A DNA stretch of 35,049 bases from Phycisphaera sp. (GTDB taxonomy: Bacteria > Planctomycetota > Phycisphaerae > Phycisphaerales > SM1A02): the NCBI GenBank assembly GCA_016124975.1, contig WGMP01000007.1, positions 1 to 35,049 on the forward strand. Reading direction: 5' to 3'. The position numbers and the translations under genes are program-made. Each line of letters opens with the position of its first letter. The first letter of the stretch is position 1. The notes beneath the pieces are model-generated. The model saw only the letters and a list, made by a program, of their open reading frames with translations, had not been told where the DNA came from and did not search any database. Of the stretch, positions 1 to 35,049 are shown piece after piece.

Positions 1-427
1 CGCAGCGCGCGCTCCCTCGGGCATATCGCGGTTGGCACGGCCCCTCGTCCGCCAGTCTCCCTCGCCTCTGCGAGAGAGACCCGAAGTCCAACGACCTTCG
101 GAAGCGGGTCGGTTCACCCACACGATTTCCTGAAGCGCCTGTTTTTGGTCTTCAGCCGTCCGTGTGGGCTTCGGTCCCGCCCCGCCCCGCCCCGAGCGGG
201 CGGCAGACCCGATTGAAGTCCACGCGACAGCCCGAGATACCCGCCGTTGCCTTGCGTGCTCATCCCTCCGTACTAAGTCTGATAAACGGCCGCATGGGAA
301 AGTTGGTGTTTCCCCGTAACCCTCTGAGAGATCGCTCGCGTGGCGGCGGAGAGCGAGAGGCCCCCCGCCCTGGCGCGTTGCCATGCGGGGTGGGCCGAGT
401 TGCTCCCACCAGCCGAGAGGGCGTGCC
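1..427. other. Gene-free left edge
   Basis: I see no convincing gene here. The open frames running into this stretch are antisense or out-of-frame shadows of the monooxygenase that starts at 428. A short hairpin, GGAAA/TTTCC with loop GTTGGTG, lies near 298-314. The beginning may be the trailing region of a gene outside the window. No tRNA cloverleaf was found. Confidence 0.5.
247..276 (+). promoter_or_regulatory. Candidate sigma-70-like promoter
   Basis: TTGCCT at 247-252 and TACTAA at 271-276 are separated by 18 bases, in a locally AT-richer patch upstream of the monooxygenase gene. The leader would be about 145 bases. This rests on consensus resemblance alone; sigma factor preferences in this group are not well enough known to be sure. 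Confidence 0.25.
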
Positions 428-1522
428 ATGCGATCTGTCGTTGTCGGAGGGGGCATTGCGGGGTGTGCCATCGCGGCGGCTCTCCGCGGAACTCCGCTTT
501 CGCGCGAGTCGGTCATCCTCGAGGGGGGCCAGCCCGGCGCGCGTCCCGATGCGGGGATCCTGCTCTCTCCCGCCGGCTTGCGCGCGCTTGGATCGATCGC
601 ACCCGAGTTCGACTGGCGCGGCGCAGGTCGCGTGGTCGACACCGTCTCGCTCCGCTCGCGCGCAGGGCGTGTCTTCTTCGAACGCCCCTTCGAGGCCTGC
701 GTCGCGATCTCGCAGCGCGACTTCACCGCGATGCTCCGCGAGGCGGCGCGCACCGCGGGCTTCCTCGGCGGTTGGACGATGGGTGGGCTCGAGCTGGAGC
801 CCGATGGCAACATCCGCGCCGTGCGCCTTGCCGACGGCGGATCGCTGCGCGGCGACGCCTTCTTCGCATGCGATGGCGCCCGTTCCCGCGCGAGAGAGAC
901 GATGTTCCCGCAGTGCGCGCTCGGCCCCGCGGTCGTCGAGGAAATCGTGACCGTGGTCGATGCGCCCGAGATCGCGTCCGAGCTCAGCAGCTCGCTGCGG
1001 AGGTACCACGACGAGAACGGCGGACTCGCCATCGAGATCGTCGCCACGAGCTCGTTGCGCGTCGCCTTCACGCTCCAGTTCGACCCGTCGCGGTGGCGGC
1101 TCGGCTCGGATGCGCCCGCGGCGCTGTGCGCGTTCCTCGGCGAGACCGTCGCCGACTGGGCTCCAGAGGTGCTTTCGCTCATCGCGCGGATCGACTTCGG
1201 CCGCTGCCAGCGCCATCAGGCGCGCGAAATCAGCCCGCCCGCGGCGCTTGCGCGCGGGAACCTCGTGCTCGTCGGCGATGCGGCGCACGGCGCCCTGCCA
1301 TTCACGGGCCGCGGCACGAACGATGCGCTGATCGACGCGGCGCTCCTTGGCAACCTGCTCGCAACGGCGCGGTCGTCTGAGGATGTACGCGAGTCGTTCG
1401 CGCGCTACTCGGAGCTCCGCGAGCCGCAGCGGCGGAGGACCCTGCAGGAGGATGTGGCGCTGCGATCCGCGTTCCTCGAGCCGATCGGGCCCGGCGGCCC
1501 GCGACTTCCCGTCGTCGCGTAG
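428..1522 (+). CDS. FAD-dependent monooxygenase (PHBH/UbiH-like fold)
   Basis: This 364-residue protein looks like a flavin-dependent aromatic hydroxylase or related oxidoreductase. The N-terminus is a Rossmann dinucleotide-binding motif (VVVGGGIAG, residues 4-12). A DG motif sits at 149-150 (FFACDGARSRAR). The second FAD-binding GD motif is at 283-284, in GDAAHGALPFTGRGTNDAL. These three motifs in this order and spacing are typical of the family, and the length fits. The ATG at 428 is preferred over an upstream GTG at 383 because the Rossmann strand begins right after it and GAGAGG lies seven bases upstream. Substrate cannot be read from sequence; the gene stands alone with about 250 bases before the next gene. 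Confidence 0.85.
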   Translation: MRSVVVGGGIAGCAIAAALRGTPLSRESVILEGGQPGARPDAGILLSPAGLRALGSIAPEFDWRGAGRVVDTVSLRSRAGRVFFERPFEACVAISQRDFTAMLREAARTAGFLGGWTMGGLELEPDGNIRAVRLADGGSLRGDAFFACDGARSRARETMFPQCALGPAVVEEIVTVVDAPEIASELSSSLRRYHDENGGLAIEIVATSSLRVAFTLQFDPSRWRLGSDAPAALCAFLGETVADWAPEVLSLIARIDFGRCQRHQAREISPPAALARGNLVLVGDAAHGALPFTGRGTNDALIDAALLGNLLATARSSEDVRESFARYSELREPQRRRTLQEDVALRSAFLEPIGPGGPRLPVVA

Positions 1523-1630
1523 GGTCGGGGGCCGCGGGCAAGGCGTGCCGCGCGCCGCCGCAGTCCGAGAACGCGATCCTTGCGATGGGACGGCGTTGCG
1601 GCGCTTCTTCGAAAGCGGCAGGCCCGCTTC

Positions 1631-1656
1631 CGTCGACAATCCCTAGCGTCGACAAT
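1631..1656 (+). repeat. Short direct repeat CGTCGACAAT x2
   Basis: The 10-mer CGTCGACAAT occurs at 1631-1640 and 1647-1656, with starts 16 bases apart, in the intergenic space between the monooxygenase and the following membrane protein. It could be a tandem binding site or chance. Nothing else is recognisable in 1523-1775. Confidence 0.4.
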
Positions 1657-1775
1657 TCCCCGCGTCGCCGTCCGTCGGCGAGCGGGGGCGTACCCTCTGC
1701 CCGTCGGGCTCCGCGGGGGCACGCGTGGTCCGTGGGCGAGCGTCTTGCCGGGGCCGCCCGACTCGGGGTGAATGC

Positions 1776-2522
1776 ATGCCGATCGAAACCAAGGTCCGAC
1801 CGTCACTGACCGCGAAGAACCTCGTCGTCGCCGCCGTCTGCCTCGGCTTCGGCGCGTGGGGTTGGTACGACTACGCCATCGCCATTCCGAAGGAGCAGGC
1901 CGACTTCGCGGAGTTCACCGCCGCCGAGAAGACGAAGTCCGAGATGGAGGCGCTGGCGCGCCTCGCGCCGCTGACCGAGGAGCAGAAGGCGGAGTTCCGC
2001 GCATCGGAGAGCGTGCTCGCGCGCTTCACCGAAAAGCCCGTCGCGCCCGCGGCCTATGACAGGCCCGTGCAGCTCTGGGTGTACATCATCGGCTGCGGCG
2101 TCCTCGGCACCCCCTACTTCCTCTATGCGCAGTGGCGGCTCGGCCGCAAGCGCTATCGCCTCGACGACGACGGCACGCTGCATTCGCCCGAAGGAACCTT
2201 CGCGGCCGACCAGATGACGACGATCGACATGGCGAACTGGATGGAGAAGTCGATCGCCACCGTCGAGATCACGGACGGCACGCGCGTGAAGCTCGACGAC
2301 TACGAGTACAAGGGCGTGGAGGACATCGTGGCGGTGCTCGCCGCACGCTTCCACCCGGGCCAGTGGACGAGCGACGCACGGCCGATCGGAGACCCGAAGT
2401 CGCGCGACACCAAGGCGGCGCTGGCCGCGGCCAAGGCGGCCGAGGACGGCGAGGGCGCGGCGGCGGGCGCCGCTTCCGACGAGGGTCACAAGGCCTCGAG
2501 CGACGCAAACGAGCGCGGATAA
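1776..2522 (+). CDS. Hypothetical two-helix membrane protein
   Basis: This 248-residue protein is of a family I do not recognise. It has one membrane helix near residues 15-36 (LVVAAVCLGFGAWGWYDYAI). An acidic, lysine-rich probable coiled stretch follows (about 40-85), then a second helix near 95-115 (LWVYIIGCGVLGTPYFLYAQ). A soluble C-terminal domain begins RLGRKRYRLDDDGTL and ends in an Ala/Lys/Glu-rich low-complexity tail. The beta-rich segment after helix 2 resembles the PH-like domains often attached to two-helix anchors, but this is only an impression. The ATG at 1776 follows GGGGTGA; an in-frame start at 1725 would add an arginine-rich non-conserved extension. It is the only gene between the monooxygenase and the B12-GTPase. 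Confidence 0.7.
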   Translation: MPIETKVRPSLTAKNLVVAAVCLGFGAWGWYDYAIAIPKEQADFAEFTAAEKTKSEMEALARLAPLTEEQKAEFRASESVLARFTEKPVAPAAYDRPVQLWVYIIGCGVLGTPYFLYAQWRLGRKRYRLDDDGTLHSPEGTFAADQMTTIDMANWMEKSIATVEITDGTRVKLDDYEYKGVEDIVAVLAARFHPGQWTSDARPIGDPKSRDTKAALAAAKAAEDGEGAAAGAASDEGHKASSDANERG

Positions 2523-2579
2523 CCCGCACGGACGCGCATTTCGCAACCCTCGCGCGAAGGAACGGACCACGGCTGTGGC

Positions 2580-3740
2580 ATGACCCCGCAGGCTCGCTTG
2601 CGCTACGCTCCGCGATCCATGCGCGCGACCACCGAACCAACGACGGCGATCGAGAAGCAGGACCGCTGCGGCGACCTCCCCCACCGCCCCCGAGTCCTGC
2701 TCGGCAAGATGGGCCTCGACGGCCACGACCGCGGCGTCAAGCTGATCGCGCGCATCATGCGCGACTCAGGGATCCATGTCATCTACTCGGGGCTCTGGCA
2801 GACCCCGCGCAGCCTCGCGATCAGCGCCCGCGACGAGGACGCCGACTGCATCGCCTGCTCGATGATGTCGAACTCGCACCTGGTGCTCGTGCCGCGCCTC
2901 CTCGAGGAGTGCGCCAAGGTCGGCCGCCCCGACATGATCGTGAATGTCGGTGGGATCATCCCGCAGGATGATGTGCAGAAGCTCCTCGCTGCGGGCGTCG
3001 CGCGCGTCTATCACACGGGAACGGGCATGGACGAGATCGTCGGAAGCGTGCGCGACAGCGTGAGGGCCTACGCCCCGCTCGCCGGCGGCGCGTCGACCCA
3101 TCCGACCGCGGTGCTTTCCCGCAACATCTCGATGGCGCACGCGGCGAAGCCCGTCAGCGCCCCGCGCCGCCGCCCGAAGCAGGTCGTCGGCATCACGGGT
3201 TCGCCCGGCGCGGGAAAGAGCACGCTCGTCGCTGCGATGGCAAGTGAAGCCGTGCGTCGAGGCGACAAGATCGCCGTCGTCGCCTTCGACCCCATGAGCC
3301 CGATCACGGGCGGCGCCCTTCTCGGCGACCGCCTGCGCGTCGACTTCAACGCGGTCGACGAGGGCATCTTCTACCGGTCGCTTGCGATCGTGGGCGAGGA
3401 CTACCGCACGCTCCCCGAGATCATCGAACTGATCGGCGGCGCCGGCTACGACAAGCTGATCGTCGAGACGGTCGGCGCGGGGCAGAACGACGTCGCGATC
3501 CGCAACTTCGTCGACCGCACGGCGGTCGTGGTGGTGCCCGGGATGGGCGACGCCGTCCAGATGGACAAGGCGGGCATCCTCGAGATCGCCGACCTCTTCG
3601 TCGTGAACAAGGCCGACCATGCGGGCGAGTCGAAGCTGGTGCGCGAGCTCCTCGACATCGCGTCGGGCCGCAAGATCTTCGAGACGATCGCCACGCAGGG
3701 CAAGGGCGTGGTCGAGCTTCTCGACGGCCTCTTCAGCTGA
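2580..3740 (+). CDS. Cobalamin-binding domain fused to MeaB/ArgK-type GTPase
   Basis: Residues about 36-165 form a B12-binding domain of the methylmalonyl-CoA mutase small-subunit type: LLGKMGLDGHDRG at 40-52 carries the DxHxxG motif with the cobalt-ligand histidine H49. Residues about 198-386 form a G3E-family GTPase like MeaB. Its P-loop GSPGAGKS is at 207-214, followed by DPMSPITGGALLGDR (237-251), the switch-type ETVGAGQND (296-304) and NKAD (343-346). MeaB loads and protects adenosylcobalamin in acyl-CoA mutases. In IcmF the same two domains are fused in this order, but to the mutase catalytic domains, which are absent here. The GTPase part is short and ends soon after NKAD, so the C-terminal dimerisation arm of MeaB is missing or reduced. 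ATG 2619 is an alternative start. Confidence 0.88.
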   Translation: MTPQARLRYAPRSMRATTEPTTAIEKQDRCGDLPHRPRVLLGKMGLDGHDRGVKLIARIMRDSGIHVIYSGLWQTPRSLAISARDEDADCIACSMMSNSHLVLVPRLLEECAKVGRPDMIVNVGGIIPQDDVQKLLAAGVARVYHTGTGMDEIVGSVRDSVRAYAPLAGGASTHPTAVLSRNISMAHAAKPVSAPRRRPKQVVGITGSPGAGKSTLVAAMASEAVRRGDKIAVVAFDPMSPITGGALLGDRLRVDFNAVDEGIFYRSLAIVGEDYRTLPEIIELIGGAGYDKLIVETVGAGQNDVAIRNFVDRTAVVVVPGMGDAVQMDKAGILEIADLFVVNKADHAGESKLVRELLDIASGRKIFETIATQGKGVVELLDGLFS

Positions 3741-3915
3741 CCGCAGGCGGAGCGCGAGACCACCCGATCGGAGGGAGCGCGGCGAGGCAACTGCGCCAAG
3801 TCGCCGATTCGTGCGCGTGGGGGTTTCCGCGTGCACGAAATCGGCGTAGGTTGCGTGCGATCGATGTCCCGTGCGCCCATCGAGGCGCAGTGGCATCGGA
3901 CGAGAGCCACGCGCG

Positions 3916-5997
3916 ATGCCCAGACACTTCACCCAAAGCCAGTCACAGCGCCGTTCGGCGAACAGCCTCGGGACCGCCCTCGTTCTGACCTCGATCGCGC
4001 TCGCCGCGCCCAGCCTCTCCACCACGGCGCATGCACGGCAGGAGGCCTCCGTCACGGGCTTCGGTGAGATCTCCTTCCGCCGGATCGAGCAGCCCGACCT
4101 TGCCAAGATCACGGCGACAGGTTGGGCGAACCTCGCGATCCGAGCGGATGGAACGGTCGCGGCGTGGGGCGACAGCCTCTATGGAGTCTGCCATGTTCCT
4201 GCGGGACTGTCGGGCGTGACGGCGATCGCCGGGGGCGCGCATCATGTGCTTGCGCTCCAGTCCGATGGATTGGTCCGCGCGTGGGGTCATGACGAGCACG
4301 GGCAGGCGACCGTGCCCGTCGCGCTCGGCTCGTGCATCGCGATCGGCGCCGGTGATGCGCACAGCGTGGCGCTGCGCGCGAACGGAACGGTCGCCTGCTG
4401 GGGCGCGGGCGCCTCGTCGGGCGCATCGCCGAACTACGGTCAAAGCGCGGTTCCGGCGAACCTGGGAACTGCGACGGCGATCGCGGCGGGCGGCTGGCAC
4501 ACGCTTGCGCGCAGATCAGACGGCACGGTGCAGGGCTGGGGCTTCAACACCTCGGGCCAGTGCAACCCGCCGACCACGATCGGCCCCGTCGTGAAGCTGT
4601 CGGGCGGCGGGCAGCACAGCGCGGCGCTCCGCGTCGATGGCACCATCGTCTGCTGGGGGTCGAACAGCCACGGACAGATCGAGGTTCCCACGGGGCTCGG
4701 TGTGGCGACCGACCTCGCACTCGGGTCGGCGCACTCGGTCGCGCTTCTTGCGGACGGCACGGTCGTCTGCTGGGGCGCGGATGCGGCGGGCCAGTGCGCC
4801 GTACCCAAGGAACTCGACAATGTGACGGCGGTCGCGGCAGGTGGCTCGCACACGCTCGTGCTGCAGGCCGACGGCCGCGCGCAGGCCTGGGGATTCCTCG
4901 GCGATTGGGCGGCACCCGCGACGGGATTCGGCCGTACGGTCAAGGCGGACGGCGCGTGGCGGCACGCGATCTTCCTGCGTCAGGACGGCTCGGTCACCTG
5001 CATCGGCTCGAACTCGGCCGGCCAGTGCGATGTGCCCGCCGATCTCGGCCCCGCGATCGCGGTCACCGCCGCAAATCACCGATGCTTCGCGCTCAGGGCG
5101 GACGGAACGCTGGCCGGATGGGGCGCCGGAGTCGGATACGGCGAGGAGTTTGTGCCGACCGAGCCGAACATCGCGGGCGTCGCGGCGGGCATGCACCACA
5201 ATGTCGCCTTCCGACAGAACGGCACGGTGTTCGCGTGGGGGCGGAACAACTACCAGCAGTGCGTTGTTCCCGAGGGGCTGTCAGGCGTCATCGATGTCGA
5301 TGCGGGATTCTCGCACTCCGTGGCGCGGCGCAGCGACGGCTCGATCGTCTGCTGGGGCCGCAACAACCACGGCCAGTCGTCCGTGCCCGCAGGTCTCGCG
5401 GGCACGCGGGACCTCGCGGCGGGCTTCTGGCACACGGTCGCGGTGCGCGCCGATGGCTCGGTGGTCTGCTGGGGCAGCAACAACTCGGGGCAGTGCAATG
5501 TGCCGCCCGAGGCGTTCAATGTCGTCGAGGTCGCCGCGGGAAGTTCGCACACCATCGCCCTTCGGAGCGATGGCTTGGCCGTCGCGTGGCAGCAGCTTCC
5601 CGCGGGCGCGCTGATCGACCCCGCGCGTGTGCCGCAGGATCTCGGCACGGTCGACGCGATCGCCGCAGGAGAGAACTTCTCGATCACCATCGACCTCCCT
5701 TCCTGCGTCAGCTTCCAGGATGGCGGCAAGGACGAGGACTGCGACGGAAACGGCGTTCCCGACTACTGCGACATCGAGAACGGCGCAGCGGATGTCGACG
5801 CCGACGGCACGCTCGATTCGTGCGAGCAGGCTGCGGGCGACCTCGACCTCGACGGCATCGTGGGCGCGGGCGACCTCGCTGTGCTGCTGTCGTCGTGGGG
5901 TGCGGGCGCGTCGTCGCCCGCGGATCTCGACGGCGACGGTGCGGTCGGCGGCGGCGACCTGGCGTCGCTCCTGTCGCGCTGGGGCGCGGTGCCCTGA
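3916..5997 (+). CDS. Secreted RCC1-like repeat protein with dockerin-like C-terminus
   Basis: This 693-residue protein has a signal peptide (TALVLTSIALAAPSLSTTAHA, cleavage probably after A40). About 13 RCC1-like repeats follow. Their CWG/AWG tryptophan-glycine marks fall at about 84, 123, 162, 208, 247, 286, 325, 363 (CIG), 402, 441, 480, 519 and 558. The spacing is almost exactly 39 residues, shorter than the roughly 50 of eukaryotic RCC1 blades. Each repeat reads roughly V-x-AIAAG-x-x-H-x-VALR-x-DGTV-x-CWG-x-N-x-x-GQ-x-x-VP. Residues 604-636 are Asp/Cys-rich (DCDGNGVPDYCDIEN), a likely calcium-binding stretch. The end (642-690) has two copies of a D-x-D-x-DG...DLA-x-LL-x-x-WG motif resembling dockerin EF-hand repeats. 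An extracellular beta-propeller role in adhesion or binding is likely; the ligand is unknown. ATG 3916 is chosen over GTG 3871 because it leads straight into the signal peptide. Confidence 0.88.
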   Translation: MPRHFTQSQSQRRSANSLGTALVLTSIALAAPSLSTTAHARQEASVTGFGEISFRRIEQPDLAKITATGWANLAIRADGTVAAWGDSLYGVCHVPAGLSGVTAIAGGAHHVLALQSDGLVRAWGHDEHGQATVPVALGSCIAIGAGDAHSVALRANGTVACWGAGASSGASPNYGQSAVPANLGTATAIAAGGWHTLARRSDGTVQGWGFNTSGQCNPPTTIGPVVKLSGGGQHSAALRVDGTIVCWGSNSHGQIEVPTGLGVATDLALGSAHSVALLADGTVVCWGADAAGQCAVPKELDNVTAVAAGGSHTLVLQADGRAQAWGFLGDWAAPATGFGRTVKADGAWRHAIFLRQDGSVTCIGSNSAGQCDVPADLGPAIAVTAANHRCFALRADGTLAGWGAGVGYGEEFVPTEPNIAGVAAGMHHNVAFRQNGTVFAWGRNNYQQCVVPEGLSGVIDVDAGFSHSVARRSDGSIVCWGRNNHGQSSVPAGLAGTRDLAAGFWHTVAVRADGSVVCWGSNNSGQCNVPPEAFNVVEVAAGSSHTIALRSDGLAVAWQQLPAGALIDPARVPQDLGTVDAIAAGENFSITIDLPSCVSFQDGGKDEDCDGNGVPDYCDIENGAADVDADGTLDSCEQAAGDLDLDGIVGAGDLAVLLSSWGAGASSPADLDGDGAVGGGDLASLLSRWGAVP

Positions 5998-6016
5998 AGT
6001 CGCGCCGCGCGCGCGT

Positions 6017-6613
6017 TCAGAGCTTCTTCGTCGCGAAGTAGGTGGCATCGGCCGCAGGCGCGAGCGCGGCGGCCGCGGCGGCGTCGAGCCCCGCATATCC
6101 GATGCGGCGGTAGAGCGCGATCGCGCCCGAGTTGGTCGCGGCGACCTCGAGGGTGATCTTCGCGAACCCGTGCTCGCGCGCGAGGTCCTCGAGCGCGTTC
6201 ATCATCGCGGTGCCGAGTCCGTGGCCGCGCGCGGCGGGCGCGACATGGAAATCGTGCACATTGAAGAGCTGCGCGCGCGCGAAGGACGAGTAGCCCTCGA
6301 AGGCGATCAGCACCCCTTCGGTCGACTCGCTCTCGCCGCGGGCTGCGAGGAGGACGAGCGTGCCCGCGCGCCGCGCGAGGTCGTCTGCGACGCGCGTGAA
6401 GTGCGCGGCGTCGAGATCGGGGCGCGACGAGACGGGCTCGGCCGCGAACTCGGCCATCAGGCGCGCGAAGGCGGCGCGGTCGTCTTCGTCTCTGAAGTCG
6501 CAGATCCAGACGTCGATGTCGGAGGCGGCGTCTGCCTCGGACGACGACGACGACGCGGCGCGCCCACGCGCCTCGCGCGCGGCCCGCGCTGACTTCGGCG
6601 ACTTCCGGCTCAT
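6017..6613 (-). CDS. GNAT-family N-acetyltransferase
   Basis: This 198-residue protein matches the Gcn5-related acetyltransferase fold. The acetyl-CoA pyrophosphate-binding motif A (R-x-x-G-x-G) is seen as RGHGLG at 129-134. It follows the beta-4 strand FNVHDFHVAP, with NSGAIALYRRIGYA at 161-174 as the usual C-terminal motif B. The first 30 residues are a basic, serine-rich extension unlike the domain. Its ATG overlaps the TGA of the upstream PrpD-like gene (ATGA, 6610-6613), so translation is probably coupled. Substrate cannot be assigned; small-molecule or ribosomal-protein acetylation are both common in the family. Its stop lies 19 bases from that of the convergent RCC1-like gene. Confidence 0.85.
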   Translation of the reverse strand: MSRKSPKSARAAREARGRAASSSSSEADAASDIDVWICDFRDEDDRAAFARLMAEFAAEPVSSRPDLDAAHFTRVADDLARRAGTLVLLAARGESESTEGVLIAFEGYSSFARAQLFNVHDFHVAPAARGHGLGTAMMNALEDLAREHGFAKITLEVAATNSGAIALYRRIGYAGLDAAAAAALAPAADATYFATKKL

Positions 6614-8184
6614 TCGTACTTCCCGCGGTTGGCGATCGCGAAGTCGTAGAGCGACGCAAGCTCGGCCGACGAGAGCGACGCGATGCGGTTGAAGCGGTCG
6701 ATGATCGGCTGCGGGTTGTCCGACGCGAGCTTGCCGAGGTTCTCCGCCTTCTTCGCGAGGATGCCCTTGAGGTCGGCGGTCGTGTTGCGCGCGTGGCCCG
6801 CGGGGTACATCACGAGGCCGGAGTCGTACTTGGTGCCGTCGGCCATCTCGATGACGAGCGAGGTCGGGATGCCGTCCGGGTAGCGACGGTCGTACTCGGG
6901 GCCGCCGTGGGTGAAGGAGAACTTCTCCATCAGCGCGCGGGTCTTCTTGTTGAAGATCGCCTCGGGCGAGTAGTCGTGCGGCACGAGCATGAGGTTCTTC
7001 CAGTAGCAGTTGTCGCAGTGGCCGAGCTTGGTCGACTTGGTCGACTCTGCCATCTCGATCGCCTTGCGGAGGAGCGTGCCGACGATGTAGACCATCGAGT
7101 GGTCGGCCGACTGGCGCGTCTTCGGGTCGCGCTTCGCGGGGTCGCCGATGATGCCGAAGGCGGGCTCGTAGGCGACGATGTTGATGCTCTTGATGGCATC
7201 GGGCTTCTCGAGAATCTGCGGGTTCTCACGGAGGAGCGTCAGCACGCCCTGCAGCGCGCCCGCCGACTGGTGCTCGTAGAGGCCGAGCTTGAAGTGCATG
7301 CCCATGACGGCGAAGTCGCTGCCCGAGTGCGAGAGGACGAGGTCGAACGGGCTGTCGCCCTTCGTCTTCTCGAACTGGCGGAACATGCTCTCGGGGTTCC
7401 TGAAGATGTCGCGCGGGCCCATGAATCCGCGCATCGAGCGCATCATCGAGAGGACGGCCACCTCGGTCGAGATCGCGGCCGACGCGCCCTTCGAGTCGCT
7501 GAGCTGCTTGCCGGCGCGGATCGCGCGCCACGGGATGTAGTGGGCGACGGTCATGCCGATCGCGCTCTCGATCTCTTCAGCGGTCGCGCCCATCATCGCG
7601 CCGTAGGTCGCGGCGCTCGCGATCGCGCCGTGGACGACATGGTCGATCTTGTAGGTCTTGAGCGAGAAGACCTCTGCGAGGCGGCCGCGGATCTCGTCGA
7701 GGCAGACCATGCCGCGGAGGGCGTAGGCGCCGTCGCGCCCCTGCTGCTGCGCGGCGGCGACGGCGACGGGATAGAAGTCGTTGTGGCCGAACTCGCCGGC
7801 GGTGTGGCCGAGCTCTGGGTTGAAGCCGAAGTTGGTGCCGTTCGAGTCCCATTCGCGCACGGCGTTCGAGTTGGCGACGATCGCCTTCTCGGGCGCGACC
7901 TTCGCGGTCGAGCCGAAGACGGGTGCGCCCTTCGCATGCGGATACTCGGCGGCCTCTGCGCGCAGGATGATCGGCGCGTTGGTGTTGAGCGCGATGGCGC
8001 TGATGCCGCAGAGGACGGAGTCGGTGTGGAACATCACCGTGCGCTCGAGCACCGAGGCGTCGGGCGACCCGATCTTGCCCGACATGAAGTCGATGGCGAA
8101 CTGGCCGATGCCGAGGGCCTGGTTCGTGTCGCGCGGGAGGACGGTCTGGTTCTTCAGGGCGGTTGCGTCGGTGGGGACTGCCAT
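6610..8184 (-). CDS. MmgE/PrpD-family protein (2-methylcitrate dehydratase-like)
   Basis: This 524-residue protein is of the MmgE/PrpD lyase family, whose members dehydrate 2-methylcitrate or related acids, or are decarboxylases or isomerases such as CAD. Supporting features are the N-terminal helical region (GIGQFAIDFMSGKIG), the signature ANSNAVREWDSNGT (104-117) with GHTAGEFGHNDFYPV (126-140) for the usual D-x-x-D and PSD region, and QLSDSKGASAAI further on. It is longer than the usual 450-480 residues. ATG 8184 is chosen because upstream codons in frame run through the repeat-rich spacer and are arginine-rich nonsense. No clear Shine-Dalgarno precedes it. The 3' end overlaps the GNAT start. 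With no citrate synthase or lyase alongside, the true substrate is open. Confidence 0.85.
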   Translation of the reverse strand: MAVPTDATALKNQTVLPRDTNQALGIGQFAIDFMSGKIGSPDASVLERTVMFHTDSVLCGISAIALNTNAPIILRAEAAEYPHAKGAPVFGSTAKVAPEKAIVANSNAVREWDSNGTNFGFNPELGHTAGEFGHNDFYPVAVAAAQQQGRDGAYALRGMVCLDEIRGRLAEVFSLKTYKIDHVVHGAIASAATYGAMMGATAEEIESAIGMTVAHYIPWRAIRAGKQLSDSKGASAAISTEVAVLSMMRSMRGFMGPRDIFRNPESMFRQFEKTKGDSPFDLVLSHSGSDFAVMGMHFKLGLYEHQSAGALQGVLTLLRENPQILEKPDAIKSINIVAYEPAFGIIGDPAKRDPKTRQSADHSMVYIVGTLLRKAIEMAESTKSTKLGHCDNCYWKNLMLVPHDYSPEAIFNKKTRALMEKFSFTHGGPEYDRRYPDGIPTSLVIEMADGTKYDSGLVMYPAGHARNTTADLKGILAKKAENLGKLASDNPQPIIDRFNRIASLSSAELASLYDFAIANRGKYE

Positions 8185-8271
8185 CGGGGTGCTCGGGTGC
8201 TCGTGAGAGGTGTGCGGCTGAGTTGCGAGGGGCGGAGATCGTAGCAACGCACGGCGCGCTCCCCTGAAGCG

Positions 8272-8456
8272 GTGCCTGGCACGTGCCGTCTGGTGCCGGG
8301 CGGCAGCCGGCACGTGCCAGGCACGGCGCGCTCCCGCAAGGAACTCTGTCATAAACATCGCCGCAATATGCGCTTACAGCAGGACATTGCAGCGCCCCGC
8401 CGCGTGCCAGGCACGTGCCAGGCACCTCCATGGAGTGCACGGCACGTGCCAGGCAC
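8272..8456. repeat. Cluster of GTGCCWGGCAC palindromic repeats with a 16-bp perfect inverted repeat
   Basis: Five copies of the 11-bp palindrome GTGCCWGGCAC lie in the 283-base spacer 8185-8467, at 8272-8282, 8314-8324, 8404-8414, 8415-8425 and 8446-8456. Two are directly adjacent. The first two sit in a perfect 16-bp inverted repeat, GTGCCTGGCACGTGCC at 8272-8287 and its complement at 8309-8324, with a 21-base loop. A further palindrome CTCCATGGAG is at 8426-8435. CACGGCGCGCTCCC-type sequence recurs near 8250 and 8322. The block lies downstream of one minus-strand gene and upstream of the PrpD-like gene. It resembles REP-type elements and could also end or pause transcription. Confidence 0.8.
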
Positions 8457-8467
8457 CATTCGTTCGT

Positions 8468-9991
8468 TCAGTCGAGGCCGCGCCGTGCGGCCACGGTGAG
8501 GTCCCACCACAGGAGCGCGAAGGTGAACACGGCCAGAGCGTTCCACGCGATCGGCGCGATGACCCACCCTCCGATCGGAACCGCCGCGACGAGATAGGTG
8601 GGGACGAGCAGCAGGAGGCGAACGACGAAACCCGCCGTGTGCCAGCCCGTCGGCGCGAGGGCCATCGCCTTCCTGAAGCGGCCGAAGCGGATCATGAGGG
8701 CGATGTCTGCGACCGCGATGAGCGCGACCGTGACGAAGTAGAGCCCGATCCACGATGCGCCGAGCGCGGTGCCCAGCGTCTCGGGCAGCGCGCGAGCGAG
8801 GGACTCAAACCCGACGACGAGCCCGATGAGGATCGCCACCCCGAGCGGCCGCGCCGAGGCGGCGAGGTCCATCCACCGCATGCGGGCGCCCGCGAGCCCG
8901 AATGCTGCGAGCTGTGCGCCCACGATGGCCTGCGCGATCAGCCCGACCGCGGTGAAGCCGAAGAGCATGATCACGAGCGCGAGTCCGAATCCGCGATCGA
9001 GCGGGGCAGCCGCCGAGACCGGCAGCAGAACGATGGCAAGAAGCAGCGTCGGCAGCCCGAGGCACGCACCCGCGAGCGCAAACCTGCGCATCGACGCGAG
9101 CCCCGCCGCGTCGAGCCACGGCGGCCGCAGCGAGCGCTCGCCAAGCACCGCGCCGCACTCCGTGCACGGTTCGCCGAGCGCCTGCGTGCGCACATCCTGG
9201 CCGCAGTTCGCGCAGCGCCACGGCGTGCGCAGAGCGCGGGGCTCGCCCTCACGCATGCCGCCGCGTCTTGGGGAACCCGACCGCGCATCGAGGTCCCTGA
9301 GGAGATACAGGAAGCCGACCGCGATGCCCAGCGCGCCGATCGTCGAGAGGAGCAGCGCGGGGCGCTCCCAGTAGTCACCCCATATGGAGTTCACTCCCAT
9401 CAGCGCGACCGTGACGAACGCAATCGAGGGAATCGATGCGGCCCTCCCGTGAGACGGCCGGGATCCGCTCGATCGTGCAAGTGCGGCTGGCATTGCCGCG
9501 ACTCCAGCGCCGATCAACGGTAGGCCCACGGCCCAGAGAGTCCAGGACCCGAGAAGCCCGACCACGAGGACCAACAGGCCAACCGACGCGATCAACGCAG
9601 CCAGCGTGCGCAAGGCGCCGCCGGCACGCCACAGAAGACCGAAGGAGACGGCCGCGACGAGCAAGGCAAGCACGGCTCCGAGGGCAATCACGCCCAGCAG
9701 CGTTTCGAGAACGGGTGATGCATAGCCCGGGGTCGCGGGGAGGCCACCGAACCAAGAGAGGCTGGCGCCCAACCCGACGGCGAGCGCCGCGGCGACGAGC
9801 AAGGCGCCGACGACAAGCGCCCACGCACCGAACTTGACCCTGCGGCGGACGGCCACATCCCGCCACGCGCCGTGAAACGGGTTCTCGACGACCGTTCCGC
9901 CGCACTCGGGGCAGGTCTCGCCGAGCGCGCGCCCCGCGAGGTCGTAGCCGCATGCGACGCAGAGTTGGGAGGTGGGCTCCGATTCACGCAT
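8468..9991 (-). CDS. Double-module zinc-ribbon membrane protein
   Basis: This 507-residue protein consists of two tandem copies of one module. Module 1 has a zinc ribbon with C11, C14, C27, C30 (CxxC-x12-CxxC, CVACGYDLAG...CPECG). Then come NPF, WRD (43-45) and RRR, about five membrane helices, and an ALARSSG motif near 170. Module 2 starts at residue 246 with MREGEP, has a second ribbon at C260, C263, C276, C279 and then more helices to the end. MREGEP matches the N-termini MRESEP (this protein) and MREAEP (the paralogue at 10862-11611), so it looks like a fossil start codon left by fusion of two neighbouring paralogues. The function is unknown; the ribbons should be cytoplasmic. It is one of six related genes reading in the same direction. 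Confidence 0.8.
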   Translation of the reverse strand: MRESEPTSQLCVACGYDLAGRALGETCPECGGTVVENPFHGAWRDVAVRRRVKFGAWALVVGALLVAAALAVGLGASLSWFGGLPATPGYASPVLETLLGVIALGAVLALLVAAVSFGLLWRAGGALRTLAALIASVGLLVLVVGLLGSWTLWAVGLPLIGAGVAAMPAALARSSGSRPSHGRAASIPSIAFVTVALMGVNSIWGDYWERPALLLSTIGALGIAVGFLYLLRDLDARSGSPRRGGMREGEPRALRTPWRCANCGQDVRTQALGEPCTECGAVLGERSLRPPWLDAAGLASMRRFALAGACLGLPTLLLAIVLLPVSAAAPLDRGFGLALVIMLFGFTAVGLIAQAIVGAQLAAFGLAGARMRWMDLAASARPLGVAILIGLVVGFESLARALPETLGTALGASWIGLYFVTVALIAVADIALMIRFGRFRKAMALAPTGWHTAGFVVRLLLLVPTYLVAAVPIGGWVIAPIAWNALAVFTFALLWWDLTVAARRGLD

Positions 9992-10010
9992 CGCTTTGGC
10001 TCCGCTTCAC
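9984..10010 (-). promoter_or_regulatory. Possible 8-codon leader ORF (GTG start)
   Basis: On the minus strand CAGGAG is followed six bases later by a GTG that opens an 8-codon frame (VKRSQSDA). The frame ends in a TGA that overlaps the first codons of the zinc-ribbon gene starting at 9991. The same arrangement occurs before the paralogue at 11611. It may couple translation, or simply be a copied segment. Confidence 0.3.
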
Positions 10011-10044
10011 CGTCGGCTCCTGATCCGCTTCGCACCGTGCGCCA
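9995..10044 (-). repeat. Copy 1 of a duplicated 5' leader segment
   Basis: About 50 bases upstream of the zinc-ribbon gene at 9991 are nearly identical to 11615-11664 upstream of the paralogue at 11611; four or five differences are visible. Similarity continues into both coding regions through the ribbon. This indicates duplication of a start region including its leader. Confidence 0.8.
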
Positions 10045-10047
10045 GCA

Positions 10048-10800
10048 CTACCGCGCCACGAAGCACGACTGCGTCGCGCGCGTCATCCCGCGGACGAGGA
10101 GAAGCATGCCCGTCGTCTCCGCGATCGGGCCGACCACACGGCCGCCGTACTTGAGCCACATTGCGAACACCGTCTCCGCTCTCCCCTCATTGAAGAATCC
10201 GCAGAAGGCGAGGACGTAGGCGACACACGGTACCGCCCCAACCACGGCGCACGCCACAAGCCAACGCCGCCTCGTCGGCTGGCCCGCAGAACGCGCGAGG
10301 AGCGGCGGCATGCAGCACAGCAGCGCGTTCACGCCCCAGACGCCTGCCGCGAGCACCGAAGACAGCCCCGCCGACGGCGGAAAGCCACCCCAAAGCCGTG
10401 GAACCGTCCAGAACCCCCGCCCTACGAGCAGCAGCACGATGAGACACACGAAGACCCGCACCGATCCGATCCGCCACGCCGCGCGCACGAGCCAGAACAG
10501 CGACACGAACAGGCATGCGTCCACGACGAGCTGCAGCGTCTCCGCCTGAACCGAGGGCGCTCCGAGCCGCCGCACGATGGAGATCCACGCTACGGCGAGC
10601 ACCCCGATCGCATAGGCCGCGACGACGATCCACGCACCCACGATGAACCGCCCGCGGACGCACCCGTCGCGCCACGCGCCGCGGAACGGGTTCTCGACGA
10701 TTCTTCCGCCGCACTCGGGGCAGGTCTCGCCGATGGCGCGCCCCGCGAGGTCGTAGCCGCATGCGACGCAGAGTTGGGAGGTTGAGTTCACTGCGTTCAT
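10048..10800 (-). CDS. Single-module zinc-ribbon membrane protein
   Basis: This 250-residue protein is one copy of the cluster module. It has a zinc ribbon at C11, C14, C27, C30 (CVACGYDLAGRAIGETCPECG), then NPFRGAWRD, about five or six membrane helices and the conserved LLARSAG motif followed by RRRW near the C-terminal helices. The ribbon-coding DNA is almost the same as that of the downstream double-module gene, whereas the membrane domain is very different. That argues for recent exchange or conversion of the ribbon segment. ATG 10800 is preferred because GGAAAG lies just upstream and its product aligns with its paralogues; an in-frame start exists at 10842. Function unknown. Confidence 0.78.
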   Translation of the reverse strand: MNAVNSTSQLCVACGYDLAGRAIGETCPECGGRIVENPFRGAWRDGCVRGRFIVGAWIVVAAYAIGVLAVAWISIVRRLGAPSVQAETLQLVVDACLFVSLFWLVRAAWRIGSVRVFVCLIVLLLVGRGFWTVPRLWGGFPPSAGLSSVLAAGVWGVNALLCCMPPLLARSAGQPTRRRWLVACAVVGAVPCVAYVLAFCGFFNEGRAETVFAMWLKYGGRVVGPIAETTGMLLLVRGMTRATQSCFVAR

Positions 10801-10861
10801 GCGCTTTCCATCGTGCCTCGCGCGGGCCAGAAGCTGCGCCAAGAAGTCGAAGCCGGCAATG

Positions 10862-11611
10862 TCAATCCTGCAATCCGCGTCGCTCGGCGCGCGCGATCAG
10901 CAGAGGCATGCTCGCGGCCGCGACCGCCCCCGCGGAGAAGCTCACGAACATTCCGAGGTACAGGACCCGCTCGGCGTCGAACGAATACGAAGACGGCGAT
11001 CGCAGGAGAAGCACCGCGCTGATCGGGAGTCCGCTCGCGGCGACGGCGACCGCGATGCGCAGCGCCAGTCCGAGCCTCGCGACCTGAGGCGGGTGCAGGA
11101 GAAGGAGCAAGCAGAACCACTCGGCGAACAGGGCCGTGGAGACGATGTACTCGCCCTCGATGTACCGCTGCGCGAACCGGAGCTGCGGCATCATCATGAT
11201 CAGCAGCGTGGCGGTCACGAGCAGCAACTTGGCGACGGCCATGACTCCGAGCGCGATCCGAACGCGCCGCGCGGGCCAGTGCCACGCGACCAGCGGCCAA
11301 CCGAGCAGGCTCCCCGCGCAGCCGATGATGACGAGCCCGATCGCGAGGATCTCGAGCGATCGGATCGGCCATCCGCCGCCGTCGAGCGCAAGAAGGAACC
11401 CCCCGAGCATCGCCCAGGAGAAACACCCCGCCACCACGATCCACGCGCCGATCGAGAGTCGCCGTCGCGTCGCGATCGGGCGCCACGCATCGGGGAACGG
11501 GTTCACGACGACCCTCGCTCCGCACTCAGGGCAGTTCTCTCCGATCGCACGCCCCGCGAGGTCGTAGCCGCAGGCGAGGCAGCCTTCGGGTGTGGGTTCC
11601 GCCTCACGCAT
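10862..11611 (-). CDS. Single-module zinc-ribbon membrane protein
   Basis: This 249-residue member of the cluster has a ribbon at C11, C14, C27, C30 (CLACGYDLAG...CPECG). NPFPDAWRPIATRRR follows, in which the WRD of the other copies has become WRP, and then about six helices. It ends LIARAERRGLQD, at the point where its paralogues carry the ARSxG motif and then continue with more helices, so it is shorter at the C-terminus. Its 5' leader and first codons match those of the gene at 9991. No catalytic motif is seen in the membrane part. The role is unknown. Confidence 0.78.
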   Translation of the reverse strand: MREAEPTPEGCLACGYDLAGRAIGENCPECGARVVVNPFPDAWRPIATRRRLSIGAWIVVAGCFSWAMLGGFLLALDGGGWPIRSLEILAIGLVIIGCAGSLLGWPLVAWHWPARRVRIALGVMAVAKLLLVTATLLIMMMPQLRFAQRYIEGEYIVSTALFAEWFCLLLLLHPPQVARLGLALRIAVAVAASGLPISAVLLLRSPSSYSFDAERVLYLGMFVSFSAGAVAAASMPLLIARAERRGLQD

Positions 11612-11630
11612 GGTTTGGGCTCCGCTTCAT
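11604..11630 (-). promoter_or_regulatory. Possible 8-codon leader ORF (ATG start)
   Basis: CAGGAG lies six bases before an ATG at 11630 that opens an 8-codon frame (MKRSPNHA). Its TGA at 11606-11604 overlaps the start of the zinc-ribbon gene at 11611. The frame, Shine-Dalgarno and stop position are all kept in the copy at 9984-10010, while five of the codons or bases between differ. The gene itself has no closer ribosome site, so re-initiation is possible. Confidence 0.35.
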
Positions 11631-11664
11631 CGTCGGCTCCTGATCCGCTTCGCGCCGTGCGCCA
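11615..11664 (-). repeat. Copy 2 of a duplicated 5' leader segment
   Basis: Counterpart of 9995-10044, offset by 1620 bases. It holds the candidate leader ORF. The remaining spacer up to the stop of the next upstream gene (11745) shows nothing recognisable. Confidence 0.8.
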
Positions 11665-11744
11665 ACGCGACCTCGCCGCGAGGCACGACCGAGTCTTACA
11701 GCTCGACATGTCCCGTCGCATCCTACGGAAAGCCGAGCCTGCAA

Positions 11745-12500
11745 TCAGGTCCGCCCTTCGAGGACCAGCCTCCCGGCGCGCGCAAACCGCTCGACGCCTC
11801 GGAGAGCGATGACGAGGGCTCCGACCCAGAGAATCGGTGCGAAGAGCCATCCGCAGGACGGAACGAGCGCCGATACGGCTGCGAGAAAGAGCATAGCGGC
11901 CGCTGTGCTTGACAGCCCCTCGTTCACCCGCGTGTCGCTCCAGTCGATCTCGACCATGAGCGCGTTGCAGGCATTCATCGCCGCAAAGTCGGCGCCTGCA
12001 AGCAGGATCGTCGCCGATATCCACAGCGCAAGCGCTGCACCCATCGGCAGCGAGATTGCCTCCGACAGCACGCCGGCGACGACCACCGCTGCGGCGAGCA
12101 CCACCAGCGCGCGGACGGCGTTCGCCACGCGCAGTCGACGCCGAATGCCTTCGCCGACCGGCTGCCGCGCCACCGTCTCGACCGCAGAAGCCTGCGTCGC
12201 GGTCTGCAGGCCCGACAACACGCAGAGCGCAGCGATCGCATAGCCGTCGATCGAGAAGTCGCTCGCCGCCAGCGCGAGCGCGACAATCACCGCGAGGAGA
12301 AGTGCCAACGATGCGTGCTTCGCTCGCCGCGATGCGCGCTCGATCTGTGTGAGCGATCGGACGCTCCACCACGCCGGGGCGAGCTGCTCGATCAGCGTGC
12401 CGCACTCGGGACACTTGTCGCCGACCATCCTTCCGCGCAGGTCATAGCCGCAGCCGGCGCAGGGCAGCGCTCGTCGCGCCGCGGAGGGGCCCGGCGTCAT
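11745..12500 (-). CDS. Single-module zinc-ribbon membrane protein, divergent member
   Basis: This 251-residue protein has a ribbon at C14, C17, C30, C33 (CAGCGYDLRG...CPECG). The juxtamembrane segment reads WWSVRSLTQIERASRRAKH instead of the NPF-WRD-RRR motif. Six or so hydrophobic helices follow. The distal pair near the C-terminus (PSCGWLFAPILWVGALVIAL) resembles the last helices of the double-module protein. It starts four bases after the stop of the upstream gene; GGAGATGA, which overlaps that stop, provides a good ribosome site, so the two are co-translated. Function unknown. Confidence 0.78.
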   Translation of the reverse strand: MTPGPSAARRALPCAGCGYDLRGRMVGDKCPECGTLIEQLAPAWWSVRSLTQIERASRRAKHASLALLLAVIVALALAASDFSIDGYAIAALCVLSGLQTATQASAVETVARQPVGEGIRRRLRVANAVRALVVLAAAVVVAGVLSEAISLPMGAALALWISATILLAGADFAAMNACNALMVEIDWSDTRVNEGLSSTAAAMLFLAAVSALVPSCGWLFAPILWVGALVIALRGVERFARAGRLVLEGRT

Positions 12501-12504
12501 CGGC

Positions 12505-13866
12505 TCATCTCCATGCACTCCGAACATCGCGGGCAAGCAGCAGGTACGCAAGCGTTGTGCACGCCGCGCCGACGATACCGCTGGGCGTGAACACATCGAA
12601 CCCCGACACGCCTGGGATCATGCGGATCAGCCCGTCGACCACAAGGAGCAGTTCGGGCGAAGCGTCCGCGAGCCCAGCCAAGCCGCTCCCCAGCGCGCCG
12701 AGCACGCACGCGCACCAGAGCGGCAACGAACGCGGCCGACCTGCCGACCGCGCGATCACGAGCGGCAGCATGCAGCACCCGATTGCGGCGATCATCTGCG
12801 CGAAGGCGAGGAACCTGTAGATCTCGGATCTCCCCGACAGAACCACCGATGGCGGGATGTAGGCCATCGCGACCTCGGAGAGCAACCTGATCGTGAGCGC
12901 GAACACCAACAGCCACACCACGGCGATCCGACGCGCCGCCAGGCCCAGCGCGATGATCGCCACCAGCACCGAGACATGGAAGGCCAGATACGACCCGCTG
13001 AACCAGAGCGCGTCGACCTCGGAGATCGCACCATCAATGCCGAGGACCTTCTGGAGCGTGTTGATCGCGCTCGCGCAGACGAACACGCCTGCGCCGATCA
13101 CAAATCGGCGCCGCGCCCCCGCATCGCGCCATCCGCCGCCAACCATGGTCTCCTTCGGGTCACGCAGCGCAACGGCGATCGTGCGCTGAAGGGCGCAGAA
13201 CGCAGCGGCGGTTCCCAGCTGGCTCACCATGACGAGCGCGATCACGACCTCCTCGAAGGGCCGTCCCCCATGAGAGAACGTCAGCGCCATGATCGAAACC
13301 GCGACCAGTGCGCCAGAGGAAACGAGCTGGAGCCAGCGGAAGCGCATGGCCCGACCGCTCGACCTCGCGAGGTAGCCTGGCGAGAGCGCAATCGCCGCAC
13401 CGAGCAGCGACCAGAAGGCGCCCGCGGACTCGATCGTCATGCTCGGCGCGATCCGAGGGATCCCCACGAAGGATGCAAGGAGCAGTGCGATGAGCGTGAC
13501 GAGCACGCGCACCGCGAGGATCGCACGCCAGACGAAGGCGAGCAGGACCATGGACACCGCAAGCATCGCGACGCCGCAGAACGCCACCGCGTTGGCGACC
13601 GACGTCACCACGGGAGACTGGTTCAACGGTGTCACCGAAGCGAGGAGCACCATGGCCAGAGAGGCACCAAGCAAGGTCGTCGCCGCGACCATGCAACGCG
13701 AACCACGAACGAACCGCCTTCGCACCCTCGCGTCCCGCCATCCGCCGCGAAATGGATTCGCGATGACAACGGCCCCGCACTCGGGACAACTGTCGCCGAC
13801 CGAACTCCCCGCGAGGTCGTAGCCGCACCCGAGGCACTCGCCGAGATGCGCATGATCGACGCTCAT
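12505..13866 (-). CDS. Duplicated zinc-ribbon membrane protein whose second ribbon is lost
   Basis: The protein has 453 residues. Module 1 has a ribbon at C11, C14, C27, C30, then NPFRGGWRDARVRRRF (WRD at 43-45), helices, and an LARSSGR motif near 168-172. Module 2 begins about residue 236 with DPKETMVGGGWRDAGARRRF (WRD at 246-248), has helices, and a second IARSAGR motif, but no cysteines where the ribbon should be. It is therefore a tandem duplication in which the second copy kept the juxtamembrane and ARSxG motifs and lost the metal site. The start ATG overlaps the TGA of the upstream kinase-fusion gene (ATGA, 13863-13866). The motifs that survive are probably the ones important for the membrane part. 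Confidence 0.8.
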   Translation of the reverse strand: MSVDHAHLGECLGCGYDLAGSSVGDSCPECGAVVIANPFRGGWRDARVRRRFVRGSRCMVAATTLLGASLAMVLLASVTPLNQSPVVTSVANAVAFCGVAMLAVSMVLLAFVWRAILAVRVLVTLIALLLASFVGIPRIAPSMTIESAGAFWSLLGAAIALSPGYLARSSGRAMRFRWLQLVSSGALVAVSIMALTFSHGGRPFEEVVIALVMVSQLGTAAAFCALQRTIAVALRDPKETMVGGGWRDAGARRRFVIGAGVFVCASAINTLQKVLGIDGAISEVDALWFSGSYLAFHVSVLVAIIALGLAARRIAVVWLLVFALTIRLLSEVAMAYIPPSVVLSGRSEIYRFLAFAQMIAAIGCCMLPLVIARSAGRPRSLPLWCACVLGALGSGLAGLADASPELLLVVDGLIRMIPGVSGFDVFTPSGIVGAACTTLAYLLLARDVRSAWR

Positions 13867-15581
13867 GCCGCATACCCGGACCCGTCATCCGCCCCGAGTC
13901 GCCGCATCGCTGCGTTGGCGGCGCCGAGAAGCTCGAGCGCACCGAGCGCGAGGCACACTCCCCACATCGTCGGGAGATATGAGAATCCGACGGGCGCGAA
14001 GAGCGTCGCAAGCGGCAGCGCGAGCAGGATTCCGTAGCGCGCCTTGGACGCGGCCGCTCTCCAGGGCTGCGCCGAGCGCGCTCCCGTCCGCTCCGCGAGA
14101 TCACGCAGCCACCACAGCAGAATCGCGTCCCCCACGAGGACGAGGAGCGGGACGGGGAGAATGAAGAGCGGCGCGATCCGCGGATGGGCGAGAGCGTCGA
14201 GAATCCCGTCGAAGATCGGCCAGCCGATGAGGACGAGCGCGGGGTAGAGAAGCTGCCCGACGGAGAACGCGGCCGCGCGCGCGACGGCGAGCTCCCGCAG
14301 GCGTCGACGGCGACGCGGCTCGTGTGCGAACGAGGCGAACCGCCAGGTCGCGACCGAATGGAGCGACACCTGCGCGCTCGCGATCACGAAGACGGCCACG
14401 AAGGCCGCGATGTCCGTGAAATGCTCGATCACTGGCGTGATCGCGAGAACGATGCCCGCCCCGAAGAGGAGTCGCGCGGAGTTCGCAAGCCTCGTGAGCG
14501 CGCGTGCATCGACGGCACCGTGGGAGCGCGTCGCCGCCACGATGCCGCCACCGCACTCGGGGCACCGTTCCCCAGCCGCCCTCCCCGTCAGGTCGTAGCC
14601 GCAGCGGTCGCAGCGAGGCGGGGGCGACGGGGTCGTCTCCGCTGCGGGCCGCGGCTTCAGGTGCGTCCGCTCGGGAAGCTCCGCCACGACCTCCAGCTCG
14701 CCAAGCGACGGAAGCGAGGGAATCGCGCCCGCCCGCATCGCCGCGAGCGCGCCGGCAGCGTTCGCGCGGGCGAGCGCCTGCGCGGGGTCGCGCCCTTCCG
14801 CGATCGCGGCGAGATACGCCCCCACGAAGGCGTCGCCGCAACCGACCGTGTCGACCGCATCGACGATGTAGCCGCCGTGCGAGTACCGCGCGCGGCCGAG
14901 CGCCGCGATCGCGCCGCCCGCGCCGAGCGTCACGATCACGGTCGCGGCGGGCATGCGCGCTGCGAGCACCTCGAGCGCACGCGCCGGCTCGCGCTCGCCC
15001 GTGAGCGACTCGGCCTCCGTCTCGTTGACGACGAGCCCCGTCAGCTTCTCGAGCTTCAGCGCGCCGAGCCGCGCGTTCGCGGGCGCGGCGTTCAGCCACA
15101 CGCGCAGCGCACGCGCGGCAGCGTGCGCGATTCCCTCGTGGAGGCACGCGCACTCATTTTGGAAGAGGACGATGTCGCCCTGCTCCGCACCCGCGAGAAA
15201 CGCCTCGATCTCGGCGAAGACGATGCGGGTGTTCGACTCGGGTGCGATGACGATCGCGTTCTCGCCCGACTCAGCGACAAGCACCGTGGCGCTGCCCGCG
15301 ACGGGGTCCGCGGTCGAGATCTCCTCGGTCGACACCCCCGCCTCGCGCAGCGCCTCGACGATGAAGGCTCCGTCGCGGCTCGTGCGCCCGAGCATGCGCA
15401 CCCGCGCGCCGCACTTCGCGGCGGCCGCGGCCTGGTTCGCGCCCTTTCCACCCGCGAAGGTCGCGGAGGAGATCGCGGCGACCGTCTCGCCTGCGCGGGG
15501 CAGCGCGTGCACGCGCACGACGCGATCGATCATCATCGATCCGACGACATGGATTCGCGAGGCGGAGACCGCAGGCGGCAC
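13863..15581 (-). CDS. PfkB-family sugar kinase (ribokinase-like) fused to zinc-ribbon membrane module
   Basis: Residues 1-300 form a PfkB/ribokinase-type kinase. The glycine motif is AGGKGANQA (43-51), NETE is at 186-189, and the C-terminal signature is DTVGCGDAF (244-252), with D250 as catalytic base; the usual DTxGAGD has C in place of A. A proline-rich linker (about 307-322) leads to a zinc ribbon at C324, C327, C340, C343 (CDRCGYDLTGRAAGERCPECG). About five membrane helices follow, to residue 572. A normal ribokinase ends near 300-310, so the rest is added. The kinase should phosphorylate ribose or a related sugar or nucleoside; the membrane part would tether it. The gene lies 39 bases after fructose-1,6-bisphosphatase in the same direction. 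The reading frame is continuous, with no sign of an assembly join. Confidence 0.87.
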   Translation of the reverse strand: MPPAVSASRIHVVGSMMIDRVVRVHALPRAGETVAAISSATFAGGKGANQAAAAAKCGARVRMLGRTSRDGAFIVEALREAGVSTEEISTADPVAGSATVLVAESGENAIVIAPESNTRIVFAEIEAFLAGAEQGDIVLFQNECACLHEGIAHAAARALRVWLNAAPANARLGALKLEKLTGLVVNETEAESLTGEREPARALEVLAARMPAATVIVTLGAGGAIAALGRARYSHGGYIVDAVDTVGCGDAFVGAYLAAIAEGRDPAQALARANAAGALAAMRAGAIPSLPSLGELEVVAELPERTHLKPRPAAETTPSPPPRCDRCGYDLTGRAAGERCPECGGGIVAATRSHGAVDARALTRLANSARLLFGAGIVLAITPVIEHFTDIAAFVAVFVIASAQVSLHSVATWRFASFAHEPRRRRRLRELAVARAAAFSVGQLLYPALVLIGWPIFDGILDALAHPRIAPLFILPVPLLVLVGDAILLWWLRDLAERTGARSAQPWRAAASKARYGILLALPLATLFAPVGFSYLPTMWGVCLALGALELLGAANAAMRRLGADDGSGYAA

Positions 15582-15620
15582 AAGGGCAGCGTAACGCAGG
15601 CCCCCGCGCGCGCTCCGCCG

Positions 15621-16613
15621 TCAGCCCACGAACTCGCGCACTTTCTCGACCTCGGCCCGCGAGCCGAGCAGGACGGGCACGCGCTCGTGCACCTCGCGCG
15701 GCTCGTGCTCCATCGTGCGCTTCGAGCCTGAGAACGCGAGGCCGCCCGCCTGCTCGATGATCATCGCCATCGGGCTCGCCTCGTAGAGGTAGCGGAGCTT
15801 GCCCTCGGGGTTCTTCTTCGTCGGCGGATACATGAAGACGCCGCCCGTCAAGAGCGTGCGGTGGACATCGGCGACCATCGACCCGATGTAGCGCGACGAG
15901 TAGCCGTTCTGGTGCGCCCAGTCGAGGTAGCGGCGGTAGCCCTCGGGGAAGGTCTCGCGGTAGGCCTCGTTCACCGAGTAGACCTTGTTCGTCTCAGGAA
16001 TGCGCACCTTCTCCTTCACGAGGAGGAACGAGCCGATGAACGGATCGAGCTCGAAGAGGGCGACGCCGTTGCCCGTCGTCAAGACGAAGATCGTCGACGA
16101 GCCGTAGAGCACATAGCCCGCCGCGACTTGGTGCGTGCCTGGTTGGCAGACCGTGCCCTGCGCGTCGTGGATGTGCGGGTCGTTGCGGAGGATCGAGAAG
16201 ATCGTGCCGACACCGACGCCCGTGTCGAGGTTCGAGCTGCCGTCGAGCGGGTCGAACATGACGCAGTACTTTCCGCCTTCGTTTCCGCGGCGGAGGATCG
16301 TGGGCTCGTCGTGCTCCTCGCTTGCGAGGACGGCAACCGACGCGCGCGTGCCGAGGCAGCGGATGATCGCGCGGTTGGCGATCACATCGAGCTTCTGCTG
16401 CTCCTCGCCCTGCACGTTCGTCTCGCCGATCTTGCCGATCGCGCCCGAGAGGCGCGCGCGGCGCACATGGTTCGCGATCGACTTCGCTGCGAGCGAGATC
16501 GCGCTGATGATCCAGGTGAAGTCGCCGCTCGCGGTCGGGAACTTCGCCTCCTCGAGCAGGATGTGGCTCTGGAGGCTCATCAGGTTCTCGGAGAGGTCGT
16601 GGCTGTTGGGCAT
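15621..16613 (-). CDS. fbp: Fructose-1,6-bisphosphatase class I
   Basis: This 330-residue protein has the class I length and motifs. E99 and E100 (VLASEEHDEP) and DPLDGSSNLD at 121-130 bind the catalytic metals, and SSRYIGSMVADVHRTL plus KLRYLYEASPMAMIIEQAGG form the substrate side of the site. It hydrolyses fructose 1,6-bisphosphate to fructose 6-phosphate in gluconeogenesis. The frame stays open far upstream, antisense to the thiolase gene, but homology begins at the ATG at 16613. The PfkB fusion gene follows 39 bases downstream, so both may share a transcript, with a start in the 168-base divergent spacer 16614-16781. Confidence 0.95.
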   Translation of the reverse strand: MPNSHDLSENLMSLQSHILLEEAKFPTASGDFTWIISAISLAAKSIANHVRRARLSGAIGKIGETNVQGEEQQKLDVIANRAIIRCLGTRASVAVLASEEHDEPTILRRGNEGGKYCVMFDPLDGSSNLDTGVGVGTIFSILRNDPHIHDAQGTVCQPGTHQVAAGYVLYGSSTIFVLTTGNGVALFELDPFIGSFLLVKEKVRIPETNKVYSVNEAYRETFPEGYRRYLDWAHQNGYSSRYIGSMVADVHRTLLTGGVFMYPPTKKNPEGKLRYLYEASPMAMIIEQAGGLAFSGSKRTMEHEPREVHERVPVLLGSRAEVEKVREFVG

Positions 16614-16781
16614 GCGCGGCTCGCGATCGTCGGAACGGGGAATCGGCGCTGAAAATAGCCTGTTTCGCGGGGGAAGGCACGGCTCCACCGCCCCGCTATC
16701 ATCGTCGCCCCTGCGCGAGGCCGTGCAATCATGGGCCCTCGCGCGGGCCCCGCCCCGCGTCACACCTCCGAAGGATCCCCC

Positions 16782-17963
16782 ATGACCGCCCGCCCCGCCG
16801 CCTACATCGTCGCCGCCCGCCGCACCCCGATCGGGAAGTTCATGGGCGGCCTCGCCCGCGTGCCCGCGCCGACCCTTGGCTCGTATGTCGCAAGGGCGCT
16901 TTTCGCTGAGGTCCCCGGCGCCGCGGCGCATGTCGACGAGTGCATCATGGGCTGCGTCCTCCAGGCGGGCGTCGGCCAGAACCCCGCGCGACAGATGGCG
17001 ATCCAGTCGGGGCTCCCCGAGACGATCAGCGCCGTGACCGTGAACAAGGTCTGCGGCTCGGGCCTCGAGGCCGTCATGCAGGCCGCGCGCTCGATCCGCG
17101 CGGGTGACAACCATGTCGTCCTCGCGGGCGGCATCGAGAACATGGACCTCGCGCCGCACATGATCCATGTGCGCAATGGCCTCAAGTATGGCCCGGGCAC
17201 GATGCAGGACCACATGGCAGCCGACGGCCTCACCTGCGCCTTCGAGAAGTGGGCGATGGGCTGTGCGAGCGACTTCATCACCGCGAAGCACGGCGTCTCG
17301 CGCGAGGAGCAGGACCGTTTTGCCGCGCAGAGCCACCAGCGCGCAGCGGCCGCGACGGCGGCGGGCCACTTCAAGGGCGAGATCGTCGCGCTCTCGGCCG
17401 AGCAGTGCATGGCGAAGGCGGGCGTCGACGCCGACGAAGGGATCCGCGCCGACACGACCGTCGAGGGCCTCGCGAAGCTGAAGCCCGCGTTCGGCAAGGA
17501 CGGCACCGCGACCGCTGGCAACGCGAGCCAGATCTCCGATGGCGCCGCCGGTGTCCTCGTCATGAGCGAGGAAGGCCTCAAGAAGACGGGGGCGACGCCG
17601 ATTGCGAAGATCATCGACTCGAACACAGCGGGCACTGCGCCGAAGGAGCTCTTCTTCGCCCCGAAGCTCGGCATCGAGGCGATCCTCGCGAAGAACGGCC
17701 TCACCGTCGCAGACATCGATCTCTTCGAGATCAACGAGGCGTTCGCGGGCCAGGTGCTCGTCGACATCAAGCCGCTCGGCATCCCCGAGTCGAAGCTGAA
17801 CATCTGCGGCGGCGGCGTGGCGCTCGGCCACCCGATCGGCGCGAGCGGCGCGCGTGTCCTCGTGACGCTTGTCCACCAGCTGAAGCGCACGGGCGGCAAG
17901 CGCGGCATCTGCTCGCTGTGCCTCGGCGGCGGCAACGCTGTGACGATGCTCGTCGAGGCGTAA
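16782..17963 (+). CDS. Acetyl-CoA C-acetyltransferase (thiolase)
   Basis: This 393-residue thiolase has all catalytic residues: the nucleophile C91 in VNKVCGSGLEAV, H350 in GGGVALGHPIGASGAR and C380 in CSLCLGGGNAV, with NEAF at 318-321. It condenses or cleaves acetyl-CoA and acetoacetyl-CoA, or slightly longer 3-ketoacyl-CoAs, and sits in fatty-acid degradation or in ketone or polyhydroxyalkanoate synthesis. The ATG at 16782 has a clear AAGGA six bases upstream. TATCAT at 16697-16702 is a possible -10 box, without a good -35. The gene is divergent from the bisphosphatase and is followed at once by an 85-bp tandem repeat array. No partner enzyme lies next to it, so its pathway is not fixed. 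Confidence 0.93.
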   Translation: MTARPAAYIVAARRTPIGKFMGGLARVPAPTLGSYVARALFAEVPGAAAHVDECIMGCVLQAGVGQNPARQMAIQSGLPETISAVTVNKVCGSGLEAVMQAARSIRAGDNHVVLAGGIENMDLAPHMIHVRNGLKYGPGTMQDHMAADGLTCAFEKWAMGCASDFITAKHGVSREEQDRFAAQSHQRAAAATAAGHFKGEIVALSAEQCMAKAGVDADEGIRADTTVEGLAKLKPAFGKDGTATAGNASQISDGAAGVLVMSEEGLKKTGATPIAKIIDSNTAGTAPKELFFAPKLGIEAILAKNGLTVADIDLFEINEAFAGQVLVDIKPLGIPESKLNICGGGVALGHPIGASGARVLVTLVHQLKRTGGKRGICSLCLGGGNAVTMLVEA

Positions 17964-17966
17964 TCT

Positions 17967-18240
17967 GAGCGCTCGCAACCTGCTTCGCGTGGATTGAGCG
18001 CTCGCAACCTGCTTCGCAACTTGCTCGCTTTGGTGCTAGAGATGCGGAATGGCGCGCTCGCAACCTGCTTCGCGTGGATTGAGCGCTCGCAACCTGCTTC
18101 GCAACTTGCTCGCTTTGGTGCTAGGAGCGCGGAATGGAGCGCTCGCAACCTGCTTCGCGTGGTTTGAGCGCTCGCAACCTGCTTCGCAACTTGCTCGCTT
18201 TGGTGCTAGGGATGCGGAGCGCTCGCGTTGGTGCTCGTTG
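17967..18240. repeat. Three 85-bp tandem repeats plus a partial fourth
   Basis: The units start near 17967, 18052 and 18137, with a truncated fourth at about 18217. Each unit contains two copies of GAGCGCTCGCAACCTGCTTC, 29 bases apart, the second followed by GCAACTTGCTCGCTTTGGTG, then CTAG and a GCGGAAT-type spacer. Differences between units are few, so the array is young. The period is not a multiple of three and no start or ribosome site fits, so it is not coding. The array begins three bases after the thiolase stop and ends before the stop of the convergent DUF1573-like gene. No unique spacers are present, so it is not CRISPR. Confidence 0.9.
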
Positions 18241-18284
18241 CGCGGACGGCTGGTGCCGCATTCGGCCGTCGCCCGAAATCGCCG

Positions 18285-19133
18285 CTAGCGGTTGCGCACG
18301 CGCACGCGCAGCTCGGGGCATGACTCGAGGCTCGTGCGCACGACGACATCGAGCGATCGCCAGCGGCGGCCGCTTGGCGTGTTCATCCACTCGAAGTCGG
18401 GGTTGTCCTGCGCCTCGGGCTGCGCGGCGAGCTCGTCGATCGCGGCGAAGTCGATGATGACCGCGCCGTGACCGTCCCCGAGCGGCGGCTGGATCTGCCC
18501 GACCTTCGGCTCGACGCCGAAGATGTCGAACGCCTCCGCGAGGAAGCTCCCGTCCGGGTTGCAGCGCTCGAAGTCGACGATGAAGCGATCGCCGCGCTCG
18601 GGCCGCCGCGGTACCGACGGCCACACGAGGATCGGCGTCTCCATCGTGAAGTCGACGCGCACGCTTGCGCCGACGGCGTTCACGGCGTGACCGTCTGCCT
18701 CCACGCGGAACTCGATCCTGTGGCTCTGCCTTCCTGGGTCCCAAGGCTCCACGCGGATCTGGACCTTCTCTACCGCGCCTGCCGCGACCGTGAATCCTGG
18801 CTCGATCTCAGGAACAAGGCACGACGAGGTCGAGAGCCATCCCTCGATGCGGATCGGCGCGTCGCCGTCGTTGGCGACGGCGACCTCGAAGCGGCCGCGC
18901 GGCGCGCAGGGCGTGAGCTTGCCGAGATCGACCGCCTCGGGCGAGATCGACGCACGCGCGAAGGGAAGCCGCTTCTCTCCGCCGCCGCCCGCGCGCGTCT
19001 CTCCCCGTCGTTCGGCCGAACGGGTCGAGGGCCCTGCGTCGTCGTCGTCAAGGAGATTGAGCGCGATTCCCACACCGACGAGCGTGATGCCGCCGATCAG
19101 GGCCGCCGCAAGACCGAGCCGCGAGGTGCGCAT
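18285..19133 (-). CDS. Membrane-anchored DUF1573-like protein
   Basis: This 282-residue protein has one N-terminal membrane anchor (LGLAAALIGGITLVGVGIAL, residues 6-25), a charged, glycine-rich linker, then an Ig-like domain at about 60-135. The DUF1573 pattern is visible there: DLGKLTPCAPRGRFEVAVAN, then NDGDAPIRIEGWLSTSSC and V-x-I-x-VEP. A second, less clear beta domain follows. DUF1573 proteins are periplasmic or surface proteins common in Planctomycetota and Bacteroidota; their molecular role is poorly known. ATG 19133 is favoured because AGGA lies eight bases upstream; ATG 19142 would add three residues. The gene is divergent from the epimerase with about 109 bases between starts. Confidence 0.75.
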   Translation of the reverse strand: MRTSRLGLAAALIGGITLVGVGIALNLLDDDDAGPSTRSAERRGETRAGGGGEKRLPFARASISPEAVDLGKLTPCAPRGRFEVAVANDGDAPIRIEGWLSTSSCLVPEIEPGFTVAAGAVEKVQIRVEPWDPGRQSHRIEFRVEADGHAVNAVGASVRVDFTMETPILVWPSVPRRPERGDRFIVDFERCNPDGSFLAEAFDIFGVEPKVGQIQPPLGDGHGAVIIDFAAIDELAAQPEAQDNPDFEWMNTPSGRRWRSLDVVVRTSLESCPELRVRVRNR

Positions 19134-19242
19134 GGGCGGCATCCTATGCGGGATTCCAGCGAGTCGAGCCTCGACGGACTCCGCGGTGGATACGCTTCGT
19201 GCCACACGCGCGGCGAACGACGCGCGCGGCACGGAGCACCAC

Positions 19243-20322
19243 ATGCGCATCCTCATCCTCGGCGGCACCGGATTCCTCGGCCCTCACCTCGTCGACCTCG
19301 CGCTTGCGAAGGGCTGGCAGATCACCACCTTCAACAGGGGCAAGTCCGACCCCGCGCGGCTCTCGGGCGCGAAGTATGCGGCGCTCCGCCAGCTGCGCGG
19401 CGACCGCGACCCGAACAAGGGCGACGGCCTCAAGTCGCTCGAGGCGCTCGTGGCCGAGATGAAGTCTCGCGGCGAGAAGTTCGACGCCGTGATCGACAAT
19501 TCGTCGTATGTCCCGCGCATCACCAAGGCCTCGGCCGAGCTTCTCGCGCCCGTAACGCAGATGTACCAGATCGTGTCGACGATCTCTGTGTGGATGGACA
19601 ATTCCGTCGCGCCCGACGAGTCGACGCCCGTCGCGACGATTCCCGACCCGACCGTCGAGAGCGTGACGGGCGAGACCTACGGTCCGCTCAAGGCCCTCTG
19701 CGAACAGGCCGCCGAGGCCGTGTGCGCGGGCAAGACCTGCGTCGTGCGCCCCGGCCTCATCGTCGGCCCTGGCGACGACAGCCGGCGTTTCACTTACTGG
19801 CCCGTCCGCATCGCCCGCGGCGGGCGCGTGCTGGCGCCGCGTGCACCGAAGCCCGACGCCGTGCGCGTCCAGGTCATCGATGTCCGCGACCTCGCGCTCT
19901 TCCAGCTGAGGCTCATCGAGGACGGCCACAACGGCACATTCATCGCGACGGGCCCCGCAGGTCCGCTCACGATGGAGGAGATGCTCGCGGGGATCAAGGG
20001 CGCGGTGTCGACCGCGGTCGAGTTCGCGTGGGTCGACGAGGCGTGGCTTCTCGAGCAGGGCGTGCAGCCGTGGATGGGGCTTCCGCTGTGGATCCCGCAG
20101 TCGCCCGAGACGGCGGGCGCGGGCCGCGCGAGCAACGCGAAGGCGCTCGCGCACGGCCTTGCGTTCCGTCCGCTCGCGGAGACCGCGCGCGACACGATTC
20201 TCGACTTCGAGGAGACCGCCGGCGAGCGCCCCGCCGACTTCGCATGGGGCGCGGGTCGCACGCCAGGAATCAGCGCCGAACGCGAGGCCGAGCTGCTGAA
20301 ACTGTGGGATGCGCGGGCTTGA
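19243..20322 (+). CDS. NAD-dependent epimerase/dehydratase (extended SDR)
   Basis: This 359-residue extended short-chain dehydrogenase has the NAD(P)-binding GGTGFLG at 7-13, a VSTIS stretch at 111-115 for the catalytic serine region and the YxxxK pair Y146/K150 (YGPLK). The C-terminal half (GPAGPLTMEEMLAGIKGAV, then PLAETARDTILDFEE) is the variable substrate domain. Related bacterial proteins are annotated as nucleotide-sugar epimerases or reductases; the substrate here is not determined. The ATG at 19243 has GGAG six bases upstream and starts straight at the Rossmann strand. Its stop TGA (20320-20322) lies inside the left arm of the long foldback repeat that follows. Confidence 0.87.
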   Translation: MRILILGGTGFLGPHLVDLALAKGWQITTFNRGKSDPARLSGAKYAALRQLRGDRDPNKGDGLKSLEALVAEMKSRGEKFDAVIDNSSYVPRITKASAELLAPVTQMYQIVSTISVWMDNSVAPDESTPVATIPDPTVESVTGETYGPLKALCEQAAEAVCAGKTCVVRPGLIVGPGDDSRRFTYWPVRIARGGRVLAPRAPKPDAVRVQVIDVRDLALFQLRLIEDGHNGTFIATGPAGPLTMEEMLAGIKGAVSTAVEFAWVDEAWLLEQGVQPWMGLPLWIPQSPETAGAGRASNAKALAHGLAFRPLAETARDTILDFEETAGERPADFAWGAGRTPGISAEREAELLKLWDARA

Positions 20323-20559
20323 GCGGTCGCCGCTGCGGCGGCTTCTTCTGGCGCGAGGGAGGTCGGGGATCCCACGGTTTCGATCGTGCGACGCGAACAT
20401 CTGGGGTGCCCGTGGAGTTCAGTCCGCGGAACGAATGATGTCAGCCTTCGACTCCGACGATTTGCGTTCCGCATGCTGAAGCATGCGGGCACCCCAGCTT
20501 CGGGACTCCGACGCGTGTCATCCACGCCAAAGGAAGCCGCCGCAGCGGCGACCGCTCAA
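20319..20559. repeat. 241-bp foldback element with 27-bp perfect terminal inverted repeats
   Basis: TTGAGCGGTCGCCGCTGCGG... at 20319-20345 is the exact reverse complement of 20533-20559, and the match continues imperfectly for about ten more bases inward. Two further nested perfect pairs lie inside: CTGGGGTGCCCG at 20401-20412 with 20486-20497, and GCGGAACG at 20426-20433 with 20465-20472. An 8-bp hairpin CCGCATGC-TGAA-GCATGCGG (20469-20488) lies near the middle. The whole could fold into one long hairpin. It has no coding capacity and sits between two converging genes. It looks like a MITE or large REP-type unit; bidirectional termination is another possible effect. Confidence 0.85.
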
Positions 20560-20595
20560 ACCACGACCGCTCAAACCACGACCGCTCAGACCTCG
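20551..20595. repeat. Three 15-bp tandem repeats overlapping a gene end
   Basis: The unit ACCGCTCAAACCACG occurs at 20551-20565 and 20566-20580, with a variant at 20581-20595. The last unit contains the stop codon of the DUF1552 gene (20586-20588). Read on the minus strand each unit has TGAGCGGTCGTGG, matching the foldback arm and resembling the GAGCGCTCG of the 85-bp array. Confidence 0.85.
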
Positions 20596-21953
20596 ACTCC
20601 GACCACGCCGTTCGCGTCGCCGAAGCGCTCGACGCGGCCGCCTGCGGCGCGGGCGATGCCGACATGGAGGTTGTTGAGCGGTGTGCCCGGCCGTGCGGCG
20701 ACGATACGGCCTCGCCGCGCGCCGCCGCCTGCGACGAGGATCGGAAGGTCGTCGTGGTTGTGGCGGTTTCCGTCGGCGATGGCGCCGCCGTAGAGGACGA
20801 CCGTCGAGTCGAGGAGCGGCCTGCCGTTCTCCTTCACGCGCGAGAGCGCGCGCAGGAACGCCGCGAACCGCTCGCTGTGGAAGCGGTTGATCGCCGCGAA
20901 CTTCTCGAGCTTCTCCGCGTTCTTCCCGTGGTGCGAGACATCATGGTGGCCTTCCGAGACGCCGACCTCGCGGTACGGGCGGTTCGAGCCTTCGTTCGCG
21001 AGCATGAGCGTGGCGACGCGCGTCGCGTCGACCTTGAACGCGAGCGCCAGCACCTCGCCGAGGAGGTCGACGCGCGAACCGATGTCGCGCGGCGCGCGGT
21101 CGAAGTCGGGCATGGCGTCGAACGCGTCTGCGTCGGCGAGCGCGTCGTCGCGCAGCCTGAGCTCGAGGTCGCGCACGCCCTCGAGATACTCGTCGAGGCG
21201 CGCGCGGTCGTCGCTGCCCACCTCGCGCACGAGGCGCTTCGCCTCGCGCACGGCGCCGTCGAGGATCGACCGCCTTGCGTGGAGCTTCGCGGCGGATTCC
21301 TCGGACGACTCGCCGCGCACGCCGAAGATGCGGTCGAACGCCGCGCGCGGATCCGTCTCCTTCCCGTTCGGAAGGCTCTCGCTGCGCCACGAGATGTTCG
21401 CGCTGTAGGCGCATGAATAGCCCGAGTCGCAGTTGCCCGAGGTCATCGCAGGTTCGCTGCCGAGCTCGAGCGAGCGCAGGCGCGTGCGCACGCCTTGCTC
21501 GAAGAGGTCGTCCACGAGGATCTGGTCGATGCTCTTGCCGACGCGGATGTCGTCGCCCGCTGTCTTCCGCGGCTGCATCCCCGTGAGGAAGCACGCGGCG
21601 CTGCGCGCATGGTCGCCCGGGCCGTCGCCGTTCGCCTCCGCGTGACGATGGCGGAGCCCCGTGTGGACATCGATCGCGTCGCGGAACTCCGCGAGCGGCG
21701 CGAGCGTCGGTGACGGCGTCCAGCGCCCGTCGGCGCCCGCCGTCGGGGTCCACGCGCCGACATTCACACCGTTCGGGAAGAAGAGATAGGCGACGCGCAT
21801 GGGCGCTGCGGCTGCGCCCGACGCGAGCGGCATGGCCGCCGCCGCGGTCGACGACGCGAGCCCGCGCGGCAGCATCGCCTCGAGCCAAGGAAGCGCGATC
21901 ACGGCGCCAGCGCCGCGCAGAACGGTTCGACGGCTCAGAAGCGGCGGGCGCAT
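20586..21953 (-). CDS. DUF1552 protein with Tat signal
   Basis: This 455-residue protein begins with a twin-arginine signal (LLSRRTVLRGAGAVIALPWLEAML). The family's typical blocks follow: FPNGVNVGAWTP, GDGPGDHARSAACFLTG, ELGSEPAMTSGNCDSGYSCAYSA-type sequence, EVGVSEGHHDVSHHG and ST-x-VLYGGAIADGNRHNHDDLPILVAG. The histidine-rich final block resembles metal sites of sulfatase or alkaline-phosphatase-like folds. DUF1552 proteins are a hallmark of Planctomycetota and are usually paired with DUF1587/1592 proteins, as here. Biochemical function is not established. Start at 21953, four bases after the stop of the upstream partner, so the pair is co-translated. The stop codon falls within a tandem repeat unit. 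Confidence 0.9.
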   Translation of the reverse strand: MRPPLLSRRTVLRGAGAVIALPWLEAMLPRGLASSTAAAAMPLASGAAAAPMRVAYLFFPNGVNVGAWTPTAGADGRWTPSPTLAPLAEFRDAIDVHTGLRHRHAEANGDGPGDHARSAACFLTGMQPRKTAGDDIRVGKSIDQILVDDLFEQGVRTRLRSLELGSEPAMTSGNCDSGYSCAYSANISWRSESLPNGKETDPRAAFDRIFGVRGESSEESAAKLHARRSILDGAVREAKRLVREVGSDDRARLDEYLEGVRDLELRLRDDALADADAFDAMPDFDRAPRDIGSRVDLLGEVLALAFKVDATRVATLMLANEGSNRPYREVGVSEGHHDVSHHGKNAEKLEKFAAINRFHSERFAAFLRALSRVKENGRPLLDSTVVLYGGAIADGNRHNHDDLPILVAGGGARRGRIVAARPGTPLNNLHVGIARAAGGRVERFGDANGVVGVEV

Positions 21954-21957
21954 GGAG

Positions 21958-24297
21958 TCACTCTACCGTGCGCCCCTCGCGAGGCAACGGGAAACCCGCC
22001 GATTGGCGCAAGGCAGTGCGCGTGCGGAACGCGTCAGACGACACGATTCCTTCGACCAGCGTGGCGAAATCGCCCTTCGCCGCGAGTTCAGCCGCAAGTC
22101 CGTCGACGAGCGCGTCGTCCGCATCGGCCGTGCCGCGCCCGAGCGCATAGACGAGGAGCCTCCGCGAGAGCGAGCGCTCGAAGCCCTGTCCTCTGAGGAG
22201 AAGCTCGGACACGCCCGCGGCGCCGCGCAGGATGCTGCCGTCGGGCATCTCGGCGGAGTCATCGACGGGAAGCCCGTCGACGACGCTGCGCAGACGGCCA
22301 TCGACATCGAGCGCCTCGAAGGCGAGGCCGATCGCGTCCATGCGCACATGGCAGGACGCGCAGTCGGGGTTGTCGCGATGGAGCGCCATGAGCTCGCGGA
22401 TCGAGCGGCCCGCGACCTCCTCGCGCTCCTCGGGAAGCTGCGGGACGCCTGGCGGCGGCGGCGGCGGCGCCTCGTCGAGCATCGCCTCGAGCACCCACTT
22501 GCCGCGCTTCACGGGACTCGTGCGCGTGGGGTTGCTGGTGGCGACGAGGATGCTCGCGTGGCCGAGCACGCCGCTCGGGCGCTCGGGCGGAAGCGCGAGA
22601 CGCGCGACGGCTCCCTTGGCGGGCGCCTCGACGCCGTAGAGCCCCGCAAGACGCGCGTCGATCTCGGTCTCGCGCGCGAGGAGAAGTGCGCGCACGGGCT
22701 CGTCGCCGCGCACGATGCGCGCGAAGAGCCGCTCCGTCTCCTCGCGCATCGCGACGAGCGTGGGCGCGTCGAGCTCGGGATAGCGCGCGGGGTCGAAGCT
22801 GCGCTGCTCGAGCGCGTCGATCCCGAGCCACTGCGCGGCGAAGCGCGTGGCGAGCGAAGACGCGCGCCCGTCGCCGAGCATGCGCCGCGCCTGCGCGCGC
22901 ACGCCGTCGACGCCGTCGAGCTCGCCCGCTGCGGCCGCGCGGCGAAGCTCCGCGTCGGGCACGCTCGACCAGAGGAAGAACGAGAGCCGCGAAGCGAGCT
23001 CGTGTCCGTCGAGCGCGCGCCGCGACTCGCCGTCGACGCACGGCTTCTCGATGCGCAGCAGGAAGCGCGGGTCGACGAGGAGCGCTGTGACGAGCGCGCG
23101 CAGCTCGGGCGCCCAGTTCGCGCGCGGGCCGTCCTGTGCGCGGCGATCGCGCCAAGGCTCTGCGGCCTCGCGCGCCACGCGCGCAAGCGATTCCGCCTCG
23201 GCGTTCGTCAGCGGGCGGCGGAAGAGCTCTTCGCCCACCGCGAGCGCCACGCGCATCAGGCGCCGCGTCGGCGTTCCTTCGCCTGCGATCTCCTCGGCGC
23301 GCGCGGCGAACGGCGTCTTCGCGACAGGATCAAGCGGTCCCTCGATGCGCAGCGCGCCGACCGCGAGGTTTCGGTCGCGCCGCGATGGATCCGGATGCTT
23401 CGGATCCCAGTGGTCGTTCAGGAAGCGCGCGCCCGCACGGTGTTCGCCCGCCGCAAGCGTGCCCTCCCACACGACGACCGTCGGCTCGGCCGTGGTGCCC
23501 GCGACGGCGTGCTGTCCCTGCGCGTCGCCGTCGACGAGGAGCGCCGCGCGCGCGAGCCCTTCGCCCGCCTGCTGCGCAGCGAGCTCGAGCGAGAGGCGAT
23601 AGCGACCCGCCCGCGGCACCGTGAAGCGCGCGACGAGCGTGCCGTTCGTCGCAAGCCACGCGAAGCCGTCGTTCGCGTGGCCCTGTCCGCGGCGCTCGAA
23701 GCGTTCGGCGGGCACGGTCTTCGGCGACATCGGCGCGTCGTCGGGAACGACCGAGGCCGCGATCTTCTCCGCGCAGTCGAAGTAGTTCTCGAGAAGAAGC
23801 GGCGGCAGCACGAGCGTGTCGGCGTTCGTGTCGAAGCCCTCGCCGATCTCGTCGCGCGGCAGAAGCTCGCGCAGATCGACGGTGGACGCGAGGACATCGC
23901 GCACGGCACCGTCGTATTGCGCGCGGTTGAGCCGCCGCACCGCCGCGACCTCGCGCGCGGTCGGCGGAACGCTCGCGTCGATCGCGGCGACCGCGGCGCG
24001 GTACTCCTCCACCCTCGGGCGCACGGGTTCGTCGGCGGGCGGCATGTCGCGCTTCGCGAGGCGCCTGCGCAGCGCGCGCAACGCGCTTTCCTCGATCTTT
24101 CCCGCGCGGATCGGCCCCGCGAGCTCGAGCCCGCCCTTCGCACGCGAGCCCTCGTGGCAGTCGACGCAATGCGCCTCGAGAAGCGGCCTGATCGCGTCTG
24201 GAATCGCCACATCGTCGCCATGCGCGGGTGCTCCGCACGCGAGCGCCGCCATCGCGAGAGCTCCCGCCGCGAGGATCGCGCCGCCGCGACGGTTCAC
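21958..24297 (-). CDS. Planctomycete cytochrome-like protein (DUF1587-1595-1592-1588-1585)
   Basis: This 779-residue secreted protein has a signal peptide (residues 1-27, ending PAHG). A first heme c-type motif, CVDCH, is at C44, C47, H48. The DUF1587 block RRLNRAQYDGAVRDVL comes next, then a carbohydrate-binding-like beta region (about 215-310), EELFRRPLTNAEAESL (DUF1595), LDGHELASRLSFFLWSSVPD (DUF1592) and GVLGHASILVATSNPTRTSP with CASCH at C646, C649, H650 (DUF1588). The DUF1585 end is FERSLSRRLLVYALGRG. Both CxxCH sites are intact. These proteins are thought to be redox or polymer-degrading partners of DUF1552 proteins; the role is unproven. The start is a GTG at 24297 that overlaps the TGA of the upstream esterase gene; the frame continues upstream only as antisense of that gene. 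Confidence 0.9.
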   Translation of the reverse strand: MNRRGGAILAAGALAMAALACGAPAHGDDVAIPDAIRPLLEAHCVDCHEGSRAKGGLELAGPIRAGKIEESALRALRRRLAKRDMPPADEPVRPRVEEYRAAVAAIDASVPPTAREVAAVRRLNRAQYDGAVRDVLASTVDLRELLPRDEIGEGFDTNADTLVLPPLLLENYFDCAEKIAASVVPDDAPMSPKTVPAERFERRGQGHANDGFAWLATNGTLVARFTVPRAGRYRLSLELAAQQAGEGLARAALLVDGDAQGQHAVAGTTAEPTVVVWEGTLAAGEHRAGARFLNDHWDPKHPDPSRRDRNLAVGALRIEGPLDPVAKTPFAARAEEIAGEGTPTRRLMRVALAVGEELFRRPLTNAEAESLARVAREAAEPWRDRRAQDGPRANWAPELRALVTALLVDPRFLLRIEKPCVDGESRRALDGHELASRLSFFLWSSVPDAELRRAAAAGELDGVDGVRAQARRMLGDGRASSLATRFAAQWLGIDALEQRSFDPARYPELDAPTLVAMREETERLFARIVRGDEPVRALLLARETEIDARLAGLYGVEAPAKGAVARLALPPERPSGVLGHASILVATSNPTRTSPVKRGKWVLEAMLDEAPPPPPPGVPQLPEEREEVAGRSIRELMALHRDNPDCASCHVRMDAIGLAFEALDVDGRLRSVVDGLPVDDSAEMPDGSILRGAAGVSELLLRGQGFERSLSRRLLVYALGRGTADADDALVDGLAAELAAKGDFATLVEGIVSSDAFRTRTALRQSAGFPLPREGRTVE

Positions 24298-25784
24298 CTC
24301 GCGCCCTCCGCCGCCGCGATCTTCACGCGGAACGGAACCAGCGGAAGCCCCGCGCCGTTCACGATGTTCGCGCGCTCGGGGTTGTTCTGCCACGCATACG
24401 CGACCTCGACGGGTTCGTCGACGCCGGGCGCCGTGAGCACGATGCCGTCGCGTCCCTCGTCCATGATGCTCGCGTCCGCCCACACGAACCTGCCGTCCGC
24501 GCCCGCGAGCGCGAATCCGCCGGGCTTTCCGCCGAGCGCGCGCAGCCCCTGCGCGTGGTGGAAGCGCACGCGCACCATCGCGCCGTTCTCGCGCCCGGCC
24601 TCCGCAAGTTCGGGCCCCTGCCACGCGACCGCAGACTCGCCGTAGACCGTGTGGCGCGCCCACGCCGCGAGACGCTCGCCGACCTCGCGCTTGCGGCGCG
24701 GGTGGATGTCGGCCGCGTCGCCGAGGTCGATCGCGCTCATCACTCCTGCGTTGCCCGCCTCGCGCGCGCCGCGGAACTGCGCCTCTCGGAGGAGCGCCCA
24801 TCCGCCCTGCGCGGGCTCGCTCTCGACGAACGGCTGGAACGCCGCGAGCTGCACCACGCCCCACGCCATGTCGGGGTTGCCCGACTTCTCGCGCCACGCG
24901 CGCATCAGGAGCGGCAGAAGCCTGCGGTAGTTGTCGGGCTCGCCCGCGTTCGACTCGCCCTGGTACCAGATCGCGCCGCGCACGGGATAGGCGATCCACG
25001 GCGCCATCATCGCGTTGTAGATCGCGGCGGGCTCATGCGGCTGCGTGCCGGGCGCCTTCGCGTCGGGCTCGGGCTTCGCGTCGAACGCCGCGATCCGCGC
25101 CGCAAGATCGTCGGCCGTCTGCTTGAAGTCCGACTTCGCCATCGCATCGAGCGGAATCCACGGCTCGATGCGCGTACCGCCCCACGAGATGTCGACGAGG
25201 CCGATCGGCACCTCGAGGTCGAACGCGCGCGCGAGATCGACACCGAACCAGAATCCGACCGCCGTGAAGCCGCCGACCGTCTCGGGCGACGCGACGCGCC
25301 ACGCGCCCCCCACGCGCGCGGCGGGCTGGTTCGCGGTGGCGTGCGGCGCCTTGTACGAACGGATCGGCATCCTCGCGGCGATCGACTTCGCGCGCGCCGC
25401 CTCGTTCGCGCCGTCGACCGTCCACTCCATGTTTGACTGGCCCGAGCAGAACCACACCTCGCCGACGAGGATGTCCTTCGCGCTCGCGCGGCCGCTCGCG
25501 CCTTCGACCGCGAGGTCGCGCGGCTCGAGCGACGCGGGCATCGCCGCGAGCGCGAGCGCGAAGCGGCCATCCGCATCTGCGCGGCCCTCGACGCGCGCGC
25601 CTCCGAAGACAAGCGTCAGCGCCTCGTTCGGCTCCGCGCGGCCCGTGACGCGGATCTCGCGGTCGCGCTGCAGCACCGCGTGATCCTGGAACGGCGTGTC
25701 GAGCGAGACATCGGCCGACGTGATCGACGCGGACGCGAGGGCGAGAAGCGCGGCGAAGGCCGCGGAGCGGTGCGATGCATGCAT
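24294..25784 (-). CDS. Sialate O-acetylesterase-like SGNH hydrolase
   Basis: This 496-residue secreted esterase has a signal peptide (residues 1-24, ending ITSA). The beta domain opens with LDTPFQDHAVLQRDREIRV. The catalytic block is VWFCSGQSNMEW, with GQSNM at 115-119 and nucleophile S117, followed by DISWGGTRIEPW, GAIWYQGESNAG and the D-x-x-H pair in DAADIHPRRKREVGERLA. It should remove O-acetyl groups from sialic acid or, more likely in this setting, from acetylated plant or algal polysaccharides. Its stop overlaps the GTG of the cytochrome-like gene, linking it to the DUF1587/1592-DUF1552 pair. ATG 25784 is chosen since it opens directly into the signal peptide. Confidence 0.9.
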   Translation of the reverse strand: MHASHRSAAFAALLALASASITSADVSLDTPFQDHAVLQRDREIRVTGRAEPNEALTLVFGGARVEGRADADGRFALALAAMPASLEPRDLAVEGASGRASAKDILVGEVWFCSGQSNMEWTVDGANEAARAKSIAARMPIRSYKAPHATANQPAARVGGAWRVASPETVGGFTAVGFWFGVDLARAFDLEVPIGLVDISWGGTRIEPWIPLDAMAKSDFKQTADDLAARIAAFDAKPEPDAKAPGTQPHEPAAIYNAMMAPWIAYPVRGAIWYQGESNAGEPDNYRRLLPLLMRAWREKSGNPDMAWGVVQLAAFQPFVESEPAQGGWALLREAQFRGAREAGNAGVMSAIDLGDAADIHPRRKREVGERLAAWARHTVYGESAVAWQGPELAEAGRENGAMVRVRFHHAQGLRALGGKPGGFALAGADGRFVWADASIMDEGRDGIVLTAPGVDEPVEVAYAWQNNPERANIVNGAGLPLVPFRVKIAAAEGAR

Positions 25785-25815
25785 CGGCGCATCGTCACAC
25801 GCCGAGCCCCGCATT

Positions 25816-27792
25816 TCAACCGCGCCCGCCGCTCCCGTGGCGCCTGTAGGGATCTCTCCGCGACAGGAGCCTGAGCCCGTGCAGCGCCACGAGCACCGTG
25901 CTTCCCTCGTGGCAGATGACCGCGATCGAGAGCGGCACGGCACCGAAGAGGGTCAGCGGGATGAGGATCGCCACGACGCCCATCGAGAAGATCACGTTCT
26001 GGCGGATCATCGCACGCGTGGCGCGGCCGAGGTCGATCGCGAAGGGCAGACGCGTGAGGTCGTCCGCCATCAGCGCCACATCGGCCGCCTCGAGCGCGAC
26101 ATCGGTGCCGCCGTGGCCCATCGCGATGCCGACGGTGGCGGCTGCGAGCGCGGGCGCGTCGTTGATCCCGTCGCCGACCATGGCGACGAAGCCGTGGCGT
26201 GCGACGAGCGCCTGCACTTCATCGATCTTCTGCTGGGGAAGCAGCCCCGCGCGCACCGTGCCCACGCCAACCTCGCGCGCGACGGCCGTCGCGGTCGCCG
26301 CGTTGTCGCCCGTGAGCATCGTCACCTCGCAGCCGAGCCTCGCGAGCGCCGCGATCGCTTCGGCCGCCTCGGGACGCGGCGTGTCGCGCACGCCGATCGC
26401 GCCGAGCGCGCGGCCGCCGCGGACGACCGACATCGCGGTCATCGCCTCGGCCTCGAGCTGCGCGCGCAGCGGCTCGCAGGCGTCGCCTGCGGCGCGCGTC
26501 GCGTCTGAGGCAAAGAGCGACGCCCGTCCGACGCCCGCGCGCACGCCGTCGACATCGGCCTCGACGCCCTTGCCGCGCACGGCGACCGCGTTGCCGACGA
26601 CGGGAAGCGAGAGCCCCCGCGCGATCGCGGCGTCGACCACCGCGCGCGCGATCGGATGGCTCGACGCGGACTCGACCGCCGCCGCCACACGGAGAAGTTC
26701 CTCCTCCGACACGCCCGCGGCGGGAAGCGCCTTCGCAAGCACGGGCTTTCCCCGCGTGATCGTGCCCGTCTTGTCCATCGCGACCGCGCGCAGCGTGCCG
26801 AGCGCCTCGAGATGCATGCCGCCCTTCACGAGAACGCCGCCGCGCGCCGCACGCGCGAGGCCCGCGAGGACGGCCGCAGGCGTCGAGATCGCAAGCGCGC
26901 ATGGCGACGCGCCGATCAGCATGCTCATCGCGCGGCGAAACGCCTCGTCCCACGGAAGCCAGCCCGCGAGCGGCGGCACGAACACCGCGAGCACGGTCGC
27001 CGCGAGCACGCACGGCACATAGACGCGCGTGAAGCGCTCGGCCGCGCGCTCTGCGAGCGACTTCGTCGCCTGCGCCTCCGCGACAAGACGCACCATGCGC
27101 GCGACAAGCGTGTCGGAGGCGAGGCTCGTCACCCGCACGACGAGCGCGCCGTCGCCGTTCAGCGACCCAGCGAAGACGCTCGCCCCCTGCTCCTTGTCGA
27201 CGGGCATGCTCTCGCCCGTGATCGGACTCTCGTCGATCGCGGAGCGGCCCTCCGCGATGGCGCCGTCGGCGGGGATGCGCTCGCCCGGCCAGACGACGAC
27301 GAGATCGCCGATCGCGACCTCTTCGGCGGGAACCTCGCGCTCGACGCCATCCGCGCCGCGCACGCGGGCGCGCTTCGGCGCAAGCCCCGCGAGCGCGCTG
27401 ACGGCGCTGCGCGCGCGGTCAAGGGCCAGCGACTCGAGCCCGTGACCGAGCGAGAAGAGGAAGAGGAGGAGCGCCCCTTCCGCGAACTCGCCGACGAGCG
27501 CCGCGCCGATCGCGGCGACCACCATGAGAAAGTCGATGTCGAGGCGGCCCTTCAGGAGCTGGCGGATCCCGTCACGGGTCGCCTCCCAGCCTCCCACGAG
27601 GTACGCCGCGGCGTAGAGACCGAGCGCAAGCGGCTCGAGCTCGGCCCGCGCCGCGAGAAAGCCCCCGAGCAGCGCTGCGCCCGCGACCGCGGGCCAGACG
27701 AGTTCGGCGTAGGCCCCGAGCCGCACCGCCCTCCGCACCTCGCGCGGCCCGGCCGTGTCCGTGGCGGATTCCTCGTCGACGCGTCCGTGCAC
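25816..27792 (-). CDS. P1B-4-type heavy-metal P-type ATPase
   Basis: This 658-residue metal-pumping ATPase has TGES at 192-195 (actuator), the transmembrane metal motif SPC at 296-298 (GASPCALAIST), the phosphorylation site DKTGT at 340-344 and SSHP at 377-380. TGDN is at 494-497 and GDGINDAP at 540-547. The last-helix motif is HEGST at 628-632. SPC rather than CPC together with HEG-S-T marks the P1B-4 subgroup (CoaT/CtpD-like), which exports cobalt, iron or zinc. No N-terminal CxxC metal-binding domain is present, also usual for this subgroup. The GTG at 27792 opens the frame, with the first helix at about residue 33. The gene lies after the porin, past a strong stem-loop, so it may be transcribed separately. 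Confidence 0.9.
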   Translation of the reverse strand: MHGRVDEESATDTAGPREVRRAVRLGAYAELVWPAVAGAALLGGFLAARAELEPLALGLYAAAYLVGGWEATRDGIRQLLKGRLDIDFLMVVAAIGAALVGEFAEGALLLFLFSLGHGLESLALDRARSAVSALAGLAPKRARVRGADGVEREVPAEEVAIGDLVVVWPGERIPADGAIAEGRSAIDESPITGESMPVDKEQGASVFAGSLNGDGALVVRVTSLASDTLVARMVRLVAEAQATKSLAERAAERFTRVYVPCVLAATVLAVFVPPLAGWLPWDEAFRRAMSMLIGASPCALAISTPAAVLAGLARAARGGVLVKGGMHLEALGTLRAVAMDKTGTITRGKPVLAKALPAAGVSEEELLRVAAAVESASSHPIARAVVDAAIARGLSLPVVGNAVAVRGKGVEADVDGVRAGVGRASLFASDATRAAGDACEPLRAQLEAEAMTAMSVVRGGRALGAIGVRDTPRPEAAEAIAALARLGCEVTMLTGDNAATATAVAREVGVGTVRAGLLPQQKIDEVQALVARHGFVAMVGDGINDAPALAAATVGIAMGHGGTDVALEAADVALMADDLTRLPFAIDLGRATRAMIRQNVIFSMGVVAILIPLTLFGAVPLSIAVICHEGSTVLVALHGLRLLSRRDPYRRHGSGGRG

Positions 27793-27815
27793 GCCGACAG
27801 GCTACACGAATGCCC

Positions 27816-27855
27816 GCGCCGCGCGGGAGGGTCGTCGGACCTTCCCGCGCGGCGC
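27816..27855 (-). terminator. Strong stem-loop between porin and ATPase genes
   Basis: An 18-bp stem (GCGCCGCGCGGGAGGGTC at 27816-27833 with 27838-27855), with one mismatch that is a wobble on one strand, closes over the loop GTCG. It lies about 70 bases after the porin stop. There is no U-tract on either side, so intrinsic termination is not certain. Confidence 0.4.
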
Positions 27856-27924
27856 GGCACGGAGAGTTTCGGATTGGGTGGCGCGGGCCGTCCATGCCTC
27901 CGCGCGACAAACAGCGCGCGGGCG

Positions 27925-29526
27925 TCAGAACAGAAGCTGCAGCTGCGTGCGAACGACCCACTGGCCGTCGTTCGTGCTGCCGTCTCCTGCGGTCGACGAC
28001 CCGTCGCCAAGCCAGTCCGCGCCCGAGCTCGCGAAGTCGCCGACGGGCGCGAAGCTCATGCCGACATCGGTCGTCCACTTCAGGTCCTTGCTGCCGCCGA
28101 TGTACCAGTTGAGGCCGGCGGTGGCCACGCTGGCCGTCTCGAGCTCGACGCCCGGCTCCGACACGCGGAAGCGGTCGGTGCCCGTGTCGCCGAGCTCGTA
28201 GCGCGCGAAGAGCTCGACCTCGTCGGAGACGAAGACGCCGCCCTGCGCGACGACGCCCCACTGGCCGAACGAGTCGCTCGTACCGCCGCCGCGCGTCGGC
28301 ACGGCGCCCGCGAGCGACACATCGCGATAGACGCCGTAGACGAAGAGGTTCGCGCCACCAAAGTCGACGGTGAGATCCGCCGTCACGCCCCACATCGAGT
28401 CGGTCGCTGTGACGGCGAGCGGACCCTCGTTGGTCGGCCGCAGGCTCTGCGCCATGGCGCCGAAGCCGAGCATCCACGCGGTCTCTTCGCCACGGAAGCT
28501 GGTGAGGTCGCGCATCTGCCGCCACGACCCTGCGCCGAGATACTCGACGCGGCCCGCGAACGCGTAGTCGGTCGGATTCGCGTTGAACGCGGTGGTGTAC
28601 GAGCCCGCGTACGAACCCGCCGCGGATGTCGACGAGCTCGGCACGCTCGATCCGTTCGCGCGCAGTCCGTCGCCATAGAAGAGCTGCGCGCGGAGGCTCT
28701 CGTCCTTGCCGCCGCCGAACTCAAGCTGCACGCCCTGCGCGAACTTCGTCGAGAAGAGGTCGTTCACGAGTGAGCGCTCGACCGTGAGCTGCGAGGCGCT
28801 CGAGACGAGCTCCTCGCGCAGGAACGGCGCCTTGAACTGGCCCACGCGCACCGAAAGGCCCGAGTCGAAGCGCTTCTGCGCCCAGATCTCCTCGACCGAG
28901 CCGACGATGTTGCCGCTCGAGAGCGTCTGGTCGCCCGAGGTGATCGACGCAGGCGTGCGGTTGAACACGGGCTTCACCTCAAAGGTGATGCTCGGATCGA
29001 TGATGTGGCCCGAGAAGGTCAGCTTGGTGCGTCGGTTCTCGAAGCCCCAGGTCGAGTCCTTCGCAGCGGTCGCCCCGAGGCCAGCGTTGTCGCGGTTGTT
29101 CATCGCCCAGCGCACCTGCAGCTGGCCCCTGATATTGAGCTTGAAGGAGCCGTCCTCGGACGCGAGGAAGAAGCCGCCCTGGTCCTTGCTCCAGCCAGCG
29201 CCGAGGCCCGCGCCCGCGAGGCTGTCGCGCGACGAGGCGTCCGCGAGGACATCGGTGACGATGCCGCGGATCTCGGCCGCGCGCGACTCGGTGAGCCAGC
29301 GCGAGCCGTCGGTCTCCTGTTCAAGGCGCGCGACCTTCGCGGCGAGCGCGTCGTTCGCGGCCCGCAGCGCCGCCAGCTCACCCGCGATGTCGGCGGCCGC
29401 GCCGCCGGATTCCTGTCCCGTCGCGCCGAAGGAGAGCGTGGTGGTTCCCGCCACGAACGCTCCCGTGAGAAGGACACCCGTCAGGAGGGTGCCGTTGAAG
29501 AGCACCCGCGTTGCGTCTCGCTGCAT
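27925..29526 (-). CDS. OprP/OprO-like outer-membrane porin
   Basis: This 533-residue protein has a signal peptide (residues about 10-35, ending LSFGA), then a short coiled coil (ELAALRAANDALAAKVARLEQET, about 50-72). A beta-barrel of the phosphate-selective porin O/P family follows: GSFKLNIRGQLQVRW, FENRRTKLTFSGHI, and FDSGLSVRVGQFKAPFLREE-type strands, all typical. It ends QLQLLF, and a C-terminal phenylalanine is the usual outer-membrane assembly signal. In this family the substrate may be phosphate, polyphosphate or other anions. ATG 29526 is chosen: GAGGA lies eight bases upstream and the signal peptide begins soon after. The coiled coil may trimerise the barrel or anchor it to the wall. 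Confidence 0.88.
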   Translation of the reverse strand: MQRDATRVLFNGTLLTGVLLTGAFVAGTTTLSFGATGQESGGAAADIAGELAALRAANDALAAKVARLEQETDGSRWLTESRAAEIRGIVTDVLADASSRDSLAGAGLGAGWSKDQGGFFLASEDGSFKLNIRGQLQVRWAMNNRDNAGLGATAAKDSTWGFENRRTKLTFSGHIIDPSITFEVKPVFNRTPASITSGDQTLSSGNIVGSVEEIWAQKRFDSGLSVRVGQFKAPFLREELVSSASQLTVERSLVNDLFSTKFAQGVQLEFGGGKDESLRAQLFYGDGLRANGSSVPSSSTSAAGSYAGSYTTAFNANPTDYAFAGRVEYLGAGSWRQMRDLTSFRGEETAWMLGFGAMAQSLRPTNEGPLAVTATDSMWGVTADLTVDFGGANLFVYGVYRDVSLAGAVPTRGGGTSDSFGQWGVVAQGGVFVSDEVELFARYELGDTGTDRFRVSEPGVELETASVATAGLNWYIGGSKDLKWTTDVGMSFAPVGDFASSGADWLGDGSSTAGDGSTNDGQWVVRTQLQLLF

Positions 29527-29660
29527 TGATTCAGTCCTCGTCGATCGGCCGCTGGCCGAGTTCTGGTCGCCTCGGAACCATTCCGAGACACGCGTCCACC
29601 GCGTGGGCGCCACGCTAGGGTCGAGGAGGTTCTGTGTGCGTCGTGTTCAGGCTTTGAATG

Positions 29661-29698
29661 TCCTTGACCAATCCTTCACATCAAGTATTGGTCAAGGA
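29661..29698. promoter_or_regulatory. Perfect 12-bp inverted repeat, candidate operator
   Basis: TCCTTGACCAAT at 29661-29672 and its exact complement at 29687-29698 enclose 14 bases. The site is notably AT-richer than its surroundings and lies about 135 bases before the porin start, downstream of the DUF4956-like gene. No U-tract follows on either strand, so a dimeric regulator site is more likely than a terminator. Each half contains TTGACC. The remainder of the 294-base space 29527-29820 holds a GGCGCGCGCC palindrome and nothing else I recognise. Confidence 0.45.
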
Positions 29699-29820
29699 TG
29701 TGCAAAACACCTTGTGCGACAGGCGTTTCCGCGCGAAGGCGCGCGCCTCTTCACCGTTCCTGAACACAATCTGTGCGGATTTCCTTGCAGAGGGCGCGCC
29801 GCGCGCGACCAGGCCGCGCG

Positions 29821-30537
29821 TCAGCGGGCCGCGAACTCGACCTCTGCGTGCCCGACCTCTGGCGCGAGGCGCGCCTCGAGGCGCTTCGCCACGACATCGT
29901 CGGCGACCGACGACGGCACCTGCATCAGGAGCGTGAACGAGCGGCCCGAGTTCCCCTCCCTGCACGAGAGGACGCGGCAGCCGAGGTCGCGCATCTCGTG
30001 CATGCTCACGAGCTGCGCCTTCTGGCGGTCCGCGCCCGGCACGAGCCGCACCTTGACCTCGGCCGAGCGGCGCGCCGAGAGCCACCACACGATGGCGTAG
30101 GCGGCCACGGCGACCACGATCGCGGCGAGCGGCTGCGAGAGCCCCGCGAGGAGCCCGACGACCACGACCACGACGCCGCGCGCGGCCATGTGCGGGTTCG
30201 CCACCGCAGTGCGCACGCGAAGGAGCGCGCCCACGCCGAAGACGACGAGCGCCATCGCCTGGTCGATGCGCACGAGCGTGGCGAGCGCTGCGCCGAGGAG
30301 GCCGAGGAGAACGAGCGTCTTGCGTTCGTCGGTGGCCGCGAGCAGGTCGCGGCGGCCGCGATCGCGCGGATGGAAGGCAAGGAGGGAGGCCAGCGCGATC
30401 GCGAGGGCGATCCCGAGGGCGAGTTCGCCGAGCGCGGCGGGGTCTGTGAACTGCTCGAGCGCGGCCGAGAGCCGTCCCGCCGCGTCAGGCGCGAGGTCGC
30501 GGGCGAAGAGCGTGGGGCCGGCGGAGCTGATGGCCAT
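29821..30537 (-). CDS. DUF4956/MgtC-like membrane protein
   Basis: This 238-residue protein has an amphipathic N-terminus and then five helices, at about 36-55, 74-90, 93-107, 120-134 and 136-154. A soluble domain of about 80 residues follows (VKVRLVPGADRQKAQLV...EVEFAAR). The segment GALLRVRTAVANPHMAARG between helices 3 and 4 resembles the conserved VR-x-RTA-x-x-x-P block of DUF4956 and, more distantly, MgtC proteins. The soluble end has the alternating pattern of a small alpha/beta (ACT-like) domain. Function is not known. ATG 30537 is favoured over an upstream in-frame start at 30642 that would add a low-complexity extension. 30538-30674 shows no further gene. Confidence 0.68.
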   Translation of the reverse strand: MAISSAGPTLFARDLAPDAAGRLSAALEQFTDPAALGELALGIALAIALASLLAFHPRDRGRRDLLAATDERKTLVLLGLLGAALATLVRIDQAMALVVFGVGALLRVRTAVANPHMAARGVVVVVVGLLAGLSQPLAAIVVAVAAYAIVWWLSARRSAEVKVRLVPGADRQKAQLVSMHEMRDLGCRVLSCREGNSGRSFTLLMQVPSSVADDVVAKRLEARLAPEVGHAEVEFAAR

Positions 30538-30674
30538 GCGGGTCTGGTCCTGAACGGGGCTCGGCGACGGGTTCCTGCCTTTCCTCCCGATGTCGCCGGC
30601 GTCGTGTCCCGACCATGATGGACCCTCGCGGGCCCGTGGCAAGCCGATCGGGCGATTTCAGGCGCGATCGGCCG

Positions 30675-31508
30675 TCAGCGGCGACGGCGCGTCCCCATCA
30701 CCGCAGGCACCGAGAGGCGCTGCCCCTGCTGCGCCGCGGCGTTCTGGCCCCCGCCCCCCTGCTGTTCGGCGAGCTTCTTGAAGTGGTCGTTCGTCTTCTC
30801 GATCGACGCCTGCACCGACTTCACCTTCTCGGGATCGAGGCCCTGGAGGACCGCGCTCGACATCGCGTTCGCGGGGCTGAACGGCCCGAAGCCAAGGATG
30901 CCCTTCTCGAGGTCGATCTTCACCGAAGTCGCGCCGAGGTCGGAGAGCATGCAGAGAATGGTCATCATCTCGGGCTCCTCGAGCGCCTTCCCCTCCTTCA
31001 TGCGCGCGCCGAGGAGGCGACCCGCCGTCACGAAGACGGGCTCGTTGACGCCCTTCATGGCGCTCACCTGCTGTCCCGCGGCGACCATCAGCTCGCGCGA
31101 CTGGCGCGTGATCGCGATGTCCGCGTCGTTCACCTTGATCGTGCGGCGGAAGGCGTTGCACACGGCCGCCGCGAGCGCGAGGCCCGACTGGACCGCCGCG
31201 AACCCGAACGCGGCCTCGAGGCCCTGCGCGGCGTCGGTCGGCACCTCCTCGGTGACGGCCGCGTTCGTGCCGTCGACCCACATGTTCTTGACGCCGAGCG
31301 ATGCGCAGCACTGGAGGCCCGCCTGCACGATGGCGTCCTGCTGCGTCTTCCCCTCGGAGAGGAGCGTGGCCACCGTGGCGGCGAAGGTGTGCGGAACGGG
31401 CTGTTCGCGGGTGATCTTCGGCAGCACGAGGTTGACGAACGCGACGAAGTCCTTCTTTTCGATGTCGCGGAGGAGGCAGTACTGGCCGTTGAGGCGGATG
31501 GCGCTCAT
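30675..31508 (-). CDS. Hypothetical soluble protein, family not recognised
   Basis: This 277-residue protein has no signal peptide or membrane segment. Its composition is that of a well-folded alpha-rich protein: an N-terminal block (SAIRLNGQYCLLRDIEKKDFVAFVNLVLP), many alanine-rich helices, and AITRQSRELMVAAGQQVSAM in the middle. A beta segment ATSVKIDLEKGILGFGPF lies near 205-225. The tail is glutamine/glycine-rich and ends in an arginine run (TRRRR), which may bind nucleic acid or acidic partners. ATG 31508 fits the beginning of conserved-looking sequence. It is divergent from purE with 138 bases between starts. I cannot assign a function. Confidence 0.65.
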   Translation of the reverse strand: MSAIRLNGQYCLLRDIEKKDFVAFVNLVLPKITREQPVPHTFAATVATLLSEGKTQQDAIVQAGLQCCASLGVKNMWVDGTNAAVTEEVPTDAAQGLEAAFGFAAVQSGLALAAAVCNAFRRTIKVNDADIAITRQSRELMVAAGQQVSAMKGVNEPVFVTAGRLLGARMKEGKALEEPEMMTILCMLSDLGATSVKIDLEKGILGFGPFSPANAMSSAVLQGLDPEKVKSVQASIEKTNDHFKKLAEQQGGGGQNAAAQQGQRLSVPAVMGTRRRR

Positions 31509-31646
31509 GGATCGATCTCGCGGGGTGCTCGCAGGAAAGCGACGGACGCGCAGGCGCCCGAACGCGTGTGAAGCGACGATGGTAGCACCTGCACGGCGCC
31601 CCCCGCGCCGCTCCCCGAGCGCGCCGCCATTCCGTACCATCGCGCC

Positions 31647-32243
31647 ATGCCCAGCGTCCGAAACCGCTCGCAGAAGCGCGCCCCGCGGCCGAAGGCTGCC
31701 GCCCCCGCCTCCGCCCCCGCGGTCGGCGTCATCATGGGTTCACAGTCCGACTGGGAGACGATGCAGCATGCGTCCGAGATGCTCGCATCGCTCGGCGTGG
31801 CGCACGAGTGCCGCGTGGTTTCGGCGCACCGCACCCCCGACCTCCTGTTCGAGTACGCGGCTAAGGCACGCGGCCGCGGCATCAAGGTCATCATCGCGGG
31901 CGCGGGCGGTGCGGCGCACCTTCCCGGGATGTGCGCGTCGAAGACCGACCTTCCCGTCCTCGGCGTGCCCGTCGAGTCGAAGGCGCTCAAGGGACTCGAC
32001 TCGCTGCTGTCGATCGCGCAGATGCCTGCGGGGATTCCCGTGGGCACGCTCGCGATCGGCCGCGCAGGCGCCACGAACGCGGCGATCCTTGCGGCGAGCA
32101 TCCTGTCGCACCACGATGCGGCGGTCGCGCGCAAGCTGGCCGAGTTCCGCGCGAACCAGACCGCGAAGGTCCTCGCAAACCCCGTCCCGGGCGTGATCTC
32201 CGCGCCGGCGAAGCCGCGCGGACGAAAGGCGAAGACGAAGTGA
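31647..32243 (+). CDS. purE: N5-carboxyaminoimidazole ribonucleotide mutase (PurE)
   Basis: PurE converts N5-CAIR to CAIR in purine synthesis. The class I motifs are all present: [10 protein letters not shown] (27-36), VVSAHRTP (57-64) and the [11 protein letters not shown] loop (86-95) with H91. At 198 residues it is longer than the usual 160-170 because of a basic, Ala/Pro-rich 25-residue N-terminal extension and a basic C-terminal tail ([12 protein letters not shown]). ATG 31647 is the first in frame; ATG at residue 30 would cut into the core, so the extension is probably real. The stop overlaps the purK GTG. Confidence 0.95.
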
Positions 32244-33379
32244 GCGCCACGAAGATCGGCGTCCTCGGCGGCGGGCAGCTCGGGCAGATGCTCGGGCTTG
32301 CGGCGATTCCGCTCGGGATCGAGTGCGTCTTCTACGACCCCGCGCCCGATGCGCCCGCGCGCGTCGCGGGGCGGCACATCTCTGCCGCGTGGAGCGACCG
32401 CGAGGCGCTCGCCGAGTTCGCGGCGTCGGTCGAGAGAATCACCTTCGAGTTCGAGAATGTGCCCGCGGCGAGCCTCGCGTTCCTCGCCGAGCGAAAGCCC
32501 GTCTATCCAGGCGTGCGCTCGCTCGAACTGACTTCCGACCGGATCCGCGAGAAGGAGTTCCTGCGCAGCGCAGGCGTGCCCGTGCAGCCGTTCGCGGCCG
32601 TCACGGTGCGCTCCGAGCTCGAGCTCGCGCTTGCGACCGTCGGCACGCACGGCGTCCTCAAGACGCGCACGCTCGGCTACGACGGCAAGGGCCAGCGGGT
32701 GGTGCATTCGGCCGACGAACTCGCGCGTGCGTGGGATTCGCTCGACCACGCGCCCTGCATCTACGAGGCTTTCGTGCCGTTCGACCGCGAGGTCAGCGTG
32801 GTCGCGACGCGCGGCGCCGACGGCGAGATCGCCGCGTACCCAGTCGTCGAGAACCTGCACACGCAGGGGATTCTCTTCCGCTCGATCGCGCCTGCGCGGG
32901 TGTCCGACGAACTCGCGCGCGCGGCGGAAGGCCACGCGCGCCGCGTGCTCGAGGCGCTCGGGCATGTCGGCACGCTCGCGCTCGAGATGTTCGTCGCAGA
33001 CGGCACGCTCGTCGCGAACGAAGTCGCGCCACGCGTCCACAACTCGGGCCACTGGACGATCCACGGCGCGCGCACGAGTCAGTTCGAGAACCACATGCGC
33101 GCGGTCGCGGGACTGCCGCTCGGCGACACGGGCATGGCCGAGTTCGCCGCGATGGTCAACCTCGTCGGCGGCCTGCCCGCGCGCGAGGAAGTGCTCGCGA
33201 TCCCGGGCGCGTCGCTCCAGCTCTACGGCAAGAGCCCGCGGCCGGGGCGCAAGGTCGCCCATATCGGCGTCGTCGCCCCGACGCGCGCCGAGCTCGACGA
33301 GCGCCTCGCGCGCGTCGAGGGAGTCGCGCGGCGTGTGAACCGGCTCTCACTCCACGCAGAACCAGCGAGACACGCATGA
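32240..33379 (+). CDS. purK: N5-carboxyaminoimidazole ribonucleotide synthase (PurK)
   Basis: This 379-residue ATP-grasp enzyme makes N5-CAIR from AIR, ATP and bicarbonate, the step before PurE. Diagnostic segments are [13 protein letters not shown] (6-18), [22 protein letters not shown] (ATP-binding loop), [15 protein letters not shown] and [14 protein letters not shown] (metal and bicarbonate site). The start is the GTG at 32240, overlapping the purE TGA by four bases (GTGA). The frame extends further upstream only as an out-of-frame shadow of purE. Its own stop overlaps the next ATG, so purE, purK and the lipoprotein gene form one coupled unit. Confidence 0.95.
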
Positions 33380-33855
33380 CGCACGCTTCCTCTCGATCGA
33401 CCGCTTCCCGCGCGCTCGGCGCGTTCCTCGCGCTCGGCGCGCTCGTCGCCTCCGCCGTGCTTCCCGCAGGCTGCGCCAGCGCCCCGCGCGCAGGCGAGGT
33501 CGACGCGGCGGTTCTCGAGGCATCGCCCCTCCTCGGCTCGTGGACAAGCGAACTCGACGGCGCCACCCTCGCGCTCGAGCCGACGGGCCTCTTCAGCATC
33601 GATGTGCCCGCGCGCGGCACGGCACCCGCGCGCGCGGTCGTCGGCCGTTGGATGGTGTCCGAAGACGGCGCGGCTGGAGAACGCGCGACCGCAACCTTCA
33701 CGAACCTCGCAGGCTCCGCCGCCTGCGCCGAGATCCCAGGCTCCTACACCTTCGAGGTCGTGCGTGACACCGTGCGCTTCACCAAGGTGAAGGACGACTG
33801 CGCGGCGCGCGAAGAGCACATGGCGTGGCCGTGGAAGCGCACGAAGGCGGAGTGA
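33376..33855 (+). CDS. Small lipoprotein with lipocalin-like domain
   Basis: This 159-residue protein has a hydrophobic signal segment and a likely lipobox around C33 (LPAGC; the -3 residue is P, which is unusual). The mature part (LLGSWTSELDG...GRWMVSEDG...SAACAEIPGSYTFEVVRDTVRFTKVKDDCAAREE) has the repeating G-x-W, glycine-turn and paired-cysteine pattern of small lipocalin-like barrels. The two cysteines (AACAE and DDCAA) could form a disulfide. Its ATG overlaps the purK TGA (ATGA). A role in purine synthesis is unlikely; the coupling probably reflects compact gene packing. Confidence 0.75.
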   Translation: MTHASSRSTASRALGAFLALGALVASAVLPAGCASAPRAGEVDAAVLEASPLLGSWTSELDGATLALEPTGLFSIDVPARGTAPARAVVGRWMVSEDGAAGERATATFTNLAGSAACAEIPGSYTFEVVRDTVRFTKVKDDCAAREEHMAWPWKRTKAE

Positions 33856-33918
33856 GCGGCTGCACGCCCGCATGAGCAAGCCCACGAGGGTGCGGCCCTG
33901 TACCATCACGCGGACGGG

Positions 33919-34434
33919 TCAATGGCGCTCCTCGCGCTCCGCTCCATCGCGCGGCGCGTCGCCTCGCACCGCAGGGCACTCGCCCTCTCCAGAGATCGCC
34001 GCCGCGATCCGCACGCGCATGTCGTCCGCGCCGACTCCGACATGCTCCCCAGACGGCGAGAAGCCCCAGTGTTCACGCACCTGTGCGATCGAGTAGTCCC
34101 GCGCACACTTCGGGCACCTTCCCGCCGTCGGCCGCTCGGGAAGCTCGTGCTCGCATTGCGGGCATACCAACCCGCGTGTGCGCGCGACGGCGCGGTACAG
34201 CCGCTCGATCGGCTCGATGCGGATCGCGGGCGGCGTGGCCCAGAAGACGAGACTGAAGTAGATGACGACGACGACCGCAAGGGTGATCCCCATCGCGGTC
34301 CAGCCTGCGGCAAAGTAGGCGCAGGCGGGCACGATCCAGAGGAGTCGCTCGCTCCATCGAACCACGCGCGACCTGCGACCCCATCGCGGGCGCCGTGATC
34401 GGGGTTCGGAAGCGTCGCCACGCATGCCCCGCAT
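33919..34434 (-). CDS. Two-helix membrane protein with C-terminal zinc ribbon
   Basis: This 171-residue protein has a basic N-terminus, two helices at about 29-46 and 48-66, and then a zinc ribbon with C91, C94, C107, C110 (CPQCEHELPERPTAGRCPKC). The spacing CxxC-x12-CxxC is the same as in the large zinc-ribbon cluster, but here the ribbon follows the membrane part and lacks the GYDL-x-G signature. The tail (YSIAQVREHWGF) is conserved-looking. ATG at 34425 is an alternative start with three fewer residues. It converges with the lipoprotein gene. Function unknown. Confidence 0.72.
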   Translation of the reverse strand: MRGMRGDASEPRSRRPRWGRRSRVVRWSERLLWIVPACAYFAAGWTAMGITLAVVVVIYFSLVFWATPPAIRIEPIERLYRAVARTRGLVCPQCEHELPERPTAGRCPKCARDYSIAQVREHWGFSPSGEHVGVGADDMRVRIAAAISGEGECPAVRGDAPRDGAEREERH

Positions 34435-34445
34435 GCTACTGAGAC

Positions 34446-34607
34446 GGTGCCGGGTACCTCGCGGGTACTTCCCGGTACCAGCGGGTACCTACCCGGCACC
34501 AGATGCCCTCGCACGCAAGTACCGAAGAGCACGAGGCCAACGAGCGAGCATGCGCGGTACCCGCGAGGTAGCGGGTACGCGCGGGTACCGCGCGGTACCT
34601 GCGCGGC
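34446..34607. repeat. GGTACC-rich palindromic repeat region
   Basis: Six GGTACC sites occur within 147 bases (34453, 34474, 34484, 34556, 34584, 34594), and there are three more GTAC cores. A 14-bp perfect inverted repeat pairs TACCTCGCGGGTAC at 34455-34468 with 34557-34570. The first unit reads GGTGCCGGGTACC and shares GGTGCCGGG with 8292-8300 in the other palindromic cluster. It occupies most of the 224-base space 34435-34658; no gene fits there. A GGCTCGGGCTC direct repeat follows near 34610-34632. Confidence 0.75.
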
Positions 34608-34658
34608 ACGGCTCGGGCTCGGCTCGGGCTCCGGCCTCGACGACAGGGCTCGATGCAG

Positions 34659-35042
34659 TCAGGCGTACCCACGCAACGCGCGCGCCATCGCCTCTGCCGC
34701 GGCCTCGCCTTCGCCGCGCTCATCCCACAGCGCGATGTTGCCGTCGTGGTCGATCGCGACCGCACGCCGCGCGGTCGCGAACTCGACCGTGATGCCCCAC
34801 GCGTTCAGCACCGCGCACTCGATCACCGCGGCGAGCGCCGCGCGTTCCTCGCCGAGGAACTCGTGGCCTGGCGAGGTCTCGATGCTGTCGAAGTTCCCAT
34901 GCCGCGCTCGCAGGCACTGGTAGAGCGTGCGGCGGTCGGACGAATCGAAGATCCCCCACTCTGAGACGAGCAGGAAGCCATGTGCCTGCGCAACCGCAGG
35001 CTCGGCGGCGAAGCCGACGAGGAGGTCGGCCAGCACATGCAA
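34659..35042 (-). CDS. Hypothetical protein, probably partial at the window edge
   Basis: The minus-strand frame stays open to the right end of the window. The visible 127 residues begin MHVLADLLVGFAAEPAVAQA if a TTG at 35042 is used; a GTG two codons on is another option, and the true start may lie outside. Visible segments such as FLLVSEWGIFDSSDRRTLYQ and AVLNAWGITVEFATARRAVAIDHDGNIALWDE look like a small soluble alpha/beta protein. No family is recognised and no signal peptide or membrane helix is seen. Confidence 0.55.
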   Translation of the reverse strand: MHVLADLLVGFAAEPAVAQAHGFLLVSEWGIFDSSDRRTLYQCLRARHGNFDSIETSPGHEFLGEERAALAAVIECAVLNAWGITVEFATARRAVAIDHDGNIALWDERGEGEAAAEAMARALRGYA

Positions 35043-35049
35043 CCGCGCG

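Follow-up and report, generated by a model that had tools for sequence, protein, structure and literature searches.

An array of six ribbon-membrane protein genes with mosaic DNA, headed by a kinase fusion, in a Phycisphaera sp. contig

How do six neighbouring genes come to share one short cysteine ribbon and to carry membrane parts of several kinds? The question is raised by a locus of Phycisphaera sp. in contig WGMP01000007.1, of which a stretch of 35,049 nucleotides was analysed (the window). Six minus-strand genes, A to F, are long ORFs of the window at 8468–15581, and in each a knuckle of the C4 zinc-ribbon/rubredoxin-like kind precedes a membrane bundle of six predicted helices. Gene F, which is transcribed first, is fused in frame with a ribokinase-type kinase. 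The first-pass annotation had described single, double, eroded and kinase-fused forms of one zinc-ribbon/membrane module lying side by side. The observation is confirmed, and its interpretation is partly supported. The forms are listed here in the order of transcription, each ribbon being located by the motif pattern.

15621..16613, minus strand: fructose-1,6-bisphosphatase (FBPase), upstream flank on the same strand, PF00316 1.6e-59, flank conserved
13863..15581, minus strand: gene F, 572 aa; PfkB kinase (residues 1-300), ribbon, type II six-helix bundle; type II HMM 226.6 bits
14553..14612, minus strand: ribbon of F, CDRCGYDLTGRAAGERCPEC
12505..13866, minus strand: gene E, 453 aa; ribbon, type I bundle, second type I bundle; type I HMM 220.1 and 46.1 bits
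13777..13836, minus strand: ribbon of E, CLGCGYDLAGSSVGDSCPEC
12508-13158, minus strand: second type I bundle of E, without ribbon
11745..12500, minus strand: gene D, 251 aa; ribbon, type II bundle; type II HMM 272.1 bits; modelled with AlphaFold2
12402..12461, minus strand: ribbon of D, CAGCGYDLRGRMVGDKCPEC
10862..11611, minus strand: gene C, 249 aa; ribbon, type I (subgroup Id) bundle
11522..11581, minus strand: ribbon of C, CLACGYDLAGRAIGENCPEC
10048..10800, minus strand: gene B, 250 aa; ribbon, type I bundle; ATG at 10800
10711..10770, minus strand: ribbon of B, CVACGYDLAGRAIGETCPEC
8468..9991, minus strand: gene A, 507 aa; ribbon and type I bundle (type I HMM 185.1 bits), then degenerate ribbon and type II bundle (type II HMM 233.0 bits)
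9902..9961, minus strand: first ribbon of A, CVACGYDLAGRALGETCPEC
9155..9214, minus strand: second, degenerate ribbon of A, CANCGQDVRTQALGEPCTEC
6610..8184, minus strand: MmgE/PrpD family gene, downstream flank on the same strand, PF03972 5.4e-32, flank conserved

Gene E thus has one ribbon for two membrane modules. By their coordinates, F shares 4 nt with E, the next gene, D, follows E after 4 nt, and the gaps C-D, B-C and A-B are 133, 61 and 56 nt. Some starts have alternatives: an upstream ATG at 12596 is possible for D, a TTG at 10842 is also open for B, and a longer ORF of the flanking PrpD gene begins at 8358. A scan for promoters and terminators gave nothing above shuffles.

The pattern C-x2-C-G-Y-D-L-x-G-x3-G-x2-C-P-E-C-G occurs in all six genes at one spacing, as had been claimed, and places four cysteines in two C-x2-C knuckles, the sequence hallmark of zinc-binding ribbons. 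It was found 7 times in the six-frame translation of the window and not once in 100 mononucleotide shuffles. Across the array and its relatives, 6 of 37 ribbons have C-x-C as the first knuckle, and none of these 6 is in the window. We infer that the ribbon binds metal at this predicted C4 site. In the proteins tested, no ribbon match exceeded a curated cut-off among the Pfam and NCBIfam models: RUBY_RBDX (PF21349) reached at most 16.5 bits in the six proteins (gathering cut-off 26.5), a weak similarity with E from 0.006 to 0.18, and DZR (PF12773) reached 22.7 bits at best, in gene A (gathering cut-off 27.3). The two motifs said to follow the ribbon are less general. NPF-x3-WRD-x3-RRR, ascribed to most of the genes, is exact only in the first modules of A and E; C has the variant WRP, B has RGR, the second module of E has GGWRD..RRR without NPF, and D and F lack the motif. 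Likewise, A and B have ARSxG, E has it twice, and C, D and F lack it.

The notion of one membrane module, a single family, had to be given up. The bundles fall into several groups by BLAST clustering, and HHalign found no significant match of type II to the other groups (highest probability 5.3%). Nearly full-length HMMER matches across bundle types score about 30–56 bits; since ribbon-only matches reach about 40 bits, distant homology among the types is possible only. Two fold models (pLDDT 88.3, for gene D with AlphaFold2, and 78.4) each have six long helices. Lysine and arginine are found in the N-terminus, L2, L4 and the C-terminus and are fewer in L1, L3 and L5, and the bundle is predicted to be N-in and C-in with the ribbon and the kinase on the cytoplasmic side. 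In type II bundles, one arginine and one aspartate, both near the middle of predicted helices, are kept in 16 of 16 rows of alignment A2 (A2 and A5 omit the fused module of G009; A3 omits E2, the ribbon-less tail of G004 and groups Ic and Ie; the module set as a whole omits 11 ribbon-less membrane ORFs near the array and loci L088, L110 and L111).

That no assigned family covers this architecture was borne out in the profile, sequence and fold searches made. A known transporter or enzyme family in the membrane domains had been named as evidence against the first reading, and no Pfam or NCBIfam profile of transporters or membrane enzymes scored above cut-off in the membrane parts of the six proteins; Pfam found no such family in those of ten distant ribbon-membrane proteins either. 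A transporter-family identity was rejected, with no match among profiles or among solved (PDB) sequences. Foldseek gave no match at E <= 0.001 for type II (0 of 313) or type I (0 of 304). VIA-align, run on type II only, gave its highest Z (14.4) with a designed helical filament, a score near those for which caution is advised with helical models. The type II matches included rhodopsins, TMEM45A and designed helical bundles, at about the similarity expected of any helical bundle. No profile or fold match points to a sensor, chaperone or assembly factor, the roles guessed earlier.

The kinase part of F is of the PfkB family. It matches PF00294 over profile positions 3-301 of 302 with 140.1 bits (gathering cut-off 25.8, E 1.3e-40), and phmmer pairs it with the solved ribokinase 6znx (E 3e-45). 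Residues 10-298 align with solved ribokinases, and an aspartate that we take to be their catalytic-region residue is kept. The ribokinase equivalog TIGR02152 gives 205.4 bits, below its cut-off of 299.65, so the domain is called ribokinase-type rather than ribokinase by substrate. The fusion puts an assayable enzyme on a ribbon-membrane module.

Absence of the cluster from all relatives would also have spoken against the first reading; instead it recurs in the genus, as judged from draft genomes that are mostly MAG contigs. The order there is FBPase, kinase fusion, 0 to 5 ribbon-membrane genes and usually PrpD, with the kinase in 14 of 16 genomes, and the gene number and the membrane parts are strongly variable. 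The bundle fused to the kinase is of type I, II or Id, which takes at least two bundle changes on the kinase tree. In G004 it is fused to a bundle without ribbon, thus the ribbon is inessential to the fusion, and in G013 it is unfused. Conserved neighbours exist within the genus (FBPase and usually PrpD). For ribbon-membrane genes of other families, Pfam was applied to 10 neighbour proteins at 5 loci outside the genus, out of 18 loci fetched, and no partner recurred (argininosuccinate synthase, 2-oxoacid dehydrogenase E2, MgsA AAA, MltA, radical SAM, PMT, FG-GAP, polyphosphate kinase, UbiD and one without match).

The claim that the ribbon is common and the membrane parts exchangeable finds support in these module types and in mosaic DNA. 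Between A and B, the ribbon DNA is identical at 61 of 63 nt (97%, with an exact run of 47 nt), and the membrane DNA is 51% identical, with third positions at 40%, i.e. saturated. Where the residues are identical, the synonymous codons agree at 19 of 20 sites in the ribbon versus 26 of 62 in the membrane part (Fisher p 1.5e-5, one-sided, uncorrected, the best of 39 same-genome pairs). G012_3 and G012_4 have ribbon DNA 89% identical and bundles from two groups, with a codon test that is not significant (p 0.097). Common ribbon codons are in modest excess within genomes, an excess attained in 26 of 2000 label shuffles, and because ribbons share more codons between genomes too (0.565 versus 0.411 in bundles), part of it is due to composition; of 666 module pairs, the 186 with ribbons of unequal length were omitted from these DNA and codon comparisons. 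Between lineages, the relatives G001 and G005 have an ungapped tract of about 940 nt, 99% identical, which begins about 27 nt downstream of the ribbon's final codon and ends about 80 nt inside PrpD, while outside it the ribbon stretch is about 70% identical and PrpD beyond is 74-89% per 120 nt. It is the only interlineage tract of its kind found. A megablast scan of all loci at >=93% listed only PrpD of G004 and G008 (93.1% over 1000) and the end overlap of two G001 contigs; it is insensitive, missing the G001/G005 tract because that match runs into less similar DNA (85% over 3061 columns). In addition, the kinase fusions of G005 and G011 are 94% identical in the kinase, 81% in the ribbon and 36% in the membrane part (amino acids). 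These patterns suggest that membrane pieces are exchanged by recombination near the ribbon, whose DNA looks like a swap joint for them, something new here, with few clear swap cases.

Some Phycisphaerae lineages have the ribbon in tens to more than 100 copies per genome (23 in this genome, at least 116 in another), and in others it was not found, so that the multiplication earlier supposed for the class holds for part of it. An N-terminal ribbon with at least two predicted TM segments was seen in 82 of 103 ribbon proteins, a set drawn from ribbon searches with some overlap. Hence a ribbon of about 20 residues, below the cut-offs of the Pfam and NCBIfam ribbon models in the proteins tested, is mostly carried by membrane proteins. 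A second enzyme fusion, in G391, joins a Ser/Thr protein kinase (Pkinase), ribbon and membrane part. The papers and abstracts searched gave no description of a ribbon-membrane family, and the main text of PMC6461901, on freshwater Planctomycetes, has no wording on zinc, paralogs, duplication or ribokinase.

Considering the ribbons, the kinase fusion, the module types, the conserved locus and the mosaic DNA, which are read directly from the sequence, we infer recombination as the cause of the mosaic and docking as the function. The products of genes A to F would be integral membrane proteins whose N-terminal side holds a metal-binding C4 ribbon in the cytoplasm, with the six-helix bundle in the membrane. 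The conserved ribbon DNA and flanking gene could supply short homology for crossovers or conversions that replace bundles, both between array neighbours and between related lineages; such exchange would preserve the ribbon and renew the bundle, and the kinase at the head of the array may change its membrane tail through the same joint. In F, which would be a sugar kinase tethered to the membrane, the partner of the ribbon-bundle would be covalently attached; in the others it would be bound non-covalently or have been lost. Most likely the ribbon-bundle serves a cytoplasmic partner as its docking or sensing module at the membrane, and the ribokinase-type and Ser/Thr kinase fusions favour docking or signalling for cytoplasmic enzymes over a chaperone. 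That the array is a modular, recombining set of membrane proteins built on such a module has, in our estimate, about an even chance of being right. The stronger version, in which the ribbon DNA is a standing joint through which the kinase and its neighbours repeatedly exchange six-helix domains, and the ribbon has spread in part of the Phycisphaerae as a cytoplasmic docking tag, is offered only tentatively. Were the ribbon a docking tag common to the proteins that carry it, a single pull-down could assign function to many of them, and the mosaic makes it testable whether membrane domains are remodelled fast with the cytoplasmic half of the protein untouched.

The same variability could arise by neutral birth-and-death, the bundles being interchangeable anchors of little specific function, shaped by duplication, deletion and occasional gene conversion. 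The 0 to 5 genes beside the kinase, the fast divergence of membrane parts, the absence of the ribbon in G004 and of the fusion in G013, and the lack of a recurring partner at the loci outside the genus all agree with it. However, dN/dS of the membrane parts is 0.12-0.65, below 0.66, in 11 of 12 pairs (1.00 in one, at 31% identity; 0.08-0.30 in 5 kinase pairs), and the invariant arginine and aspartate of type II and the confident six-helix fold are hardly those of a neutral anchor, so we regard this account as rather unlikely. If the bundle of F were instead a facilitator or transporter subunit whose kinase traps the sugar, with the other genes as paralogous carriers of other specificity, the in-frame fusion, the full-length alignment with solved ribokinases, the predicted cytoplasmic kinase and the mid-helix arginine and aspartate would be accounted for. 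Such coupled uptake seems improbable, given that no transporter family was found by profile or solved sequence, that none of the 10 neighbours tested elsewhere is a sugar uptake gene, and that kinase tails swap among bundle types without significant membrane profile similarity, which is unlikely for one substrate path.

Slightly less probable still is diversification by conflict, with bundles as targets of, or immunity against, membrane-acting agents of phages or rivals and arms races keeping the variation. The fast turnover, the one interlineage tract and the alternative modules at a fixed locus fit this, but the link to a metabolic kinase would be odd, and neither the six genes nor 10 other window ORFs (3 of the 10 without any match) have a toxin, secretion or defence domain recognised by Pfam. 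A redox or metal module, in which iron held by the rubredoxin-like knuckle would relay electrons to a partner in the membrane, draws on the weak RUBY_RBDX similarity; with every rubredoxin-like match below its curated cut-off, no second redox centre recognised and kinases in both enzyme fusions seen, it is very improbable.

Compared with known systems, the docking or sensing module preferred here has parts with familiar likenesses. Rubredoxin-like and zinc-ribbon domains (PF21349, PF12773, DUF7129 PF23455, NF033497, NF041909) have the same two C-x2-C knuckles, C-G-Y and C-P-x-C-G, in about 20-30 residues, whereas here the ribbon adjoins a six-helix bundle, and in relatives it is also fused with membrane or enzyme parts of other kinds. 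The kinase is full length as in ribokinases (PfkB family, PF00294, TIGR02152), and F extends beyond it by a ribbon and membrane bundle at the C-terminus; the relatives in genera g18, g43 and g46 have no such extension. Rhs/CDI toxins with orphan modules and cassette antigens have a constant head and swappable tails, and the likeness, in formal terms only, lies in a constant N-terminal part, a variable C-terminal part, adjoining alternative modules and recombination at the constant part. No toxin domain, immunity gene or secretion gene was found with Pfam in the six genes and the ten window ORFs. In contrast to those systems, the constant part here is a ribbon of about 20 residues, the variable part is a membrane bundle, and the head is a metabolic kinase.

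The array (8468-15581, minus strand) lies on contig C2 of G000, a 3.6-Mb draft genome, and consists of six full-length ORFs, F, E, D, C, B and A in strand order, all on the minus strand. As the first-pass annotation had claimed, each of them carries the C4 zinc ribbon at one and the same spacing, the pattern having seven matches in the window and none in 100 shuffles. The ribbon accompanies a predicted six-helix membrane bundle; gene A has a second, degenerate ribbon copy, gene E has two bundles and one ribbon, and gene F joins them to a kinase domain. Two modules have an exact copy of the NPF-WRD-RRR string, said to occur in most of the genes, and three more have a relaxed form; the ARSxG motif occurs in A, in B and in each of the two modules of E. 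Elsewhere in the window, a C-x2-C...C-x2-C string of a type different from the array ribbon (CPQCEHELPERPTAGRCPKC, about position 34164, minus strand) was seen by pattern scan only, and a 708-aa gene at 3871-5997 has seven RCC1 repeat matches; a stretch related to the latter is present in L062, a locus retrieved because of a different ribbon gene in G012.

The DNA of these modules is mosaic. The ribbons of A and B are 97% identical in DNA with an exact run of 47 nt, whereas their membrane parts are 51% identical (third positions 40%), and the codons at identical residues agree at 19/20 ribbon sites versus 26/62 membrane sites (p 1.5e-5 without correction, 39 same-genome pairs having been tested). 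Two genes of a genus relative, G012_3 and G012_4, have ribbon DNA 89% identical and bundles from two groups (codon test, p 0.097). Over 480 pairs, same-genome ribbons share synonymous codons more than others do, a difference reached in 26 of 2000 label shuffles. Composition accounts for part of this sharing, since codon agreement between genomes is likewise higher in ribbons than in bundles (0.565 vs 0.411). Between lineages, G001 and G005 are 99% identical without gaps over about 940 nt, from some 27 nt beyond the end of the ribbon codons to some 80 nt into the downstream PrpD gene; outside this tract, the ribbon stretch is about 70% identical and PrpD further on 74–89% per 120 nt. No second interlineage tract of this kind was found.

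The membrane tail of the kinase fusion varies as well. Between G005 and G011 the kinase is 94% identical (dS 0.42), the ribbon 81% and the tail 36% (dS 2.5, near saturation); between G007 and G012 the values are 87%, 81% and 61%. The tail is of bundle type I in eight genomes, of type Id and without a ribbon in G004, and of type II in the window, G006, G009 and G131 of the sister genus g17, while that of G015 stands alone in BLAST and is nearest to type I tails by HHalign. At least two changes of tail type are required on the kinase tree (Id counted as I), and the tree test weakly disfavours placing the four type II fusions in one clade (p-AU 0.041, for a group picked when the types were already known). 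The mosaic is most simply explained by recombination. The A-B pair, together with G012_3 and G012_4, and the G001-G005 tract suggest that the ribbon may be the preferred joint, a reading with modest odds because there is only one interlineage tract and only one ribbon pair clearly significant after allowing for 39 tests.

The absence of the cluster from all relatives, which would speak against the first-pass reading, was not observed, as the kinase fusion locus recurs in the genus. The kinase is present in 14 of 16 genus genomes at E <= 1e-10 (none in G002 and G014), and 13 of these 14 have it fused in frame to a membrane part (incomplete in G001, G008 and G009, where the contig ends), the two genes being separate in G013. 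FBPase lies upstream wherever the contig reaches, with a thiolase beyond it; PrpD is downstream in nine genomes, other genes are there in G006 and G003, and the contig ends on this side in G009, G010 and G012. Besides the fusion there are five extra ribbon genes in the window, four in G006, three in G012, two each in G008 and G013, one each in G001, G003, G004, G005, G007 and G011, at least one in G010 and none in G015; in G009 the contig ends within the fusion gene. In g17 the kinase is fused in G131 and unfused in G114 and G091, and in G031 it adjoins a ribbon-membrane gene that is separate from it. At E <= 1e-15 the kinase occurs in 26 of 121 family genomes; in the genera g18, g43 and g46 it is alone, with no FBPase or PrpD within the stretch fetched.

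Some genomes have small membrane genes between FBPase and the kinase; in the window this gap is 39 nt and holds none. In eight genus relatives one or two such genes without a ribbon (2–5 predicted TM) were observed, and the one tested had no Pfam match. Examples, among others, are:
L055, 10653-11237, ribbon-less membrane gene
L058, 10696-11403, ribbon-less membrane gene
L061, 5939-6676, ribbon-less membrane gene
L087, 8054-8689, ribbon-less membrane gene
The nearest public records are MAGs of planctomycetes, with lakes and ponds as the habitats suggested by their titles. Not every title seems right: L057/L201 (JASGCF010000084.1, 'Limnohabitans sp.') and L060/L194 (CAMDMA010000016.1, 'Candidatus Kuenenia') carry the planctomycete locus and are probably mislabelled.

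When 39 modules from the window, 13 relatives in the genus and two sister-genus genomes were clustered by their membrane parts, they fell into a type II cluster of 17 (three in the window, namely D, F and the second half of A, plus 14 in relatives), a kinase-linked type I cluster of eight and a window-type I cluster of six (A1, B, E1, E2 and two from G006), the other groups being small. Type II bundles have P-x2-G-W-x-F-A-P-I-x-W close to the last helix. Two of their residues, arginine R130 and aspartate D171 in the numbering of D, are kept in 16/16 rows of the type II alignment and sit about mid-helix in predicted helices; an acid column of type I, picked by eye, has D or E in 10/15 rows. HHalign gave no significant link between type II and other bundle groups. 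For membrane parts, 11 of 12 pairs have a dN/dS of 0.12–0.65, and the remaining pair, whose alignment is poor, has 1.00; kinase parts gave 0.08–0.30 in five pairs (one covering only 93 codons). All these values are rough because several dS are near saturation.

The membrane domains of this architecture, for which as a whole the first-pass annotation knew of no assigned function, belong to no known family by profile: with Pfam and NCBIfam the six proteins gave sub-threshold ribbons and, besides them, only PfkB (140 bits, cut-off 25.8) and ribokinase TIGR02152 (under the equivalog cut-off) in F. No Pfam family exceeded its cut-off in ten ribbon-membrane proteins taken from further genomes in the class, and profiles gave no significant membrane match among PDB sequences. 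AlphaFold2 predicted D (type II; pLDDT 88.3, pTM 0.80) with helices at 47-79, 86-111, 117-145, 153-184, 190-211 and 217-247; in its model of E's first, type I module (pLDDT 78.4, pTM 0.71) a short helix accompanies six long ones. Neither model had a Foldseek match with E <= 0.001, and the VIA-align matches of the type II model scored roughly as those of any helical bundle would be expected to. In 18 type II and 15 type I rows the N-terminal part and the C-terminus, together with loops 2 and 4, carry more positive charge than loops 1, 3 and 5, from which an N-in, C-in topology with cytoplasmic ribbon and kinase is predicted.

That the ribbon is multiplied in Phycisphaerae held for some genomes only. 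Among 25 hand-chosen genomes (non-random, many picked for earlier hits or absence), a ribbon-only profile found 23 copies in the window's genome (six of those listed belong to the array), 6–12 in four genus relatives, 13–20 in two family genomes, 26 to at least 99 in four others of the order and 12 to at least 116 in three others of the class, but no copies in six more genomes of the order and class, and 0–1 in five genomes from other classes; counts in four genomes are lower bounds, with 150 candidates scored in each. G414, G039 and G043 have at least 95–116 copies each. With at most nine candidates scored per genome, and many matches spanning little besides the ribbon, the type II profile (E <= 1e-6) hit at least 127 of 298 class genomes and the type I profile at least 8 of 294 phylum genomes, the window's included in both. 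Ribbon-membrane genes in tandem are also present in further genomes (L175 and L181). Of 103 ribbon proteins from overlapping, non-random loci fetched via ribbon searches, 82 have an N-terminal ribbon and at least two predicted TM, seven TM and a C-terminal ribbon, three an N-terminal ribbon with fewer TM, and 11 other forms. A ribbon towards the C-terminal end, after membrane or other parts, was noticed in L050, L164 (with a DUF4350 match as well), L205-L207, L212, L216 and L224.

Among four alternative explanations we consider neutral anchoring by the bundles the strongest, followed by uptake coupled to phosphorylation, then by conflict-driven diversification, and we place a redox role of the ribbon knuckle last. 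The literature searched gave no account of the ribbon and bundle architecture, PMC6461901 being covered by word search. We favour a reading in which the ribbon would be a cytoplasmic, metal-stabilised tip that serves, together with the bundle, as a docking or sensing unit for a partner in the cytoplasm (the covalently joined kinase in the case of F), and in which the bundle would be replaced over time through recombination at the ribbon. Docking or sensing is what we infer from the fusions and the topology, and the turnover of bundles is supported by the DNA comparisons. A second enzyme type joined to the ribbon-membrane module is found in G391, from another family of the class, where a Ser/Thr protein kinase domain (Pkinase, E 1.3e-35) is followed by ribbon and then bundle (L138:345-2282).
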